The position numbers were made by a program, and so were the translations under genes. From NCBI GenBank assembly GCA_024508935.1, contig JANINW010000036.1, forward strand, positions 29,765-93,764: a stretch of 64,000 bases of DNA, given 5' to 3'. Origin of the DNA: Flavipsychrobacter sp. (GTDB taxonomy: Bacteria; Bacteroidota; Bacteroidia; Chitinophagales; Chitinophagaceae). The notes beneath the pieces were generated by a model. It did no database searches and had not been told where the DNA came from. It saw only the letters and a program-made list of their open reading frames with translations. Within the stretch, counting starts at the first letter, position 1; every line of letters starts with the position of its first letter. Positions 1-64,000 of this stretch are shown here, piece by piece.

Positions 1-366
1 ATCGCGCAGGTCTACCCTGTCCAGCAAGGCCATTGCATCTATTTTCCGGTTGTACAGGCCCGCAAAAAGGTCTATGATCTGCACCAGGTTCAGGTTAGGA
101 TAGTACCCTGCCGCCTGCAGCTGCACCCCTATGATATTTTTTATAGCCTGCGCATGTGTGTCGAGATTCATACCATCTACCCACACCTCTCCTGCCGTTT
201 TCTCACGCAGTGTTTCAATGATCTCCAGCGTGGTGGTCTTGCCTGCACCATTGGGGCCCAGCAAGCCAAATATCTCACCCTGCCTTACTTCAAAACTCAA
301 TCCTTTCACGGCAGTGAAATCACCATATTTTTTAACCAGTCCTTTTACACTGATGATATTATCCAT
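1..366 (-). CDS. ABC transporter ATP-binding protein (partial, N-terminal 122 residues)
   Basis: The gene starts with ATG at 366 and runs off the left edge, so only the first 122 codons are visible. The N-terminus is typical of ABC-2 export ATPases: a short strand, then Walker A GPNGAGKT at residues 37-44, followed by a Q-loop region around residues 80-85. The Walker B and signature motifs lie outside the window. The protein would hydrolyse ATP at the inner membrane to drive an ABC-2 permease, probably encoded just left of the window. The ABC-2 permease at 35068 is too far away to be assumed its partner. The family call is firm; the substrate cannot be inferred. Confidence 0.9.
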   Translation of the reverse strand, partial: MDNIISVKGLVKKYGDFTAVKGLSFEVRQGEIFGLLGPNGAGKTTTLEIIETLREKTAGEVWVDGMNLDTHAQAIKNIIGVQLQAAGYYPNLNLVQIIDLFAGLYNRKIDAMALLDRVDLRD

Positions 367-383
367 ACGCTAATGTAGTTAAA

Positions 384-1340
384 TCACTTTTCTATTAAAA
401 AACAACTGCGGTGCAGCCTGCCCTGGAAATCGAAAGGCGTGGTGGCATTGGTAATGTCCTGTATATGTGGCGTGGGTATACTATCACGATCCAGCACAAA
501 GCCACGGTAATTATTACTAAAGTATATCCTGCCACCTTCCGTACAACCTTTCAGTAACTGCTTTAGCAGCCATACATGGTCACGCTGCACATCAAAAGTA
601 TCTTCCATGCGCTTGCTATTGGAAAATGTAGGTGGATCGCAGATAATGAGGTCGAAAGTGTTGACGGGGATATTCTTTATCACCTCCATCACATCGTCAT
701 GTACAAATTCGTGCTTCTCATCGTTATACAGCTTATTATACTGCATATTGCGCTTGGCCCAGTTCAGGTAGGTTTTTGACAGGTCTACAGAAGTAACGCT
801 GGCAGCCCCGCCGTGTGCTGCATATACGCTGAAGGAGCCGGTATAGCAAAATAGGTTCAGCACCCGTTTATCTTTGGCTTCCTCTCGCACCATATTGCGG
901 GTAATACGGTGATCGAGAAATAAGCCTGTATCCAGGTAGTCGGTCAGGTTGATGATAAAACTTAAACCGCCCTCCGGTACAATGCGCTCTACTTTCTGCT
1001 CTGCAAATTTCTCATACTGCCCCTGCCTGCCCGCTTTGCGCTGCCGCTGTTTCATGAAGATATTAGCAGCATCAATATCCAGCACCCTGGCTATCACATC
1101 CTTGCATGCCTGCAGCCAGGCTTCATGCTCTTCATCTTCCATACCATGCCGGCGTTTGTATTCTGCCGCATGTACCACATCATTATATAGTTCTATGGCA
1201 AAGGGGAATTCGGGCAGATCGTGGTCGTAAAAGCGATAACAGGCCACATCCTGCCTGCGCGCCAGCTTACTGTAATGTTTGAACATCTTTGAAAGACGGT
1301 TCTCAAACATCTGCAGCTTATTAGAAAAATCGTAGGTCAT
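384..1340 (-). CDS. Stand-alone RlmK-type class I SAM-dependent rRNA methyltransferase
   Basis: The 318-residue protein resembles the C-terminal half of E. coli RlmKL, the part that makes 7-methylguanosine at 23S rRNA position 2069. Visible marks are the RNA-binding-like N-terminal part (residues 10-110, including CYRFYD and DLPEF), the motif NLTDYLDTGLFLDHR near 131-145, SAM motif I NLFCYTGSF (162-170), the acidic VDLS (185-188) and the catalytic-loop motif DPPTFSNSKRM (235-245). It lacks the THUMP and RlmL methyltransferase domains of the fused enzyme, so it should act only as the RlmK activity. Start ATG at 1340 is preceded by a promoter-like TATTTTTG (1348-1355). The exact target base is inferred from the family. 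Confidence 0.88.
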   Translation of the reverse strand: MTYDFSNKLQMFENRLSKMFKHYSKLARRQDVACYRFYDHDLPEFPFAIELYNDVVHAAEYKRRHGMEDEEHEAWLQACKDVIARVLDIDAANIFMKQRQRKAGRQGQYEKFAEQKVERIVPEGGLSFIINLTDYLDTGLFLDHRITRNMVREEAKDKRVLNLFCYTGSFSVYAAHGGAASVTSVDLSKTYLNWAKRNMQYNKLYNDEKHEFVHDDVMEVIKNIPVNTFDLIICDPPTFSNSKRMEDTFDVQRDHVWLLKQLLKGCTEGGRIYFSNNYRGFVLDRDSIPTPHIQDITNATTPFDFQGRLHRSCFLIEK

Positions 1341-1347
1341 TACAGCT

Positions 1348-1355
1348 CAAAAATA
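1348..1355 (-). promoter_or_regulatory. Promoter -7 element for the RlmK-type gene
   Basis: On the minus strand this reads TATTTTTG, a match to the Bacteroidota -7 consensus TANNTTTG, seven bases upstream of the ATG at 1340. No clear -33 TTG is visible. The mRNA would have a very short leader. Confidence 0.4.
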
Positions 1356-1407
1356 GCAGATATAAAGGCTTTTATTAAAAAATGATTTTGTGTAATATTA
1401 TTGAAGG

Positions 1408-2682
1408 ATGAAAAGGATTGTTTTGATACTAATTGCAATTAGCTTTTACGCATATACGAAAGCGACTGTTAAATTCACTCCTTCAATATTTTCAAAGCAT
1501 CTCTTCTTTGTAGGTGCCCATTCGGGTAATCTAAAAATCATTCAGCTGTACAAATTGACCGATGACATCAATAAAGCATTGTTTAACGACAGCGCATACA
1601 TCAGAGTATATTACTTAACAGATAGCTTCTATTTTGGCAGTAAAATCCTTCCCATAAAGCCCAAATACTGCCTGCAATACAGAAATTCTCTATTTCAAGA
1701 TTTTGCAACTGAAGACGAAATACTAAACACAACAAGCAGACACGAGGCTCTCAGTCTTTTTTGTAATGACTGGAACATTGACGTTGAAGAGTGTATTAAG
1801 CTCATCTATTATGGCCTTAAGCATCACGACTTTATTGAAAATGAGCAAAAATTGTTGTTAGCTAAAACAGAACTTGGCTATACAAAACTCAATGACATTT
1901 ATAGTCCTAATATTTATGGCGAAGGATTGGCACAATCTTCACAATTTGATTTTAGATACAGTATCCCAAAGACGATAATTGATAGTATTTTATCAATAAA
2001 CATGTCCGAAATACAGCCTTTTACAAATCAAAAAGCCTATCGTCGCTGGACAGTATCGATGCCCGCTTCATTTGGGAAAATTGACTATTATATTCAGAAT
2101 AATAAATACTTTGTTTATCGTGTGACAGGGGATAAGAACAAATGGTGCTACGATTGCCTGGATAATTGGAAGGAGCGCTTAAAGGACACATCTGGTATCG
2201 CACTTTTCAGTTTAAACTATATAGCTGATATTATCGGAGACGGAGAAGACAATTATATTATCTCTACCGGGGATAGTTTTTATCACTACATGGTTTCAAC
2301 AAATAAATTAAACGGCCCATATCTTTTCCCTCTTTTAGATGTGCCTAGTTGGAGCTTTACTAGTTTTAACGAAAAATTGGAGCATTCAAACGATACATTC
2401 ACTTTACATGCTAGAATGTGGTCATTAGGTGACTACGATATAAAATATGTCTCTTCTTTCCAATCAGTTTTTATAGACAGCAATTCTATAGATGTAGGAG
2501 TCAAACAATATATCAATCAGCAGAAAGAGGAAGGTAAAAAACAAGATTCCATTCACAAACAGAAGGTAGCATTAATAAAAAACATTGTTCAAAAACAAAA
2601 AAGCAAGCAGTGTCAGATGCTTGCTTTAATTAGTATCGTATTATTCTTAAACGCCTTTCTTATCTGGCGCAGCAGGAAATAA
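1408..2682 (+). CDS. AT-rich orphan: secreted, C-terminally anchored protein of unknown function
   Basis: The 424-residue protein is not one I recognise. It starts with a signal peptide (residues 1-19, ending TKA) and ends with a hydrophobic segment (about 403-419) followed by the basic tail WRSRK, so it is probably exported and held in the inner membrane with most of the chain in the periplasm. A CYDC motif lies near residue 250. A charged Lys/Gln-rich stretch precedes the C-terminal segment. The DNA is visibly richer in A and T than the flanking genes, with many ATA, AAT and TTA codons, which suggests relaxed selection or horizontal origin. Its stop codon abuts the stop of the next gene on the other strand with no base between. 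Confidence 0.75.
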   Translation: MKRIVLILIAISFYAYTKATVKFTPSIFSKHLFFVGAHSGNLKIIQLYKLTDDINKALFNDSAYIRVYYLTDSFYFGSKILPIKPKYCLQYRNSLFQDFATEDEILNTTSRHEALSLFCNDWNIDVEECIKLIYYGLKHHDFIENEQKLLLAKTELGYTKLNDIYSPNIYGEGLAQSSQFDFRYSIPKTIIDSILSINMSEIQPFTNQKAYRRWTVSMPASFGKIDYYIQNNKYFVYRVTGDKNKWCYDCLDNWKERLKDTSGIALFSLNYIADIIGDGEDNYIISTGDSFYHYMVSTNKLNGPYLFPLLDVPSWSFTSFNEKLEHSNDTFTLHARMWSLGDYDIKYVSSFQSVFIDSNSIDVGVKQYINQQKEEGKKQDSIHKQKVALIKNIVQKQKSKQCQMLALISIVLFLNAFLIWRSRK

Positions 2683-3324
2683 TTATTTCACATAGCTCAC
2701 GCGCTTGGCAGCGGCGGGCTGGTAATACGGCTTTTTATTATGCGGCAGTTTTGCGTCTAGTTTTGCAGCTTCTGCACTATCCGGTTTGGCAAATGCATAG
2801 TCTTTACGGTAAATAAGTTCATCTACCTGGTAATCCTCCTCGCGTGTCATGGCTCCATTGTCGGCATCGTAATATACCCAGCTGCCATGGCGCATAGTGC
2901 CGCGCTCTGTAGGTATTACCCGCAGGCTCTGCACACCGCTTACAGGGTCTTCTACCATAAAGGTATCATTGGCCCTTGAGGGGTTCAATCCACGGTAATG
3001 GCCTATACAGGTAAGATGGCCTTTATCATAATATTTGGCTTCGCCGTCCAGTACATTGTTCTTAAAAGTCTCTATGGCTACAAGATCACCATCGGCATCC
3101 ATTTTATACCACTGTCCTGCTTTATCGCCATGTTCATACAAGCCAAACTCACTGGAAGAGCTCTCCCCCATACGGGCCGGCTGCGAAAACACCCAGGTAC
3201 CGTGGCGTTTGCCGCGCGCATCGAACTGGTTTACAGGCTTGGCTGCAGGCTGTACTGCTGCATTCTGGGCATAAGCACCGGCGGCAGCTAAAACAAAGGA
3301 TAATATAAAAGCGTATTTTCTCAT
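2683..3324 (-). CDS. Secreted MORN/YwqK-like repeat protein
   Basis: The 213-residue product has a signal peptide (residues 1-19, ending AYA) and repeats of the kind G-x-W-x-x-Y/F plus 'hG-x-x-h-Y-Y' (for example RHGTWVF, KAGQWYKMD, LDGEAKYYD, RHGSWVYYD), as in MORN and YwqK-like proteins. These repeats usually form short beta-hairpins used for binding; no catalytic residues are visible. YwqK relatives are sometimes called antitoxins, but no toxin gene lies nearby and the protein is exported, so that name should not be carried over. It starts seven bases after the Fe-S gene (3331-3675) stops, so the two may be cotranscribed. Confidence 0.7.
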   Translation of the reverse strand: MRKYAFILSFVLAAAGAYAQNAAVQPAAKPVNQFDARGKRHGTWVFSQPARMGESSSSEFGLYEHGDKAGQWYKMDADGDLVAIETFKNNVLDGEAKYYDKGHLTCIGHYRGLNPSRANDTFMVEDPVSGVQSLRVIPTERGTMRHGSWVYYDADNGAMTREEDYQVDELIYRKDYAFAKPDSAEAAKLDAKLPHNKKPYYQPAAAKRVSYVK

Positions 3325-3330
3325 TATAAA

Positions 3331-3675
3331 TTATACCGCAAACGAGGTTCCGCAACCGCAGGTACTGCTTGCATTTGGATTTTTAAACACAAAGCCCCGT
3401 GCATTCAAACCGTCCTGGTAGTCTACTTCCATACCATGCAGGTATATGCCATGGGCATTTTTCATCAGCACCGGTATACCTTCCATATCGTACACCGAAT
3501 CATCTTCTTCTTTTTTATCAAAACCCAATATATAGCTCAGTCCCGAACAGCCGCCGCCCTTTACCCCTATACGCAGGTACTGTCCTGCTTCAAATCCGGG
3601 TTCGCTCATCAGCCTTTTTACTTCGGCCACAGCGTTTGCAGACAACTTCAGCGGAGCTTCTAATACTGTATTCAT
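3331..3675 (-). CDS. A-type iron-sulfur cluster carrier protein (IscA/ErpA/SufA family)
   Basis: The 114-residue protein has the length and the three conserved cysteines of A-type carriers: C43 in GGGCSGL and C106/C108 in the terminal STCGCGTSF. Members accept [2Fe-2S] or [4Fe-4S] clusters from the assembly scaffold in the cytoplasm and pass them to apo-enzymes. Sequence alone does not separate ErpA, IscA and SufA, so no symbol is given. No other suf or isc gene is in the window. It begins 164 bases from frr, which runs in the opposite direction. The family assignment is secure. Confidence 0.93.
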   Translation of the reverse strand: MNTVLEAPLKLSANAVAEVKRLMSEPGFEAGQYLRIGVKGGGCSGLSYILGFDKKEEDDSVYDMEGIPVLMKNAHGIYLHGMEVDYQDGLNARGFVFKNPNASSTCGCGTSFAV

Positions 3676-3807
3676 TAATATTCAATAATTTAAGCAAATT
3701 TACCACAGTAGCGCCCCTTGTCCAAAAACAGACTGTTAAAGTGGTATTGACAGTATTGATAAATATATAGATAAACGCCTGTTTATCCTATCTTGCGTAA
3801 CATTTTT

Positions 3808-3815
3808 TACATTTG
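3808..3815 (+). promoter_or_regulatory. Promoter -7 element for frr
   Basis: The sequence TACATTTG matches TANNTTTG and lies 23 bases before the frr ATG at 3839. A weak TTTA stands about 22 bases upstream at the -33 position. This gives a short leader of roughly 17 bases. Confidence 0.45.
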
Positions 3816-3838
3816 CACACTGTAAATTTTAACAAAGC

Positions 3839-4402
3839 ATGAGCGAGGTAATAGACATGATCATAGACGAGGCTGCGCAGTCTATGAAAAAAGCCATTAG
3901 CCATTTAGAAACGGAACTTTCACGTATACGTGCCGGCAAGGCCAACCCCCAGATACTGGATGGCGTATTTGTAGATTATTACGGCGCATCTACCCAGCTG
4001 GCACAGGTAGCTAATATCACTACACCTGATGCCCGCACTCTATCTATACAGCCTTGGGAGAAAAACATGCTGGGCCCCATTGAAAAAGCTATAATAGCAT
4101 CTAACATAGGATTGAACCCGCAAAGCGATGGTAATATCATCCGCCTGTTTCTGCCACCACTTACAGAAGAACGCCGTAAAGAACTGGTAAAGAAGGTAAA
4201 CGGAGAAGGTGAGCAGGCCAAAGTATCTGTGCGCAGCATACGCCGCGACAGCATTGAAGAAATAAAGAAAGAACAAAAGAACGGCCTAAGCGAAGATGCG
4301 GCAAAGGATGCAGAAGGACGCATACAGGGCATTACCGATAAATATATAGCCCTGGTAGACCAGCATTGTAAAGACAAGGACAAAGAAATAATGACCATAT
4401 AA
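3839..4402 (+). CDS. frr: Ribosome recycling factor
   Basis: The 187-residue protein is full length for the family. It shows the usual N-terminal helix (LETELSRIRAGKANPQILD, residues 23-41), the central YYGASTQLAQVANIT segment near residues 48-62 and the C-terminal helices with RSIRRDS and the terminal KDKEIMTI. After termination it works with EF-G to split post-termination 70S ribosomes and free the mRNA. It is a single-gene unit here: its own promoter-like site upstream and an intrinsic terminator four bases after the stop. In many bacteria frr follows pyrH; that arrangement is absent. Confidence 0.97.
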   Translation: MSEVIDMIIDEAAQSMKKAISHLETELSRIRAGKANPQILDGVFVDYYGASTQLAQVANITTPDARTLSIQPWEKNMLGPIEKAIIASNIGLNPQSDGNIIRLFLPPLTEERRKELVKKVNGEGEQAKVSVRSIRRDSIEEIKKEQKNGLSEDAAKDAEGRIQGITDKYIALVDQHCKDKDKEIMTI

Positions 4403-4405
4403 CCG

Positions 4406-4430
4406 AAAGCCCGTTGTTACGGGCTTTTTG
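4406..4430 (+). terminator. Intrinsic terminator of frr
   Basis: An eight-base stem AAAGCCCG / CGGGCTTT with a six-base loop is followed by a T run (4425-4429). It begins four bases after the frr stop codon. Confidence 0.85.
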
Positions 4431-4441
4431 TATTTGAGAAA

Positions 4442-5341
4442 ATGAAAGAGTGGCAGAACCAGGTATTACTCCTATTCTCTATACCGATATACGCGGTACT
4501 CATTCCGCTTGAAATAATACTGAGCAATTACAGGCACCGCAAATTTTATGGCTGGAAAGAAACCGCCATGAATGTATACCTCAATCTGCTGAATGCCGGC
4601 ATAGACCTGCTGCTGCGCGGCTTTGCACTGGCAGTGCTGATATTCGCATCACAATACGCCCTCAACCTGCATTTGTCGCCGGTTTGGTATTGGGGCCTGT
4701 TGTTCATTTGTGAAGATTTCCTTTTTTGGCTGGAACATTATGTAGACCACAGCGTACGCCTTTTCTGGGCAGTGCATGTTACCCACCACAGCAGCGAAGA
4801 GTATAACCTCAGCACCGGCTTCCGCTCTTCGGTATTCATGCCTTTTTACCGGTATATGTATTTTATACCGCTGGCCCTGCTTGGCTTTGCACCTATAGAT
4901 ATACTATTTATGTATGCATTAACCCAAACCTACGGCATACTGGTACATACCCAGGCTATAAAGAAGCTGCCCCGCTGGATAGAGTATATTTTTGTAACGC
5001 CATCGCACCACAGAGTACACCATGCCAGCAATGCTCCTTACCTTGATAAGAACATGGGTATGGCGCTTATAATATGGGACAGGATGTTTGGCACCTTTGC
5101 GGCCGAGATGCCTGAAGAACCGCCCCGCTATGGCCTAACCACTCCACTGGACAATGCACACCACCCCGTAAACATAGTGCTGCACGAATGGAAAAGCATA
5201 GGCAAAGACCTGAAGCAAAAAATAAGCTGGAAACAAAAACTAGGCTACCTCTTTCAACCACCGGGCTGGAGCCACGATGGCAGCAAGAAAACTTCAAGAC
5301 AGTTAAGGGCTGAGTGGAAAAAGAATATGCAGGGCAGGTAA
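4442..5341 (+). CDS. Fatty acid hydroxylase / sterol desaturase-like membrane protein
   Basis: The 299-residue protein has several membrane segments (about 9-28, 55-75, 80-97, 131-165) and the clustered histidines of the di-iron fatty acid hydroxylase superfamily: HYVDH (99-103), HVTHH (112-116), a later H169 and SHHRVHH (188-194). Members use O2 and two iron atoms to hydroxylate or desaturate lipids or carotenoid-like substrates at the membrane. Which lipid is modified here cannot be read from the sequence. The last 80 residues are hydrophilic and basic. Its stop codon lies directly against the stop of the DUF2147 gene on the other strand. Family assignment is strong, substrate unknown. Confidence 0.9.
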   Translation: MKEWQNQVLLLFSIPIYAVLIPLEIILSNYRHRKFYGWKETAMNVYLNLLNAGIDLLLRGFALAVLIFASQYALNLHLSPVWYWGLLFICEDFLFWLEHYVDHSVRLFWAVHVTHHSSEEYNLSTGFRSSVFMPFYRYMYFIPLALLGFAPIDILFMYALTQTYGILVHTQAIKKLPRWIEYIFVTPSHHRVHHASNAPYLDKNMGMALIIWDRMFGTFAAEMPEEPPRYGLTTPLDNAHHPVNIVLHEWKSIGKDLKQKISWKQKLGYLFQPPGWSHDGSKKTSRQLRAEWKKNMQGR

Positions 5342-5785
5342 CTATTCTGCCAGTGTCCAGGTAGTAGTACGGCCTAATAAGGATATACCTACATAGCCGC
5401 GTACATCCAGCGACTTCCCGTTATGCTTTATTTTACAGGAGTAGGTTTTGCCATTTTTAGGATCGTAGATAGTGCCATCATCATAGGTATTGCTGCCCGC
5501 CTTTTCAAAACCCTTTAATATCAGCAAACCCAGTATGGGTTGTGTACGCTTCTTAGCATCGGGGTTGTTCTCATCTATTTTAGGCTTGCCATTCTTATCC
5601 GGCTCTTTCAGCCAGATGATCTTGCCATAGAATTTGCTATCCTTGGCCCTGTATACCTGTATTTTAGCTGTCTTCTCTTCATTAAACCAGATGTGCTCTA
5701 TGGCATCGGTTTGAGCCATAGCTGCTATCCTGCTAAAAAGGAAAAAGACAAACAGCAATAAATGCAGCAGATATTTACGAGCCAT
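5342..5785 (-). CDS. DUF2147 family exported protein
   Basis: The 147-residue protein has a signal peptide (about residues 1-24, ending AMA) and a mature part matching DUF2147: EHIWFNEEKTAKIQVY, FYGKIIWLKEP, then ILGLLILKGF and a DGTIYDPKNGKTYSCKI segment, ending TTWTLAE. DUF2147 proteins are small beta-rich periplasmic or extracellular proteins of unknown biochemical role, common in Bacteroidota and Proteobacteria. The gene is convergent with the hydroxylase-like gene, with no intervening base, and lies 48 bases after the head-GIN gene, possibly in one transcript. Confidence 0.85.
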   Translation of the reverse strand: MARKYLLHLLLFVFFLFSRIAAMAQTDAIEHIWFNEEKTAKIQVYRAKDSKFYGKIIWLKEPDKNGKPKIDENNPDAKKRTQPILGLLILKGFEKAGSNTYDDGTIYDPKNGKTYSCKIKHNGKSLDVRGYVGISLLGRTTTWTLAE

Positions 5786-5833
5786 AAAAAAGCGGTTGGT
5801 ACTACCTAATTTACAATATTCCGGCTGAAAAGT

Positions 5834-6565
5834 TTATTCGCCTGCTTTATTGATACTGCCTACACCACTTATTTTGGATGTCACTTCAGGGTTTCCCTGG
5901 TAAGTGATGCCGCCCGTACCGCTTACACGGGCATCCAGCCTTTTCTGCACATTGAGGCGCATATCACCCGCGCCCGATACTGAGGCCACACATGTTTGAG
6001 AAACCACATTAGAAGCTTCTACATCTCCTGCCCCTGTAACATGGTATTCAGCATTATTTGCAGTGCCTTCATTTATGTCCAGGTCACCCGCGCCTGATAT
6101 AGAAGCTTTCAGGTCATTCACATGCACCGTGTGTATCTTCACATCACCGGCACCTGTCACCTTCAGCGTAAAACTGTTTCCTTTTATATCGCCTGCTATC
6201 TCCGCATCACTTGAGCCGGCAATAGACAATCCACTTAAAGTTTTTGTAGAAATAGTAGCCACAATATCTTTATCCGATTCAAAATCTGTTTTCTTATCGG
6301 TATAGATACGCAGTGTATCGCCCGATACATCTGTTTTTATATACTCCAGTATGTTTTTATAGCCACTGAGGGTAAGCCCAGGCTGAGCGGTTTCATTAAC
6401 GTCAATAGTAATATCTAATGAAGTTGATACAGCTACTACGCTAAAAGGACCGACAGCCCTTGTATCGGTACTTTTTTCTCCATGTCCTACTACAACATTA
6501 TGCTTGCAGGCAGAAAACAGGAAAGGAGATACAGCTATGCAGGATGCAAGAATTATTTTTTTCAT
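5834..6565 (-). CDS. Head-GIN domain (DUF2807) lipoprotein
   Basis: The 243-residue protein starts with a lipoprotein signal whose lipobox is FSAC (Cys at residue 19), so it is probably a lipoprotein. The mature chain is a DUF2807 beta-solenoid: repeating rungs carry SGAGD/TGAGD turns (for example near residues 136, 155, 174 and 193), ending SGVGSINKAG. Such domains occur widely in Bacteroidota surface proteins and are suspected to help in adhesion or envelope sensing; no enzymatic role is known. It stands after the oxidase operon on the same strand, but a terminator hairpin lies between, so it is probably a separate unit. Confidence 0.88.
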   Translation of the reverse strand: MKKIILASCIAVSPFLFSACKHNVVVGHGEKSTDTRAVGPFSVVAVSTSLDITIDVNETAQPGLTLSGYKNILEYIKTDVSGDTLRIYTDKKTDFESDKDIVATISTKTLSGLSIAGSSDAEIAGDIKGNSFTLKVTGAGDVKIHTVHVNDLKASISGAGDLDINEGTANNAEYHVTGAGDVEASNVVSQTCVASVSGAGDMRLNVQKRLDARVSGTGGITYQGNPEVTSKISGVGSINKAGE

Positions 6566-6596
6566 ACAGGTGGTGGTGTGTGTTCATTAAAATAAC

Positions 6597-6617
6597 AAAA
6601 GGGCTGTATGCCCTTTT
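6597..6617 (-). terminator. Terminator overlapping the stop codon of the 70-residue protein
   Basis: The stem AAAAGGGC / GCCCTTTT has a five-base loop and is followed on the minus strand by TTTTGTTATTTT. It shares two bases with the stop codon of the gene at 6616-6828 and would end the oxidase operon transcript. Confidence 0.65.
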
Positions 6618-6828
6618 AAATACTCTTCTTATTATGCTTCCACCATACAAAGCCTACAGTGCCGAGTATGGCGAGCGGTAATGTTGCGAGATATAATATG
6701 CCTCCATTCAGTCCCTTTGCACTTTTATCATCGAGGCCGGCGGCTGTTTTTGTACACAAGGAACATCCCTGGGCCCATGCAGCAGGGGTAGTTGTTACCA
6801 GCATTAACACGATCAGCAGCTTTTTCAT
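6616..6828 (-). CDS. Small exported CxxC membrane protein at the end of the oxidase operon
   Basis: The 70-residue product has a signal peptide (residues 1-19, ending AWA), a CSLC motif just after the cleavage site (C22, C25), a short polar part (TAAGLDDKSAKGLN) and one membrane segment (about 43-63) ending in the basic tail KHNKKS. It would sit in the inner membrane with the CxxC pair in the periplasm. It follows DUF420 after 34 bases and shares its strand with SCO and the oxidase subunits, so a role in copper or thiol handling during oxidase assembly is a reasonable guess. I know no characterised relative. Confidence 0.75.
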   Translation of the reverse strand: MKKLLIVLMLVTTTPAAWAQGCSLCTKTAAGLDDKSAKGLNGGILYLATLPLAILGTVGFVWWKHNKKSI

Positions 6829-6862
6829 AATATAAAATTAGGCTAAAAACAATTATCAAACA

Positions 6863-7405
6863 TCAGGTATAATAAGGAGATATCATCAGGTACACCACTA
6901 CCCCGGTAATGCTCACATACAACCACAAAGGCCAGGTATATTTTGCCAGCTTTTTATGCTTTTCAAACTCACCGGTAAGCGAGCGGTATGCTGTATATAA
7001 TATAAACGGCAGTATAATAGCAGCCAGGAAAATATGGGTGATTAGGATAACAAAATACACATAACGGATTGCACCTTCTCCGCCAAACTTTGTATCACCC
7101 GAAAGCAGGTGGTGGGCAATGTATGATACCAGGAACAGTATAGACAATACCATAGCCGTCAGCATCATGTTCTTATGCGCCACATAATTCTTATTTTTTA
7201 TGGCAACCAGCGCGGCTATCAGCAATAATGATACGCATGAATTAATAACTGCATTGATAGCTGCAAACACGTGCACACTAAATCCAAGATCCACTTTCAA
7301 CTGTACTCTCGACAGGATAACCACTGCTGCAAATACTACGAAGGATACAGTAAGTATCAGCAGGCGGGCTTGTTTATCGTTCTTTTTTAAAACAGGACTA
7401 AGCAT
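6863..7405 (-). CDS. DUF420 family membrane protein (CtaM/YozB-like)
   Basis: The 180-residue protein is almost wholly membrane-embedded, with about five hydrophobic segments (18-36, 44-69, 80-102, 117-141, 155-175). It carries the DUF420 marks: NAVINSCVSLLLIAA with a histidine stretch HKNMML, YIAHHLLSGDTKFGG near 95-109 and HIFLAAIILPF near 123. CtaM in Staphylococcus is needed for activity of a haem-copper oxidase, and DUF420 genes commonly sit beside SCO and oxidase genes in Bacteroidota, as here. I infer an oxidase assembly role. It lies 22 bases after SCO in the operon. Confidence 0.88.
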   Translation of the reverse strand: MLSPVLKKNDKQARLLILTVSFVVFAAVVILSRVQLKVDLGFSVHVFAAINAVINSCVSLLLIAALVAIKNKNYVAHKNMMLTAMVLSILFLVSYIAHHLLSGDTKFGGEGAIRYVYFVILITHIFLAAIILPFILYTAYRSLTGEFEKHKKLAKYTWPLWLYVSITGVVVYLMISPYYT

Positions 7406-7427
7406 TATAGCTACTATTTATTCAGGT

Positions 7428-8144
7428 CTATTTCTTCTTTTTCTTTTCAAGGGTGAGCAGCACAATATCATCGGCACAGCGTTTTATTTCAGCAGTATCG
7501 AGGCCATCATAATAACCGCGTATATAGCGCTGCTGGTCTATTAACACCAGCTTCTGCGAATGGATGAAATCTTCTGCACCACCATCGCCGCCGGGTACTG
7601 CCAGGTGCAGCTCGTTACGGGCGTAATTGTAAATTGTTTTTTTATCGCCGGTGAGGAACCACCATTTATCATGGTTCACGCCGTGGGTGTCGCCGTATTC
7701 ACGCAGGGCATGTACCGAGTCTGCTGCTGGGTTCACAGTTATCGATACAAATTGAACAACAGTATCGAAGGAGCTTTCCATTTTAGGATTCTTTTTGAAT
7801 GCCTTTTGCAGCAGGCCGATGTTCCCTGTAAGCTTAGGACAGATGGTTGGACAACTTATGTAAAAGAAGTTCACCACCATTATCTTACCAGGTAAGTCTT
7901 TGTTCAGCGATACTGTCTCGCCCAGTTGATTAACTAAGGTTAATTCGCCTGCTTTGTGGTAATTGGTATCCGGCACCTGTTTACCGTTAACTGTTTTTGT
8001 ACCTACACTTTCAGGTATATAGTACTTTGGCAGGTATATCTTATCCTTTGCCATCAGGTGTACTATCATATAAAAAGACAACGGTAGCAAAAGCGCTACC
8101 GTCAGTCCTAATATAAATCCTTTGCTTGAACGTTTGTTACTCAT
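7428..8144 (-). CDS. SCO1/SenC family copper chaperone
   Basis: The 238-residue protein has one N-terminal membrane anchor (about residues 10-30) and a periplasmic thioredoxin-like domain. The copper ligands are present: C98 and C102 in the CPTIC motif and H195 in DFIHSQ. SCO proteins deliver copper to, or keep reduced, the CuA centre of cytochrome c oxidase subunit II. Subunit II itself is not in the window. A run of lysines ends the chain. Position between subunit IV and DUF420 in one minus-strand operon supports the role. Confidence 0.94.
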   Translation of the reverse strand: MSNKRSSKGFILGLTVALLLPLSFYMIVHLMAKDKIYLPKYYIPESVGTKTVNGKQVPDTNYHKAGELTLVNQLGETVSLNKDLPGKIMVVNFFYISCPTICPKLTGNIGLLQKAFKKNPKMESSFDTVVQFVSITVNPAADSVHALREYGDTHGVNHDKWWFLTGDKKTIYNYARNELHLAVPGGDGGAEDFIHSQKLVLIDQQRYIRGYYDGLDTAEIKRCADDIVLLTLEKKKKK

Positions 8145-8178
8145 CGCGTTGATTCTATCCCCTCCTGTTTTCTACATA

Positions 8179-8595
8179 TTAACGCGTTGGCACAGAGTGG
8201 TTCATGTGCAGCCAGAAACCGCCGTCTGCCAGGAAGGCAATAACGAACCATACGAATAAGGTAAGCGGTATCAATACGGTAATGAGGAAGCTCTTTACTT
8301 CATCGCCCAGGTGCATAAATATAGCTACAATGTAACCTGCCTTGAATATAGTAAGTGCCAGGAAGAAAAAGTTTACCAGTGCTTTAGGCATATTGTGACT
8401 GAAGAACATACCCAGTACAACTTCTACTACTGTTACCAGCAGCAATATCCAGAATACTTTCCAGATACGGCCTATCTGTTTTTTGCTTTCAGGTGATTTA
8501 ATGTCTGTATGATGAGACATTACCCCTGAATATAGTTTAGACTGGTCGCCTTCGTACAGGTGTGTTGTATCGTTTGTATTATGATGGTGTGACAT
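8179..8595 (-). CDS. Cytochrome c oxidase subunit IV family protein
   Basis: The 138-residue protein has a His-rich, hydrophilic N-terminus (MSHHHN, then a second SHH near residue 27) and three membrane segments (about 47-66, 73-93, 101-125). The core matches the prokaryotic subunit IV family (VFWILLLVTVVEVVLGM; FKAGYIVAIFMHLGDE), in which the MHLGDE region is characteristic. It is an accessory subunit of the haem-copper oxidase, supporting assembly or stability of the CuB site. It lies 34 bases after subunit III in the operon. Confidence 0.92.
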   Translation of the reverse strand: MSHHHNTNDTTHLYEGDQSKLYSGVMSHHTDIKSPESKKQIGRIWKVFWILLLVTVVEVVLGMFFSHNMPKALVNFFFLALTIFKAGYIVAIFMHLGDEVKSFLITVLIPLTLFVWFVIAFLADGGFWLHMNHSVPTR

Positions 8596-8629
8596 GTTGC
8601 TAATGTTTTTTGTTGTGAATGATAATGGA

Positions 8630-9373
8630 TTACAGCAGGTAGAAGCAGGTGAATACGAATACCCAAACCAGGTCTACAAAGTGCCAGTAAAGACCTACTT
8701 TCTCTACCATTTCATAATGGCCGCGCTGATCGTAGGTACCATTCACTACGTTTACCAGTATCAGTATCAGGAAAGCCACACCACTCAATACGTGGAAACC
8801 GTGGAAACCGGTTATGGTAAAGAAGAAATTATAGAAATTGTGCGTAGCGCTCAGCAGGTCGTTGTGCGTAGCCGACTGGTAAGCAGCGCTATGTGTGTTA
8901 TAGAAGTGCTCATAAGCATGTGCAGGTGTGTTAGGATCGGTAAAAGTACCCCACAGGCCGCCGGTCAGGTGGCCAAGGTGTGTCCATTCCCATGCCTGGC
9001 AGCTCAGGAAGCAGATACCGCCAACGATGGTCCACAGCATCCATTTAATAACGCCCCTGCGGTCTCCGTAATGGCCGGCATGTACTGCCAGTACCATTGT
9101 CACAGAGCTCATGATAAGTATGAAGGTCATCAAGCTCACAAACACCAACGGCAGATTTGCCTCTCCCATGAATGGGAATGCATGGAACACGTGGTTTGCA
9201 TCAGGCCATGCAGGGCTGAAGAAACGTTTTGTACCATAGGAGATAAGGAATGCGCCGAATGTAAAGGCATCTGACAAGAGGAAAAACCACATCATCATTT
9301 TACCATAACTCACATTGAACGGTGACCGTCCACCTCCCCATGCTTTAGTTTCAACAGTAGTTGTTTGCGACAT
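8630..9373 (-). CDS. Cytochrome c oxidase subunit III (larger of two)
   Basis: The 247-residue protein has seven predicted membrane segments and family motifs: WFFLLSDAFTFGAFLISY near 29-46, the WEWTHLG region near 108-114, FFFTITGFHGFHVLSGV near 169-185 and the C-terminal YWHFVDLVWVFVFTCFYLL. Subunit III helps proton uptake and stabilises the catalytic subunit of haem-copper oxidases. A 186-residue paralogue follows upstream in the same operon. An extra hydrophilic stretch (about 118-150) between membrane segments distinguishes this copy. Symbols are withheld because the two paralogues cannot be assigned separately. Confidence 0.94.
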   Translation of the reverse strand: MSQTTTVETKAWGGGRSPFNVSYGKMMMWFFLLSDAFTFGAFLISYGTKRFFSPAWPDANHVFHAFPFMGEANLPLVFVSLMTFILIMSSVTMVLAVHAGHYGDRRGVIKWMLWTIVGGICFLSCQAWEWTHLGHLTGGLWGTFTDPNTPAHAYEHFYNTHSAAYQSATHNDLLSATHNFYNFFFTITGFHGFHVLSGVAFLILILVNVVNGTYDQRGHYEMVEKVGLYWHFVDLVWVFVFTCFYLL

Positions 9374-9431
9374 AAATCAGATTATAAAAATTATAGTTGT
9401 TGCGAATTTGGGTGCTAATTTCTAAAGTTTT

Positions 9432-9992
9432 TTATTGATTTACCAGAAAGAACACAAATAAATAAATCCACAATGCGTCTACGAAGTGCCAGTAGGTACC
9501 TACTATTTCCAGCCCGGTAGCATTATACACCTTCACTTTGGTACGGAAAGCCCTTAAGAACACAATCAAAAGCGCCACAAGACCACCTAAAATGTGCAAC
9601 AGGTGCAATCCTGCAATAATAAACAAAAAAGACTCGCTTGGGTTGCCGTCTACACGAATATTTTCAGCATATAAGGTTTTAAAACCCATCCACTGAAACA
9701 CCCCGAACAGTATGCCCAATACAAGAGTAAGCGTTATAAACATTTTAAAACGGGGCATCAGGCGGTTTTTGAACGCCTTTATACCCATTGCCATCGTTAC
9801 ACTGCTCAGCACTATAGTAGCTGTAGAAACCCAGAATACCGCCGGCAGCCGGTAATTAACCCAGTTGCCTTGTGCATGCCTTACAATATGGGCGCTGGTA
9901 AGCCCGGCAAACATCATGACAATGCTGCCAATACCCAGCCATAAGGCAAACTTATGGGGGTGAATTCTTTTTCGTTGTACGGTCGTATCCAT
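9432..9992 (-). CDS. Cytochrome c oxidase subunit III-like protein (shorter of two)
   Basis: The 186-residue protein has five membrane segments and the subunit III ending YWHFVDALWIYLFVFFLVNQ; other marks are FALWLGIGSIVMMFAGLTSAHIVR near 14-37 and LFIIAGLHLLHILGGLVAL near 123-141. It lacks the first helices of classical subunit III, as is usual for the second subunit III-like gene of Bacteroidota oxidase operons. Both copies probably pack against subunit I, whose gene is absent from this window. It lies ten bases downstream of ctaB and 58 bases before the larger copy. Confidence 0.92.
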   Translation of the reverse strand: MDTTVQRKRIHPHKFALWLGIGSIVMMFAGLTSAHIVRHAQGNWVNYRLPAVFWVSTATIVLSSVTMAMGIKAFKNRLMPRFKMFITLTLVLGILFGVFQWMGFKTLYAENIRVDGNPSESFLFIIAGLHLLHILGGLVALLIVFLRAFRTKVKVYNATGLEIVGTYWHFVDALWIYLFVFFLVNQ

Positions 9993-10002
9993 AACCTATC
10001 CT

Positions 10003-10902
10003 TTACAATTTGTCAAATACTAATGCCAGTAACACGGTGGGCAGGTATATAAACGAAGCAAACATAACGCGGCGGGCCGATTTATGGTCGTTATTGATAT
10101 AAAAAGCAACAGAGGCTGCAAAATACATGATGCCGCAGGCTATGCTTATCCACATGCCTATGTTACCGCTCATACCTACTACCCGGGGCATAATGGCCAT
10201 AGGGATCAGTATAATGCTGTAAAACATGCACTGGAGGGCTGTAAATTTAGAACCACGTTCCTGGGAAGGAAGCATGCTGATGCCGGCTTTTTGGTATTCA
10301 TCATACCCTACCCAACCAATAGCCCAGTAATGAGGAAATTGCCAGAAGAACTGGATCAAGAACAATATCCAGCCGCCTACACCTATACTGCCTGTAGCTG
10401 CTACCCAGCCCAGCAAAGGAGGGAAAGCACCCGGAAAGGCACCTATAAACACGGCCACAGGGTGAACACGTTTCATAGGGGTGTATGCAAAGCCATATAA
10501 TAGCAAGGAGAAAAAGCTAAGAATACCTGCCAGGGGGTTGAATACATAACCCAGCAGGAAAGCACCTGAAAACCCTGACAAGGCGGCAATGACCCAGGCT
10601 TCAGCCACGCTCATCCTGCCGTCAGGCAGAGGACGCAGCATGGTACGCTTCATGGCTGAATCACCTTCGCGTTCCAGTATCTGGTTGATCGTATTGGCGC
10701 CGCCGGTAACCAGGATGCCACCTATGAATAACAACAACACCTTATCCCATTCGAAAGGGGTATGGGGAGCCAGTAGGTACCCTATGACGCTTGAGAATAC
10801 CACCATGAAGCTAAGATTGGGCTTGAGCAACTGGCTGTAATCCCTGAATTTAGCCACCAACGGCATATCCAATTTGGCTTTGATTGGCTGTTCCGGCAAC
10901 AT
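10003..10902 (-). CDS. ctaB: Protoheme IX farnesyltransferase (haem O synthase)
   Basis: The 299-residue membrane protein has eight or nine hydrophobic segments and the UbiA-type prenyl diphosphate motif NTINQILEREGD (residues 70-81) followed by MKRT (84-87) and RPLP. The second polar loop around WVGYDEYQKAGISMLP (near 197-212) is typical of CtaB. It farnesylates haem B to haem O, the precursor of haem A for aa3-type oxidases. It opens the minus-strand operon that continues with two subunit III-like genes. Subunit I, which often precedes it, is not here. A -7 element TACCTTTG stands 32 bases upstream. Confidence 0.95.
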   Translation of the reverse strand: MLPEQPIKAKLDMPLVAKFRDYSQLLKPNLSFMVVFSSVIGYLLAPHTPFEWDKVLLLFIGGILVTGGANTINQILEREGDSAMKRTMLRPLPDGRMSVAEAWVIAALSGFSGAFLLGYVFNPLAGILSFFSLLLYGFAYTPMKRVHPVAVFIGAFPGAFPPLLGWVAATGSIGVGGWILFLIQFFWQFPHYWAIGWVGYDEYQKAGISMLPSQERGSKFTALQCMFYSIILIPMAIMPRVVGMSGNIGMWISIACGIMYFAASVAFYINNDHKSARRVMFASFIYLPTVLLALVFDKL

Positions 10903-10934
10903 TACTTAACAGAAAATTAAATTGAAAAGCTGTG

Positions 10935-10942
10935 CAAAGGTA
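10935..10942 (-). promoter_or_regulatory. Promoter -7 element for the ctaB oxidase operon
   Basis: The minus strand reads TACCTTTG, a full TANNTTTG match, 32 bases before the ctaB ATG. No good TTG is seen at -33. Confidence 0.45.
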
Positions 10943-11150
10943 ATCATCATTTGTGATTTACCATTTAAGATTTAAGATTCTTATGCACAATAAATTGTCA
11001 TATCGAGGATATGAGTTTAACTGGATTAAAATAAACTGTATTAAATATCTATACTGGCAGTACAGACTATTAACGCCAGCTATTTTCCTAAGAAACATAT
11101 TATCAACAATTATTCTTTTTTATCAATAGTAGTTATTATATTTGGATTGT

Positions 11151-11224
11151 AAATAGTGCTAAAGTGCATACGTTTACTCCGTTAAAGAATAGGGTCGGCT
11201 ATTTTCATAGCCGACTATTTTTTT
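11151..11224 (+). ncRNA. Candidate small RNA with its own promoter element and terminator
   Basis: A -7 element TATATTTG (11137-11144) is followed within about 50 bases by a strong intrinsic terminator that works only on the plus strand, yet there is no plus-strand gene upstream for it to serve. The simplest reading is a transcript of about 70 bases starting near 11151. No -33 TTG is evident, and I do not recognise the RNA. The body contains no start codon with a useful reading frame. Confidence 0.35.
11194..11224 (+). terminator. Orphan intrinsic terminator (plus strand)
   Basis: A perfect eight-base stem GTCGGCTA / TAGCCGAC encloses TTTTCA and is followed by TATTTTTTT. The reverse strand has no T run, so the direction is plus. 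No upstream plus-strand gene is visible. Confidence 0.75.
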
Positions 11225-11244
11225 GAGAAAACCGTATTAAGTTT

Positions 11245-11282
11245 AATAAGAAAGCCTGCAGAGATCTGCAGGCTTTCTTATT
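11245..11282. terminator. Bidirectional terminator after the TPM operon
   Basis: The perfect 18-base inverted repeat AATAAGAAAGCCTGCAGA and its complement are separated by two bases; A/T-rich arms make it usable in both directions. It lies 33 bases beyond the stop of the Gly-rich TPM gene on the minus strand. Confidence 0.75.
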
Positions 11283-11315
11283 AAGAATGAGCTCTTTATA
11301 ATCTTGCGCTACTGC

Positions 11316-12104
11316 TTACCAATTACCGCCGGCACCACCGCCACCAAAGCTACCGCCGCCAAAACCACCGAAACCACCGCCGCTTCCGCTGCTTCCGCCG
11401 CCCCAGCCACCGCCGCCAAAACCACTGCCGCCTATAAAACCACCACCAAAGCCACGGAAACCACGGCCACTCATATATGAGCCTCCACCTCCGCCACCTT
11501 TGCTTATGGCTATCACTATTATCACTACGATAAGCACTATAACCCAGGCAGGTATTTTGTCACCTTTTTCCTCTTTAGGGTCTGCTTTGTACTCTCCTTT
11601 AGTGGCTTTTATAATAGCATCGGCGGCCCGGCTAAAACCTTCGTAATATTTACCTTCTTTAAACGAAGGCACCATTTCTTTCCGGTATATCTGGCCGGTA
11701 GTTGCATCTGTCAATGCACCTTCCAGCCCATAGCCTACCGCTATAAATGCTTTCCGGTCCTCCAGCGAGGCCAATATTAATACCCCGTTATCTTTACCTT
11801 TCTGCCCTACCCCCCATTTTATACCTAATTCAATAGCATAATCAGACGCATCATATCCACCCAGGTTTTTGATGGTTACAACCGTTATTTGCGTAGACGA
11901 AGACTTTTCATACTCCAGCAATTTCTGTTCAAGTTCAGCAACTTCGCTACCGCTCATCATACCGGCAAAATCATTTACCAGCCTGGGCGGGGTTGGCTTT
12001 GCAGGAAAATCGCTGTCTGATGCCCATGCAAATGAATGCAGCAATACCAGCATACAGGCCATACCTGCATACTTCAAGGTCTTAAAAAAATGGCTGAATA
12101 TCAT
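11316..12104 (-). CDS. TPM-domain protein with transmembrane helix and Gly-rich tail
   Basis: The 262-residue protein has a signal peptide (residues 1-28, ending WAS), a TPM domain (about 35-165; VNDFAGMMS, SSTQITVVTIKNLGG, IKWGVGQKGKDNGVLIL, VGYGLEGALTDA), a transmembrane segment (about 186-203) and a 60-residue tail made almost wholly of Gly, Ser, Phe and Trp. The TPM domain faces the periplasm; in plants and some bacteria related domains have acid phosphatase or photosystem-repair roles, but none is shown for this group. It ends a LemA-TPM-TPM operon and overlaps the preceding gene by four bases (ATGA). Confidence 0.9.
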   Translation of the reverse strand: MIFSHFFKTLKYAGMACMLVLLHSFAWASDSDFPAKPTPPRLVNDFAGMMSGSEVAELEQKLLEYEKSSSTQITVVTIKNLGGYDASDYAIELGIKWGVGQKGKDNGVLILASLEDRKAFIAVGYGLEGALTDATTGQIYRKEMVPSFKEGKYYEGFSRAADAIIKATKGEYKADPKEEKGDKIPAWVIVLIVVIIVIAISKGGGGGGSYMSGRGFRGFGGGFIGGSGFGGGGWGGGSSGSGGGFGGFGGGSFGGGGAGGNW

Positions 12105-12559
12105 TTACCAAAAACTATTTCGTCCGGCAATTCGTTGCGTGTTACGGTTGGGTCAAACGGGAAATGCTGCGCCATTGCCTTACCCAGTTCATTGATGCAG
12201 ATACATAAGCCTTCTGTTATAAGCCCTTGCTGCAGGTAACTTTTCAACTGGGCCGCAGCATGCTCCCAAAACTCGGCACCTCCTGCACGTTTATATATCT
12301 CTTCATCTCCTGCCAAGGCAAATTGCTTGTCTTCGGTAGCCAGGTATACCAGTACTGCATTGCGTTTCTCCGTTTCTATCATTCCCAACTGATGGAATAA
12401 TTCAACAGCACGGTCTACAGGATTCACATAGGAACACCTGCTTTCCATATAGATACGCAGTTCACCGGTAGTTTTGCTTTCCGCATCACGTATACAAGCC
12501 ACTACCTGCTCCTGCTGGGCAGGCGTTAGCAGTGACTTCTTCTTCCAGAATGAGAACAT
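12101..12559 (-). CDS. Short soluble TPM-domain protein
   Basis: The 152-residue protein is a TPM domain alone (TTGELRIYMESRCSYV near 30-45, RNAVLVYLATEDKQFALAGD near 68-87, GLITEGLCICINELGKAMA near 117-135). It has no signal peptide or membrane segment, so unlike its neighbour it should be cytoplasmic or membrane-peripheral. Paired TPM genes, one anchored and one soluble, directly after LemA recur in Bacteroidota, which implies a shared function, but none is established. It lies 21 bases after lemA and overlaps the next gene by four bases. Confidence 0.87.
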   Translation of the reverse strand: MFSFWKKKSLLTPAQQEQVVACIRDAESKTTGELRIYMESRCSYVNPVDRAVELFHQLGMIETEKRNAVLVYLATEDKQFALAGDEEIYKRAGGAEFWEHAAAQLKSYLQQGLITEGLCICINELGKAMAQHFPFDPTVTRNELPDEIVFGK

Positions 12560-12580
12560 ATTACTCAGATAAGTAGTTGG

Positions 12581-13171
12581 TTAAAACTGAACCTGGGGGG
12601 CTTTTTGAGCGCCGGCATCAGCTTCAAACATACCCTTAGGCGCAAAGCCCAGCATTCCTGCTACAATATTATTCGGGAAGGTGCGTACAGAAACATTATA
12701 GCCTTGTACAGCTTCATTATAATTCTTACGAGCTACTGTGATGCGGTTCTCTGTGCCTTCCAGTTGATCTTGCAAAGCAAGGAAGTTCTGGTTGGCTTTC
12801 AATTCAGGGTATTGTTCACTCACCACCATCAAACGGCCTAATGCCTGGCTGAGTTCACCTTGTGCAGATTGAAATTCACGCAGTTTTTCAGGCGTGAGGT
12901 TATCAGGGTTTACCTGTATAGATGTGGCTTTAGCACGTGCGTTGATCACATCTGTCAAGGTTTTCTGCTCGAAGTTGGCTGCACCTTTCACCGTATTTAC
13001 CAGGTTAGGCACCAGGTCTGCACGGCGCTGATATTGGTTTTGTACTTCTCCCCATTTACTCTTTACATTCTCATCTGTACTTACCAGCGTCTTTTGCAGG
13101 TTACAAGTCATACATCCGCCTATAAGCAAGATGCCCAGCAGTACTACTAATACAAGTGTGCCTTTTTTCAT
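12581..13171 (-). CDS. LemA family protein
   Basis: I place the start at ATG 13171, giving 196 residues, not at the in-frame ATG at 13228, because the upstream terminator and the promoter both lie between. The N-terminus then reads as a lipoprotein-like signal with LIGGC at residues 16-20 and a membrane helix. The rest is the LemA four-helix domain (VKSKWGEVQNQYQRRADLVPN, cut short here, near 35-54; VARKNYNEAVQGYN near 150). LemA proteins expose a helical bundle outside the membrane; their function is unknown. First gene of a LemA-TPM-TPM operon. Confidence 0.9.
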   Translation of the reverse strand: MKKGTLVLVVLLGILLIGGCMTCNLQKTLVSTDENVKSKWGEVQNQYQRRADLVPNLVNTVKGAANFEQKTLTDVINARAKATSIQVNPDNLTPEKLREFQSAQGELSQALGRLMVVSEQYPELKANQNFLALQDQLEGTENRITVARKNYNEAVQGYNVSVRTFPNNIVAGMLGFAPKGMFEADAGAQKAPQVQF

Positions 13172-13188
13172 TGTGTGTGAAATTTTAT

Positions 13189-13221
13189 CAAAAATACTGT
13201 TTCCATTGAATATCAAGCAAA
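13189..13221 (-). promoter_or_regulatory. Promoter of the LemA-TPM-TPM operon
   Basis: On the minus strand TTTG (13218-13221) is followed after 21 bases by TATTTTTG (13189-13196), a full Bacteroidota promoter. The ATG is 17 bases further. The -33 element overlaps the T run of the preceding gene's terminator. Confidence 0.65.
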
Positions 13222-13246
13222 AAAGCATCCCACAATGCAGGATGCC
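13219..13246 (-). terminator. Terminator of the gene at 13272-13772
   Basis: The stem GGCATCC/GGGATGC-type (arms 13240-13245 and 13225-13230) is followed on the minus strand by six T. It lies 26 bases after the stop of the outer membrane protein gene. Confidence 0.7.
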
Positions 13247-13271
13247 TTATATAACTTGTTAATGAGTTGAA

Positions 13272-13772
13272 TTAGAAATAAAAACGGGCAGATGCGCCAA
13301 ACATATTGTGAGAGAAGAATTCTGCTTCGCTCACAAAGTTTACAGCCGGTTTAATATCTAAGCTTAAGCCTAATGGTATACGTTTGAATACATATTCAAC
13401 ACCACCAATGGCATCGATACCGAAAATAGCCCTGTTATCGTCCATATAACGGCCTTCGCTGCTTACATAGCGATACCCCCTGTCCCATACGCCGGTATGT
13501 AAACCACCACCCAGAAACATGCGCCAGGATGGATCAGGAAAGTAGATATGTCCTTCCAGCAGGGCAACTGCGTTAAAGCTTTGGCCTTCCAAACCCATTA
13601 TGCCGCCTGCGTTCAACTGCCCCTCAAAAGCTAGGTGTTTTGAAATATAGAATTTGCCGGTCAGTCCGCCACCATCAGGAGTGGCACGCAGGCCCAAGGC
13701 TGAACTGCCTCTTTGGGCAAAACCGGATGTAGTAATAAGTACTGCAGCTAAAAATAACATTATCCTTTTCAT
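13272..13772 (-). CDS. Small outer-membrane beta-barrel-like protein
   Basis: From ATG 13772 the product has 166 residues with a signal peptide (1-19, ending FAQ); the longer frame from 13826 only adds non-signal sequence. The mature chain alternates short beta-strands ending in aromatic residues (ALGLRATPDGGGLTGKFY, AVALLEGHIYF, VEYVFKRI) and finishes with ARFYF, a C-terminal Phe as in outer membrane barrels. It resembles the small barrel proteins common in Bacteroidota. Function is unknown. The gene stands alone, with its own terminator. Confidence 0.7.
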   Translation of the reverse strand: MKRIMLFLAAVLITTSGFAQRGSSALGLRATPDGGGLTGKFYISKHLAFEGQLNAGGIMGLEGQSFNAVALLEGHIYFPDPSWRMFLGGGLHTGVWDRGYRYVSSEGRYMDDNRAIFGIDAIGGVEYVFKRIPLGLSLDIKPAVNFVSEAEFFSHNMFGASARFYF

Positions 13773-13907
13773 ATAAACATGTTTTGTTAACCTATGCAGC
13801 ATACAAAAAATCGTACCCTGCCACAATGTTTTAAAAATGAGTAAACCTTTTTTTGAAAACTTTAACGACTTTTGGGGCTTAATATTTAGCTATACAAACA
13901 GCAGACG

Positions 13908-15173
13908 ATGCAAGCATCTTTTGAGGCAACACTTGAATACGCACAGGAACAAGACAATATTGATATATTATTCCCATTCCGCGAACGCTTCCGCTTCCCG
14001 CAGCACGAAGGCAGGGATGTGAGCTATTTCTGCGGCAATTCGCTGGGCTTGCAGCCCAAAAGCGTTGCTTACCTGATGCAGCAGGAACTGGAAGACTGGG
14101 CCCGTTTTGGTGTAGAAGGCCATTTTGAGGCACGCAATCCTTGGTTCTCTTACCACCACCTGTTTGGCGAAAGGCTGGCCAAAATAGTAGGCGCCCACAA
14201 AGATGAAGTTGTAGCAACCAATACACTGACTGTTAACCTGCATCTACTAATGATGTCTTTTTACCGCCCCGAAGGGAAACGGTATAAGATCATTATGGAA
14301 GCGGGTGCGTTTCCTTCCGACCAATACGCAGTTGAAACGCAGGTGCGTATGTATGGCTACGATCCGGAGGATGCTATTATAGAGATAAAACCACGCGATG
14401 GCCACTATATAATTGAAGAGGAAGATATACTGAATGCAATAGAGGCCGCGGGCGATTCGTTGGCGTTGGTAATGTTTGGCGGTGTAAATTATTATACCGG
14501 GCAGTTTTTCGACCTGAAAATAATAACCGCTGCAGCCCACCGCGTGGGAGCTTACGCTGGTTACGACCTTGCCCATGCCGTAGGTAATATACCATTGCAA
14601 CTACACGATTGGAATGTGGACTTTGCCTGCTGGTGTTCTTATAAATATCTTAATTCCGGCCCTGGTGCCGTTGGCGGTATATATGTACATGAACACCATT
14701 GCAGCAATCCTAAAATATTCCGCCTGGGTGGCTGGTGGGGCAATGAGGAAAAGACCCGATTTAAAATGGAGAAGGGCTTTGTTCCTCAAAACAATGCCGG
14801 CAGCTGGCAAATGAGTAATGCTCCTGTATTTAATATGGTGGCACACAATGCATCGCTGGACATTTTTGATAAGGCCGGCATGCAGGCCCTCCGCGAAAAA
14901 AGTGAACATCTTACTGCATACATGGAATGGCTGTTGAAACAGATCACCCACCTGCCATTCGAAATAATAACACCGTCTCAATCCCATCGCCGCGGATGCC
15001 AGCTATCATTGCTATTCAGTGATCGCGGACGTGAGGTGTTTGATAAACTCACCGAAAATGGCGTAGTGGCAGACTGGCGCGAACCGAATGTAATACGCAT
15101 AGCACCGGTGCCGCTATACAATACATACGAAGACTGCTACCGTTTCTACGAGATACTAAACAGCATAAAATAA
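13908..15173 (+). CDS. kynU: Kynureninase
   Basis: The 421-residue protein is full length for PLP-dependent kynureninase, which cleaves kynurenine (or 3-hydroxykynurenine) to anthranilate (or 3-hydroxyanthranilate) and alanine in tryptophan breakdown and NAD synthesis. Family marks are YFCGNSLGLQPKS near 38-50, the cofactor-binding GYDLAHAVGNIPL near 219-231 and the Schiff-base lysine K246 in SYKYLNSGPG. C-terminal RRGCQLSLLF and the VADWREPNVIRIAPVPLYN segment also fit. No kynurenine 3-monooxygenase or other pathway gene is nearby. It is followed after 43 bases by ribF on the same strand. Confidence 0.96.
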   Translation: MQASFEATLEYAQEQDNIDILFPFRERFRFPQHEGRDVSYFCGNSLGLQPKSVAYLMQQELEDWARFGVEGHFEARNPWFSYHHLFGERLAKIVGAHKDEVVATNTLTVNLHLLMMSFYRPEGKRYKIIMEAGAFPSDQYAVETQVRMYGYDPEDAIIEIKPRDGHYIIEEEDILNAIEAAGDSLALVMFGGVNYYTGQFFDLKIITAAAHRVGAYAGYDLAHAVGNIPLQLHDWNVDFACWCSYKYLNSGPGAVGGIYVHEHHCSNPKIFRLGGWWGNEEKTRFKMEKGFVPQNNAGSWQMSNAPVFNMVAHNASLDIFDKAGMQALREKSEHLTAYMEWLLKQITHLPFEIITPSQSHRRGCQLSLLFSDRGREVFDKLTENGVVADWREPNVIRIAPVPLYNTYEDCYRFYEILNSIK

Positions 15174-15216
15174 ACAACTGTTGTAGATACAACATATATT
15201 TACAGCAGAACTGTAC

Positions 15217-16143
15217 ATGGCCATCTTTACAGACATAAATAATCTTCCCGTTTTCCGCAATGCGGTCATTACCATTGGCACTTTCGACGGTGTGCATTTG
15301 GGACACAGGGTTATATTAGATGAAGTAGTGAAGCATGCAACGGACATGGATGGTGAAAGCATTTTGCTGACTTTTGAACCCCATCCCCGTAAACTATTAT
15401 TCCCCGACCAGCCACTAAAACTACTGACACCGCTGGAAGAAAAAATAGCGCTGATAACAGCGACCGGCATACAACATGTAGTGGTAGTACCTTTCACAAA
15501 GGAATTTGCTGCACTGTCTGCAGATGCCTACATAAAAGATTTCCTGGTAAAGAAATTCGAGCCGGCATGCATCGTTATAGGCTATGACCATCATTTTGGC
15601 AGCGACCGCAAAGGCAATATAGAAATGCTGAAGGCTTATGCAGGCGATTATCATTACAAACTATACGAGATCCCTGCACAATTGATTGATGAAGCGGCAG
15701 TAAGCTCTACCAAAGTGCGTAATGCCATAACAGAAGGACGAATAGCTGATGCCAATACGATGCTGGGCCGCAGTTATAGCCTGGCAGGCAAAGTTGTGAA
15801 AGGAGCGCAACTAGGCAGAACACTTGGTTTTCCTACCGCCAACCAGGTACCTATAGACCCCGAACAACTCATACCAGCAAATGGTGTGTATGCTGTAAGG
15901 GTAAAACATAATGAGGTATGGTATGATGCCATGCTGAACATAGGCATAAGGCCAACCGTGAGTAAAGATCTGCAACTACATATAGAAGCACATCTCTTTG
16001 ATTTTGGCAGCGACCTGTATGACCAAGAACTGGAACTGGCCTTTGTAGAACGCCTGCGTGATGAACAAAAATTCCCTTCTTTAGATGCTTTAAAAGAGCA
16101 ATTGGCCAAAGATGCAGAAACAGCGAAAAAAGTATTACGCTAA
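15217..16143 (+). CDS. ribF: Bifunctional riboflavin kinase / FAD synthetase
   Basis: The 308-residue protein makes FMN from riboflavin and ATP, then FAD from FMN and ATP. The N-terminal FAD synthetase (about 1-180) shows the nucleotidyltransferase motif TIGTFDGVHLGH (21-32), PHPRK near 53, IGYDHHFG near 126 and SSTKVR near 166. The C-terminal riboflavin kinase shows GRTLGFPTAN near 202-211 and NIGIRPTV near 242-249 with an IEAHLFDF segment. Its last nine bases overlap the end of holA on the opposite strand. Confidence 0.96.
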   Translation: MAIFTDINNLPVFRNAVITIGTFDGVHLGHRVILDEVVKHATDMDGESILLTFEPHPRKLLFPDQPLKLLTPLEEKIALITATGIQHVVVVPFTKEFAALSADAYIKDFLVKKFEPACIVIGYDHHFGSDRKGNIEMLKAYAGDYHYKLYEIPAQLIDEAAVSSTKVRNAITEGRIADANTMLGRSYSLAGKVVKGAQLGRTLGFPTANQVPIDPEQLIPANGVYAVRVKHNEVWYDAMLNIGIRPTVSKDLQLHIEAHLFDFGSDLYDQELELAFVERLRDEQKFPSLDALKEQLAKDAETAKKVLR

Positions 16144-17139
16144 TTCCATTTTACCGATCATTTCTTTCAGCAATTCACTGTCTGCGGTATTATTATCTAT
16201 ACCCACAGCATAGGTACTGTACCTGCCCAACAGCATAAGGCAGTGCTCTACTTTTGCCAAAGGCCAGCGCTGGGTAGCAGCCATTATTTCCCGCACTTTA
16301 CTTGGATAAGTACCCAATGCAGATGCAATATCTTTTTCGGCTTTACCCCGCAGAAAATTGGCCTGGTATAGCCGATTAAAATGATTGTAGAATGAACCTA
16401 TAAGGAGGGGCATAGGGGCCGACTTAGGATTGGCAACAAAATAAGCCAGCATACGATACAACCGTTCTTTGTCACCACTTGTCAGGGCCTCCGGGAATTC
16501 AAATACATTATACTCCCGGCTGATGCCTATATATTTCTGGATAAGATCCGCAGTCAGAAATTTTTCTCCCGGCACGTTGATGCGCACCTTCTCTATTTCG
16601 TTAACGATCTTTTGCAGGTCGTTGCCCAGGTACGTAGCCAGTATTTGCGATTCACGCTCGCCAACGCTAAAATCTATTTCTTTACCATAAGCCTGTATCC
16701 AGTTAGGTATATGTTCATCTTTTATCTTATCCGAAGTAAAATGAATGCCTTTATCTTTTGCATGTTTTACCACCTTGCTGCGCCCATCCGCTTTTTTAAA
16801 ACGGTGCTCTATAAGAAATACGGTAGTAGGCGATGGATGTTCCATATACCCTGCCAGCTCTGTAAAGCCTTTCATTTGAGCCGCGTCCTTCAGTATCACT
16901 ACTTGCTTTTCGGCAAACATGGGGAAACGCCGGCAGGCATTCACCACATCTGCCCATTCCACATCTTTGCCATACAGCACTGTCAAATTGAAATCACGTT
17001 CCGAAGGTTGCAGTATCTGCTCCTCGAAAAAATTTGTAATGATGTCTATATAAAACGGTTCTTCACCATCTATAAGATATACCGGCAGGAATTGCTTTGC
17101 CTGCAGCGATTGCATTAATTTTTTAAATTCTGCTGTCAT
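16135..17139 (-). CDS. holA: DNA polymerase III subunit delta
   Basis: The 334-residue protein has the HolA fold: N-terminal P-loop-like ATPase without a functional Walker A (PVYLIDGEEPFYIDIIT, residues 19-35), a middle lid (LATYLGNDLQKIVNEIEK near 168-185) and the C-terminal collar domain with LLIGSFYNHFNRLYQ near 250. Delta opens the beta clamp in the clamp-loader complex, so it is essential for replication. The gene starts three bases after the stop of the exonuclease gene, so both are one operon. It ends overlapped with ribF by nine bases. Confidence 0.93.
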   Translation of the reverse strand: MTAEFKKLMQSLQAKQFLPVYLIDGEEPFYIDIITNFFEEQILQPSERDFNLTVLYGKDVEWADVVNACRRFPMFAEKQVVILKDAAQMKGFTELAGYMEHPSPTTVFLIEHRFKKADGRSKVVKHAKDKGIHFTSDKIKDEHIPNWIQAYGKEIDFSVGERESQILATYLGNDLQKIVNEIEKVRINVPGEKFLTADLIQKYIGISREYNVFEFPEALTSGDKERLYRMLAYFVANPKSAPMPLLIGSFYNHFNRLYQANFLRGKAEKDIASALGTYPSKVREIMAATQRWPLAKVEHCLMLLGRYSTYAVGIDNNTADSELLKEMIGKMELA

Positions 17140-17142
17140 TTT

Positions 17143-17868
17143 CTAATCTGTCACGTATACAGGCTCAATATCTATTTCGTTATGGCCTTTCAGTTTCAAA
17201 AACACTTTGGCGCTGGTCAGCACATCTTTCAGGCAATACTCCCCTATCCTTGCAAGGTCTTTATCTTTCCAAAACACATCACCCACCATGCTGCCATCTA
17301 TATCGTCTTTTGGCGAAGGTATGCCCAATACTTCAGCCAGCAAAGCCAGCGATGTGTAGTGCTTATAATCCCCAAAACGCCATAGTTCCAATGTATCAAG
17401 ATGAGATATCTCCCAGGGCTTTTTGCCGCTTAATTGAAGACAGGCGGGCAAACCCAGCCCATTAATAAGCATACGGCGGCAAATGAATGGAATATCAAAC
17501 TCCTTTATGTTATGACCGCAAAAACGGATGTCGGAATGATATGCTGAGAACCGTGAAACGACCTCGCAAAAATCTTTTAACAATTCTTTTTCGTCTTCAT
17601 TTACAATCGACTTCAACCTTATTTTCCACCCGTCAATACTGTGATTGAGGCTGCCAAACCCAATACAGACAACCTTTGCAAACTCTGAATACACACCTGC
17701 CTTCTCGATGAATGCAGTTGACGGTTCGGGAATTTCTCCTAAATTGCCCCGCAGAAACTTTGATTTTTTTACCCAACCTTCCTGTAAGCCCGGTGTTAAT
17801 AGATTGAAATCAGGAACTACCGGTACCGTTTCGATATCAATAAAAAAAATGTTGTTTAATTGCTCCAT
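17143..17868 (-). CDS. Predicted 3'-5' exonuclease (DnaQ-like, PolB-exo2 family)
   Basis: I choose ATG 17868 (241 residues); the longer frame from 17982 would overlap the divergent neighbour and adds no homologous sequence. Residues 1-15 (MEQLNNIFFIDIETV) contain the Exo I motif DIET with catalytic Asp and Glu. Exo II appears as GHNIKEFDIPF near 128-138 and the Exo III tyrosine-type motif YCLKDV near 212-217. It matches the family of predicted proofreading-like 3'-5' exonucleases. Substrate is untested. It is the first gene before holA. Confidence 0.88.
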   Translation of the reverse strand: MEQLNNIFFIDIETVPVVPDFNLLTPGLQEGWVKKSKFLRGNLGEIPEPSTAFIEKAGVYSEFAKVVCIGFGSLNHSIDGWKIRLKSIVNEDEKELLKDFCEVVSRFSAYHSDIRFCGHNIKEFDIPFICRRMLINGLGLPACLQLSGKKPWEISHLDTLELWRFGDYKHYTSLALLAEVLGIPSPKDDIDGSMVGDVFWKDKDLARIGEYCLKDVLTSAKVFLKLKGHNEIDIEPVYVTD

Positions 17869-17919
17869 GCCGTTTGGCGTAATTATATTTAATAATCGAA
17901 AATAAAACAAAGCAAGTTT

Positions 17920-18879
17920 ATGAATCAGGATTTTAATAAGCCGGGAGCTGAACAACGCCCCGTTACTCCACAACAACCGCAAAAGCCGGATTACACAAAA
18001 GTCTATATCGGCATCATTGTATTACTCCTGGCCACCAACATTTATCTCTTTATTAGCAGGAACAAGATAGCCAGCGAACGCGATAATACGCAGGTTATGT
18101 ATAATTCTGCCGATTCTTCACGTACAGCTGTGGAAGCAGACTATAACGCAGCCCTGGTGCGCCTGGACGAACTGGTGTCTAAAAACACCCAGATGGATAG
18201 CGTTATTAACAGCCAGGATGGTGAAATAGCCAAACTGAGAAAAGAAATAGACGGTATTGTGAAAAACAAAAATGCTACCGCTGCCGACCTGGGCCGTGCC
18301 CGTCGTCTGATCAACGAACTGAATGGCAAGGTAACCACGTATGAGGAACGCATTGCCACATTGGAAAAAGAGAATACCGACCTTACCAATACCAATGCAG
18401 TGGTAACTAAGGAAAGGGATTCTGCCGTTACACAGAACGTAGGCTTGCAGCAAAAAGTAAAATTAGGCGCTGTACTGCACGCATCTAACATACGCATGAC
18501 GCCAATTGATCTGCGCCGTGGCGGTAAAAAGGAAAGAGAAACAAGTAAAGCCGGCAGGGTGGATGTTTTCCGTATTGTGTTCGATATAGATGAGAACCGT
18601 ATCGCAGAAAGCGGCACCAAAGAAATATTTGTTCGCGTCACCTCTCCCGATGGCACTATCCTCAGCAATGCAGCTTATGGCTCAGGCGTAACCACCAATG
18701 CCGATGGGCAACAACTGAACTATACCTTGCTGAAACAAATTGCACTACAGCAAAACCAACCGGTAAAAAATGTTACCGTAGACTGGAACCAGGACAGCGA
18801 CTATAAAAAAGGCACTTACAATATCGAATTGTATAACGAAGGCTATAAAATTGGTGGTGGTAGTGTAACACTACGATAA
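17920..18879 (+). CDS. Membrane-anchored coiled-coil protein of unknown function
   Basis: The 319-residue protein has a Pro/Gln-rich cytoplasmic start (1-25), one membrane segment (about 28-46), a long periplasmic coiled coil (about 52-190, with heptads such as AKLRKEIDGIV and ERIATLEKENTDLTN) and a C-terminal beta-rich domain (about 195-319) ending GGGSVTLR. Such single-span coiled-coil proteins are widespread in Bacteroidota but uncharacterised. The architecture suggests a scaffold or spacer between inner membrane and wall. It starts 51 bases from the divergent exonuclease gene; a long hairpin follows it before the two-component system. Confidence 0.72.
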   Translation: MNQDFNKPGAEQRPVTPQQPQKPDYTKVYIGIIVLLLATNIYLFISRNKIASERDNTQVMYNSADSSRTAVEADYNAALVRLDELVSKNTQMDSVINSQDGEIAKLRKEIDGIVKNKNATAADLGRARRLINELNGKVTTYEERIATLEKENTDLTNTNAVVTKERDSAVTQNVGLQQKVKLGAVLHASNIRMTPIDLRRGGKKERETSKAGRVDVFRIVFDIDENRIAESGTKEIFVRVTSPDGTILSNAAYGSGVTTNADGQQLNYTLLKQIALQQNQPVKNVTVDWNQDSDYKKGTYNIELYNEGYKIGGGSVTLR

Positions 18880-18900
18880 ACCATTAATATTTAGTATTTT

Positions 18901-18956
18901 AAAGGAATGTTACATGCTTATTGACTTAACAATAAGATAATGTGACATTCCTTTTT
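18901..18956 (+). terminator. Long stem-loop terminator between the coiled-coil gene and the response regulator
   Basis: A 10-base outer stem (AAAGGAATGT, 18901-18910, with 18945-18954) continues through a five-pair inner stem and, after a small bulge, a perfect seven-base stem CTTATTG / CAATAAG with a six-base loop. A T run closes it. It is longer than the other terminators in the window. Confidence 0.7.
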
Positions 18957-19003
18957 ACTTAACATTAGCTAACCTAATATTGCAGCGGATTTTGGAAACA
19001 AAT

Positions 19004-19690
19004 ATGGAAGTTTTACCGGGCAAAATTTTGATAGTGGATGATGAACCGGATATAGTCGAGTTCATCACATACAGCCTGAAAGGCAAAGGATACCTGACCG
19101 CTACGGCCAAGGACGGATTTGAAGCTATAAGGAAAGCAAAAGATTTTCGTCCAGACCTGATATTGCTGGACATCATGATGCCAAACAAAGATGGCCTTCA
19201 AACTATAAAGGAACTGCGCCAGATGCCGGAATTTGAAGATACAGCTATCATATTCCTTACTGCTCTCAGCGACGAAAAATCTGAAATAGAAGGCTTGAAA
19301 GTGGGTGCCGATGATTATATCTCCAAACCCATTAAACCTGAATTATTAGCCACCCGCATACGCACAGCACTCCGCCGCAGTCGCAAGGATGATGAACATG
19401 AAAATAAACTGGTGTTTGGCGACCTTGAAATAAACAAGACCAAGTTTACCGTCACCTACCAGGGCAAGGAAATACTGCTGGCAAAAAAAGAATTTGAGCT
19501 CCTTTCCCTGCTTGCATCTAAACCTGGCCGTGTATTCCTGCGTAATGAGATACTGCAAAGAGTATGGGGTACAGATGTAATAGTAGGCGACCGTACCATA
19601 GATGTACACATACGTAAAATACGCCAGAAGGTAGGTATAGACCTTATAACAACGGTAAAGGGCGTAGGTTATAAATTTGAAATGGCGTAG
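19004..19690 (+). CDS. OmpR-family response regulator
   Basis: ATG 19004 gives 228 residues. The receiver domain (about 6-122) has the acidic pair D12/D13, the phospho-acceptor D56 in LLDIMMP, the T/K pair around FLTALS and DDYISKPIKP. The C-terminal winged-helix DNA-binding domain (about 135-228) shows LLAKKEFELLSLLAS and the end GDRTIDVHIRKIRQKVG. A longer frame with TTG at 18980 exists but is less likely. It pairs with the histidine kinase that starts ten bases downstream. Target genes cannot be inferred. Confidence 0.94.
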   Translation: MEVLPGKILIVDDEPDIVEFITYSLKGKGYLTATAKDGFEAIRKAKDFRPDLILLDIMMPNKDGLQTIKELRQMPEFEDTAIIFLTALSDEKSEIEGLKVGADDYISKPIKPELLATRIRTALRRSRKDDEHENKLVFGDLEINKTKFTVTYQGKEILLAKKEFELLSLLASKPGRVFLRNEILQRVWGTDVIVGDRTIDVHIRKIRQKVGIDLITTVKGVGYKFEMA

Positions 19691-19699
19691 TTTAGTACT

Positions 19700-20758
19700 A
19701 TGTCCACCGTCTTCAGCAGCAAAAACCCCTCTCCGCGGCAGCTGTCATTTATTACAGCAATTATCATCTCCACGGTAAATGCGTTGCTCAGCCTCTTCCT
19801 GCTGCAGGAATGGTACATTCCCCTGCTGGTGTTTGCAACCACATTTATCATTATATACTGGCTGTATTATTATACCCTGCAAAGATTTATATACCGTAAG
19901 ATAAAGATCATCTATAAGTTTATTTACCAGACAAAAGCCACTAAAAAAGAAGAGTTCTTTTACGAAAATATACTCCCGCAGAAATCTATCGAGGAAGTGA
20001 GCGCAGATGTACAGCGCTGGGCTACGCAGAAGAAAGATGAGATAGATATGCTGCGAGCCAATGAGCAATTCAGGAAAGAGTTTTTAATGAACCTGGCCCA
20101 CGAATTGCGCACCCCTATTTTTACCATCCAAGGGTATGTTGACACCCTGCTCAACGGTGCGCTCGACGACCCGAATGTGAATAAGAAATTCCTGACCAAT
20201 GCGAATAAGGGTATAGATCGCCTGGTACGCCTGGTTGATGACCTGGATGAGATATCTAAACTGGAATCGGGCCGCATCCCTATCATCCAGGAATCATTTG
20301 TGATACAAGACCTGGTAAAAGAAGTATTTGACGAGCTATCGCTGAAGGCTAAAGAAAAACACATCCAGCTACAGGTAAAAAAAGGAACCGAAAGACCACT
20401 TGAAGTATATGCAGACAAACCTAAAATAAGGCAGGTGTTGGTGAACCTTGTGGAGAATGCCATAAAATACGGCCACGAATATGGCAATGTAACTGCCGGT
20501 TCTTACGAAGTAGATGGCAAGCATATATACACTGAAATATCAGACGACGGACCGGGCATTAGCGAAGAACACCTGCCGCGTATATTTGAGCGCTTTTACC
20601 GTGCCGACCGTAGCCGCAGCCGCGAGATAGGTGGAACCGGCCTGGGCCTTGCCATAGTAAAACATATTATTGAAGCGCATGGGCAAACAGTGAACGTACG
20701 TAGTACGCTGAACGTAGGTTCTTCCTTCGGTTTTACACTGGAGAAGGCCGAAGAGTAA
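19700..20758 (+). CDS. Sensor histidine kinase of the two-component pair
   Basis: The 352-residue protein has two membrane segments (about 17-36 and 40-59) with almost no periplasmic loop, then a linker, HisKA with H134 in NLAHELRTP, and HATPase_c with the N box NLVENAIKYG near 249, G1 DDGPGI and G2 GGTGLGLAIVKH. The short loop between the helices suggests it senses a membrane or partner-protein signal rather than a bound ligand. It resembles PhoR/BaeS-type kinases. It is cotranscribed with the OmpR-type regulator and phosphorylates its D56. Confidence 0.94.
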   Translation: MSTVFSSKNPSPRQLSFITAIIISTVNALLSLFLLQEWYIPLLVFATTFIIIYWLYYYTLQRFIYRKIKIIYKFIYQTKATKKEEFFYENILPQKSIEEVSADVQRWATQKKDEIDMLRANEQFRKEFLMNLAHELRTPIFTIQGYVDTLLNGALDDPNVNKKFLTNANKGIDRLVRLVDDLDEISKLESGRIPIIQESFVIQDLVKEVFDELSLKAKEKHIQLQVKKGTERPLEVYADKPKIRQVLVNLVENAIKYGHEYGNVTAGSYEVDGKHIYTEISDDGPGISEEHLPRIFERFYRADRSRSREIGGTGLGLAIVKHIIEAHGQTVNVRSTLNVGSSFGFTLEKAEE

Positions 20759-20775
20759 GACATTCCTGTTTCCCT

Positions 20776-20783
20776 TATTTTTG
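20776..20783 (+). promoter_or_regulatory. Promoter -7 element directly before the pyrophosphatase start
   Basis: TATTTTTG lies five bases before the ATG at 20789, so a transcript from it would be nearly leaderless. The gene may also be read through from the kinase gene 30 bases upstream. Confidence 0.35.
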
Positions 20784-20788
20784 CCGGT

Positions 20789-21370
20789 ATGCAGGAACTG
20801 GTTATAGCATCTAACAATCAGGGTAAGATACGCGAGATAAAGTCTATGATAGACGGGCTTTCCTTGCTATCACTAAAAGACATAGGCTTTGACCAGGAGA
20901 TACCTGAGCCTTTCCACACCTTCGAAGAAAATGCACTTACTAAGGCACAAACCATTTACCAATGCTGCGAAAAAAATGTGTTTGCCGACGATAGCGGTAT
21001 ATGTGCGAATGTACTGAACGGCGAACCGGGCGTTTTCAGTGCACGTTTTGCGGGCTTACCCAGCGATGACGAGAAGAACCTGCAAAAACTACTGGCAGAG
21101 CTGAATGACAAGGATGACCGCAGCGCTTATTATAAAGCAGTAATATGCCTGATATGGAATGGTGAGCCCTATTTTTTTGAAGGTGTGTGCAACGGAACAA
21201 TAATTGAAGAAAAAAGAGGAAATGGCGGTTTTGGTTACGATCCCGTTTTTGTACCTGATGGTTATGATCAGACGTTCGCAGAATTACCTTTAGACATAAA
21301 GAATACTATAAGCCACCGGGGAAAGGCCGTGCGTGCTATGGTGGCATTTTTAAAAGAACAGTTACAATGA
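20789..21370 (+). CDS. rdgB: XTP/dITP diphosphatase (RdgB/HAM1 family)
   Basis: The 193-residue protein hydrolyses non-canonical purine nucleotides (dITP, XTP) to the monophosphate and PPi, keeping them out of DNA and RNA. It shows the substrate-binding start ASNNQGKIREI (7-17), FEENALTKA near 45-53 with the metal ligand glutamates, ADDSGI (66-71), EPGVFSARFAG near 79 and the C-terminal GFGYDPVF and SHRGKA. All family marks are in order. Its stop overlaps the start of the next gene (ATGA). Confidence 0.96.
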   Translation: MQELVIASNNQGKIREIKSMIDGLSLLSLKDIGFDQEIPEPFHTFEENALTKAQTIYQCCEKNVFADDSGICANVLNGEPGVFSARFAGLPSDDEKNLQKLLAELNDKDDRSAYYKAVICLIWNGEPYFFEGVCNGTIIEEKRGNGGFGYDPVFVPDGYDQTFAELPLDIKNTISHRGKAVRAMVAFLKEQLQ

Positions 21371-22365
21371 AATTTTCGATAGGCGATAAAATATTGGTGA
21401 AACGTACCGGAGAGGAAGGCCATGTAGTAGCATTCATCAACGACGAGATGGTAGAGGTGGAAATAAAACGTGCCACTTTCCCTATGTACATAGAAGACCT
21501 GGACCACCCATACCTGAAATGGTTTACAGAAAAGAAAAAAGGCAAAACGGGAAGCGCACCCGAACAACTACCTGTAGAACGTATTAAGGACCGTCCCAAA
21601 AGGCTGGCCCAGGGCATATACTTGTCTTTCATCCCGGTTTTTAAGCCGGATATGATGGAAGATATTGTGGACCATGTGAAAGTGCACCTGCTGAATGAAC
21701 TGCCTACGGATATATTCTTCAAATATGACTGCAGTCTGCCCGGCCAGAAACTGTTCAGCCTTGAAGGTAAGCTGCACGCATTCGGCAACCTGTACCTGCA
21801 CAATGTGACTTATGAAGATATGGGGGCACAACCACGTTTCAACTGGGAGATAGAAGATACTGCCAAAGAAAAACAACCATTGAATGGAACCATACGCATA
21901 AAACCGCCTAAGCTATTTGAGCACATCAACACCCTGTTGCAAAACAACGAACCTTCTTTCAGTTATAAACTATTAGACGAGCTGTTGGAAGAACGCAAAC
22001 CTGCGACACCAATTGCCACCGAGGGTTCGGTATCCCCCAAACAAAAAGAAAAGAAGTCTAAGCTGACTTTGCAGGATCTGCCGCGTTACGAACTGGACCT
22101 GCATATAGAAAAACTGGTAAACAACATACAAGGTCTTAGCAATGCCGACATGCTGCAGATACAGCTGAATGAACTGCACCATGCGCTGGACCTTGCCCGG
22201 CGCCACCACCAGGAGCGCATGGTAATTATTCACGGATTGGGCAAAGGTATATTGCGGGATGAAGTGCATAAAATACTAAAAGCTACCCCCGAAGTACTCC
22301 GCTTTGTAGATGGATGGCAGGGACAGTATGGCTTTGGAGCTACCGAAGTTTTCTTTAAACATTAG
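21367..22365 (+). CDS. DUF2027 and Smr-domain protein
   Basis: The 332-residue protein has an N-terminal DUF2027 region (about 1-225; KFSIGDKILVKRTGEEGHVVA cut at KFSIGDKILVKRTGEEGHVV, then MYIEDLDHPYLKWF) and a C-terminal Smr domain (about 240-332) with ELDLHIEKL, the HGLGKG loop near 290 and the ending YGFGATEVFFK. Smr domains are nicking endonucleases acting on branched DNA or on mRNA in stalled-ribosome rescue. Which of these applies here is unknown. Start overlaps the rdgB stop by four bases, so they are cotranscribed. Confidence 0.88.
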   Translation: MKFSIGDKILVKRTGEEGHVVAFINDEMVEVEIKRATFPMYIEDLDHPYLKWFTEKKKGKTGSAPEQLPVERIKDRPKRLAQGIYLSFIPVFKPDMMEDIVDHVKVHLLNELPTDIFFKYDCSLPGQKLFSLEGKLHAFGNLYLHNVTYEDMGAQPRFNWEIEDTAKEKQPLNGTIRIKPPKLFEHINTLLQNNEPSFSYKLLDELLEERKPATPIATEGSVSPKQKEKKSKLTLQDLPRYELDLHIEKLVNNIQGLSNADMLQIQLNELHHALDLARRHHQERMVIIHGLGKGILRDEVHKILKATPEVLRFVDGWQGQYGFGATEVFFKH

Positions 22366-22376
22366 TATTGTCTGCT

Positions 22377-23639
22377 CTAATAGGAGACAAATTTCCCATA
22401 CCCCACTTCATGTGAAAACTTATCAATGATGCGGTAGAAATAGCTACCCGGAGCAAAATATCCGCCTGCTTTATTGCCTGGGAGCAGTTCATAAGCCTGC
22501 AATTTTCGGCCATTTATATCAAACACCTCAATGGTACAGGCATTTATACCGGCCATAGAAAACAAAACTATCCCGTTGCTTGCATTAAGAACAGAAAGCT
22601 GCTTAGCTGGATCTGTTTGTAGTACATTAACCGGGCCTATTGTTACAGTATCTATTTTTGCTTCTGTAAAGCAGGTATTCGCAGCCGTGAGTGTTACTGC
22701 ATATTTGCCATTATTACTGTAAGTATGTGAAGGCGATTGTTGTGTAGCGTTACCGCCATCGCCAAAAGTCCAGGCATAGCTGGTAGCCTTCAGTGAGCCA
22801 TTGGTAAAGTTTACTGTCTTACTATTGATACTGTATGCAAATTTAGCATAAGGATAAGCGCCGTATTGTATCCAGTTGTTTACACTGTCAAGGGTAACTT
22901 TGGCTGCTATGCGCTGTAACAGTTTGGCATCCGCAGCAGGCAGGCCTGCAATAAAAGAAGCCCCAAATGGACTCTTGTGAAATATAGAAGCATAGAAAAC
23001 GCAAGTCTCCAGGTAAGAGCCAAATATGTTAGGATGCGAAAAATCGGGTGAATAAAGGTCTATAGCAGGAAAGCTATCTATCACTACCTTGTAAGCCGCA
23101 CCAACAGGGGCAACAATACCATTGTTATCCTGCGCCATCTGCATATAACTATCGCGCAGGCGCATTTGCATACCCTGGTAAGTACATACCGGTGGATTTG
23201 CAACACAATTGCCGGCGTCGCCGTTTTTATAGCCCCAAGTCATAAAGAACATAGTCTCGGTGCAGCTATTGTTCTTGCGCACCATACTATCCAGTTTATG
23301 TGCAAAGGGATAGGTTTCTACCGCTACCTGCGCAGGCGGGAATGACGGCTTCTGGCTTTGTTCCTGTAGCACCACAATATCCCAGGGCTGAGAAAATATT
23401 TTATTGATGGTGGTAGCATCCCAGCTATGGCTTTCCATAGTGTAGCCACCGGGGGTGTTTTGGTCGTAGATCAGCGTATCGCCCATTGATGTAGCCAGTT
23501 GCTGCAGCAGCTTAGGCATGTCGTTAGTATATATATAGCTGTTGCCTATAAACAATACTTTTCTTTTCGTAGCACAGCTTGGGTGTGCGGCCAGCAAAAA
23601 AGCAAAACATAAAACAGATAGGAGGTAGATTTTTTTCAT
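22377..23639 (-). CDS. Secreted SGNH-like protein with PKD domain and T9SS sorting tail
   Basis: The 420-residue protein has a signal peptide (about 1-23), an SGNH/GDSL-like domain (about 27-255; GNSY near 32-35, VVLQEQS near 90), one PKD domain (about 263-335; TFGDGGNATQQSPSHTY) and a C-terminal type A sorting domain ending SYFYRIIDKFSHEVGYGKFV. The tail marks it for export through the type IX secretion system and attachment or release at the cell surface. It probably deacylates a polysaccharide or lipid, but no substrate can be named. The next gene starts five bases upstream on the same strand. Confidence 0.85.
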   Translation of the reverse strand: MKKIYLLSVLCFAFLLAAHPSCATKRKVLFIGNSYIYTNDMPKLLQQLATSMGDTLIYDQNTPGGYTMESHSWDATTINKIFSQPWDIVVLQEQSQKPSFPPAQVAVETYPFAHKLDSMVRKNNSCTETMFFMTWGYKNGDAGNCVANPPVCTYQGMQMRLRDSYMQMAQDNNGIVAPVGAAYKVVIDSFPAIDLYSPDFSHPNIFGSYLETCVFYASIFHKSPFGASFIAGLPAADAKLLQRIAAKVTLDSVNNWIQYGAYPYAKFAYSINSKTVNFTNGSLKATSYAWTFGDGGNATQQSPSHTYSNNGKYAVTLTAANTCFTEAKIDTVTIGPVNVLQTDPAKQLSVLNASNGIVLFSMAGINACTIEVFDINGRKLQAYELLPGNKAGGYFAPGSYFYRIIDKFSHEVGYGKFVSY

Positions 23640-23643
23640 CGGG

Positions 23644-23943
23644 TTAATGTCGGTTTATCTGTAAAGAATTGAGCATCTCATCTGTAATATCTTCCGTATA
23701 TATGCCGGCACCGTTTACCAATATACCTTTGATACCATACTTAGGCGCTGAGATAGCATATAATGTGGCCTCGTCTGCAGGGTCACTTTCCCCTTCAAAC
23801 CGGTATATCCGGTCTATCACAAATTCGTCATGAAACACTTTGAAATCGCCCTGCCTGCATTCCAGGCAATTCTGCTGCAGGTTGAAATCTTCTTCGTAAC
23901 CTTCTTTGCGTAACTGTTCTATAACCTGTGAAAGTGTATCCAT
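23644..23943 (-). CDS. Small conserved protein, 99 residues
   Basis: ATG 23943 is used (99 residues); an upstream TTG frame adds only three residues. The protein resembles a small Bacteroidota family often labelled phosphoribosylpyrophosphate synthetase, but it lacks any PRPP-binding or kinase motif and is far too short, so that name is misleading. Visible features are an LRKEGYEEDF start, a CLEC pair (residues 27-30), FEGESDPADEATLY near 53 and IKGILVNGAGIY near 71. It is probably cytoplasmic. It lies four bases before the SGNH-like gene and may be cotranscribed with it. Confidence 0.75.
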   Translation of the reverse strand: MDTLSQVIEQLRKEGYEEDFNLQQNCLECRQGDFKVFHDEFVIDRIYRFEGESDPADEATLYAISAPKYGIKGILVNGAGIYTEDITDEMLNSLQINRH

Positions 23944-24125
23944 TTTGTGCAATTTTTTCTGCGTTTCCGCATTGTTTACTCCCTATAAAATTACATCAAT
24001 ACATAAATGCTTACAAACCTTTAACTATTCAGCAGTGGAAATGTTAAGGAAATTATAACCTATGGTTATTCTCACCACACAGGAACGATGTTTTGCCTCT
24101 TGCTTGCGGACCAAAACAAATTTCT

Positions 24126-24785
24126 ATGAAAAAGGTAATGATGATACTAGGATGTGCTCTGCTGGCAGTAGGTTCCACAAATGCACAAAGCAAAATGCAA
24201 AAAACAAATACGCAGTACACTTCACTGGGCCCTATTGCCGGCTTTGGCCATAGCTGGTTGAGCAATATGAATTCAAGCCCGAATTTCAATTCTTCCGGCT
24301 ACCTGGGTATAGGTATGATCTATTCAAGATTCGAACATTGGGGATGGGGTACTAACCTCGTAGCATCCAGCGAAGGCTTCACAGATGAATACTACCGCAA
24401 CGGCTCTACCTATCGTACAACCATAGATCCTCTCTATATAAGAGTTACCCCCCGCGCCTATTATTTCTTTGGTAAATATGGCGATAACGTACGCCCTAAA
24501 GTTTATCTCGGACCATCAGTAGGCTTTAAAGTAGCTGAGAACCAGTACATGTCTGATGAAATAAACGGTGCAACAGATGCCGGTGTGACAATGGTTCGCA
24601 ATACAGATGTATTCCGCACTGTAGATTTTGGCGCTGAGGCCGGTGCGGGTATAAATGTAAAATTAGCACGCAGCACATGGTTAAACCTGGATGCCAGTTA
24701 TTACCATGGCTTGATAAATGTAACCGATATGGAAAACAAAAACAGGAACCTGCGCATGAATGCAGGCGTAATGTTCGGTTTATAA
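24126..24785 (+). CDS. Outer-membrane beta-barrel protein
   Basis: ATG 24126 gives 219 residues with a signal peptide (about 1-21, ending TNA); an upstream ATG at 24093 would add non-signal residues. The mature chain alternates amphipathic strands (YTSLGPIAGFGHSWL, YLGIGMIYSRFEHWGWG, YIRVTPRAYYFFGKYG, RLRMNAGVMFGL-like end) typical of small porin-like barrels in Bacteroidota (OmpW or outer membrane beta-barrel family). No pore specificity is apparent. The gene stands alone with its own terminator. Confidence 0.75.
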   Translation: MKKVMMILGCALLAVGSTNAQSKMQKTNTQYTSLGPIAGFGHSWLSNMNSSPNFNSSGYLGIGMIYSRFEHWGWGTNLVASSEGFTDEYYRNGSTYRTTIDPLYIRVTPRAYYFFGKYGDNVRPKVYLGPSVGFKVAENQYMSDEINGATDAGVTMVRNTDVFRTVDFGAEAGAGINVKLARSTWLNLDASYYHGLINVTDMENKNRNLRMNAGVMFGL

Positions 24786-24808
24786 TTTGGATGTGATAAG
24801 TGAAGAGG

Positions 24809-24832
24809 AGCCCTGCAATAGCAGGGCTTTTC
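24809..24832 (+). terminator. Terminator of the beta-barrel gene
   Basis: Stem AGCCCTGC / GCAGGGCT, loop AATA, then TTTTCTTATTT. It lies 24 bases after the stop of the gene at 24126-24785 and just before the convergent DinB gene. Confidence 0.8.
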
Positions 24833-24836
24833 TTAT

Positions 24837-25280
24837 TTAATATTTTACCACCTGCTGTAAATGATGTTCCATGTGCACTACATAATCTTCTATCAGCCAT
24901 TGCAGGCTTACCAGCTGGTTCCCATTTACAAGACAGTTGCGTTGCAACATGCCGGGCGGAACGTTTTTTATTATATGCAGCAGGTGCCGGTTATAGTTTT
25001 CCCACAATTGTATCACATTATTATCTTCCTCTGTTTGATAATAGCCATGTGCTACCCAATTGTCAGGGTCGTATATAATAAACGGATCTTCCTGTGTAGG
25101 CACCCGTACAAACCGTTGATGATTATTGGCAGCACTGTCTACCAGGTGGCCTGTAATTTCTTTTTTACTCCATTTACCGGGCGCAGGTTTTCGATTAAAT
25201 TCTTCAGCAGGAACTTGCCGTAACAAGTCGGGAATAATGTTGAGCAAATGCGTCAATCTTTCAATGGTTGGTTGCAGCAT
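24837..25280 (-). CDS. DinB family protein
   Basis: The 147-residue protein belongs to the DinB/YfiT-like superfamily of four-helix metal-dependent transferases. The metal-site histidines are in GHLVDSA (about residue 45) and HMEHHLQQ (about 136-143); GKWSKKEITGHLVDSA is typical. Relatives transfer bacillithiol or mycothiol, or act as maleylpyruvate isomerases; nothing here selects one. It is cytoplasmic and 147 residues long, as usual. Seven bases separate it from the upstream OmpA-like gene stop, so a shared transcript is possible. Confidence 0.85.
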   Translation of the reverse strand: MLQPTIERLTHLLNIIPDLLRQVPAEEFNRKPAPGKWSKKEITGHLVDSAANNHQRFVRVPTQEDPFIIYDPDNWVAHGYYQTEEDNNVIQLWENYNRHLLHIIKNVPPGMLQRNCLVNGNQLVSLQWLIEDYVVHMEHHLQQVVKY

Positions 25281-25287
25281 AAAAATT

Positions 25288-26184
25288 TTATTTAGCCAAT
25301 ATTCTTATTTCTACCCGCCTGTTTTGCGCTTCATCATCCAGGGTACGTTCTGGTTCTACCAATGGCATGCTGCGGCCATATCCCGTATATTTAAGGCGGT
25401 CGGCAGCAATACCCTTTTTTACAAGAAACTCGTATATGTACCTGGCACGGTTTACAGACAACGTAAATAAAGCATAGCCATCCGGGTTTTCATCAATATG
25501 CACTGAGCGAGGCGAGACATCTTCATCCAGCGCATCACGCCCTGTTTTCAGGCAGCATATATGCCCTTCTATGCGAATCTTCACTGCAGGGTACAGGCGC
25601 ATAAAATCGACCAGACTTTGCAACACAGGAAGAGATGATGGAATGACCGTATGCCTGCCTTGGAAAAACAAAATATTATGCAGGACAAATGTATGGCCTA
25701 TGGGTATAGAATCTACATTAGGGAAAAAGGCAGGTAAGGCTACAATTTTAGATCTTGTTCCAGGTATAGCTTTGGCTATATTCTTGTTCTTTGCTGTTCT
25801 TAATACAACATCTACTTTTCTGTCGGGTGCATATCCTTTTGTCCCGCTCATTTCCCGCTGCACCTCACCTTTACCTATACATAGCTGAATGTGGGCAGTA
25901 TCAAGGCCCATTCCTGTCAGGTACGCTGCAACAGCCGAAGCCCGTTGCTCTGACAATGTTTTATTATACAAATCGGTACCTACATAGTCGGCATAACCAA
26001 TTATAATAACGCTGCTGTTTTTTGTTATTACATCGTTATAGAGCAGTGAATCCAATTGATTTCTGCTACCGGTATTTAATTTCGGATTGTTGAAATCGAA
26101 GAACAGGTGAATGGTATCACTTGTTACCTGGGCCAGCGCTGTATAATTTATTATACATAAGAATATGAACATTGACCTTTTCAA
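25288..26184 (-). CDS. Protein with two OmpA-like peptidoglycan-binding domains
   Basis: I keep the TTG start at 26184 because it gives a normal signal peptide (MKRS basic end, cleavage after ALA near residue 18); the ATG at 26172 removes the positive charges. Two OmpA-like domains follow: the first about 22-130 (LFFDFNNPKL, GYADYVGTDLYNKTLSEQRA, DRKVDVVLR) and the second about 160-298 with a long insertion (FFQGRHTVIPSS, SVNRARYIYEFLVKKGI, GYGRSMPLVEP, EAQNRRVEIRI). No barrel or TPR is present. Such domains bind peptidoglycan in the periplasm. Two in one small protein is unusual. Confidence 0.82.
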   Translation of the reverse strand: MKRSMFIFLCIINYTALAQVTSDTIHLFFDFNNPKLNTGSRNQLDSLLYNDVITKNSSVIIIGYADYVGTDLYNKTLSEQRASAVAAYLTGMGLDTAHIQLCIGKGEVQREMSGTKGYAPDRKVDVVLRTAKNKNIAKAIPGTRSKIVALPAFFPNVDSIPIGHTFVLHNILFFQGRHTVIPSSLPVLQSLVDFMRLYPAVKIRIEGHICCLKTGRDALDEDVSPRSVHIDENPDGYALFTLSVNRARYIYEFLVKKGIAADRLKYTGYGRSMPLVEPERTLDDEAQNRRVEIRILAK

Positions 26185-26349
26185 TGGCGCAGATATTTCA
26201 GCCTGAAGTTAAAGTATTATATACATAAACTTCATGAATGCATGTATTTCAACAAGTAAAATGAAATAGAATTTTTTGTGCAAATGTTGTGGAATACATT
26301 TTTCTGATGACGGCACACTCTTTTGTTAACTTTAGATAAACCTAACGCA

Positions 26350-26490
26350 ATGGAACATACTTTACTTGATTCTGTTCTTAAATACTTTGCCGGTACAGCA
26401 GGGCTTATTATGATAGGGGTATTATTAATTGGCTGGTTTAAAGGCGTCTACTGGGAACAGCAACTTAAAACAAAAAGAAGGCATCGCTAA
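26350..26490 (+). CDS. Single-span membrane microprotein, 46 residues
   Basis: This short frame was read directly from the sequence: MEHTLLDSVLKYFAG, a membrane segment (about residues 14-30), WFKGVYWEQ and a basic tail KTKRRHR. The start is an ATG with no competing frame. The stop lies inside the loop of a terminator hairpin, so transcript end and stop codon coincide. I do not recognise a family. Its single helix, acidic-to-neutral start and basic end suggest an inner membrane microprotein with the tail in the cytoplasm. Coding status is plausible, not certain. Confidence 0.5.
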   Translation: MEHTLLDSVLKYFAGTAGLIMIGVLLIGWFKGVYWEQQLKTKRRHR

Positions 26491-26504
26491 ATGCCTTCTT
26501 AATC
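26475..26504 (+). terminator. Terminator with the microprotein stop codon in its loop
   Basis: A perfect ten-base stem AAGAAGGCAT / ATGCCTTCTT encloses CGCTAA, which includes the stop TAA of the 46-residue frame. The right arm ends in T-rich sequence. Confidence 0.6.
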
Positions 26505-26520
26505 ATATTATACACAAAAT

Positions 26521-26545
26521 AAAAGGAGCATTAGTGCTCCTTTTT
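26521..26545. terminator. Bidirectional terminator between convergent genes
   Basis: Stem AAAAGGAGCA / TGCTCCTTTT with loop TTAG; T run on plus (26541-26545) and A run mirrored for minus. It separates the microprotein from the convergent lipoprotein gene. Confidence 0.75.
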
Positions 26546-26569
26546 GTATTAAATACCTCTTTGTATCAA

Positions 26570-26818
26570 TTACTTCGTGCGACCTTGAGCAGAATCCTGC
26601 GAGCTGGCTGTATTTGCCCGGAGGCCCGTATCATTTGCACCTTGCGCCCTTGACGAATCCGGATTAGCGGGATCAGCAGCACCATAAGTAGCCGGTGCAT
26701 CACCATTTATATTGGTAGAATCGATAGGGGTACTGCTGCCTGTATTTTCAGGACTGGTACCGCAGGATGCCAGTGCAAACAGTGCGAAACCCAAGGCATA
26801 TGCTGTTATTCTTTTCAT
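26570..26818 (-). CDS. Small low-complexity lipoprotein
   Basis: ATG 26818 gives 82 residues; an ATG nine bases upstream (26827) is also possible. A lipoprotein signal ends at LASC (Cys near residue 19). The mature part is a Ser/Thr/Ala/Asn-rich, disordered stretch with repeated short acidic patches and no recognisable fold. This kind of small lipoprotein is common in Chitinophagaceae. Function unknown. It is convergent with the microprotein. Confidence 0.65.
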   Translation of the reverse strand: MKRITAYALGFALFALASCGTSPENTGSSTPIDSTNINGDAPATYGAADPANPDSSRAQGANDTGLRANTASSQDSAQGRTK

Positions 26819-26888
26819 ATTGTGCATTGTTTAGTTTATGCTTTATGATATATGTGTTATCAACTTAGCACTCATAAAGACCATGCCA

Positions 26889-27611
26889 TCAGCGTATTAA
26901 TGCCTGCACATCAGGGTCTCCTTCTATATGGGCCATTTGCGCCATTATTTTAGGATAACGCCAGCTTACACGGCGGCTCAGAGGTTTCACCGTAAAACGT
27001 TTTGGATTAGGCAGGCAGGCAATAATCATAGCCGCTTCAGCACGGGAAAGGCTTGCAGCAGGTTTATTAAAATAAGCATGCGCCGCCGCTTCTATGCCAT
27101 AAATGCCGGGCCCCATTTCTATCACATTCAGGTACACTTCCATAATGCGTTTTTTACCCCATACCAATTCTATTGCACTGGTATAGAATGCCTCAGGGGC
27201 TTTACGCACATAACGGCCCCAGCCGCTACCCTGCCATAAAAACACGTTTTTAGCTGTTTGCTGGCTGATGGTGCTGGCGCCGGCACCTTTAGCACGCTTC
27301 TTTCTGCGTCCCGGCTTATCATCCATGCTTTTTTCTATTGATTTCCAATCAAACCCGTTATGGTCTGGGAACAATTGGTCTTCACTGGCTATAGCAGCCA
27401 GCTTTATATTGGGCGACATCTGGTCCCAGCCTACATAATCACGCTTCAGTCCATAACCTTCGGCTATAGCTCCTATCTGTGTTATTGTTATTGGGGGAAA
27501 GATCCATTTACATACTACTACATATAGCAGCGATGCCGCCAAAAGTATAATAAAGAAGCGCAGTACCCTTTTCCAAAAAGGTCTTTTTCCTGACTGTGAT
27601 TTCTTTGCCAT
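26889..27611 (-). CDS. mtgA: Monofunctional peptidoglycan glycosyltransferase
   Basis: The 240-residue protein polymerises lipid II into glycan strands without a transpeptidase domain. It has an N-terminal anchor (about 15-37) and the GT51 motifs: IASEDQLFPDHNGFDW with catalytic E77 (about 74-90), KGAGASTISQQTAKNVFLW (108-126), KRIMEVYLNVIEMGPGIYG (about 154-172) with the second glutamate, and PNPKRF near 208. Length is normal for MtgA. It lies in its own unit on the minus strand, between the small lipoprotein and the YXWGXW-like gene. Confidence 0.95.
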   Translation of the reverse strand: MAKKSQSGKRPFWKRVLRFFIILLAASLLYVVVCKWIFPPITITQIGAIAEGYGLKRDYVGWDQMSPNIKLAAIASEDQLFPDHNGFDWKSIEKSMDDKPGRRKKRAKGAGASTISQQTAKNVFLWQGSGWGRYVRKAPEAFYTSAIELVWGKKRIMEVYLNVIEMGPGIYGIEAAAHAYFNKPAASLSRAEAAMIIACLPNPKRFTVKPLSRRVSWRYPKIMAQMAHIEGDPDVQALIR

Positions 27612-27680
27612 CAGCGCGAAAAATACGCGCTAATTTTTAGACGAAGGCAATTTTTTTGCCTGGCATTGCCTGCTAAATAG

Positions 27681-27702
27681 AAAGCCACCTCAAGGTGGCT
27701 TT
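27681..27702 (-). terminator. Terminator after the YXWGXW-like gene
   Basis: Stem AAAGCCACC / GGTGGCTTT with a four-base loop, T-rich on the minus strand after the arm. It lies 13 bases beyond the stop of the gene at 27715-28014. Confidence 0.65.
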
Positions 27703-27714
27703 TACTTAAATCAG

Positions 27715-28014
27715 TTATCTCCAATGACCGCGTATCCATACATATCCATGACGGCGCGGAGCCCAATGCCCGGGCACCCATACGGCTGCAGGACGCGGCG
27801 GTTCTACATAATATCCCCCATGCCATACGTAAGACCTTCCTCTTGGAGTCCAGTCTTCCTCTACCCATACATGGCGCGGGCTGGGTGGTGCAGGAGCCAC
27901 CACTACAACTTTGGGGCGCGACGGCCTTACACGTACTACCACCTGTGCCTGGCTATCCATGACAGCAAACGCTATTAATGAACCGGCTATTATGCTTTTA
28001 ATTATTGCTTTCAT
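27715..28014 (-). CDS. Small secreted protein with WxPGHW-type repeats
   Basis: The 99-residue protein has a signal peptide (about 1-23, ending SQA), a Val/Arg/Pro-rich linker and aromatic, Gly/Trp-rich repeats: SYVWHGGYYVEPP, AVWVPGHWAPRRHGYVWIRGHW. This repeat pattern (W-x-P-G-H-W, YxWxxGHW) is common in small Bacteroidota and Proteobacteria periplasmic proteins of unknown role (YXWGXW family). A strong AGGAGG lies six bases upstream of the ATG at 28014, rare in this phylum. It stands alone. Confidence 0.75.
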   Translation of the reverse strand: MKAIIKSIIAGSLIAFAVMDSQAQVVVRVRPSRPKVVVVAPAPPSPRHVWVEEDWTPRGRSYVWHGGYYVEPPRPAAVWVPGHWAPRRHGYVWIRGHWR

Positions 28015-28019
28015 AACAT

Positions 28020-28025
28020 CCTCCT
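28020..28025 (-). promoter_or_regulatory. Strong Shine-Dalgarno for the small WxPGHW-repeat protein
   Basis: On the minus strand the sequence AGGAGG stands five bases before the ATG at 28014. Most genes in this window have no clear Shine-Dalgarno, so this is an exception and points to high translation. Confidence 0.6.
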
Positions 28026-28184
28026 TTTATTTGTTTCACAGGTTTAGACGGCCTGCGTTTTTCAAAGTTTAAACAAATAAAATGATGCCAAGGAAATTGC
28101 AATACCATTTTTAACACCATTGAAGGATTCTATAAAAACAGCGCACTTTACTAATAAATACTCTATCAAATAATTTTGAAACAA

Positions 28185-28210
28185 AACTGCCCCGCACAAG
28201 CAGGGCAGTT
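28185..28210 (-). terminator. Terminator of the carboxylase gene
   Basis: The arms AACTGCCC (28185-28192) and GGGCAGTT (28203-28210) enclose a ten-base loop; T-rich sequence follows on the minus strand. It lies about 25 bases after the carboxylase stop. Confidence 0.65.
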
Positions 28211-28234
28211 GAATAAATATTGAACAAATACAGT

Positions 28235-29863
28235 TTATACCTGGAATACCCCTGTTTTAAATTCCTTCATTACCGGATTATGGTTAGCTGCATTAATACC
28301 TTCTGAAATAACGCGGCGTGTGTCAACCGGATCAATTATTTCATCTACCCACAAACGAGCTGCTGCATAGTAAGAAGATGTTTGGGCATTATAACGATCT
28401 GTGATTTCCTTCAGCAGCTCTCTCTCTTTTTCAGGGTCTATTTCCTGGCCCTTGCTTTTCAGCGCAGCTACCTGTATCTGCAGCAGCGTTTTTGCTGCCT
28501 GCTCGCCGCCCATTACAGCTATCTTGGCATTTGGCCATGCATAAATAAAACGGGGATCATAAGCCTTACCACACATAGCGTAATTACCGGCACCATAAGA
28601 GTTGCCTATCACAATGGTTATTTTGGGAACCACTGAATTAGAGACCGCATTTACCAGCTTTGCACCATCTTTAATGATACCCGATTGTTCACTGCGGCTA
28701 CCTACCATAAAACCGGTAACATCCTGCAGGAATACAAGCGGTATTTTTTTCTGGTTGCAATTTTGAATAAAGCGCGCGGCCTTATCGGCACTGTCATTAT
28801 AGATCACACCACCCAGTTGCATTTCTCCTTTGCCACTCTTCACAATTTTACGCTGGTTGGCCACTATGCCTACTGCCCAGCCATCGATACGCGCGTAGCC
28901 GCAAACAATGGTCTTACCATAATCTTCTTTAAACTGGTCGAATTCTGAATTGTCTACCAGGCGTTCGATCACTTCAACCACATCATAAGGTTTGCTGTTA
29001 TCTACAGACACCAAGCCGTAGATCTCTTTTACATCTTTCTTCGGTTCGGCAGGTACCGCACGGTCGAAGCCAGCGCGGGGTTGTTCGCCAATTTTATCTA
29101 TGATGCGGCGCACCTGGTCCAGGCATTCCGCTTCGGTATCAAATTTATAATCGGCAATACCGCTTACTTCGGTATGCATCTTAGCACCACCCAGGCTTTG
29201 CAGGTCGGCATCCTCACCTATAGCAGCCTTTACCAAATACGGCCCTGCCAGGAATATAGAGCCATTTCCTTCTACCATCAGGGTCTCATCGCTCATAATA
29301 GGCAGGTAAGCCCCACCTGCTACGCAGCTGCCCATTACAGCAGCTATCTGCGTAATGCCCATGGCGCTTATTTGCGCATTGTTGCGGAAAATGCGGCCAA
29401 AATGTTCTTTATCGGGGAATATCTCATCCTGCATTGGCAGGTAAACACCTGCGCTATCTACTATGTAAACGATTGGCAGGTGGTTTTCCATAGCTATCTC
29501 CTGCAGGCGCAGGTTCTTTTTACCGGTAATAGGGAACCATGCCCCTGCCTTCACCGTATTATCGTTGGCAACTATTACACACTGGCGACCGGATATATAA
29601 CCCAACCCTGCCACAGTACCCGCTGCCGGGCAGCCACCGTGCTCCTGGTACATTTCCCAACCTGCAAATGCTCCTATTTCAACAAAAGCACTGTCTTTAT
29701 CAATAAGGTATTGTATACGCTCACGCGGCGTCATTTTACCCTTTTCACGGGCTTTTTCAATAGCCTTTTTACCACCACCCAGGCTTACTTGTGCATGGCG
29801 TTGTTTCATCTGGCTTACAGCCAGCTTCATCGCATCTTCGTTTTTATTGAATTCCAGGTTCAT
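28235..29863 (-). CDS. Acyl-CoA carboxylase, carboxyltransferase (beta) subunit
   Basis: ATG 29863 gives 542 residues; a TTG frame at 29878 adds five. The protein is a full-length biotin-dependent carboxyltransferase of the propionyl/methylcrotonoyl-CoA type: GGGKKAIEKAREKGKMTPRER (cut) near 29-49, YIVDSAGVYLPMQ near 136-148, GSCVAGGAYLPIMSDE, and in the second half GFMVGS and GNSYGAGNYAMCGKAYDPRF. It takes carboxyl from carboxybiotin to an acyl-CoA. Biotin carboxylase and carrier genes are not in the window. Sequence resembles the MccB branch, but the acyl substrate cannot be fixed. Confidence 0.9.
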   Translation of the reverse strand: MNLEFNKNEDAMKLAVSQMKQRHAQVSLGGGKKAIEKAREKGKMTPRERIQYLIDKDSAFVEIGAFAGWEMYQEHGGCPAAGTVAGLGYISGRQCVIVANDNTVKAGAWFPITGKKNLRLQEIAMENHLPIVYIVDSAGVYLPMQDEIFPDKEHFGRIFRNNAQISAMGITQIAAVMGSCVAGGAYLPIMSDETLMVEGNGSIFLAGPYLVKAAIGEDADLQSLGGAKMHTEVSGIADYKFDTEAECLDQVRRIIDKIGEQPRAGFDRAVPAEPKKDVKEIYGLVSVDNSKPYDVVEVIERLVDNSEFDQFKEDYGKTIVCGYARIDGWAVGIVANQRKIVKSGKGEMQLGGVIYNDSADKAARFIQNCNQKKIPLVFLQDVTGFMVGSRSEQSGIIKDGAKLVNAVSNSVVPKITIVIGNSYGAGNYAMCGKAYDPRFIYAWPNAKIAVMGGEQAAKTLLQIQVAALKSKGQEIDPEKERELLKEITDRYNAQTSSYYAAARLWVDEIIDPVDTRRVISEGINAANHNPVMKEFKTGVFQV

Positions 29864-29886
29864 TACAGATTTGGGCAATTTGGTGG

Positions 29887-29894
29887 CAAAAATA
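29887..29894 (-). promoter_or_regulatory. Promoter -7 element for the carboxylase gene
   Basis: TATTTTTG on the minus strand, 23 bases before the ATG at 29863. No clear -33 TTG; the position supports that ATG as the start. Confidence 0.4.
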
Positions 29895-29958
29895 GCAGAT
29901 TGATCGGTTATATCAGTACTGAATATAATAAAGCCTTTAAATACAGGTATTCGTAATT

Positions 29959-29985
29959 AAAAAGCCCCCGTGTGACCGGAGGCTT
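29959..29985 (-). terminator. Terminator after the Lys-rich small protein
   Basis: Stem of AAGCCTCCGG-type pairing with one mismatch (arms 29962-29970 and 29976-29985), followed on the minus strand by TTTTTAATT. It lies 38 bases beyond the stop of the gene at 30023-30193. Confidence 0.6.
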
Positions 29986-30022
29986 CATTGTGTATTGAAT
30001 TAGTTCTTACATTCTTTTTTGA

Positions 30023-30193
30023 TTACATCTTCTTGTCAGCTTTCTTCTCCTCTTTTTTTACTTCTTTCGAAGCATGTTTTTTGGCGTGGTGTACCTTCTT
30101 TTCCACCTTAACTTCTTTATTGTCTTGTGCAAAAGAAGCTGTTGCGCCGAACATGCCCAAAGTGAGGAGGGCTGCTACCATGTAGTGTTTCAT
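30023..30193 (-). CDS. Small exported Lys-rich protein, 56 residues
   Basis: Read directly from the sequence: a clear signal peptide (residues 1-22, ending SFAQ) is followed by about 33 residues of mixed Lys, Glu, His and Val (KEVKVEKKVHHAKKH, then SKEVKKEEKK), a highly charged, probably disordered tail. The gene has an ATG at 30193 and a terminator downstream. Small signal-peptide-plus-charged-tail proteins of this type occur widely in Bacteroidota. Function unknown. Confidence 0.6.
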   Translation of the reverse strand: MKHYMVAALLTLGMFGATASFAQDNKEVKVEKKVHHAKKHASKEVKKEEKKADKKM

Positions 30194-30273
30194 AAAAAAA
30201 TGTTTAGTACTACTAAGCTACTACAGGTATTGCAGCACAGTATGCTTATACGCGTTAAAACTGCGTTAATATG

Positions 30274-31233
30274 TTATTTATAAATTGCTACCCAGGGCTC
30301 ACCACCCGACTTGATATAGCCGCGTAACATGGAAGGAGTATTGAACGGCATGATAATATTGCCCTGCCTGTCCACTCCTATGAGGCCGCCGTCAATACCT
30401 ACGGCCGTTAGTTTGTTGTCTATCATTTCAGTGGTTGCATCCTGAAGACTTCTATGCTTTTGCTTCATTTCTTCGGGTACAAAGTTTAGCATAACAAGGC
30501 GTGCATAATACTCACCACTGGCAAAGAAGGAAGTAGCACAAATGCTATCTTCTGCATATGCTGCTCCACCCATTTGCCGGCTATCGCCCCCTTCAAAAGC
30601 CATACCTGCGGTGCTGGTAGCAGCTGCTAAGTGTCCATACATATCCAAAGCTACCGCTCCAACAGTTCCATTTTTTTCGATGGGCCTTGCTTTCGCTGTC
30701 CTATCCTTTTGTGATTGAGCAGGGACACGACGTGTATCTATTACAGGCAGACCTTGTCTGGCGGCAAATTCCTCGGCAATGTGGCCGGACAAAACTACCT
30801 GGTCTGTCTTAAGCTTATCCATCACGGCACGTGCAGCACACACCGGGTTCTTTAGCGCAACAACATCTTTTACCACACCTATTTTTGCATTGCTGCCGTC
30901 CATGATAGCCGCATCCAATTCGCTACGGCCTTCAGCATCCTCAGATGTTCTCCCGCCAGCATTAAACAAAGAGTCATCTTCAAGATAGATAACCACTTTT
31001 TCTACAGCGTCTACTGCTGTACCACCGCGTATCAGCACATTGTAGCCTATTGCAAGAGCTGTTTTTAGTGATTGCTTATAAGCATGTTCTTTCTCCGGTG
31101 TTAGTTTGCCAGGATCACCTGCTCCACCATGAATAACTAAAGCAAATTTTGACTGCGCATTAGCCTTAATATTTTGCCCCTTCATAATAGGCGGGAATAA
31201 CACCATTAGCAATAAGAACAGCTTATATTTCAT
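30274..31233 (-). CDS. Exported isoaspartyl peptidase / L-asparaginase-like Ntn hydrolase
   Basis: The 319-residue protein has a signal peptide (about 1-20) and a type 2 asparaginase domain: LVIHGGAGDPG near 32-42, FNAGGR (90-95), ELDAAIMDG, GTVGAVALD (189-197) whose Thr190 is the expected autocatalytic nucleophile. The family's usual ST-GG-x-T and GAGTYAD segments are altered (STAGMAFEGGDSRQMGGAAYAED), so substrate pocket details differ. It may clear isoaspartyl peptides or asparagine in the periplasm. It lies 57 bases downstream of the porin gene, after a terminator hairpin. Confidence 0.85.
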   Translation of the reverse strand: MKYKLFLLLMVLFPPIMKGQNIKANAQSKFALVIHGGAGDPGKLTPEKEHAYKQSLKTALAIGYNVLIRGGTAVDAVEKVVIYLEDDSLFNAGGRTSEDAEGRSELDAAIMDGSNAKIGVVKDVVALKNPVCAARAVMDKLKTDQVVLSGHIAEEFAARQGLPVIDTRRVPAQSQKDRTAKARPIEKNGTVGAVALDMYGHLAAATSTAGMAFEGGDSRQMGGAAYAEDSICATSFFASGEYYARLVMLNFVPEEMKQKHRSLQDATTEMIDNKLTAVGIDGGLIGVDRQGNIIMPFNTPSMLRGYIKSGGEPWVAIYK

Positions 31234-31255
31234 GGTTACAAATTAAGCTATAAAT

Positions 31256-31281
31256 AAAAAAAGCCGGCTATTTGCCGGCTT
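31256..31281 (-). terminator. Terminator of the porin gene
   Basis: Stem AAGCCGGC / GCCGGCTT with a five-base loop; on the minus strand a run of seven T follows. Located nine bases after the porin stop. Confidence 0.8.
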
Positions 31282-31289
31282 CAGTTTCT

Positions 31290-32603
31290 TTAAAAACGGT
31301 ATTGCAATCTGAAAGTGAAAATATTGTCCTTTATGTCAGATGTGAATCCGGCAAGGCCAGTGCTTTCATTCATGATCCAATCGTAATAGAATGTTGCTTT
31401 TACATGCGCGTTCACATAATACACAAAACCGCCACCGGCAGTATTATACCGCACATCGGCAGCAGTAAATCCTTTTGCTGCGGTCAGTTCTTTATCTTTT
31501 ATTTTTTTGTTCGGGTCATACCAGTCATATTTCAGTACGAGCTGCAGGCGGTCGAGGCCTAAATGCTGCAGGTAATAGAAATAAGCACCATCGAATTGGC
31601 GAATATAAAGCGGCGAAGGTGCGTTGGTTGCAGTGACGGGATAAGTGCCCGGTGTTTCAGACGTAGCAGCGGTAGCTGTTTGTTGTCCTCTTATATACTC
31701 TGCACGGAATTCGGTGAAGCCTTTGCGGTTAGGTATCTTCAACTGAAAATCGGCACCATAATATTGACGTGGTGCAATATAGTTTATGTTTGAAGGCACT
31801 GAATCGCCTTTTACAATTGCTTCATTTCCGCTGCCAACTGTTTTGTATATCCAGGCAGACTGGCTGGTGATTCCACCATAATAACCCGAAGCACTGGCAG
31901 ATAAGATCCAGCCCAGTTTTTTGAAAGTGTATGGTTTTAACGACAACCTGCCTATCAGGTCTTTATGGCTATCATATTCCGCTGGTCCTGCCAGGCCCTG
32001 GCCATTGAATACACCGACATCCAGCTTGATGGGTTTTAAAAAATGTTTCTTTTTCCGTGCTTCCAAAGTTACCATCATACCCAGATCACGTTCTGTTTTC
32101 ATCAATATCTGCGACATACGCCCACGTTCCGGCGATTCTCGGTCTGATGAAGACAGATTTGCCTCAAAGCCCATAGGGCGCGCAAACATACCGGCTGTTA
32201 AGGAGAAGAGTTCCAGTTTATTCTCATAAAAGCGTCCCCAGAAATCGCGTATAGCCACCCCTTTTTCAGAACCGTCAAACTGGAAAGCAAATAAAGCCAG
32301 GGGCTGGTTTTTCTCATTGTAATGGGCATAATCTATACGGATACGCCCCCTTCTCAACATAAACCTGTTATTGGAATTGGGCGAAAAATCGCCACCACTG
32401 TAGTTCTTTACACCTTTATCTTCCGCTACCTGGAATTGAGGCTGCATATAGCCCCCAAACCTCAGGCGGTCGAACTTGCCATAAAGCGGGTATAGCCCTT
32501 TACCAATGGAAGTGGTTGTGTCCATCATATCGGTAAGAAAGCGCTGAGCCTGTACCGTTCTTACAAATAACAAGCAAATAGATACAAGTAAAATTTTACG
32601 CAT
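31290..32603 (-). CDS. OprO/OprP-like phosphate-selective porin
   Basis: ATG 32603 gives 437 residues with a signal peptide (about 1-20, ending VQA); the longer frame from 32627 would shift the promoter into the gene. The mature chain matches the Bacteroidota OprO/P porin family: GYMQPQFQVAEDKG near 49, a GGDFSPNSNNRFMLRRGRIR segment near 67-86, FAFQFDGSEKG, and a C-terminal Phe in FTFRLQYRF. It should form a 16-strand outer membrane barrel. Substrate (phosphate or other) is not determined by the sequence. Confidence 0.88.
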   Translation of the reverse strand: MRKILLVSICLLFVRTVQAQRFLTDMMDTTTSIGKGLYPLYGKFDRLRFGGYMQPQFQVAEDKGVKNYSGGDFSPNSNNRFMLRRGRIRIDYAHYNEKNQPLALFAFQFDGSEKGVAIRDFWGRFYENKLELFSLTAGMFARPMGFEANLSSSDRESPERGRMSQILMKTERDLGMMVTLEARKKKHFLKPIKLDVGVFNGQGLAGPAEYDSHKDLIGRLSLKPYTFKKLGWILSASASGYYGGITSQSAWIYKTVGSGNEAIVKGDSVPSNINYIAPRQYYGADFQLKIPNRKGFTEFRAEYIRGQQTATAATSETPGTYPVTATNAPSPLYIRQFDGAYFYYLQHLGLDRLQLVLKYDWYDPNKKIKDKELTAAKGFTAADVRYNTAGGGFVYYVNAHVKATFYYDWIMNESTGLAGFTSDIKDNIFTFRLQYRF

Positions 32604-32624
32604 AAGCCAATCGTAATTTGGCCG

Positions 32625-32655
32625 CAAACCTACAATCCTACATTTTACTTAACAA
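32625..32655 (-). promoter_or_regulatory. Promoter of the porin gene
   Basis: Minus strand: TTG (32653-32655), 20 bases, then TAGGTTTG (32625-32632), a complete Bacteroidota promoter 21 bases before the ATG at 32603. Its position excludes the upstream in-frame start. Confidence 0.65.
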
Positions 32656-32820
32656 TTATATAACCCAGACTTAATGATTTGATAACATTGAGGTTATAAA
32701 TACTATGTATCGCTTAACGAAGCAGATTTGAAACAGAATTGTAAAAAAAACGAATATTTAAAGGGGATGCTTATATATTGATTAAATTGCTGCCGATAAC
32801 ACTGTTACTCCGCACAATAA

Positions 32821-35058
32821 ATGAAAAAAGCATTTTTCGCAACCGGCATGTTGCTATTATGCAGCCTTGCATTTTTTAAGGCCAGGGCAACGCATATCTA
32901 TGGTGGCGAATTATTGTATACCTATATTTCAGGCAATACTTATAAGGTAAACCTGGTGATGTATGGAGATTGCTCGGGTGCTTCGTTCCCGGGCCTCGAT
33001 ACGGCAAAACCGCAGGTCTCATTGTACAATGGCTTTACAAATTCAGGCCCGCCTATCATCCTGGTCAAAGAAGCGGGTTATGGCCAGGAGGTTTCACCTG
33101 TGTGTGATAAAGAAGCAGGTAATACTTCCTGTAAGAACCCTACCAATCCACTGCCGGGCGTAATGAAATATGTTTATTCAAAAACAGTTAATATCTCTAC
33201 CCCATCGGCCGGCTGGCGTTTTGTATTTACGGGCAATATGGGCGGCAATGCTCTTGCCGGCCGCAGTACCGCTATTACCAACATCAGCGGTTCCAACAAT
33301 GGTTCCATTATGTACCTTGAGGCAAGGTTAAATAACCTGAACGGTCATAATTCGTCTCCAAACTATACATCGATACCCACCCCGTATTTTTGTATCAACA
33401 GGCCACAGCAATACAACCAGGGTGCAGTTGACCCCGACAATGATTCGCTGAGTTTTTCATTAACATCTGCGCTTACTGGGCAAACAGGCACCCCAACAAC
33501 AATAGCCTATATACCACCCTATACTGCTACAGCACCCTTGGCGGCAGCACAAAACACATTTAGTTACAATGCCGTTAACGGGCAAATGGGCTTTACACCC
33601 GACCAGGTGCAATCTTCATTAGTTGTAAACAAGGTAGAAGAGTATAAAAATGGTGTGCTGGTAGGCAGCAGTATGCGCGAAATGACCTTTGTTGTTTTGA
33701 ACAACTGCAACAATACCCCACCCCAAAGCGGCCTGGACAAAGCACAAATAACAGGCGGGAAACATGAAGGGAATAATATTGTGAACGTATGCCAGGGCAC
33801 TCCTTTTATCAATATCAATATACCCATTACCGATCCCGAAGGCGACGCAGTTAATGTAGATGCACCGAGTATCCCCACAGGGTCCTCACTGAATGTGGCA
33901 AATAATAACACGCCGACCCCAACAGTGATATTTAGCTGGAATACTTCCAACATTCCCCTGGGCACTTATAATTTTTACATCAACTATAAGGATAACGGCT
34001 GCCCCCTTACCAGTAATCAGACAACGGCTTACACCATACGAATAGTGCAGCCACCCTCGCTCACATACGAACCGGTTTATGGCACAGGATGTTATCATAA
34101 ACAATTTCTGCACCTTAAAGTTACCAACGGCGTATTACCTTACGCTGTAACTATCAAGAGAGACGGCATAACGATAAGTAATCACCTGGATACTACAGGC
34201 ATTATAAAAGACAGCCTGGTAGCCGGGAACTACACGGCATATATCACTTCCCCTAACCTTTCTGAATGTGTAACTTCTTTTGACTTTACCGTGGTAGATA
34301 GCGGTACCTATCCCGTTAAGCCATTTTTCATTCCGCCTCATTACTGTGTAAATGAGCTTGCTCCTGCGTTAACAGTAAGAACAGCAAACGATGCCATCCT
34401 GCATTGGTTTACTACTGAAGGTACTCCATTAGCAGTTGCGCCAACATTCGACACAAAACAACCACAGGTTTTCTACTGGCTGGTAAGCCAGCAATACAAG
34501 GTCTGTGAATCATTGACTGATACGGTAAAAGTATATGTGCATGAGAACCCTGACGTACACATACTGAACCAGCCGGAAAAGTTATGTATGGGGGATAGAA
34601 TATACCTTAGAGCTATAGGGGCGGAAAGCTATCATTGGGAGCCACAAGATAAGGTGGATATCGGGGCGGACAGTTCTTATTCCAGCCGTGTGATGGAACC
34701 CACAATGTATGTGCTCACCAGCACTAATGGCTATGGCTGCCACGATACCGATTATGTTTTGTACGACCAGATAGAACAATGCTGCCGGTTCTTCTACCCT
34801 ACTGCATTTACCCCTAATATGGATGGTAAAAATGATGGTTTCAGGGTACGCATGTATGGCAACCCCGAATCTTACCGCCTGACCATTTATAACCGTTGGG
34901 GACAAGTTGTGTTTACCACAGATGACCCAAATAAATACTGGGATGGTAATTTTGGTGGCCGCTCCTGCGATCCCGGTGTATACTTTTATAAAGTGCAGGG
35001 CAAATGCCTCACCGGGCATATAGAAGAAGCTAAGGGCGAAATATCTTTGCTCAGGTAG
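32821..35058 (+). CDS. Large T9SS-secreted cell-surface protein with CHU_C (type B) sorting domain
   Basis: The 745-residue protein has a signal peptide (1-23, ending ARA), the N-terminal THIYGGELLYTY start shared by Bacteroidota surface proteins, a middle with several beta-sandwich (cadherin/PKD-like) units rich in Cys pairs and a C-terminal gliding-motility-associated domain with YPTAFTPNMDGKNDGF near 659-674, YNRWGQVVF near 692 and the WDGNFGG and GVYFYKV marks. The last domain targets it to the type IX secretion system. It is probably an adhesin. No neighbour shares its function. Confidence 0.88.
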   Translation: MKKAFFATGMLLLCSLAFFKARATHIYGGELLYTYISGNTYKVNLVMYGDCSGASFPGLDTAKPQVSLYNGFTNSGPPIILVKEAGYGQEVSPVCDKEAGNTSCKNPTNPLPGVMKYVYSKTVNISTPSAGWRFVFTGNMGGNALAGRSTAITNISGSNNGSIMYLEARLNNLNGHNSSPNYTSIPTPYFCINRPQQYNQGAVDPDNDSLSFSLTSALTGQTGTPTTIAYIPPYTATAPLAAAQNTFSYNAVNGQMGFTPDQVQSSLVVNKVEEYKNGVLVGSSMREMTFVVLNNCNNTPPQSGLDKAQITGGKHEGNNIVNVCQGTPFININIPITDPEGDAVNVDAPSIPTGSSLNVANNNTPTPTVIFSWNTSNIPLGTYNFYINYKDNGCPLTSNQTTAYTIRIVQPPSLTYEPVYGTGCYHKQFLHLKVTNGVLPYAVTIKRDGITISNHLDTTGIIKDSLVAGNYTAYITSPNLSECVTSFDFTVVDSGTYPVKPFFIPPHYCVNELAPALTVRTANDAILHWFTTEGTPLAVAPTFDTKQPQVFYWLVSQQYKVCESLTDTVKVYVHENPDVHILNQPEKLCMGDRIYLRAIGAESYHWEPQDKVDIGADSSYSSRVMEPTMYVLTSTNGYGCHDTDYVLYDQIEQCCRFFYPTAFTPNMDGKNDGFRVRMYGNPESYRLTIYNRWGQVVFTTDDPNKYWDGNFGGRSCDPGVYFYKVQGKCLTGHIEEAKGEISLLR

Positions 35059-35067
35059 AGGGTATCA

Positions 35068-36168
35068 TTATTCCCACTTGAACACCCTGCCCGCAATAAA
35101 ATACAGGATTACACCCCAAATTAATAACGCCAGTATATCCCAGCGTACTGTCCAGAGATTAGCGCCATCAAAAGCTATATTCCGCATAGCGTCATTCAAA
35201 AAACTAAGCGGGAATGCCCTGCATATAGGTTGCAGCCATTTAGGGAAATTATCTATAGAAAAGAAGGTGCCGGCAAGCAGGAACTGCGGCAGTGTTATAA
35301 GGTTGGAAAAAGGAGGTATGGTAGCCTCGCTCTTGGCCACACCACTTACTATAAAGCCAAAGCCCATGAATACCATTATACCTACCATACACAAAACCAG
35401 CAATTCTGCGAATGTTATCCAACCATTCACCAACGTATAGCCAAATGCAAAATGGCCCAGACTGATAATGATGATGGCGCTTACCAATTGGAATACCATG
35501 CGTGCTACCCCTTCACTGATAACAATTACTTCGCGCCTTACAGGGGTTGCGAAAAAGCGTTTCAACACCAATGTCTGCCTTAAGTTGAAGAATACGAACG
35601 CAGTACCAAAAACACTACCTGCCAGCAATGAAAAACCTAACTGCCCGGGCAACAGAAAATCGATGATCTTATATTCCCGTACCGATTCTTCATGTACATC
35701 AATTGAAGCAAGCTTTTCTGTACGTTCCTGTATCTCCGGGTCCATGTTTTGTACTACACCGGCTAATACGCCTTTCAACTGCGGTACTTTGTCCATTTGA
35801 GAAGAGGCTGCTCGCAGCACTATGCTATACCTGGGTCTCGTACTATCTGCTTGTTCTTTTATAGCTATCGTGGCCACAATATCTCCTTCCTTCAGAGCAT
35901 TACTGATCTTAGTGCTATCGTGCCCGCCCTTCCATTTCAATACGGGTATATTATGCAGTATGCTGTACAATTGGTTGGATGTATCACTGCCAGGTTCGGT
36001 GGCTACACTAATGCTGAAACCCCTGCTACCGCCCAGGAAACCAAAAACAATGATAAATATAAGCGGGAAAGCTATACCAAATATTACTGCTGAAGGACTC
36101 CTGAGTATGGATTGCAGGCTGGCTTTTACCAGTGCGCGCATTGCCCGTGCATTACTATATGATGCCAT
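35068..36168 (-). CDS. ABC-2 type transporter permease
   Basis: ATG 36168 (366 residues) is supported by TATCTTTG five bases upstream. The protein has an N-terminal membrane segment (about 27-46), a large periplasmic domain (about 47-165) and a C-terminal block of five or six membrane segments (FGTAFVFFNLRQTLVLKRFFATP, cut, near 190-210; ARMVFQLVSAIIIISLG; LVLCMVGIMVFMGFGF), with the ABC-2 motif PPFSNLITLPQFLLAGTFFS near 285-304. It should export a lipid or drug with an ATPase encoded elsewhere; none is adjacent. Confidence 0.88.
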   Translation of the reverse strand: MASYSNARAMRALVKASLQSILRSPSAVIFGIAFPLIFIIVFGFLGGSRGFSISVATEPGSDTSNQLYSILHNIPVLKWKGGHDSTKISNALKEGDIVATIAIKEQADSTRPRYSIVLRAASSQMDKVPQLKGVLAGVVQNMDPEIQERTEKLASIDVHEESVREYKIIDFLLPGQLGFSLLAGSVFGTAFVFFNLRQTLVLKRFFATPVRREVIVISEGVARMVFQLVSAIIIISLGHFAFGYTLVNGWITFAELLVLCMVGIMVFMGFGFIVSGVAKSEATIPPFSNLITLPQFLLAGTFFSIDNFPKWLQPICRAFPLSFLNDAMRNIAFDGANLWTVRWDILALLIWGVILYFIAGRVFKWE

Positions 36169-36173
36169 GGGTA

Positions 36174-36181
36174 CAAAGATA
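36174..36181 (-). promoter_or_regulatory. Promoter -7 element for the ABC-2 permease
   Basis: TATCTTTG on the minus strand stands five bases before the ATG at 36168. The leader would be nearly absent. No good -33 element is visible. Confidence 0.4.
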
Positions 36182-36285
36182 TAGATGCCCCCGCTCAATT
36201 TTCATACTATATCGCAGCATAAATGCTTGTTAAAAAAAACTACTATAAGTCTGTATGTTTCTTTATAATGTAAATTACAGTGTTG

Positions 36286-37563
36286 ATGATGAGAAAGACC
36301 ATACTACACTACGCCAGCCTGTTCCTGCTCTGTTTTGCCACCCTGCCGCAAACCTTTGCTGCCAAAATATTCATACCGATGGATGCTGATAATCAGGGCA
36401 ACCATCTGAAAGCTTATGGCGTAGCATATGCAGCACTTACTAAAGGACTAGAGGTGGATTGGCTGCTGAACTACCAGGGTGGTAGCTTCGGGCTTGACCA
36501 GGTTGAAAGCATTGAACGGCTTTGCAAACTGCGGGGTGTAGACTACCAGGTGATGAGCGACGCGCAGTATGCAGGCGTAATCACCAAGATCATGAACCCG
36601 GATTTTAACGGAGATATCATTAAACTGGAAAAACCGCCGCGCATAGCCGTTTACACGCCCGATAATAAACAACCATGGGACGATGCGGTGACTTTGGTGC
36701 TGACTTATGCTGAAATACCCTATGACAAGATATATGATGACGAAGTATTGTCGGACAAGCTGCATGATTACGACTGGCTGCACCTGCACCACGAAGATTT
36801 TACAGGCCAGTACAGCAAATTCTGGCAGCCATACCGTAATACCAACTGGTATCAGGAAGATGTACGCTTAAGCGAAGCAATGGCAAAAAAACATGGCTTC
36901 AAAAAAGTATCCCAACTAAAGCTGGCCGTAGCAAAAAAAATAAGGGACTTTGTTGCTGGGGGCGGTTACCTGTTTGCCATGTGCTCCGCTACAGACAGTT
37001 ATGATATAGCCCTTGCAGCACAAAACACTGATATATGCGACGTGCCTTTCGATGGCGATCCTGTAGCACCTGATGCCCAGCAAAAACTGGATTATTCGCA
37101 AGACTTTGCATTTAAGGATTATATCCTCCATACCAACCCGTACGACAATGAGTATTCTAACATTGATAATACCCATTTGCGGCAGGTACCTATGGAAAAT
37201 GATTACTTCACACTATTTACTTTTTCCGCTAAGTTTGACCCTGTCCCCACGATGCTTTGCCAGAACCATACTACAACTATCAAAGGGTTTATGGGGCTTA
37301 CCACTTCCTTTAGGAAGGAAACTTTAAAGACGAATGTGTTAGTGATGGGCGATTATAAGCCGGCAAATGAGGCTAAATACATACACGGAGAATACGGCAA
37401 GGGCACCTGGACTTTTTATGGCGGCCACGACCCGGAAGATTACCAGCATGTGATAGGCGATCCGCCGACAGAACTTAGTACACACCCTACCTCACCAGGC
37501 TATCGCCTGATATTGAATAACATTCTCTTTCCTGCAGCGAAGAAAAAGCCAAGAAAAACCTAA
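36286..37563 (+). CDS. Conserved secreted protein of unknown function (glutamine-amidotransferase-like fold suggested)
   Basis: The 425-residue protein (ATG 36286; 36289 also possible) has a signal peptide (ending FAA). Relatives in Bacteroidota are sometimes labelled asparagine synthetase B, but there is no N-terminal Cys, PP-loop or glutaminase domain, so that label is not supported. Visible marks are AKIFIPMDADNQGNHLKAYG at the mature start, RIAVYTPDNKQPWDDAV near 123 and VAGGGYLFAMCSATDSYDIALAA near 226-248 (cut here), which recalls the fold of class I amidotransferase-like proteins. The C-terminus is basic. It abuts the MmcQ gene end-to-end. Confidence 0.72.
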   Translation: MMRKTILHYASLFLLCFATLPQTFAAKIFIPMDADNQGNHLKAYGVAYAALTKGLEVDWLLNYQGGSFGLDQVESIERLCKLRGVDYQVMSDAQYAGVITKIMNPDFNGDIIKLEKPPRIAVYTPDNKQPWDDAVTLVLTYAEIPYDKIYDDEVLSDKLHDYDWLHLHHEDFTGQYSKFWQPYRNTNWYQEDVRLSEAMAKKHGFKKVSQLKLAVAKKIRDFVAGGGYLFAMCSATDSYDIALAAQNTDICDVPFDGDPVAPDAQQKLDYSQDFAFKDYILHTNPYDNEYSNIDNTHLRQVPMENDYFTLFTFSAKFDPVPTMLCQNHTTTIKGFMGLTTSFRKETLKTNVLVMGDYKPANEAKYIHGEYGKGTWTFYGGHDPEDYQHVIGDPPTELSTHPTSPGYRLILNNILFPAAKKKPRKT

Positions 37564-37901
37564 TCAAGCTTTTCCCTTACCTTCTTAGGCAACTTAGCTT
37601 TTATAAGTTCATAGGACTGACGGAGATAATGTTCCCATTCTTTAGGACGCAGGGCATTTCTTTTGTTGATGGCTATCCATTTATTATGCGCCATGTAAGG
37701 TGCAGGGATAATACCTTCTCTTTCTGTCAGCTCTGCAAAATCTTCTTCGGTAACCTTGAAAGACACATTGGTACCATCGTGCATACCCGTTATACAAAAC
37801 ATCTTTTCCGCCACCATAAAACAAAGATGGTCTTCCCATTTAATACCTTCATGTGCTCCGGGCAAGCCAAGGCAGAAGGAACGCAATTTCTCCGTGGTCA
37901 T
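37560..37901 (-). CDS. MmcQ/YjbR family protein
   Basis: The 113-residue protein matches the MmcQ/YjbR-like DNA-binding fold: LRSFCLGLPGAHEGIKWEDH near 6-25, CFMVAEKMFCI, VSFKVTEEDFAELTEREGIIPAPYMAHNKW (cut) near 46-73 and the C-terminal LRQSYELIKAKLPKKVREKL. Members have a winged, YjbR-like domain, with DNA-binding proposed but unproven. It lies on the minus strand and its stop overlaps the stop of the secreted gene by four bases. It stands alone. Confidence 0.85.
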   Translation of the reverse strand: MTTEKLRSFCLGLPGAHEGIKWEDHLCFMVAEKMFCITGMHDGTNVSFKVTEEDFAELTEREGIIPAPYMAHNKWIAINKRNALRPKEWEHYLRQSYELIKAKLPKKVREKLD

Positions 37902-37946
37902 TCCATAAAGTTATGGAAATAGCCTGCAAAGAAATACACACATTCA

Positions 37947-39485
37947 TTATCGCACTATTACAAACCCTTTGGCAATGCTACCCTGCAACCCGCCTGCGTG
38001 TAACCAATAACGCCCGGCCGGTAGCGTGCTGATGTCTACTGTACTATGATAAACAGAACTGTTGCTTGTTTGCCATTGCATAACGATATGTCCTGCGGCA
38101 TCAACAATGCTTATCTTATAAGATGCAGGCGAAGTATTGTTTATGCCGATATTGAGTTTGCTGGTAGCAGGTACAGGATAAAGTTCTAAACTACTTGCTG
38201 CCGATACATGCTGTACATTATTTGTAATCGGTGGCTTTACGCCCGATTTGAAACGCGCCATCGCTATCTTGTATCCGCTTGTGGTATTATAGTAACCACC
38301 TATTACTACATGGTTGCTATCATCTATAGCCATAGAGGTAACATTGTCGTAGCTACTGTTGACTGTAATTGTAACCAAACCCGAATCGCCAATGGTCGTA
38401 TCAAGTACTCCCATGCTACTGAATTTTGCCCATGCATACATATTATTCCCCGTAGTGCGGGCTGACATAATGATGTCTCCATTGCTGAGCGTATCTATAC
38501 GGTTGGTTGCATCGAACGTTTTAAAGCTGCGTGCGCTGATTCCGTTCACGCCAAAACTGTTGTCGACAGCACCATTGCTATTAAGGCGCAACAACAGGTT
38601 GTAATTGCCCTGGCTATGCGCCCCGATTACTATTTTTTGCCCGCTACCCTGTATCAAAACAGAGTAACCATATACATCCGTACCTATAGGCATCAATACT
38701 TGGCCATTAGTACCAAAGGCGTTGTCAAGATGGCCGCTGGTATCATAGCGCAGTGCCGCCAGTTGCCAATGGCTGCCATCATAAGTGTCACCTACGTGTA
38801 CTACCTTGCCATCGGCCTGTATAGCAGCGGCATAGGCGTTGTCGTCTTTAGGGCCTATATCTGTTACAGTAATACCGTTAGTACCGTAGCTGGCATCCAG
38901 CACGCCATTGGCAGTGTAGCGCATCACGATGAATTTCATATCCGTGCCGCCATTATTAGTGCATCCCGCCAATATGATCTTACCATCCGGTTGCAGTAAC
39001 ACATTGCGGCCGTATGTATTGTTAGTGCCTGTAGTTACCTGTGTTACTGCACGGCCATTCACGCCAAAACTGCTGTCTACCTTGCCTATAGCAGTAAAGC
39101 GCACCAGCTTCATACGGTAGCCTTGTCCATCGTAATAATCCCCGCATACTATGATCCGGCCATCGGGCTGACGTATTGCGCCATATACTGCCATATAGGT
39201 TGTGTCCAGGTCTATACCTGTACCATTATTGCCAAAACTGTTATCTACTGAACCATCAGCATTAAAGCGGGTAAGATGGAAGTGCGTACGCCCGTTCTCA
39301 AGGTAAGTACCGGCAGCCAGCAATTTGTTACCCGGAAGTGCCAGCAATTTCATACAAGTGGCACCCGAATCTATCAACACATTTACAATACCATTGGTGC
39401 CGAAGCTGCTATCGGGTGTGCCGGGCTGGCCATAGCTATTTATAAACAGAACGATTAACGTTGATACAAGTAAAAGCTTTTTCAT
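37947..39485 (-). CDS. Secreted delta-60 repeat protein with T9SS type A sorting domain
   Basis: ATG 39485 gives 512 residues with a signal peptide (about 1-20). Seven delta-60-like repeats of the kind DxxFGxNG follow (for example PDSSFGTNG near 24, VDNSFGNNG, VDSSFGVNG, LDASYGTNG, LDNAFGTNG, VDNSFGVNG, LDTTIGDSG), each spaced about 55-60 residues, forming a beta-propeller-like surface protein. The C-terminus (about 430-512; LELYPVPATSKLNIGI, PAGRYWLHAGG) is a type A sorting domain for the type IX secretion system. Role is probably adhesion or binding, unknown target. Confidence 0.88.
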   Translation of the reverse strand: MKKLLLVSTLIVLFINSYGQPGTPDSSFGTNGIVNVLIDSGATCMKLLALPGNKLLAAGTYLENGRTHFHLTRFNADGSVDNSFGNNGTGIDLDTTYMAVYGAIRQPDGRIIVCGDYYDGQGYRMKLVRFTAIGKVDSSFGVNGRAVTQVTTGTNNTYGRNVLLQPDGKIILAGCTNNGGTDMKFIVMRYTANGVLDASYGTNGITVTDIGPKDDNAYAAAIQADGKVVHVGDTYDGSHWQLAALRYDTSGHLDNAFGTNGQVLMPIGTDVYGYSVLIQGSGQKIVIGAHSQGNYNLLLRLNSNGAVDNSFGVNGISARSFKTFDATNRIDTLSNGDIIMSARTTGNNMYAWAKFSSMGVLDTTIGDSGLVTITVNSSYDNVTSMAIDDSNHVVIGGYYNTTSGYKIAMARFKSGVKPPITNNVQHVSAASSLELYPVPATSKLNIGINNTSPASYKISIVDAAGHIVMQWQTSNSSVYHSTVDISTLPAGRYWLHAGGLQGSIAKGFVIVR

Positions 39486-39650
39486 AGTCGGAAGTTTTAA
39501 TATAGAAGTATGAAAATAGGCTGTCTGTGCCGGGCAGGAAATAATCAATTTGTATTAGAAGGGGATTAGGAACAACAGATTGCAAAGGCTTTAAAAACAT
39601 TTTAATCTTCGTTTGCCGGCCTTTTAACTTATTTAAAACAGAAGCAGAAA

Positions 39651-39658
39651 TAAATTTG
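39651..39658 (+). promoter_or_regulatory. Promoter -7 element for the secreted orphan
   Basis: TAAATTTG lies 52 bases before the ATG at 39711; no clear -33 TTG. The leader would be about 46 bases. Confidence 0.35.
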
Positions 39659-39710
39659 TGCCTGAAGAAATAGCATTGTATTCTTTTAATTAAAAACTAA
39701 CAGACGTACG

Positions 39711-40232
39711 ATGAAGCGTATAACTTTTGCCCTGGCAGCGGTTATGCTGCCTTTCTTAAGCTACTCTTACCAGGAGGTTCCGTTAGGAACAAAAACAATG
39801 AAAATAGCCCGTAATGCCGCAGACCCAAGGTCTAAATTCATGCGCATAGATATACCACCCAATGCACTAAGGGTCATTTATCACATATCCGTAAGCAACA
39901 CAACCGTTCCCAAACCGATAGGTTTGTACGACCAGGTAGAAGATATATTGACCGGGCCTGCAGTTGATTATCTTATACCCTACCTTGTTGAAAGCAAAAA
40001 AAGTAATGCATATATTGACTTTCAAATTTTTGAGAATAGAACCTGCGCCTGGGAGTTTTACAATGGACGTAATGAATGCATCCCTTCAGAAAAGCACCGG
40101 CGGTCTCGCGGAGGCGTTTACCAAATGCCATGGGTACCCGGCAATTACGGCCGCTATTTTATTTGCTTCGACAATCCTGAATCGGAAACAGACTGCTATG
40201 TTACTGCCGAGGCTGTGGCTATAGTGCAGTAA
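39711..40232 (+). CDS. Secreted orphan, 173 residues
   Basis: A signal peptide (about 1-19, ending SYS) is followed by a 150-residue domain that I do not recognise. Visible features are VPLGTKTMKIAR near 23, DIPPNALRVIYHISVSN near 48, a Cys pair (CAWEFYNGRNEC near 112-123) and two further Cys (FICFDNPESETDC near 150). The four cysteines suggest disulfides in an extracytoplasmic domain. It is followed by a strong bidirectional hairpin. Confidence 0.7.
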   Translation: MKRITFALAAVMLPFLSYSYQEVPLGTKTMKIARNAADPRSKFMRIDIPPNALRVIYHISVSNTTVPKPIGLYDQVEDILTGPAVDYLIPYLVESKKSNAYIDFQIFENRTCAWEFYNGRNECIPSEKHRRSRGGVYQMPWVPGNYGRYFICFDNPESETDCYVTAEAVAIVQ

Positions 40233-40256
40233 AACAAATGCAAGCAGTCATTATAA

Positions 40257-40288
40257 AATCTGCAGGGCAATGTATTACCCTGCAGATT
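40257..40288. terminator. Bidirectional hairpin between convergent genes
   Basis: An 11-base inverted repeat AATCTGCAGGG / CCCTGCAGATT with a ten-base loop lies between the secreted orphan and the convergent TonB receptor gene. Confidence 0.7.
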
Positions 40289-40299
40289 AACCACTATTC

Positions 40300-42555
40300 T
40301 TAAAATATCTTATACCTCAGCCCTGCATAAATATTTCGTCCCATTACAGGCCCCCATATCATAGAGGCATCAAAGCCTGTATCGTATGGATTGGAGGTGC
40401 CTATCACAGGGTCGTGCTGCATGTAATTGGTAAGGTTTTCCCCGCCCAGGTATATTTCAAACACTTCTTTAAAAGTTTTGCTTATCTGGGCATTCATCTG
40501 CACAAAGGATGGACTATAGCCTTCAGCCTCTATGCCGCCACCATGCGCATGCACAGCGGGTACGCGTTTAGAACCTACCCATTGTATAGTATAATCGAAC
40601 TTCCAATGATTCTTTGTTTCGTAGCCCACATTACCAAAGGCACGGTGAGCGGCTATTAGCGGACGTTCTTTCAGTTGCATGTCATAAGTGGTGCGCACGT
40701 CATACCAGCGATAGGCCAGGCGCAGGTCCAGCCTGTGAATGATCTCATAATCGAGTTGTGCATGGAGGCTACTGGCAAACGACACTCCGGACAAGTTGTA
40801 GAAACGAACACTATGCGGATCTTCCACATCTACCACCACCTGGTTGCGAAAGTCGGTGTAATAGTAGTCAGCAGAAAAAGCACCATCGCGGTAGTTCAGC
40901 TGAAACTTTTGTGTAAAATTGATACCGTAATTCCAGGCTATTTCCGGCGCCAGCCCGTAAGGGTTGCCGGGGTTCGCAGCAGTTATAAGAAAGCCGCGGT
41001 TGCTGGCCATATAGCCCAGGTTCTCTGCAAAAATATTGGCGGTGCGCTGTGCCCTGCCAACCGATGCACGAAAGACCGTTTTTTTAAACGGGGCATATCG
41101 CAAGTGCAATCTTGGTGTAGCAAATGCACCATAGATATTGTGATAGTCGCCACGGATGCCAGCTACCAGATTGAACTTATCGGAAGCAGAATAGGCATAT
41201 TCCGCGAACGCACCGGGCACTATCTCGGTACGCGCATAAGGCGTGCCGGAGAGACGCTCATTATAATCATCCACCACATTGCTAAGGCCGGTCTTTATTA
41301 CATGGTTGGTATTATGGATAATGGTCTGAAATATCAGGTTGCTGTAGAAAGTGCGCTGTGTGGCCAAATAACTACGGCTGCCATATAATGCATCCTGGTT
41401 ATGATATATACCAGACAACTGCAATCCTATGCTGGTGCCTTTAGTTCCCTGGAACATCTTACCTATTTTAGCCCACCCCTCTGCACGCTGCGTATTCTGC
41501 TCATAACCCCAGGGCTTGCCTGAGACCTGCTCACCGCCCCGTTCATAATCCAATTGCCCGCCTGTATTTTCCACATACGTACCTTTCACACCACCCTGTA
41601 TTTCCCAGCCCTTCGGCCCGAACCAAAACCAGCGGTTGGCACCTACAAACTGTTTATCAAGCGGCTGATCCATAAAACCGTCATTGTTCATATCTACTTT
41701 CGCCCATTGCGATTTGGCATGCAGGAACAGGTTGGAAGACAGCTTTTCTGAAAACTTGTGCCTGTACACCAGGTTACCTTCAGTACGTCCCTGCGTGCTC
41801 TGGTACAGGTTAAACAGCCATTTTTCATCCTTTTCTTCAAAAGGCTTTTTCCACTCTACATTTATCTGCCCTGCCACGCTTTCATAGCCATTCACTACGC
41901 TGCCTGTGCCTTTGCTTAGCTGCATGCCTTCTATAAAGCTGCCCGGCGTATAGGTGAGACCGGTAATGGCCGCAAGGCCACGCGTATCAGGAATATTCTC
42001 GCGCGTGATAAGTGTATATGGACCGGCGAGGCCCAGCATTTGTATTTGCTTGTAGCCCGTAACAGCATCGGTAAATGCAACGTCTACTGATGGGGTGGTT
42101 TCAAAACTTTCGCTGAGGTTACAGCAGGCCGCTTTTAATAATTCGCGCTGGCCTATCTTTTCGCTTTTGATAGGATCTATCATGCTCATCTCTGTACTCT
42201 TGCGGCGTTGTTTTACCACCACTTCTTTCAGCTTGCGCGATTGTTCCAGGTTAATGGTCAAATGATTCTCGCCCGGATGGAGATCAATAGTATCCGATAA
42301 AAACCCTACATAAGAAACAATGATCTTCAAGCTTGTCTCCTGGATATCTAACTTAAATCTCCCTTCTGCATCTGTTTGCGTTGAAACCGTATTATCAACA
42401 GTGGTTACCATTGCACCTGCAAGGGTTTCGGCATTACCTTTCTCCCGCTGCCCGCTAACTATGCCGTGTACCGCTCTGAGCTGTTGTGCATTTGCGGCAG
42501 TACATACTATTACCAGCAAACCGCTAAACAGCAGCTTGTTTAATTTGCTTATCAT
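40300..42555 (-). CDS. TonB-dependent receptor (putative metal-linked)
   Basis: The 751-residue protein has a signal peptide (1-23, ending ANA), a carboxypeptidase-like domain (about 28-110), the plug domain (about 120-230) and a 22-strand barrel ending in F. The plug carries a Cys-Cys pair (C144-C145 in KAACCNLSES) followed by DVAFTDAVTGYKQIQMLGLAG, a form seen in receptors that sit beside HMA-domain genes. It would import a chelated metal or metallo-compound using TonB energy. It is the last gene of a three-gene minus-strand operon whose partners also hold Cys-Cys pairs. Confidence 0.88.
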   Translation of the reverse strand: MISKLNKLLFSGLLVIVCTAANAQQLRAVHGIVSGQREKGNAETLAGAMVTTVDNTVSTQTDAEGRFKLDIQETSLKIIVSYVGFLSDTIDLHPGENHLTINLEQSRKLKEVVVKQRRKSTEMSMIDPIKSEKIGQRELLKAACCNLSESFETTPSVDVAFTDAVTGYKQIQMLGLAGPYTLITRENIPDTRGLAAITGLTYTPGSFIEGMQLSKGTGSVVNGYESVAGQINVEWKKPFEEKDEKWLFNLYQSTQGRTEGNLVYRHKFSEKLSSNLFLHAKSQWAKVDMNNDGFMDQPLDKQFVGANRWFWFGPKGWEIQGGVKGTYVENTGGQLDYERGGEQVSGKPWGYEQNTQRAEGWAKIGKMFQGTKGTSIGLQLSGIYHNQDALYGSRSYLATQRTFYSNLIFQTIIHNTNHVIKTGLSNVVDDYNERLSGTPYARTEIVPGAFAEYAYSASDKFNLVAGIRGDYHNIYGAFATPRLHLRYAPFKKTVFRASVGRAQRTANIFAENLGYMASNRGFLITAANPGNPYGLAPEIAWNYGINFTQKFQLNYRDGAFSADYYYTDFRNQVVVDVEDPHSVRFYNLSGVSFASSLHAQLDYEIIHRLDLRLAYRWYDVRTTYDMQLKERPLIAAHRAFGNVGYETKNHWKFDYTIQWVGSKRVPAVHAHGGGIEAEGYSPSFVQMNAQISKTFKEVFEIYLGGENLTNYMQHDPVIGTSNPYDTGFDASMIWGPVMGRNIYAGLRYKIF

Positions 42556-42566
42556 ACTTGCCGGGG

Positions 42567-42911
42567 TTAATGTTCACAAGTATTTGTTTTGTAATGGCAG
42601 CACTCAGGCAGCTTATTGTAATCCGCATCAGACGCGGCTGTCTTTTCAGAGCTATGGCCTGCATGAGCCACACTCTTCAAAACAGCGTCAGGAGAGGTTT
42701 TTGAAGGCTTGTATATAAGTGTCAGCTGGTGACTGTCTTTGTTCCAGTCAGCTCTTTTTACGCCTTTAATATAGGCAGCGTCTTCAATGCGCTTTTTACA
42801 CATATTGCAGTTGCCTTCTACCTTAAAACTGGCAGTTGCAATGTCTTTATCCTGCGCAAATGAGGCAGAGCAGGAAAATATAATCGAAAGAATTATGATG
42901 ATTTGTTTCAT
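42567..42911 (-). CDS. Exported heavy-metal-associated (HMA) domain protein
   Basis: The 114-residue protein has a signal peptide (about 1-19, ending FAQ) and an HMA ferredoxin-like domain (about 24-85) with the metal-binding motif GNCNMCKKRIED (C35, C38). The C-terminal tail adds ECCHYKTNTCEH (C104, C105, C112 and two His), a second likely metal site. It should bind Cu(I) or another soft metal in the periplasm and pass it to or from the TonB receptor encoded 11 bases downstream. The periplasmic location distinguishes it from CopZ-type chaperones. Confidence 0.9.
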   Translation of the reverse strand: MKQIIIILSIIFSCSASFAQDKDIATASFKVEGNCNMCKKRIEDAAYIKGVKRADWNKDSHQLTLIYKPSKTSPDAVLKSVAHAGHSSEKTAASDADYNKLPECCHYKTNTCEH

Positions 42912-42984
42912 TATTATTACTTATTAAGGTTATTAAAATTACACTGGTTGCCATTGCGGCAAACAAAGAAAGGAAGATATAACC

Positions 42985-43398
42985 CTAACCGTAATAAGTA
43001 AAGCTGGAATGCAGTTTATATAATGGTATTTGCTGCCAGGAACCCGGCGGTGCATTTGCAAAATTTGTTGCTGAGCGATAAATTGAAGTATATACCGGGG
43101 CAACATAATTATATACGGCCGGCAATACGGCTATCTGCCATTCACCTGGCTGGAGTTTTAGTTTTATAGCCGCAATACTGTTCTGCTCACCTGATACTTT
43201 AGCCGTTATAACCTTGTCTTTGCAGCAATTGTCGCTTTTATCCGATTCATCGCCACAGGCGCCATCCTCACAACTGTTCTTACCGGCAAACAGGTTCCAC
43301 GACTCTAATTCCTGCCCGCAATAATGCAGGTTGATCATGATACCGGATACTGCTACCAGGTATATGAACATTACAGGTATGATTAAAAGGCGTTTCAT
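42985..43398 (-). CDS. Anchored Cys-rich protein of the HYC/CC/PP type
   Basis: The 137-residue protein has one N-terminal membrane helix (about 5-23), then HYCG (25-28), a Cys cluster (C43, C48, C58-C59 in NCCKDK), a beta-rich middle and a C-terminal APPGSW near 115. This order of HYC, CC and PP motifs matches a Bacteroidota family known by those motifs, with no biochemical role. The cysteines suggest metal binding on the periplasmic side. First of the three-gene operon; a -7 element TAAATTTG lies just upstream. Confidence 0.78.
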   Translation of the reverse strand: MKRLLIIPVMFIYLVAVSGIMINLHYCGQELESWNLFAGKNSCEDGACGDESDKSDNCCKDKVITAKVSGEQNSIAAIKLKLQPGEWQIAVLPAVYNYVAPVYTSIYRSATNFANAPPGSWQQIPLYKLHSSFTYYG

Positions 43399-43408
43399 CA
43401 GTTATATG

Positions 43409-43416
43409 CAAATTTA
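43409..43416 (-). promoter_or_regulatory. Promoter -7 element of the metal-linked operon
   Basis: TAAATTTG on the minus strand, ten bases before the ATG at 43398. No convincing -33 element. No inverted repeat resembling a metal-regulator operator was seen. Confidence 0.4.
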
Positions 43417-43487
43417 CGACGATGATTGTTAATAAAAGAAAAAACCGTTTATAACATTTTGGGATCGTTTTATATTATTTTGTGTTT

Positions 43488-43880
43488 ATGATCAACCCGT
43501 TTTCTATAGGCGATACAAGGATATTTACCCACACTGTTACAGAGGCCGATGCTGCAGCTTTTGAAAGCGGGCAGGTACACAATGTCTATTCTACCTTTGC
43601 ATTGGCCCGCGATGCGGAATGGAGCGGCCGCCTGTTTGTGCTGGAAATGAAAGAAGCCGGGGAAGAGGGTATCGGCACAGGTATTACCGTTATGCACCAC
43701 TCCCCCGCCCTTATGGGGCAGGAAGTGGTTTTCACCGCTACGCTGGCCGAGGTAAACAAAAATGAAGTAGTGACCGACTATACCGCCAAAGTAAACGGCC
43801 GCCTGGTAGCAGACGGCCGTCAATGGCAAAAAATATTAAAAAAAGAAAAGTTGGACAGGCTTTTCGATTCCCTGCAATAA
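43488..43880 (+). CDS. Hot-dog thioesterase (FlK-like)
   Basis: ATG 43488 gives 130 residues; a GTG two codons upstream is possible. The fold pattern matches the FlK-like hot-dog thioesterases: IGDTRIFTHTVTEADAAAFESG at the start (cut), HNVYSTFALARDAEW near 26, GIGTGITVMHHSPALMGQEV near 62-81. It probably hydrolyses an acyl-CoA. The catalytic Thr/His/Glu of FlK cannot be confirmed by eye. Its stop abuts the stop of the SGNH gene on the other strand with no gap. Confidence 0.78.
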   Translation: MINPFSIGDTRIFTHTVTEADAAAFESGQVHNVYSTFALARDAEWSGRLFVLEMKEAGEEGIGTGITVMHHSPALMGQEVVFTATLAEVNKNEVVTDYTAKVNGRLVADGRQWQKILKKEKLDRLFDSLQ

Positions 43881-44483
43881 TTATTTATTCAATTCCCTGG
43901 CTATTACCGGCGCAAGTAGTTCTGCCCAGATGCGATATTCTTTACCCGACGGATGCAGACCGTCTTCTGCCAAATATTGAGAGTTTACACCGTTAGTCCG
44001 TGTACTGGCAGTAATATCCAGGTAATGACATTTATGGGCTTCGGTAATTTTCTTTTTAGCCGTATTATATGCATCTATTTCTTTTGCTATCTGCTTCCTG
44101 TCGCGGCCGTCGGCAAAAGGTGTTACACCCCAGTCGGGTATCGACAGTACGAACACATGGCTGGTATGCCCGTTGGCAAATGCTATGGCTTGTTCTAAGA
44201 GCTTAGTATATTCTTCTTTATAATTATCTACAGAGCGGCCACGGTATTGGTTGTTTACACCTATCAGTAAGGTTACGAAAGAGAAGGTGTTTTTTATTTG
44301 ACGTTCTTCAATGGCGTGCGCTAATTCATCCGTTGTCCAGCCGGTAGTGGCTACAATAATGGGTTCTGCAACTACCAGTTTTTCTTTGCGCAGTAATTCT
44401 ACTGTCTGGTGCGGAAAATTTTCATGCAAAGGGACTTGTTCGCCTATAGTATAAGAGTCTCCTAATGCCAGGTATGTGAACAT
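43881..44483 (-). CDS. Cytoplasmic SGNH/GDSL hydrolase
   Basis: The 200-residue protein has SGNH blocks: GDSY (8-11) with nucleophile S10, a variant block III GVNNQ (75-79) and DGLHPSG near 178-184 with the catalytic Asp and His. Length and the absence of a signal peptide fit a small intracellular esterase/lipase. Substrate unknown. It lies on the minus strand between the thioesterase and the aldehyde dehydrogenase genes. Confidence 0.88.
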   Translation of the reverse strand: MFTYLALGDSYTIGEQVPLHENFPHQTVELLRKEKLVVAEPIIVATTGWTTDELAHAIEERQIKNTFSFVTLLIGVNNQYRGRSVDNYKEEYTKLLEQAIAFANGHTSHVFVLSIPDWGVTPFADGRDRKQIAKEIDAYNTAKKKITEAHKCHYLDITASTRTNGVNSQYLAEDGLHPSGKEYRIWAELLAPVIARELNK

Positions 44484-44529
44484 GGGGGCAATGTGTATTT
44501 AGTTAAAACTGCAATATAATAGCGAATGA

Positions 44530-45903
44530 CTAATTAATAAATACCGTCTTTATATTCACGAATTCGCGTATGCCGAATTCGCTCAGTTCGCGGCCATAGC
44601 CACTTTGCTTGGCGCCGCCAAATGGTAGTCGCGCATCCGAGTGTACAAAGGCATTTACAAAACAATTGCCTGCCTGCAGTTCTTTAGCAGCCAGCTTTTC
44701 AGCCCTTGCACGGTTCTTAGAGAATATGCCCGCACCCAATCCGTATATACTATCATTGGCCAGGCGTATCGCATCGGTCTCGTCTTTCGCTTCTATTATT
44801 GCAGCCACCGGTCCAAACAATTCTTCATCATAAGCCGGCATACCCTTTTTCACATTTGTCAGTACTGTAGGCGGGTAAAAAGCACCCTCACCTTCTGGTA
44901 TATAACCACCACACAGTAGTTTGGCGCCTTTCTTTATACTCTCCCGTACCTGTGCGTGCAGCTGATCGCGCAGGTCGGTGCGTGCCATAGGGCCTATTTT
45001 ATTATTCTTATCCATGGGATCGCCAAAGCTGGCTTGTTGCATCAGTTCTACCATGCGGCTTTCAAATTCTTTGCGTACCGCCTTTACGGGTATAAAGCGC
45101 TTAGCCGCAACACAACTCTGCCCGCTATTTACCAGCCTGCCGTCTACACTCGTTTTTACAGCCAGGTCCATATCGGCATCTTCCAGTATTATATAGGCAT
45201 CGCTGCCGCCCAATTCCAGCACCTGCTTTTTTATATGCGCAGCCGCTACAGCAGCTACTTTGCTGCCCGCTACCGTACTCCCCGTAAAGGTGATAGCCGA
45301 TACCGCCGGGTTCTTTATCAATGTTTCCACTCTCGATGAAGGCAGCAATAAAGTCTGGAACAAGCCTTTGGGCGCCCCTGCATCTTTTATCACTTTCTCT
45401 ATGGCCAATGCACAGCCGCTTATATTAGATGCATGTTTCAGCAGCATGGTATTGCCCGCCATCAGCGCAGGACCCATGGCACGGAATACCTGCCAGTAAG
45501 GAAAGTTCCAGGGCATAATAGCCAGGACTACACCCAGCGGCTGAAAAGAAACATAACTTTTCTTTGCATCTGTTTCTTTTATCTCGTCGGCCAGGAATTT
45601 AGGGCCCTCTTTTGCATAGTAGTCAAAGGTTGCAGCACATTTCTCTACCTCGGCTATACTCTGTGCAATAGGCTTACCCATCTCGTGGGTGGCCAGTTCG
45701 GCCAGCTTCTGCTTGTCTTTGCGCAGTTGTGCTGCAATGGCTTTCAGTACCTTGCCGCGCTGTGCCAGGCTTTGCCCACGCCATTCCCCAAATGCTTTCT
45801 GCGCCTGCTTTACAGCCTTTTCAACTTTTTTATCATCATCTGCGTTGTATGTTGCTAAAACCTTTCCTGTAGCGGGATTTATTGATTGGAGTGTGTCTGC
45901 CAT
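44530..45903 (-). CDS. NAD(P)-dependent succinate-semialdehyde dehydrogenase-like aldehyde dehydrogenase
   Basis: The 457-residue enzyme oxidises succinate semialdehyde (or a related aldehyde) to the acid. It shows the ALDH marks: PWNFPYWQV near 131-139, FTGSTVAGSKVAA near 206-218, the general base E230 in ELGGSD and catalytic C264 in NSGQSCVAAKRF, plus PFGGAKQSGYGRELSEFGI near the C-terminus. The length is typical of the GabD group. No GABA transaminase gene is nearby. Substrate is inferred from the subfamily. Confidence 0.9.
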   Translation of the reverse strand: MADTLQSINPATGKVLATYNADDDKKVEKAVKQAQKAFGEWRGQSLAQRGKVLKAIAAQLRKDKQKLAELATHEMGKPIAQSIAEVEKCAATFDYYAKEGPKFLADEIKETDAKKSYVSFQPLGVVLAIMPWNFPYWQVFRAMGPALMAGNTMLLKHASNISGCALAIEKVIKDAGAPKGLFQTLLLPSSRVETLIKNPAVSAITFTGSTVAGSKVAAVAAAHIKKQVLELGGSDAYIILEDADMDLAVKTSVDGRLVNSGQSCVAAKRFIPVKAVRKEFESRMVELMQQASFGDPMDKNNKIGPMARTDLRDQLHAQVRESIKKGAKLLCGGYIPEGEGAFYPPTVLTNVKKGMPAYDEELFGPVAAIIEAKDETDAIRLANDSIYGLGAGIFSKNRARAEKLAAKELQAGNCFVNAFVHSDARLPFGGAKQSGYGRELSEFGIREFVNIKTVFIN

Positions 45904-46013
45904 TGCCGGTGCTAATTTTTCCTAAAATTAAAGAACCTCGGGGGTAAGAAAGGTTTAGTATTTTTGATGCCCGTATAAATTAACATAACCTTCAATCACG
46001 CATATTTCTTTCT

Positions 46014-47423
46014 ATGATAGTTGATCAAATAAAATTTGGAACGGACGGATGGCGCGCCATCATCGCGCAGGACTTTACCGTGTACAACGTAGGCCGTGTT
46101 ACTAAAGGCCTGGCCGACTGGCTGAATGGCCGCGGTGACAGCCCTAAAGTAGTGCTGGGGCACGATTGCCGTTTTGGTGGTGCCTTGTTTGCCGAAACAG
46201 TGGCAGATGTGCTTTGTGCCAATGGCGTAAAAGTGATTATGGCCAAAGGCTTTGTGAGCACGCCTATGATATCTTTCGGTGTGCAAAAGCTGGGCGCACA
46301 ACAAGGTGTTATCATCACTGCATCGCACAATCCGCCAAGCTATAATGGCTACAAGCTGAAAGGCGCACATGGCGGCCCTTCCAGCCCTAAGGATATTGCT
46401 GCTGTTGAAGCACTGATACCCGATACTGTAGACATACCTAAGAAATCATTCAACTACTGGCTGGAACGTGGTATGCTCGAATACATCAACCTCGAGGATA
46501 TGTATGTAAGCTACCTACAGGAGCATTTTGATATTGAAGGGCTGAACAAATCTCCTTTCAAGCTGGCCTATGATGCCATGTATGGTGCAGGGCAAAACGT
46601 GATACGCAGGCTATTCCCTAATGCTGTACTGCTGCATTGCGATGATAACCCCGGCTTCCACGGACAGGCTCCTGAGCCACTGGATAAAAACCTGCAGGAA
46701 CTGGCAAGGACTGTAGCCACTACGCCTGAAGTAAAAATAGGACTGGCAACAGACGGCGACGCCGACCGTATAGGCCTTTACGACGAGGATGGCAATTTTG
46801 TGGATGCCCACCATATCATACTGCTGCTGATACACTACCTGCACAAATACAAAGGCATGAGCGGTAAGGTGGCCGTGGCATTCTCTGTTACCGACCGCGT
46901 AAAGAAAATGTGCGAGGCTTACGGATTACCAATAGAAGTAACACCAATTGGTTTTAAATACATCAGCGAGCTGATGGTGAATGAAGATATACTGGTAGGT
47001 GGCGAAGAAAGCGGTGGTATAGCTGTGAAAGGCCATATACCGGAACGCGATGGCATCTATGATGGTTTAGCGCTGTATGAATTCATGCACAAGACGGGCA
47101 AGACCCTGAAGCAGCTTTGCCAGGAAGTGTACGACGTGGTAGGCACTTTTGTGTACGAACGCAACGACCTGCATATAGAGAACGAGCAGAAAGAATCTAT
47201 CATAAAGAAAGCATCAGACAATGCCTATCCTAAATTCGGCAAATACGGCTTTAACCGCATAGAGACGATTGACGGCGTAAAATACCACCTCGACAATGGC
47301 GGCTGGATCATGCTGCGCGCCTCAGGTACCGAACCCTTGCTACGCGTATATGCCGAAGGCAATGGCAAAGAAGAAACACTGGATATACTGGAAGATGTGA
47401 AGAGTACGATTTTGGCGATGTAA
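46014..47423 (+). CDS. Phosphoglucomutase/phosphomannomutase family protein
   Basis: The 469-residue alpha-D-phosphohexomutase shows FGTDGWRA (8-15), the active-site TASHNPPSYNG (102-112) with phosphoserine S104, the metal loop DGDADR near 245 and the sugar-binding GGEESGG near 324 plus the C-terminal phosphate-binding RASGTEPLLRVY. It interconverts hexose 1- and 6-phosphates for cell-wall and polysaccharide synthesis. Exact hexose preference cannot be read. A clear terminator follows. Confidence 0.93.
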   Translation: MIVDQIKFGTDGWRAIIAQDFTVYNVGRVTKGLADWLNGRGDSPKVVLGHDCRFGGALFAETVADVLCANGVKVIMAKGFVSTPMISFGVQKLGAQQGVIITASHNPPSYNGYKLKGAHGGPSSPKDIAAVEALIPDTVDIPKKSFNYWLERGMLEYINLEDMYVSYLQEHFDIEGLNKSPFKLAYDAMYGAGQNVIRRLFPNAVLLHCDDNPGFHGQAPEPLDKNLQELARTVATTPEVKIGLATDGDADRIGLYDEDGNFVDAHHIILLLIHYLHKYKGMSGKVAVAFSVTDRVKKMCEAYGLPIEVTPIGFKYISELMVNEDILVGGEESGGIAVKGHIPERDGIYDGLALYEFMHKTGKTLKQLCQEVYDVVGTFVYERNDLHIENEQKESIIKKASDNAYPKFGKYGFNRIETIDGVKYHLDNGGWIMLRASGTEPLLRVYAEGNGKEETLDILEDVKSTILAM

Positions 47424-47446
47424 GTTTTAATTGACCTATTTATTGT

Positions 47447-47475
47447 AAAAGCCGCTCTGTGAGCGGCTTTCTTGT
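47447..47475 (+). terminator. Terminator of the phosphohexomutase gene
   Basis: Stem AAAGCCGCTC / GAGCGGCTTT with loop TGT, then CTTGTT. It lies 24 bases after the stop. Confidence 0.8.
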
Positions 47476-47538
47476 TCCATTTCATGGCTACAAGAAAAAA
47501 AGAAATTCGATATCTTCAATTTCCCAAAAACGAATAAC

Positions 47539-47970
47539 ATGCCAGAAAAAAAAGCTAAACCAGCGGAGATAAAAACCAAGCCTACTGCGGCGAGTGTGGA
47601 GGAATATATCAACACATTGGAAAGCGGGCAGAAACGGGCAGACAGCTTTACGCTGGTGGAGATGATGCAAAAGGCCACGGGTGAGGAGCCTGTATTGTGG
47701 AGCAATTCTATAATAGGCTTTGGCAATAAAAAATATAAAAGCGAAGCTACGGGCAGGGAGGTTGACTGGTTCAGGATAGGTTTTGCGCCGCGCAAGGCTA
47801 ACCTCTCTTTATACCTCACCGCAAGCCTCGGCAGTCACGACCCTACCACGCTACAGAAACTGGGCAAGCATAAAACAGGCGGTGGCTGTATTTACATCAA
47901 CAAGCTGGCCGATGTGGATATCAAGGTGCTGAAAGGCATGATAGACAAGGCTGCGAAAACGAATAAATAG
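47539..47970 (+). CDS. DUF1801 family protein
   Basis: The 143-residue protein matches DUF1801: SVEEYINTLESGQKRADS near 15-32, MMQKATGEEPVLW near 38, the EVDWFRIGFAPRKANLSLY segment near 73-91 and GGGCIYINKLADVD near 114. Function is unknown; the fold is YdhG-like and intracellular. It is not near genes that hint at a role. Ends four bases before the convergent 49-residue orphan. Confidence 0.87.
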   Translation: MPEKKAKPAEIKTKPTAASVEEYINTLESGQKRADSFTLVEMMQKATGEEPVLWSNSIIGFGNKKYKSEATGREVDWFRIGFAPRKANLSLYLTASLGSHDPTTLQKLGKHKTGGGCIYINKLADVDIKVLKGMIDKAAKTNK

Positions 47971-47973
47971 GCA

Positions 47974-48123
47974 TCAATGATGCTTGAAATACTGTATCTC
48001 CCGCTCGTGTTTCTTTGCTGCTTCCATTGTATCGAATGTGCCGAGGTTCCTGCGTTTATGTGTTTTAGGATCTACCTTGCGCGAATAGATGCGGTATTTG
48101 CCTGATTTTAGTTTGCGTATCAT
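47974..48123 (-). CDS. Conserved 49-residue Lys/Arg-rich protein
   Basis: ATG 48123 gives MIRKLKSGKYRIYSRK..., a 49-residue basic protein ending EIQYFKHH. The longer frame from 48168 starts in non-conserved sequence. The pattern (RKLKSGKYRIYSRK, KTHKRRNLGTFDT, AAKKHEREIQYFK) resembles a small family found in many bacteria and recalls the N-terminal arm-binding domain of phage integrases, but without the catalytic domain. It may bind nucleic acid. It is convergent with DUF1801. Confidence 0.65.
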   Translation of the reverse strand: MIRKLKSGKYRIYSRKVDPKTHKRRNLGTFDTMEAAKKHEREIQYFKHH

Positions 48124-48192
48124 AACATACTGTTTTAGATAGCAAAAACAGCCAAACAAACATGCCATGATATGCTAAAGACGGCCGGATGT

Positions 48193-48813
48193 CTATTTAA
48201 AAACATAGGCGATATTATTGAACAGGCGCCGCTTGCCATCGGGGGCCATAACATGTATCTCTTCCAGGAAAAGCTTGTCGCCGGCTTGCGCGCTTTCTAT
48301 CATTGTTTTAGTTGCAGCATCAAAATGAGCACCAGTAGTTTTATGCTGGTATATAATCGAATCTCCACGCAGCATGGTCACTTCAAAATCCATAATTCGA
48401 AAGAAACCCTCCAGGTTGCTGCCATCATCTCCTACCATTACCGGCGCGTCTTTTAAAATAGCCCCATTATTATCCCAGCCTTCTGCTATTTTAACCCTCG
48501 GCTCGGGTATATGCCGTACAGGAACAGTTACTGTATCAATTATTTCATTACCCCTCTTCAAGCGTATTATGAAAAGAAGCGGGCTTACAGTACCGGGAGT
48601 AATCAGGTAGCTGCATCCCTCGCCTTTTATACTGCAATGCGCGGCTTCCACCTTAAAATCATCACAACTGTAACCGGGCACTGCAATGCTTATTTTATTC
48701 TCAAAGCCCGCATACAGCACTTTCGTTTGCTCTGTAGAGAGCACAACCACCTGCCCCGTAGAGGTCAAAGAGTACAATAGAACAAAACCTACCAGTACTG
48801 TTTTGATTTGCAT
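48193..48813 (-). CDS. Exported protein resembling the GldM C-terminal domains
   Basis: The 206-residue protein has a signal peptide (1-20, ending TGQ) and two beta-sandwich units: about 22-105 (KVLYAGFENKISIAVPG, near 31-47) and about 107-206 (MDFEVTMLRGDSIIYQ; KLFLEEIHVMAPDGKRRLF near 183). Both patterns match the third and fourth domains of the gliding/T9SS protein GldM, which lies in the periplasm. The N-terminal helices of GldM are absent, so it is not a GldM itself. It may be a GldM-interacting or chaperone-like protein. No gld cluster is in the window. Confidence 0.7.
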   Translation of the reverse strand: MQIKTVLVGFVLLYSLTSTGQVVVLSTEQTKVLYAGFENKISIAVPGYSCDDFKVEAAHCSIKGEGCSYLITPGTVSPLLFIIRLKRGNEIIDTVTVPVRHIPEPRVKIAEGWDNNGAILKDAPVMVGDDGSNLEGFFRIMDFEVTMLRGDSIIYQHKTTGAHFDAATKTMIESAQAGDKLFLEEIHVMAPDGKRRLFNNIAYVFK

Positions 48814-48869
48814 AACCCTAATTTACGATTTTAGAAAGCATCATCATCCTCTGTGGAAGCACTCAACAA

Positions 48870-48897
48870 AAATGGCTGCACTTTCATGCAGCCATTT
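48870..48897 (-). terminator. Terminator of trxA
   Basis: Perfect 11-base stem AAATGGCTGCA / TGCAGCCATTT with a six-base loop and T-rich sequence on the minus strand. It lies 23 bases beyond the thioredoxin stop. Confidence 0.8.
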
Positions 48898-48920
48898 CTT
48901 TATACTTATGAAAAACCCAA

Positions 48921-49238
48921 TTACAGGTGTTGTTGGATTTTCTTATCGAAAACACCTTTTGGCGCTGCACCAACTTGCTTATCTACTACCTGGCCATTTT
49001 TAATGAACAGTACTGCAGGTATGCTGGTGATGCCATAGTTGATAGAAAGCTGCGGGTTCTCATCCACGTTCACTTTACCAACATTTACTTTACCATCATA
49101 CTCTTTTGCAAGTGCCTCGATGGTTGGGCCGAGTGCCAGACACGGACCACACCATGGAGCCCAGAAATCTATAACACTCAATTTATCACCTTTGATTACT
49201 TCTGTTTCAAAATTTGAATCAGTGAATACTGCTGCCAT
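48921..49238 (-). CDS. trxA: Thioredoxin
   Basis: The 105-residue protein has the redox motif WCGPC (C30, C33), the usual D at DFWAPW and the cis-Pro region [11 protein letters not shown] near 70-80. Length and motifs are those of cytoplasmic thioredoxin 1, which reduces ribonucleotide reductase and other disulfide enzymes. It has its own promoter (49279-49309) and terminator. dnaE lies upstream on the same strand but has its own stop 126 bases away. Confidence 0.96.
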
Positions 49239-49278
49239 TTTTATTTATTTAAATTAAAAAGTTTACGAATTTAAAAGT

Positions 49279-49309
49279 CAAAGTTACATCCATTATTTAT
49301 CTGCAACAA
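49279..49309 (-). promoter_or_regulatory. Promoter of trxA
   Basis: Minus strand: TTG (49307-49309), 20 bases, TAACTTTG (49279-49286). The leader to the ATG at 49238 is about 35 bases. A full Bacteroidota promoter match. Confidence 0.65.
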
Positions 49310-49364
49310 CAGCTACGCCCAATACCACTATAAACAGTACACATAATAGCTGATACTAAAGCGT

Positions 49365-52300
49365 TTAGGATACTTCCAGTGAGTACCTGATATCGCCTTC
49401 CCTTTCCTTAATAAAATTTAACAATTCATCATTTATTTCTATGCGCTGGCTGTGCGTTTTCAGCTTTACACCATATAGCGCAGTTTCATCAACTATATTA
49501 ATGACCATTTCGGTAGTACCGGGGTATTTTTTGAAATTGCTTTTGAGGAAGCTTACAAAATCAGGATTTACCTTCTGCAGCGGCAGGCGCAAATGCATAC
49601 GTTTGGTCAGCGTTTTACGCACCTGCTCCAGCAAGGTAATAGCCTGTATCTGGAATTCCATAACACCGGGGCGGTATTTGTGCTCGTTGTAGCTGCCGGT
49701 TATCATTAGCTTTTGCCCGTTCACCAGGTAGTTGCCATACTGCACATAATTGGTTTCCCAAAACACGATCTCCTGGTTTCCGGAATAATCGTTGAGCACC
49801 ATTTTACCAAACTTGCTACCTTTCTTAGTGGTCATGTGCAGCGCATCGCTCACAAAGCCGGCTATACGCACGGTACGCCCTTTATTATTTTCTATTTCGG
49901 CTATAGGCAGTATGTTATAGTTCTCCATCTCGAACTTGAACCCATCGAGCGGGTGCGCACTGAGATAGATACCTATCACTTCTTTTTCCTTATCCAGCAG
50001 GTCGGCCAGTGTCCAAGGTTCGCACACCGGTATTACCGGCGGTTTTATATCCGGCATGGTAGCATCGCCAAACAGGCTATTGCTGGCCATAGAGGTACTT
50101 GCCTGCACCTGGTTTCCAAAACGTACCAAACGCTCCATGCCCGAGATAGGATCTGTAGGCGGCAGGTAGAAATACTGTGCACGGTGCATTTCTTTAAAGC
50201 TGTCCATAGCACCTGCCAGCACCAGGCTTTCCAGCGATTTCTTGTTTACCGTACGCTGGTTCACGCGCGATATGAAATCATACACCGTAGTATATGGGCC
50301 ATTGGCCTCGCGCTCCGAGATAATATCTTCTACAGCCGCTTCGCCCACGCCCTTGATGGCGTTCATACCAAAGCGGATAACACTTTCTTTATTTACAGAA
50401 AAGCCCTTCAAACTTTCATTTACATCAGGCCCCAATACCGCCAGCCCCATGCGCTGGCATTCTTCCATGTAGAATTTTATCTTATCGATATTGCCCTGGT
50501 TATTTAGTACCGCCGCCATAAACTCCGACGGGTAGTGTGCTTTCAGGTAAGCAGTCTGGTAAGCCACAAATGCATAGCAGGTACTATGCGATTTGTTGAA
50601 GGCGTATTGCGCAAATGCCTCCCAGTCGGTCCATATCTTTTCCAGTTTGTCTACCGGGTGGCCCTTCTTCTGTGCACCTTCCACAAACTGGCTTTTCATT
50701 TTATCCAGTACTGCCTTCTGCTTCTTACCCATGGCTTTTCGCAGTACGTCGGCATCGCCCTTACTAAAGCCTGCCAGCTTCTGCGATAGCAGCATCACCT
50801 GTTCCTGGTATACCGTGATACCATAAGTTTCCTCCAGGTATTCCTGCATATCGGGCACATCATACACAATAGCCTCTTCACCATGTTTCCGTTTGATGAA
50901 GTTGGGTATATATTCCAACGGCCCAGGGCGATACAGGGCGTTCATGGCTATCAGGTCATCAAACTTATCCGGTTTCAGTTCACGCAGGTATTTCTGCATA
51001 CCCGGGCTTTCAAACTGGAACGTACCGTTGGTCTCACCACGCTGGTACAGTGCATAGGTAGCTGCATCATCCAGCGGAATGGAATCTATATCTATATCAA
51101 GATCGTAATTGCGTTTTATCAGCGCCAGTGCATCTTTAATGATGGTAAGGGTTTTTAGTCCTAAAAAGTCCATCTTAATAACACCTGCGTTCTCAATGAC
51201 ATTACCCTCGTACTGTGTGATAAGGAGGTTCACATCCTTTACACTGCATACGGGTATCATTTCCGTAAGGTCTTTCGGGGCAATGATGATACCGGCGGCA
51301 TGTATGCCTGTATTGCGGACACTGCCTTCCAGCCGCTCGGCCGAACGCAGCACCTGTCCCTGAATATTGGCCGGGTTCTCGTAAATCTCGCGTAGCTTCT
51401 TTACACTGTCCATCTCTTCTGCGCCCAGTCCTTCTTTATCTTCCAGGCTGCCGTCACCTTTCAGCGGTGCCTGCAACAAGCGTTTCAGCGATATGCCCGG
51501 ACGTTCGGGCACCAGTTTGGCCAGGCCGTTGGCATCGGGCAAGGGCAGGTCCAGTACACGGGCTACGTCTTTGATACTCATTTTGGCAGCCATAGTACCA
51601 TAGGTAACGATATGGGCTACCTGGTTTTTGCCATACTTATCTACCACGTAGTCTATCACCTTCTGGCGGCCTACGTCGTCAAAGTCGGTATCTATATCGG
51701 GCATGCTCTTACGTTCCGGGTTCAGGAAACGCTCGAACAGGAGATTATATTTTATGGGATCAATATTGGTAATACCTATGCAATAGGCCACTACCGACCC
51801 TGCAGCCGAACCACGGCCCGGTCCTATGAACACACCCATATTACGCCCTTCGCGTATAAAGTCTGACACAATAAGGAAGTAACCCGCAAAGCCCATCGTG
51901 CGGATGGTGAAAAGCTCGAATTTCAGACGCTCTTCTACTTCGGCTGTTATCTCTTTATAGCGTTCTTTAGCACCGGTCCAGGTAAGGTGTTCGAGGTAGG
52001 CATCCTGGTCATCGTTAAACTCAGCAGGTACTTTAAAGTGCGGCAGCAATATGTCGCGCTCCAGTTTCAGTGGTTTTATCTTGTCCACTATCATCTGGGT
52101 ATTGTCTATTGCCTGCGGTATATCTGCAAAGAGATCAGACATCTCCTGCGTATTCTTGAAATAGAATTGGTCGTTGTAGAATGCAAAACGGGTGTCTTTT
52201 GCCTTGCCTTCTTCGTCGTCAAAATCTTTGGCCTTGGGCGTGCTTTGCTTTTCACCTGTATTGATGCAAAGCAAAATATCATGCGCATTTGCATCGTCCC

Positions 52301-52982
52301 GGTCTACATAGTGCGAGTCATTAGATGCAATGATGGGTACATTATACTTGCGTGCAAACTTCAGTAATACCTCGTTCACTTTTATCTGGTCGGGTATATC
52401 ATGGCGCTGCATTTCTACATAGTAGTCATCACCAAAAAGATCCAGCCACCATTTGAATACTTTCTCCCCTTCTTCTTCACCTTTGCGCAATATGGTGCGC
52501 GGCACTTCTGCTGCCAGGCAGCAGGTAGTAGCTATCAGGCCTTCGTGGTATTGCAGTATCAGCTCTTTGTCTATACGCGGGTATTTACCATACAGCCCTT
52601 CCATATAGCCAAGCGAACAAAGTTTCACCAGGTTTTTATAGCCCGTTTCATTTTTTGCCAAAAAAAGCTGGTGACAACGCTGGTCTCGTTCATCGCGCGA
52701 GAACTGGCGCTTAGTACGGTCGGTCACTACGTAGAACTCACAACCTACTACAGGCTTTACCACCGGTTCAAGTATGTCTTTACCTTCCGGCGTTTGCCCT
52801 ACTACTTTGGTCTTTTTCCATGCCTGCGCCACAAATTCAAACACGCCAAACATATTGCCGTGGTCACTGATGGCCATAGCGGGCATTTCATCTTTTATAG
52901 CTTTATCGAACAGGCGCGGAATGTTAGACGCACCATCGAGTAATGAGAACTGGGTATGATTATGTAAGTGGGAGAATTTCAC
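49365..52982 (-). CDS. dnaE: DNA polymerase III subunit alpha
   Basis: The 1205-residue replicative polymerase starts with GTG at 52982 (GTG AAA TTC), an alternative start that keeps the PHP domain intact. Order of parts: PHP domain (1-about 290; HLHNHTQFSLLDG near 5, ISDHGN near 38), catalytic palm with DIDTDFDD near 425, polymerase/finger region (LYRPGPLEYIPNF, MLLSQKLAGFSKGDAD), the HhH region (RFGMNAIKGVGEAAV) and an OB fold near 1000 (VRIAGFVSDA, FGKMVLNDYSGNQ). Length is normal. It needs beta clamp and a separate proofreader. Confidence 0.96.
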   Translation of the reverse strand: MKFSHLHNHTQFSLLDGASNIPRLFDKAIKDEMPAMAISDHGNMFGVFEFVAQAWKKTKVVGQTPEGKDILEPVVKPVVGCEFYVVTDRTKRQFSRDERDQRCHQLFLAKNETGYKNLVKLCSLGYMEGLYGKYPRIDKELILQYHEGLIATTCCLAAEVPRTILRKGEEEGEKVFKWWLDLFGDDYYVEMQRHDIPDQIKVNEVLLKFARKYNVPIIASNDSHYVDRDDANAHDILLCINTGEKQSTPKAKDFDDEEGKAKDTRFAFYNDQFYFKNTQEMSDLFADIPQAIDNTQMIVDKIKPLKLERDILLPHFKVPAEFNDDQDAYLEHLTWTGAKERYKEITAEVEERLKFELFTIRTMGFAGYFLIVSDFIREGRNMGVFIGPGRGSAAGSVVAYCIGITNIDPIKYNLLFERFLNPERKSMPDIDTDFDDVGRQKVIDYVVDKYGKNQVAHIVTYGTMAAKMSIKDVARVLDLPLPDANGLAKLVPERPGISLKRLLQAPLKGDGSLEDKEGLGAEEMDSVKKLREIYENPANIQGQVLRSAERLEGSVRNTGIHAAGIIIAPKDLTEMIPVCSVKDVNLLITQYEGNVIENAGVIKMDFLGLKTLTIIKDALALIKRNYDLDIDIDSIPLDDAATYALYQRGETNGTFQFESPGMQKYLRELKPDKFDDLIAMNALYRPGPLEYIPNFIKRKHGEEAIVYDVPDMQEYLEETYGITVYQEQVMLLSQKLAGFSKGDADVLRKAMGKKQKAVLDKMKSQFVEGAQKKGHPVDKLEKIWTDWEAFAQYAFNKSHSTCYAFVAYQTAYLKAHYPSEFMAAVLNNQGNIDKIKFYMEECQRMGLAVLGPDVNESLKGFSVNKESVIRFGMNAIKGVGEAAVEDIISEREANGPYTTVYDFISRVNQRTVNKKSLESLVLAGAMDSFKEMHRAQYFYLPPTDPISGMERLVRFGNQVQASTSMASNSLFGDATMPDIKPPVIPVCEPWTLADLLDKEKEVIGIYLSAHPLDGFKFEMENYNILPIAEIENNKGRTVRIAGFVSDALHMTTKKGSKFGKMVLNDYSGNQEIVFWETNYVQYGNYLVNGQKLMITGSYNEHKYRPGVMEFQIQAITLLEQVRKTLTKRMHLRLPLQKVNPDFVSFLKSNFKKYPGTTEMVINIVDETALYGVKLKTHSQRIEINDELLNFIKEREGDIRYSLEVS

Positions 52983-53158
52983 AAGCCTTATCCGCTGATT
53001 ATCTGGTTATTCACTGCCACAATTGGCAACATACAAAATAACGAAAAATGGGTGGGGCTACGGGTCGTAGTTTTCCACAATCAGGGCCCCAAGAAACAGC
53101 CTAAATCCTTGACTTAGTTGTTTTTTCGTTATATAAGGTGGATAGTTATTGTTACAAA

Positions 53159-53572
53159 TTACATTGTCAGCTTTACTTGCGCTATTTTGATAACGGATTG
53201 TAAAGTCTTTTTATCTTTCACTTCAATGCGCACACCCCGGCCTTCTGCATATACTTTTGCAGCAGTTATCGTAGCCTTGATATCTTCTGAAATATCACTT
53301 TCCAATATAACAGTTGTTGCCTTAGCACCGAGCACAAAAGATGCCCTAAAAAAACCGTTGCCAGGCATCAGGTATACGATAACCCGCTTACTGTCTTTTA
53401 TCCTGCAATTCCAGCCAGCTTTTGAAAAATTCCATTCTTCCTTTGCTACCGGATGCTGTTCAAATACATAATTTACTAATTCCTGCCACCATGTATAGCT
53501 TTTGCCCAATGCCTGTGTCAAATCTGCTCTGGCCGGTGCGTGATCTTTATCTGTAAAAATGCTAGTATCCAT
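53159..53572 (-). CDS. DUF3788 family protein
   Basis: The 137-residue protein matches DUF3788: LGKSYTWWQELVNYV near 22-36, KEEWNFSKAGWNCRI near 44-58, YLMPGNGFFRASFVLG near 67-82. These are small cytoplasmic proteins with an alpha/beta fold and no known role. The gene is flanked by dnaE (176 bases away) and the divergent helicase gene. No promoter with full consensus was found. Confidence 0.84.
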   Translation of the reverse strand: MDTSIFTDKDHAPARADLTQALGKSYTWWQELVNYVFEQHPVAKEEWNFSKAGWNCRIKDSKRVIVYLMPGNGFFRASFVLGAKATTVILESDISEDIKATITAAKVYAEGRGVRIEVKDKKTLQSVIKIAQVKLTM

Positions 53573-53689
53573 TTTAATCTTTTAACTAAGCCCTATCCGC
53601 AGAACAGCACTTCATAAAGCGAATTTAATGAATACGCGCCGGCTTTAATCTGCGCGATATGTATTTAAAAAGGTATGAACCAACGGTTT

Positions 53690-53697
53690 CGTACCTT
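53690..53697 (+). promoter_or_regulatory. Promoter -7 element directly before the helicase start
   Basis: TACCTTCG (one mismatch to TANNTTTG) stands seven bases before the ATG at 53705, implying a near-leaderless message and arguing against the upstream ATG at 53675. Confidence 0.4.
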
Positions 53698-53704
53698 CGC
53701 GCCG

Positions 53705-55030
53705 ATGAAAGCACAAAATTTATCTACCGAGCAAATACTGGTAAACCTTAATATCGAAGCGCTGAACGAAATGCAGGAGACTGCACTGGCAGCAAGCGAA
53801 GCGCATAACGATATCATCCTGCTTTCAGCCACAGGCTCGGGCAAGACCCTTGCCTTCCTGCTCCCTATCGTCCATTCCCTCGACCCCGAAAATAAAAACA
53901 CGCAGGCTATCGTCATCGTTCCATCGCGCGAGCTGGCTATGCAGATAGAAAAGGTTTTTAAACAGATGGGCACCGGTTTTAAGGTAACATGCTGCTATGG
54001 CGGCCACAAACGCGAAATAGAAGAGAACAACCTGGTACAGCCGCCGGCGCTGATAGTGGGCACACCCGGCCGCATTGCAGACCACCTGCGCCGTGAAAAT
54101 ATTACCGCAGATACCATAGAAACGCTGGTGCTGGATGAATTCGATAAATCTCTTGAACTGGGCTTTATTGATGAAATGGAAGAGATCATTTCCGCTTTGC
54201 CCAATATCAAAAAACGTATGCTTACTTCTGCTACCGAAGCAGTAGAGATACCCGATTTCATTGGCCTTACCCATCCGCAGAGGCTGAGTTTTCTTACCGG
54301 TGATGAAAGCAACGAACAACTAGCCATCAAAATGGTGCACTCCCCGGAAAAAGACAAGCTGGATACTTTGTTTCGTCTGCTTTGCTTCCTGGGCAATCGC
54401 AGTACTATTATTTTCTGCAATCATAGGGAAGCTGTGCAACGTACCAGCCAGATGCTGCATGACAAAGGCATTTACAATGAATTTTACCATGGTGCTATGG
54501 AACAACGTGAACGCGACAGTGCCTTATGCAAATTTCGCAATGGCACCACCAGTGTACTGGTGACCACAGACATAGCGGCACGCGGCCTGGACATACCTAA
54601 TATCCGCTACATCATCCATTATCACCTGCCGCATACAGAAGATATTTTCACCCACCGCAATGGCCGTACTGCACGTATGGAGGCCAGCGGCACCGCCATT
54701 CTCATCATAGGCCCTGAAGAAACATTGCCTGATTACGCTGGTGATAATGTGGAGGAGATAAATCTTCCTTCCACTTACACCCTGCCCGAAAAACCAAAAT
54801 GGACAACGCTTTTCATTGCCGCGGGCAAAAAAGATAAGGTCAATAAAATAGACATTGTTGGTTTCCTTAGTCAAAGAGGCGAATTGAAAAAAGAAGATAT
54901 CGGCCTTATAGAAGTAAAAGACTTTTTCTCGTTCGTTGCCGTACGCAAAACTAAGGCCGCACATACTTTGCACTTGGTAAGAGACCACAGGCTGAAGAAT
55001 AAAAAGGTGAAAATAGAAGTGGCTAAGTAA
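53705..55030 (+). CDS. DEAD-box RNA helicase with DbpA-like C-terminal domain
   Basis: ATG 53705 gives 441 residues. RecA domain 1 has motif I SATGSGKT (41-48), PSRELA near 73-78, TPGR near 120-123, DEFD (144-147) in place of DEAD and SAT. RecA domain 2 has IFCNHREAV, the ARGLD and HRNGRTAR motifs. Residues about 370-441 (KIDIVGFLSQRGELKKEDIG, IEVKDFFSFVAV) match the DbpA RNA-binding domain, which directs DbpA to 23S rRNA. It probably works in ribosome assembly. Length is short for the family because the linker is brief. Confidence 0.9.
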   Translation: MKAQNLSTEQILVNLNIEALNEMQETALAASEAHNDIILLSATGSGKTLAFLLPIVHSLDPENKNTQAIVIVPSRELAMQIEKVFKQMGTGFKVTCCYGGHKREIEENNLVQPPALIVGTPGRIADHLRRENITADTIETLVLDEFDKSLELGFIDEMEEIISALPNIKKRMLTSATEAVEIPDFIGLTHPQRLSFLTGDESNEQLAIKMVHSPEKDKLDTLFRLLCFLGNRSTIIFCNHREAVQRTSQMLHDKGIYNEFYHGAMEQRERDSALCKFRNGTTSVLVTTDIAARGLDIPNIRYIIHYHLPHTEDIFTHRNGRTARMEASGTAILIIGPEETLPDYAGDNVEEINLPSTYTLPEKPKWTTLFIAAGKKDKVNKIDIVGFLSQRGELKKEDIGLIEVKDFFSFVAVRKTKAAHTLHLVRDHRLKNKKVKIEVAK

Positions 55031-55084
55031 CAATATAAAAATTCGGCATACATTTTGAAACAGGGATATAGGTAATATATACCT

Positions 55085-55888
55085 ATGAAACGATCCCTTT
55101 TATTGCTGGCGTTATGCGGCTGCATACATGCAGTACGTGCGCAGGACACTATCTACTTTCGAAACGGCGCCAGTGAGCTTGTCCGGCTTATTGAAGTAAA
55201 TCCCGGCACTATAACATACCGGCAATGGAATAATCCACAAAGCGCGCTTTACCATGAGCACCGTCGTAATATAGACCGCATAGGCACGCAAACAGGAGGA
55301 ACAGTTTGGGTAGATGAAAAGGCCTGGGACAAATACCGCGATTCTGTTGTGAAAGCAGAGCGGGATATACGCAGGCAGGATCCTTTTTATACGCATAGAA
55401 AATGGAACTATAAGCCTGATATTGTTTCTTTCATGCCCTTCAGCATTCAAACCAATGGCACCGGTATTGCTATCAGCTACGAGCGATTATTAGGCAAAGA
55501 GCAAAATATGGGCGTTGTTGTTCCGCTTATGTATTCTATTTATAAACCCGGCGCCTATATAATGCCCGGGCTGCGTATATACCCATTCGGGCAGAGAATA
55601 TTCACACTGTTTACCACACCGTCTCTTTATGCAGGTTACGGCAACCGTAAACAGTATGCCGACTCTATCGACTATTACGATAAGACTAAAACTTATAACT
55701 ACACCTATTATATTAAAGACTTTCAACTGGGCTTTTTTATCAATATTGGCTTTCATCTCAATTTCACGCAAAGAATGGGCATGACCATGCTGGGAGGGGG
55801 AGGCGTGAATTACCTGGACCTTGCCAATAATAATGGTGACAATGCCGGTTTTGCCATTTTTCAATGGGCATTCCTTTACCGCCTTTAA
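55085..55888 (+). CDS. Outer-membrane-like secreted protein of unknown function
   Basis: The 267-residue protein has a signal peptide (about 1-19, ending RAQ), a short N-terminal stretch on a beta-motif (TIYFRNGASELVRLIEVNPG near 21-40) typical of Bacteroidota proteins that read 'DTIYLRNG', then beta-strands of a barrel-like half (PDIVSFMPFSIQTNGTGIAI, LGFFINIGFHLNFTQRMGM). It ends FLYRL. The exact family is not recognised. The next lipoprotein gene begins 40 bases downstream on the same strand. Confidence 0.7.
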   Translation: MKRSLLLLALCGCIHAVRAQDTIYFRNGASELVRLIEVNPGTITYRQWNNPQSALYHEHRRNIDRIGTQTGGTVWVDEKAWDKYRDSVVKAERDIRRQDPFYTHRKWNYKPDIVSFMPFSIQTNGTGIAISYERLLGKEQNMGVVVPLMYSIYKPGAYIMPGLRIYPFGQRIFTLFTTPSLYAGYGNRKQYADSIDYYDKTKTYNYTYYIKDFQLGFFINIGFHLNFTQRMGMTMLGGGGVNYLDLANNNGDNAGFAIFQWAFLYRL

Positions 55889-55928
55889 TCGGCACTATTT
55901 CTTAAATTGCATACATCTAATATCTCTT

Positions 55929-56147
55929 ATGAAACAATTATTCATCCCCTTCGTTATTTTGATAGCAGTATTGACATCTTGTACTAAAAAACAGTACAGC
56001 TGCCACTGTGCGGGAGGTATAGGCGGTCCTTTTGATGTGACACTGGAAGCCCAGAACAAAAAAGCCGCCAATAGCGAATGCAAAACTTTTGTAGACCGTA
56101 CGCCGGGCGGCACGGCAGATGGTCCAACTGATTGTTATTTAAAATAG
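55929..56147 (+). CDS. Small Cys-rich lipoprotein (copy 1)
   Basis: ATG 55929 gives 72 residues; the longer frame from 55821 starts inside the previous gene. A lipoprotein signal ends LTSC (Cys 18). The mature part YSCHCAGG, AANSECKTF and a terminal DCYLK gives five further Cys. The same arrangement (C-x-K-x-Y-x-C-x-C, then A-x-x-x-C, and a final DC) recurs in the minus-strand gene at 56801-57061, so they are paralogues. Probably disulfide-stabilised and envelope-anchored. Function unknown. Confidence 0.68.
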   Translation: MKQLFIPFVILIAVLTSCTKKQYSCHCAGGIGGPFDVTLEAQNKKAANSECKTFVDRTPGGTADGPTDCYLK

Positions 56148-56151
56148 TACT

Positions 56152-56571
56152 ATGAGAAAAGCAATTATTCCTGCATTATTGGCATTTTCATTTTTGTCTA
56201 TGGCTGCCAGGTGCAGCAAGGACAAAAAACAGGCCGGTAATTGTGATGGCGTAATGTGCACAGCCATGTTTGCTATGGTAAATATTACGGTAACAGATAG
56301 CGTAGGCAATATTGTAAAGTTGGACGATGCTTATACCTTAAGATTAAGCAATAACAGCACTATACGCACCGCTAATAACAGTACGCCTGACGGCTCCTAC
56401 ACCGTACTGGACGATAGTTACCAAAAACAACTGGTAAACGCAACCGATTCATTCCGGTTTATTGGTATAAAGAATGGAAAACAAGTAGTTAAAGAAACGT
56501 TTGTTATAGGTGCTGATTGTTGCCATATCAACAAACAATCAGGCAAAACAGAGGTCGTTGCCAATCTGTAA
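56152..56571 (+). CDS. Putative lipoprotein between the Cys-rich paralogues
   Basis: The 139-residue protein has a lipobox-like AARC (Cys 21) after a signal peptide. The mature part carries NCDGVMCTAM (C30, C36), a beta-rich domain (FAMVNITVTDSVGN; YTLRLSNNS) and a late CCHINKQSG pair (about 123-124). It starts four bases after the first Cys-rich lipoprotein, so they are one transcript. I do not recognise a named family. A terminator follows. Confidence 0.68.
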   Translation: MRKAIIPALLAFSFLSMAARCSKDKKQAGNCDGVMCTAMFAMVNITVTDSVGNIVKLDDAYTLRLSNNSTIRTANNSTPDGSYTVLDDSYQKQLVNATDSFRFIGIKNGKQVVKETFVIGADCCHINKQSGKTEVVANL

Positions 56572-56595
56572 TAAACTAAGTTCAACAACATAAAC

Positions 56596-56624
56596 AAAGG
56601 CCGGATGTAAAGTCCGGCCTTTTG
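56596..56624 (+). terminator. Terminator of the lipoprotein operon
   Basis: Stem AAAGGCCGGA / TCCGGCCTTT, seven-base loop, T run after. It lies 25 bases beyond the stop of the gene at 56152-56571. Confidence 0.8.
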
Positions 56625-56747
56625 CACAAAAGGGTAATTTATATCAATTCATTGCTTTTTTAACTATCCAGGCCAACCTCTATCCGCAGGAGGCTAGCAA
56701 ACGGAATTTATTATTATATGTGCAAAGCCTGTGCCAAATTCAGTCAT

Positions 56748-56777
56748 AAAAAAGTCCCGTTACGCAAGTAACGGGAC
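56748..56777 (-). terminator. Terminator of the minus-strand Cys-rich lipoprotein
   Basis: Perfect ten-base stem GTCCCGTTAC / GTAACGGGAC with loop GCAA; six T follow on the minus strand. It lies 24 bases after the stop. Confidence 0.85.
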
Positions 56778-56800
56778 GGGTATATCATTAAGTAAACGGA

Positions 56801-57061
56801 TTATTGGATGTTGCAATCGTGCTTTACGATAGCCTCTTCCTTCTGAAATATCTCAAAAGTTTCATAGTACCTGCAGGAGTTTTTAGCCTCGTCCTTGCTG
56901 GATGCCTGCACCTGGAAATTATTATCGGTGGTATTCAGCGTTCTCAGGTCGCTCCTGTCGGTATATGTAATATTACAATGGCATGTATACTCTTTTTCAC
57001 AAGACGAAAAAACAACCATTAAAGAAAACGCTATCAAGGGAAAGGCAAATATCCTTTTCAT
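56801..57061 (-). CDS. Small Cys-rich lipoprotein (copy 2)
   Basis: ATG 57061 gives 86 residues (57064 gives one more). The lipobox is FSSC (Cys about 21), followed by EYTCHCNITY, KNSCRYYE and a terminal HDCNIQ, the same spacing of cysteines as the plus-strand gene at 55929-56147. The two genes probably arose by duplication and inversion. The protein is likely an envelope lipoprotein with a small disulfide-bonded domain. Role unknown. Confidence 0.68.
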   Translation of the reverse strand: MKRIFAFPLIAFSLMVVFSSCEKEYTCHCNITYTDRSDLRTLNTTDNNFQVQASSKDEAKNSCRYYETFEIFQKEEAIVKHDCNIQ

Positions 57062-57064
57062 CAT

Positions 57065-57377
57065 ATCAAAATTTTACGATTAGTAAAAGTATCTATCCGG
57101 TTTGAAAAAAGCAAGTTTTAAACACAGTAATCCGGTACAAATACGGGAACACATGACATATATATTAAATTGTTTGTATTCCTGTTATATAGGAAATGGA
57201 TAAAATCCTATTCAAGCCGGCTTCGGCTATTTGTATGGCACTTATCGTTTTATAATCCAACAAAATTAAAAAGTGCGGTATGCGTGCATATATGATGAAT
57301 TCTTAAGCCTATATATTTCTTCAATTTCTCATTCTTATGTAGCTTCGCGCGCGTATTCAAAAGTATACACACAATAT
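57065..57377. other. 313-base gap upstream of icd
   Basis: No gene is supported. The segment is AT-rich and holds a small hairpin (AGCCG, loop GCTT, CGGCT, 57215-57228) and, near its right end, a TAGCTTCG (57340-57347) that resembles the -7 promoter element with one mismatch, 31 bases before the icd ATG. No riboswitch is recognised. Confidence 0.5.
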
Positions 57378-58646
57378 ATGTCTGCACAGAAAATAACCAT
57401 GGGTGCCAATGGCAAGCTGAATGTACCTGATAATCCTGTTATACCTTTTATAGAAGGGGATGGAATTGGCCCCGATGTGTGGAGTGCCAGTAAAATGGTA
57501 CTGGATGCTGCAGTAGAGAAATGCTACGAAGGCAAACGAAAAATTGAATGGAAGGAAATGCTGGCAGGCGAAAAAGCCTTTAAACAAACCGGCGAATGGC
57601 TGCCTGCCGAAACGCTGGAAATTGCCAAAGAATATATTGTTTCTATCAAAGGGCCGCTTACTACCCCTGTAGGCGGCGGTATACGCTCACTAAATGTGGC
57701 TATGCGCCAGGAACTGGACCTGTATGTATGCCTTCGCCCCGTGCAATGGTTCCAAGGTGTACCTTCACCGGTTGTTCATCCTGAAAAAGTAGACATGGTT
57801 ATTTTCCGGGAGAATACAGAGGATATATATGCAGGTATTGAATTTAACTACGATAGCCCTGAAGCAAAAAAACTGTTCGACTTCCTTACAGAACTGGGTG
57901 CGTCTAAAAAAGTACGTTTCCCTGAAACTACTTCTTTCGGAATAAAACCCGTTTCTAAAGAAGGTACGGAAAGGCTGGTGCGCGCTGCAATAGAATATGC
58001 CTTGGAACATAAACGCCCGTCAGTAGCCCTGGTACATAAGGGTAATATCATGAAGTTTACCGAAGGTGGATTTAAGAAATGGGGGTACGAACTGGCTGTA
58101 AGTGAATTTGGAGATAAGGTGTATACCTGGGAACAGTGGGAAACTACCAAAAAAGAAAAAGGCGATGAAGTAGCTAATAATGAACTGAAAAAAGCAGAAG
58201 CAGATGGCAAACTGATCATTAAAGATGTGATTGCCGACAACTTCCTGCAGCAGATATTACTGGCACCACAAGATTATTCAGTAGTGGCTACGCTGAACCT
58301 GAATGGTGACTATATCTCTGATGCTCTTGCTGCAGCGGTAGGCGGCATAGGCATAGCCCCCGGCGCCAATATCAACTATAGTACCGGCTATGCTGTTTTT
58401 GAAGCAACACACGGTACAGCACCCCGTTTTGCCAACACAGATACCATGAACCCATCTTCACTTTTGCTGAGTGGTGTAATGATGCTGGAATACATGGGCT
58501 GGAAAGAAGCAGCACACTGCATAGTAAATGCACTGAGCACAGCAATAAAACGTAAACGTGTGACTATTGATTTCTACAACCTGATGCACGATGCTACTTT
58601 GCTAAAAACCAGCGAATTTGCTTTGGAGATCATTAAAAACCTTTAA
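57378..58646 (+). CDS. icd: Isocitrate dehydrogenase, NADP-dependent
   Basis: ATG 57378 gives 422 residues; the longer frame from 57273 adds non-homologous sequence. The protein matches E. coli-type Icd: [20 protein letters not shown] near 91-110 with the regulatory-site serine S104, [23 protein letters not shown] near 138 and [10 protein letters not shown] near 345. It oxidises isocitrate to 2-oxoglutarate in the TCA cycle and supplies NADPH. It is the first gene of a unit with deoC (overlapping by one base), the SPOR protein and an M20 peptidase. Confidence 0.95.
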
Positions 58647-59311
58647 TGCAGGATATAGCAAAATATATAGACCATACTATTTTGAAGCCGGAGACCACCG
58701 GTGCAGATATAGAAAAACTTTGCAACGAAGCCATTAACTACGGCTTCGTTGCCGTTTGTGTACCACCCTATTATGTAACACTTGCAAAAAGCTTGCTGCA
58801 TGGTTCCGACATAAGCATTGCCACGGTAATTGGCTTCCCAATGGGCTACAGTACTACTGCATCTAAGCTACAGGAGATAGAAGATGCACTGACAGCAGGC
58901 GCCGACGAATTGGACGTAGTACATAATATAGCAGCCGTAAAGACCAAGGATTGGCCTTTTCTCGAAAACGAAATAAATAAAGTAACGGCAGCCGTACACC
59001 AAAAAGGGAAACTGGTGAAGATCATTATAGAAAGCGGGCTACTTTCTGATGAAGAAATAATTAATTGTTGCAAAATATACAGCCCTTATAATCCTGATTT
59101 TATAAAAACGTCTACGGGTTATGCTCATACAGGTGCTACCCGGCATGCCGTTGAGCTCATGCGGCAGCATTTGCCTGCCAATATAGCTATCAAAGCTTCG
59201 GGAGGTATTCGTAACTTTGCCTTCGCTAAAGAATTAATACAGGCAGGCGCTACAAGATTGGGCTGCTCAGCCGGTGCAGACATAGTTAAAGAAAGCTATT
59301 TAGAGTGGTAG
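58646..59311 (+). CDS. deoC: Deoxyribose-phosphate aldolase
   Basis: The 221-residue class I aldolase splits deoxyribose 5-phosphate into glyceraldehyde 3-phosphate and acetaldehyde. The Schiff-base lysine is K154 in FIKTSTGYA, the second lysine K183 in IKASGGIRNF, and the aspartate pair is around DELDVVHNI near 87-95. Length is normal. Its ATG overlaps the icd stop (TAATG), which is unusual for a nucleoside-catabolism gene; deo partners are absent. Confidence 0.95.
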   Translation: MQDIAKYIDHTILKPETTGADIEKLCNEAINYGFVAVCVPPYYVTLAKSLLHGSDISIATVIGFPMGYSTTASKLQEIEDALTAGADELDVVHNIAAVKTKDWPFLENEINKVTAAVHQKGKLVKIIIESGLLSDEEIINCCKIYSPYNPDFIKTSTGYAHTGATRHAVELMRQHLPANIAIKASGGIRNFAFAKELIQAGATRLGCSAGADIVKESYLEW

Positions 59312-59316
59312 ATACG

Positions 59317-59766
59317 ATGAAGCATTTAGTATATAAGGTGATATTGGCTGTTTTATTACTGTTTGGTAATAATGCATGGTCGCAGATAAAGGTGACCGAA
59401 GATGATGCTGTGGCCAAGCCGGCTAAAACAGGTGTAACAGTGCATGCCGACCCCAGGCTGGCTATACTGGCCCGCAAATACCGCAATGTGCAACTGGGTG
59501 TGATACGCAGCGGGCAAGGCTTCCGCGTACAGATATATAACGGCAACGACCGCCAGAAGGCCACTGAAATAAAAGTAGACTTTATGCGCCGGTTTCCTAA
59601 TGTTCGTACGTATCTTACCTATGTACAGCCGCAATTCAGGGTAAAGGTGGGCGATTTTCGTACACGCGCCGAAGCAGGTGAACTATACAGGCAGGTGAGT
59701 ACATTGTACAATCCCTGCATGATCGTACCCGATATAGTGGTTATAAATACACTAAAAGATGATTGA
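59317..59766 (+). CDS. Exported SPOR-domain-like protein
   Basis: ATG 59317 gives 149 residues; a GTG at 59305 overlaps deoC. A signal peptide (1-22, ending WSQ) precedes a linker and a SPOR-like domain (about 70-149; QGFRVQIYNGNDRQKATEIKV cut, FRVKVGDFRTRAEAGELYRQV cut), which binds denuded peptidoglycan glycan. Its last eight bases overlap the start of the M20 peptidase gene. It may localise or modify a wall-related activity. Confidence 0.8.
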   Translation: MKHLVYKVILAVLLLFGNNAWSQIKVTEDDAVAKPAKTGVTVHADPRLAILARKYRNVQLGVIRSGQGFRVQIYNGNDRQKATEIKVDFMRRFPNVRTYLTYVQPQFRVKVGDFRTRAEAGELYRQVSTLYNPCMIVPDIVVINTLKDD

Positions 59767-60943
59767 TCAAATTCGCACAAAAGCGGAACAGTATTTTCCC
59801 GAAGTACAGGCTATACGCCACCATATACATTCTAACCCAGAGCTTTCTTTTGAAGAGCATAAAACATCCGCTTTTATTTCCTCGAAGCTTACCGAATGGG
59901 GCATCAAACATCAAACAGGCGTAGCGGGTACAGGTATTGTAGCCTTGCTTGAGGGTAAAAACCCCGGCAAACACTGCATAGCCCTGCGTGCAGACATGGA
60001 CGCACTGCCCATACAGGAAGCAAATGATACCAGTTACAGGTCGAAGAATGATGGCGTGATGCATGCCTGCGGGCACGATGTACACAGCAGTTGCCTGCTG
60101 GGTGCAGCCAGGATATTGCATGAACTGCGTGATGAATGGGAAGGCACTATCAAACTCCTGTTTCAGCCGGGCGAAGAAAAACACCCCGGTGGCGCTAGCC
60201 TAATGATAGCTGATGGCGTATTGGAAAACCCAAAACCACAAAGCATATTTGCCCTGCATGTGTACCCGCACCTGCCTTGCGGCACAGCAGGTTTCAGGGC
60301 CGGGCAGTACATGGCCAGTGCCGATGAAATTTATATAACTATTGAAGGTAAAGGCGGTCACGCTGCCCTGCCCCATCAAACTATAGACCCCATAGCTGTT
60401 TCTGCTCAAGTTATCACTGCTTTGCAACAGGTTATATCACGTAAGGCAAATCCACTTATACCATCTGTACTCACTTTTGGCAAAATAGCCGGCGGTTTTG
60501 CAACCAATGTGATTCCTGAGAAAGTAGAAATATTAGGCACTTTCCGTACCATGGACGAAAAGTGGCGGTACGAGGCACATAAATGGATCAAGGATATAAC
60601 CGAACAGGTATGTGCATCTTATGGTGCAAAAGCTACGGTTGAAATACCCCAAGGCTATCCCTCTTTATACAACGACCCTGCCCTGACCATGCATGCTGAA
60701 GGCTGGGCACGGCAATATATAGGCGGGGAGAATGTGCATACACTGGACCTGCGTATGGCTGCAGAAGATTTCAGTTTCTATACATTGCAGGTACCGGGTT
60801 GTTTTTTCCGGATAGGCACCAACCGCAATAATGAAACATTTACGGCCCCGGTTCATAATGCGAAGTTCGATATTGATGAGGAAGCGTTGAAAACCGGTGT
60901 GGGACTATTCTGCTGGATAGCTTACAATGCTGTAAAACAATAA
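59759..60943 (+). CDS. M20 family amidohydrolase (N-acyl-amino-acid hydrolase type)
   Basis: The 394-residue protein is a di-zinc M20D peptidase: HNPELSFEEHKTS-like start (HIHSNPELSFEEHK near 22-35), RADMDALPIQE near 78-88, the metal ligands GHDVH (105-109), GEEKHPGGA near 137-145 with catalytic Glu, and the late AEDFSFY near 333. These enzymes cleave acyl or peptide groups from amino acids. It is cytoplasmic. Overlap with the SPOR gene implies coupled translation. Substrate unknown. Confidence 0.92.
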   Translation: MIDQIRTKAEQYFPEVQAIRHHIHSNPELSFEEHKTSAFISSKLTEWGIKHQTGVAGTGIVALLEGKNPGKHCIALRADMDALPIQEANDTSYRSKNDGVMHACGHDVHSSCLLGAARILHELRDEWEGTIKLLFQPGEEKHPGGASLMIADGVLENPKPQSIFALHVYPHLPCGTAGFRAGQYMASADEIYITIEGKGGHAALPHQTIDPIAVSAQVITALQQVISRKANPLIPSVLTFGKIAGGFATNVIPEKVEILGTFRTMDEKWRYEAHKWIKDITEQVCASYGAKATVEIPQGYPSLYNDPALTMHAEGWARQYIGGENVHTLDLRMAAEDFSFYTLQVPGCFFRIGTNRNNETFTAPVHNAKFDIDEEALKTGVGLFCWIAYNAVKQ

Positions 60944-60950
60944 AGGAACA

Positions 60951-61384
60951 ATGAATACGGACCATCAATTACTTACAGAACTTGCCAACAAGCTGTTTAT
61001 GTATACTGACCTGCAGCTTTGGGACAAATTGCTTGCAGAAGTGTTTACAGAAGATATATGGTTCGATATGTCTTCTGCTGGCGCTGGTGAGCCAAATTAT
61101 ATGAAAGCTGCTGCACTCTGTAATACATGGAAAGAGGGATTCACAGGACTGGACTCAATTCATCACCAGGCGGGGCATTATCTTATTGAACTGAATGAAA
61201 ATGCCGGCGCAGATATCTTTGCATATGCTGTTGCCTACCATTATAAGAAAGCTGCAACTAAAGGATATACAGAACATTTGTGGGTAGTTACGACCTGAAG
61301 GCTATACAAACCACTAATGGCTGGAGGCTAAGTCAATTTAAATACAACCTCAAGTTTATCGACGGTAATGCCTCCCTTGAGTAA
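60951..61384 (+). pseudogene. NTF2/SnoaL-like gene broken by a single-base frameshift
   Basis: The intact frame from ATG 60951 stops at 61298 (115 residues). Shifting frame near 61279, after a TTT run, restores a clear continuation: FVGSYDLKAIQTTNGWRLS, then QFKYNLKFIDGNASLE and a stop at 61384. Restored, the protein has about 144 residues, the usual length of NTF2-like SnoaL_4 proteins, and would end three bases before the next gene. One missing T at 61277-61279 (TTT for TTTT) would repair it (EHFVGSYDL). It may be a real mutation or a sequencing error. Confidence 0.8.
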
Positions 61385-61386
61385 GC

Positions 61387-62532
61387 TTACAATCTGCCCC
61401 ACACAGCAGTAGCATTGCTGCCACCAAAACCTGATGCCGTTTTAAGAACATAATTAATTGTGGCTGGCTGCATGGCGGTAGTAATATTGAGCGTTACAGG
61501 TACACCTATTGTTTCAAAACCCGCCGATGGTATCAGCTGCTGCTTTTGAAGGCCTTCTATTATCATGGCCGACTCTAATATGCCTGCAGCACCCAGCGTA
61601 TGGCCCGTATACCCTTTAAAACTGTGGATCGGTTTTTTATTTAAACCGGAAAGCCCAAAGGCCTTGGCTTCCATCTCATCATTGTACAAGGTAGCTGTAC
61701 CGTGTGCACTGACCATATCAATTTGTGATGCTGTAATGTTTGCCTCAGCCAAAGCTTTATTTATAGCCATTGACAGCTCCTCGCCAGTGCGTGAAGGGCC
61801 GGATATATGGTTAGCATCATTAGAGGTAGCACCTGACAGCAGTTGTGCTTTTGCATCGACGCCAAGAGTAGAAAGTACGACCGTGGCAGCAGCCTCTCCG
61901 AGGTTGATACCCTTACGTTCTGCATCAAAAGGGCGGCAAGGGGCGTGGGCTATAGCATGAAATGACTGGAACCCGCTTAACACAAATTTGGTGAATCGGT
62001 CGCAGCCTATAACAATTGCATTTTTATACCTGCCGTTTTGCAACAACCGTAATGCATAGGTAAGTGCTGCTACACCGGAAACACAAGCCTGCGATATAAC
62101 GACCGGTACATGTTTACCTAATTCCAGTTGCGCAGCAATTACAGCTGCACTATGGTGCAATGGCAACCGCTCCTCGTCCGTCTGTCCCAGCCATTCTATA
62201 TTCCCTTTGGTGGTAGAAAGGATTACAACTGTATCTGCTGCATGTAATTCGTGCTCGCAATTACTTATTGCTTGTTTTGCTGAAAATATAGCCAGTTGCT
62301 CGAAAGGAGATAACGAAACGGAGGCTTGTGTTTGGGCCCTGATAAACTGCCATTTATCCGCGTCAATTTTAGATGCATAAAATGGCTGGCTGCTATAAGC
62401 AGCATCTTCATATTCCCTTATACCGGGTGCCTTATTCGCAGCAGCAATCCAGTGTGCCTGCACATCAAGCCCTATAGAGGATGTAATATTTGTAGCTATG
62501 GCGTAAACCGGCAATTCTTTAACGCTCTGCAT
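61387..62532 (-). CDS. Beta-ketoacyl-ACP synthase (FabF/KAS II-like)
   Basis: The 381-residue ketosynthase has the catalytic triad: C150 in ISQACVSG, H277 in SAHGTA and H311 in GYTGHTLGAAG. It condenses malonyl-ACP with an acyl-ACP. It is shorter than housekeeping FabF (about 410 residues) and its neighbours (thioesterase, dehydratase) point to a dedicated polyene or fatty-acid pathway such as flexirubin or aryl polyene synthesis. Its start lies 14 bases inside the thioesterase gene. Confidence 0.88.
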   Translation of the reverse strand: MQSVKELPVYAIATNITSSIGLDVQAHWIAAANKAPGIREYEDAAYSSQPFYASKIDADKWQFIRAQTQASVSLSPFEQLAIFSAKQAISNCEHELHAADTVVILSTTKGNIEWLGQTDEERLPLHHSAAVIAAQLELGKHVPVVISQACVSGVAALTYALRLLQNGRYKNAIVIGCDRFTKFVLSGFQSFHAIAHAPCRPFDAERKGINLGEAAATVVLSTLGVDAKAQLLSGATSNDANHISGPSRTGEELSMAINKALAEANITASQIDMVSAHGTATLYNDEMEAKAFGLSGLNKKPIHSFKGYTGHTLGAAGILESAMIIEGLQKQQLIPSAGFETIGVPVTLNITTAMQPATINYVLKTASGFGGSNATAVWGRL

Positions 62533-62950
62533 GTAACCATTTTTTCTTCCAGTCTGTCATAAATTGCGGTATAGTAAGCATAAGCTCCAACGATTCACGC
62601 TGCATGAATACCTGTACCGAACTCCCCTTTGCTACCTGTTCATTTGTAGCTGCATCGTAGATAGCATAGTGGAACAATAGCTTTGCTGCAGGAGTATCTT
62701 CATAAGTAGTTTCCAGCCTTATGCGGTGACCGTAGCGCAGTATACGTTTATAATCGCAGTTGATACGTACTACAGGCACTACAATATTATTCCTGTAAAA
62801 ATCGAGATATTTTATGCCGTACGCTTCACCAAATGCTTCACGCCCGTCTTCAAAATACCGGATGAAATGCCCGTGCCATACAATGCCCAGCGGATCAGCT
62901 TCACTGAATTTTACTTCTAACTCCGTTATGTGCGTTAATTTCTGCCTCAA
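62519..62950 (-). CDS. 4HBT-type acyl-CoA thioesterase
   Basis: The 143-residue protein begins with TTG at 62950; no suitable ATG lies upstream. It is a 4-hydroxybenzoyl-CoA-thioesterase-like hot-dog protein, with DPLGIVWHGHFIRYFEDGREAF near 20-41 (cut) and the active Asp20. It probably releases or edits acyl chains in the adjacent pathway. The start is uncertain. It overlaps the ketosynthase gene by 14 bases, so they are cotranscribed. Confidence 0.85.
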   Translation of the reverse strand: MRQKLTHITELEVKFSEADPLGIVWHGHFIRYFEDGREAFGEAYGIKYLDFYRNNIVVPVVRINCDYKRILRYGHRIRLETTYEDTPAAKLLFHYAIYDAATNEQVAKGSSVQVFMQRESLELMLTIPQFMTDWKKKWLHAER

Positions 62951-62971
62951 CCTGATAATTATATTTTCTGC

Positions 62972-63604
62972 TTAACTTTTCTTCCAGTGCTTCCACTCGT
63001 CCTTGGTATTCTTTACCGCGTTATAGAAGGTTTTTGCCCAGTAATTACGGAAACCGAAACCACCCGATTTACCTTCAATCTGTTTGGTAAGCAATACTTT
63101 TTTACTGCCCATATCTACAAAGGTTACCCACATAGATGCAGCCTCCTTCCCTTTACTCATACCTTCCACAAAGAATAACATACCTATACCCTTGTTGCCC
63201 ATAAAGTCGTATTTCTTTACCAGGTCTGCCACCTTTTGCTCGTTCAGGGTTTGGTACATATTGGCATCGTCAGTGAAGAAATTACCTTTTAATGAATTGT
63301 TGGCTTTACGGGTAACTTCTATCGCATAATTAACTTCGGTACGGTTTACAGCATCCGCAAGTTTGTAACGGTCTTTCTCGTTTACAAATAAGTCGTTCCA
63401 ACCCGGGAAATATTTATCGCGCAACTGGCTGTTGGTGATCTCCCCGGCATCCTTCCACTGTGTAGCATCGCCAATAAATTTCATTTGAGAAAAATCAAGG
63501 CCTAACCAGGTAATAGGTGCATCCCCGAAAACATCTGCTTTTGTCTGAGCCCATACAGCTACAGACATCATAAGAACTGCAACAGATAAAATGAACTTTT
63601 TCAT
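62972..63604 (-). CDS. Secreted protein of unknown function in the polyene-like cluster
   Basis: ATG 63604 (MKKFILSVAVLMM...) gives 210 residues; 63610 gives two more. A signal peptide (about 1-20, ending WAQ) precedes a periplasmic domain with WLGLDFSQMKFIGDATQW near 33-50, NRTEVNYAIEVT near 85, NKGIGMLFFVEGM near 135. I do not recognise the family. Its place between a thioesterase and a dehydratase gene, with a 12-base gap to the latter, suggests a role in export or assembly of the product. Confidence 0.68.
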   Translation of the reverse strand: MKKFILSVAVLMMSVAVWAQTKADVFGDAPITWLGLDFSQMKFIGDATQWKDAGEITNSQLRDKYFPGWNDLFVNEKDRYKLADAVNRTEVNYAIEVTRKANNSLKGNFFTDDANMYQTLNEQKVADLVKKYDFMGNKGIGMLFFVEGMSKGKEAASMWVTFVDMGSKKVLLTKQIEGKSGGFGFRNYWAKTFYNAVKNTKDEWKHWKKS

Positions 63605-63616
63605 AATCATTGAGAT

Positions 63617-64000
63617 TTAAGAAATTGACTGAATAAATATTTTGAATTCGCAATTGGCTATTTCTTCTCCATTCAAAAATACCTGGCCCTGTACTATGCG
63701 GGCGTTCATCACTTCGTGCAACACGGTGATACGGGATGTGATGGTATCGCCTGTTTGAGGAAGCGCTTTTACGTTCAGGTTCTTCAGCGCTCCTATGAAA
63801 CCCATAGGAGCCGGCTTGCCTTCCAGACTAGCCAGGTAACCAGTGGCTGCCGCAGCAGTCTGGGCCATATTCTCCACAAGTCCCGGTTCTGCAAAAGTCC
63901 CATCATTTACAAACAAATGCCCTTCGCGAATGGTAAATACAGTTTCGGCAAAGGTATTGTTCATTTCGCCCAGTGCATCTATCATTATAAAAGGTGCACG
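63617..64000 (-). CDS. 3-hydroxyacyl-ACP dehydratase-like hot-dog protein (partial, N-terminus missing)
   Basis: The frame stays open past the apparent ATG at 63985 to the window edge (RAPFI upstream), and the family normally begins with a PxRxPFxMID segment, so the true start lies beyond 64000. The visible 128 residues include APFIMIDALGE, a hot-dog core (GLVENMAQTAAAATGY near 55-70) and the ending IANCEFKIFIQ. It resembles FabZ/ApeP-type dehydratases of polyene clusters. The gene is followed by the secreted protein 12 bases downstream. Confidence 0.8.
   Translation of the reverse strand, partial: RAPFIMIDALGEMNNTFAETVFTIREGHLFVNDGTFAEPGLVENMAQTAAAATGYLASLEGKPAPMGFIGALKNLNVKALPQTGDTITSRITVLHEVMNARIVQGQVFLNGEEIANCEFKIFIQSIS

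Follow-up and report, generated by a model that had tools for sequence, protein, structure and literature searches.

A TonB-dependent receptor with a plug cysteine pair, encoded beside HMA-domain and HYC_CC_PP proteins, suggests a dedicated metal-import route in Bacteroidota

Described copper receptors and the three-gene locus

How copper is transferred from a Gram-negative outer-membrane receptor to its periplasmic users is an open question. The closest described systems are TonB-dependent receptors. OprC and NosA of Pseudomonas carry a cysteine in the plug domain, and that of OprC binds copper in a site made up of Cys143 and Met147 from the plug and His323 and Met325 from the barrel, according to the available sections of PMC8610252. 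The copper receptor CrtA (BfrG) of Bordetella is also TonB-dependent and in some species is encoded with copper-insertion genes; its orthologues occur mostly in beta- and gammaproteobacteria and have no conserved Cys or Met, as described in the accessible text of PMC12914433. In Bizionia argentinensis, an OprC-like receptor with the CxxxM-HxM motif has been proposed for copper, with the HMA proteins separate, and the authors report that other TonB proteins of this organism lack similarity to OprC; the available parts of that study contain no description of a CC-plug receptor with an HMA partner (PMC11213822). On the chaperone side, the nearest described proteins are the MerP and CopZ metallochaperones, which have in common with the protein described below an HMA-like domain with a CxxC motif.

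The locus studied here lies in a 64,000-nucleotide stretch of a Flavipsychrobacter sp. genome (contig JANINW010000036.1), referred to below as the window, and its features are collected in Table 1. Three co-directional genes encode a HYC_CC_PP family protein, an exported HMA-domain protein, and a TonB-dependent receptor, with intergenic gaps of 73 bases (HYC-HMA) and 11 bases (HMA-receptor). The original prediction had given this order and these gaps, both of which were confirmed from the minus-strand open reading frame coordinates, and a scripted listing of cysteines placed every Cys pair it named at the residue given. Bacteroidota promoters carry a TAnnTTTG box. The element TAAATTTG, located 10 bases ahead of the ATG of the HYC gene, fits this box, a single match being no proof of a promoter. 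A sigma-70 scan returned 10 matches where 6.3 (sd 2.6) were expected, and a terminator scan 2 where 2.9 were expected.

Table 1. Positions of the genes and sequence features of the locus, in window coordinates.
Feature	Position	Strand	Remark
HYC_CC_PP family protein, 137 aa	42985..43398	minus	gene 1; predicted N-terminal hydrophobic helix
Exported HMA-domain protein, 114 aa	42567..42911	minus	gene 2
TonB-dependent receptor, 751 aa	40300..42555	minus	gene 3; CarbopepD_reg_2 domain, plug, beta-barrel
Promoter-like TAAATTTG	43409..43416	minus	located by script; consensus match only
HYC motif H25-Y26-C27	43318..43326	minus	C27 invariant, 25/25 aligned
C58-C59 of HYC protein	43222..43227	minus	C58 invariant, C59 in at least 90% of 25 aligned
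CxxC motif C35-N-M-C38 of HMA domain	42798..42809	minus	agrees with the CxxC pattern
C104-C105 in conserved YxxLPxCC tail	42597..42602	minus	tail CC conserved in relatives
C144-C145 in plug motif KAACCNLSESFETTPSVDV	42121..42126	minus	CC invariant in relatives

The receptor matches PF13715, an N-terminal carboxypeptidase-regulatory-like domain, at 42.8 bits, the plug domain PF07715 at 24.2 bits (just above the cut-off of 23.9), and the beta-barrel domain PF00593 at 81.2 bits (cut-off 27). Its cysteines are residues 18, 144, and 145, and the C144-C145 pair is thus all that it has besides Cys18, which lies in a signal-like start judged by eye. Compared with OprC and NosA, the receptor has an adjacent Cys pair, lacks a conserved Met track, is encoded with HMA and HYC partners, and carries the extra N-terminal domain. 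It does not belong to the OprC/NosA group, since the CxxxM-HxM motif is absent and S148 and E149 stand four residues after C144 and C145. Membership of the CrtA group was rejected because the CC pair is invariant in the present family, and membership of SusC/RagA because TIGR04056 scores 42.8 bits against a cut-off of 368.25, over the N-terminal part only.

The second gene had been predicted to encode an HMA-domain protein. Its C35-N-M-C38 motif bears this out, and CxxC is found in 54 of 55 stand-alone HMA relatives; the Pfam score does not, reaching 20.7 bits with PF00403 against a gathering cut-off of 24.8. Among the relatives, the sole stand-alone protein scanned (L102) passes at 55.5 bits, and the HMA part of one fused receptor (L156) falls below the cut-off at 23.9 bits. 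The cysteines of the window's protein are residues 14, 35, 38, 104, 105, and 112. All scores against MerP- and CopZ-type families are under the NCBIfam cut-offs, and the present proteins differ from those chaperones in their YxxLPxCC tail and in the fusion to the receptor seen in relatives.

The first gene product, with cysteines at 27, 43, 48, 58, and 59, belongs to NCBIfam family NF047658 (HYC_CC_PP), which it matches at 48 bits (cut-off 28). The name of this family itself spells out its HYC, CC, and PP motifs. The family information consulted describes no function, and a full-text literature search for HYC_CC_PP gave no paper. An AlphaFold2 model has a helix at residues 3-18 and is too weak for a fold search (mean pLDDT 67, pTM 0.41); on the basis of this one predicted N-terminal helix, the protein is probably membrane-anchored.

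Conservation of the cysteine pairs and structure models

Relatives of the receptor were gathered by peptide patterns outside the plug motif or via the HYC gene, and were kept if they scored above 150 bits to the window's receptor. This gave 53 aligned rows, one of them a fragment without the plug region. The plug CC is present in all 52 others, in the form KAACCNL[SAG]ESFE or close to it. It is also present in 75 of 75 members of a larger set; counts of 74 and 75 here and below rest partly on loci picked by the CC motif, and the count of 52 does not. Across the larger set, the only Cys, Met, or His columns conserved at 90% or more are C144, C145, H279, and the start Met. The absence of a conserved Met track from this alignment of 75 is a point against copper import. 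An EF-hand-like D.N.DGF.D.P motif that follows H279 was considered as a mark of the family and rejected, as only 51 of 74 have its strict form and a receptor of the window's genome that lacks the CC has a similar motif. The plug CC is absent from all 22 further receptors with a PF07715 plug domain in that genome. One of these 22 does carry a CC outside the plug, at position 16 of the open frame.

The pairs in the partner proteins are similarly retained. The tail CC occurs in 50 of 55 stand-alone HMA partners and in 13 of 13 fused HMA modules, usually as YxxLPxCC or YxxxHxCC, and the CC of the HYC protein is kept in all 59 of those encoded near CC receptors. The Cys pairs of all three proteins are conserved far beyond chance, and the expectation that they would persist among orthologues was borne out for each.

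A fused relative of the receptor (L054) was modeled. Its HMA part has block pLDDT values of 81-96 and a beta-alpha-beta-beta-alpha arrangement with no fourth strand assigned. The barrel reaches 82-95, and residues 201-330, which include the plug, are poorly modeled (block means 31-76). The best structural match is BtuB (Z 27.9, 500 residues, 3.0 Å), with other receptors from Z 26.7. OprC (6z8q) ranked 50 in a structural second look, at Z 23.5 and within 1 of many other receptors, so the structure is silent on the substrate. A receptor profile was also searched against solved structures (19 sequences at E up to 0.1). With 9gbc the match spans the N-terminal domain and the plug; SusC/RagA entries align with the former, and siderophore or colicin receptors with stretches of the barrel. 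At the CC position of the alignment with 9gbc, that structure has a gap and a glutamine. The pair falls just ahead of a stretch that we take to be the counterpart of the first plug helix in other receptors, at an end of the plug that presumably faces the periplasm.

Co-occurrence and fusion across Bacteroidota

We surveyed 247 genomes drawn from the phylum Bacteroidota. A strict CC-plug pattern gave 48 places, five of which were dropped as having no open reading frame above 300 aa with the motif (G194:C43, G107:C12, G163:C16, G060:C11, and G098:C29). This leaves at least 43 receptors in 43 genomes, a lower bound because the strict pattern misses the variants CCNI (L142, G084) and CCDL (L156, G002). 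Matches to NF047658 are found in 74 of the 247 genomes, in 69 of them above the cut-off. At the genome level, 35 have both, 8 the receptor only, 39 the HYC protein only, and 165 neither (odds ratio 18.5, p 1e-14, a value that is too small because the species are related). An NF047658 match lies within 5 kb and on the same strand for 32 of the 43 CC receptors, where a rough chance figure is 0.16% per receptor. HMA proteins were counted for 36 of the 43 survey receptors, the other seven all being of genus g15. Counting the window's own, 33 of the 36 receptors with long flanks have HMA next to them or fused, and only L119, where the contig ends nearby, L133, and L134 do not. As a control, the 20 stretches around the 22 other receptors of the window's genome contain no HYC match; their one HMA match, at L196, is in a frame of 297 codons on the strand opposite to its receptor. 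The prediction that the three genes would be found together beyond this genome thus holds across the phylum, and the set is not a local oddity.

The wider collection of 74 CC-receptor loci, in which close pairs such as L037/L039 and L065/L067 are each counted singly, gives a similar distribution. An HMA domain is adjacent or fused in 64 and a HYC protein present in 59, with both in 50 and neither only in L063. The 10 loci in which HMA is missing, including L119 with its contig ending soon past the receptor, are a point against the import relay set out below. One of these, L133, has a YHS-domain protein, also with a CC, directly after the receptor. Where a HYC match is lacking, its position is often taken by a small Cys-rich protein (L040, L041, L045, L061, L063, L064, L102, L125-L127, and L185); eight of these were scanned with NF047658, and L125 alone matched, weakly, at 15.7 bits.

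In 13 receptors, comprising 12 of the 74 loci and L156, one or two HMA domains with the CC tail form the N-terminus of the receptor itself. These fused receptors fall into four clades of a quick tree from which the HMA part was excluded. The fused state accounts for at least 3 changes on this tree and the four arrangements together (HMA upstream, downstream, fused, or none) for 11, counts that cannot separate gain from loss and that omit L107 as too short. Gene order has been reshuffled with the partners kept together, as would be expected of proteins that touch. The fusion, the conservation, and the co-location all support a partnership between receptor and chaperone.

A periplasmic relay of all three proteins had been proposed for the locus. 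The repeated HMA-receptor fusion backs a physical relay between those two components. That the HYC protein has a share in the hand-over is less certain, as only 32 of 99 HYC places have a strict-motif CC receptor on the same strand and no more than 5 kb away. The link between the HYC_CC_PP family and the CC-plug receptor is plain from the counts above.

A candidate metal relay and competing explanations

Taken together, these observations suggest a dedicated and apparently undescribed Bacteroidota route for importing copper or a similar metal, and the module probably adds a new variant to the known kinds of TonB-dependent metal uptake. The original prediction knew of no characterized example. 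This agrees with our full-text search, among whose listed matches the module is undescribed (few subscription papers or bioRxiv preprints fall within its reach), and the available portions of PMC12914433, PMC11213822, PMC8610252, PMC10434189, and PMC11960050 contain no account of it.

We hold with evenly balanced confidence that the locus is an outer-membrane metal-import module, most likely for copper, in which metal would pass from the receptor through the plug CC to the HMA protein, with the HYC protein buffering or receiving it. The metal, free or chelated, would cross the outer membrane through the receptor. The invariant plug Cys-Cys would then hand it over at the periplasmic side, as Cu(I) and by thiol exchange, to the HMA protein, an acceptor offering its CxxC site and a second CC in the tail. 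In some lineages, fusion at the N-terminus of the receptor would tether the chaperone to it. The HYC_CC_PP protein is probably a membrane-anchored, Cys-rich periplasmic metal-binding protein and may act as buffer or acceptor. More tentatively, and with somewhat less than even confidence, we suggest that the hand-over occurs by direct thiol exchange from the plug CC to a dedicated and sometimes tethered HMA chaperone, which would serve as a built-in metallochaperone. A candidate periplasmic partner that is co-encoded with the receptor, and sometimes fused to it, makes such a hand-over testable on the plug CC, the HMA CxxC, and the tail CC. Such a relay further points to a role for HYC_CC_PP proteins, and likewise for the class of Bacteroidota TonB receptors that occurs here in at least 43 of 247 genomes.

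The clues to the metal come from neighboring genes. A CPC motif, a Y-N pair, and M-x-x-S-S near the C-terminus, which we take as the Cu(I) signature of P1B ATPases, occur in all six of these ATPases that were inspected and, by script, in that of L160. Copper is the likeliest metal, as most neighboring P1B ATPases look Cu(I)-type, though such neighbors are few. Only two CC-receptor loci (L102 and L124, both Cu-type) have a P1B ATPase within 7 kb, and the 73 of 75 receptor loci without a Cu-type ATPase in that range count against copper. They also count against a copper-stress module, in which the HMA and HYC proteins would scavenge Cu(I) in the periplasm and the receptor would recover a copper chelate or act as a sensor. 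This alternative draws on the company kept by HYC genes without a receptor, 5 of 18 of which adjoin Cu-type P1B ATPases; one adjoins an RND pump (L143, ACR_tran confirmed), and at L144-L147 and L160 five more open reading frames of 1214-1277 aa are candidate pumps that resemble it at their start. It also fits L124, where HYC, an AraC-type regulator, a Cu-type ATPase, the receptor, and HMA form a single run, and a Haliscomenobacter plasmid, where a CusA/CzcA pump and a P-type ATPase follow a relative at a distance of a few kb. The Parabacteroides and Bernardetia plasmid stretches have no annotated copper-efflux gene in their incomplete gene tables. TonB receptors are importers, however, and we consider the copper-stress explanation fairly unlikely.

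The relay might instead serve another soft metal or a metallophore complex, such as zinc, silver, or a xenogeneic chelate. Binding by HMA domains and by CC pairs extends to several soft metals, and the module is carried by groups that we take to be anaerobic (L058, L061, and L185). The family has neither the CxxxM-HxM site of OprC nor a conserved Met, and a Pseudomonas periplasmic protein of zinc starvation with a ferredoxin-like fold is described in the available part of PMC8561739. At L152, a HYC locus without a receptor, one P1B ATPase, of 668 aa, does not show the Cu(I) signature and is closer to HYC than the Cu-type enzyme of that locus, which counts against copper. The signature in the six inspected ATPases and that of L160 argues the other way, and a metal other than copper seems to us unlikely. 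A further explanation dispenses with metal sites: the CC pairs could be redox switches, forming vicinal or inter-protein disulfides that gate the plug or hold the HMA protein to the receptor. This would suit a receptor with no other cysteine beyond its signal-like start, and the retention of CC where HMA is absent, as in seven loci found without the motif (L053, L055, L056, L060, L063, L065, and L067). Metal binding is the better fit for the CxxC in its HMA context and for the Cys-rich HYC partner, and redox switching is in our view quite improbable. Copper import through the receptor and its HMA partner thus remains our preferred reading.

Two further features of the surrounding genomes were examined. 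A link to heme-copper oxidases by co-occurrence was set aside, as PF00115 is found in 236 of 247 genomes and is therefore uninformative; the module is not bound to such an oxidase, since G238, without a COX1 match, carries the receptor. AraC-type regulators, whose presence favors the copper reading and whose rarity beside the receptor counts against it, are encoded upstream and in the same direction in 3 of 75 loci (L037, L039, and L124) and begin with an NMVCxxC motif; Pfam supports the AraC part in the two scanned, L037 and L124.

EF-hand-like motif and the next-best-scoring receptor of this genome

The CC receptor of the window, a TonB-dependent receptor with a Cys-Cys pair in its plug, carries an EF-hand-like stretch past its conserved H279, and the strict form of this stretch is present in 51 of 74 CC receptors. 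Within the same genome, the next best score on the CC-receptor profile (186 bits) is that of the L163 receptor (G000:C11:57017-57343), whose plug lacks the CC pair yet which has a similar stretch, DVNKDGLSD.

Variation around the HMA and HYC genes

HMA domains joined to a MauE-like membrane domain are listed in the table. All three genes adjoin HYC genes, and two of them sit between HYC and the CC receptor. At locus L133, the CC-plug receptor has no HMA gene and is directly followed by an exported protein of 114 residues with a YHS domain and CC (L133:10817-11161); here the HMA has perhaps been displaced by this unrelated metal-binding domain. The window's genome encodes a second HYC_CC_PP gene (L161:8921-9325, on G000:C17), preceded by a 1134-residue protein; neither a CC receptor nor an HMA match was found in the surrounding 18 kb.

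Coordinates and basis of assignment of individual features
Feature	Location	Strand	Basis
EF-hand-like DMNNDGFMDQP, receptor residues 288-298	window 41662-41694		
HMA + MauE-like, one protein	L120:7876-8655		Pfam
HMA + MauE-like, one protein	L122:9446-10180		Pfam
HMA + MauE-like, apparent	L159:9500-10240		similar by eye
Putatively secreted 533-residue protein, repeated GTNG stretches	window 37947-39548	-	appearance of sequence

A plasmid relative and another protein of the window

A divergent CC receptor (L187:14533-17178, motif CCDLAGCFET) is located on the Haliscomenobacter hydrossis plasmid pHALHY01. There it comes after a small protein containing the stretch VCCNGD, and the genes that follow it encode more TonB receptors, a CusA/CzcA pump and a P-type ATPase. 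In the window, the 533-residue protein ends in a putative type IX secretion tail.
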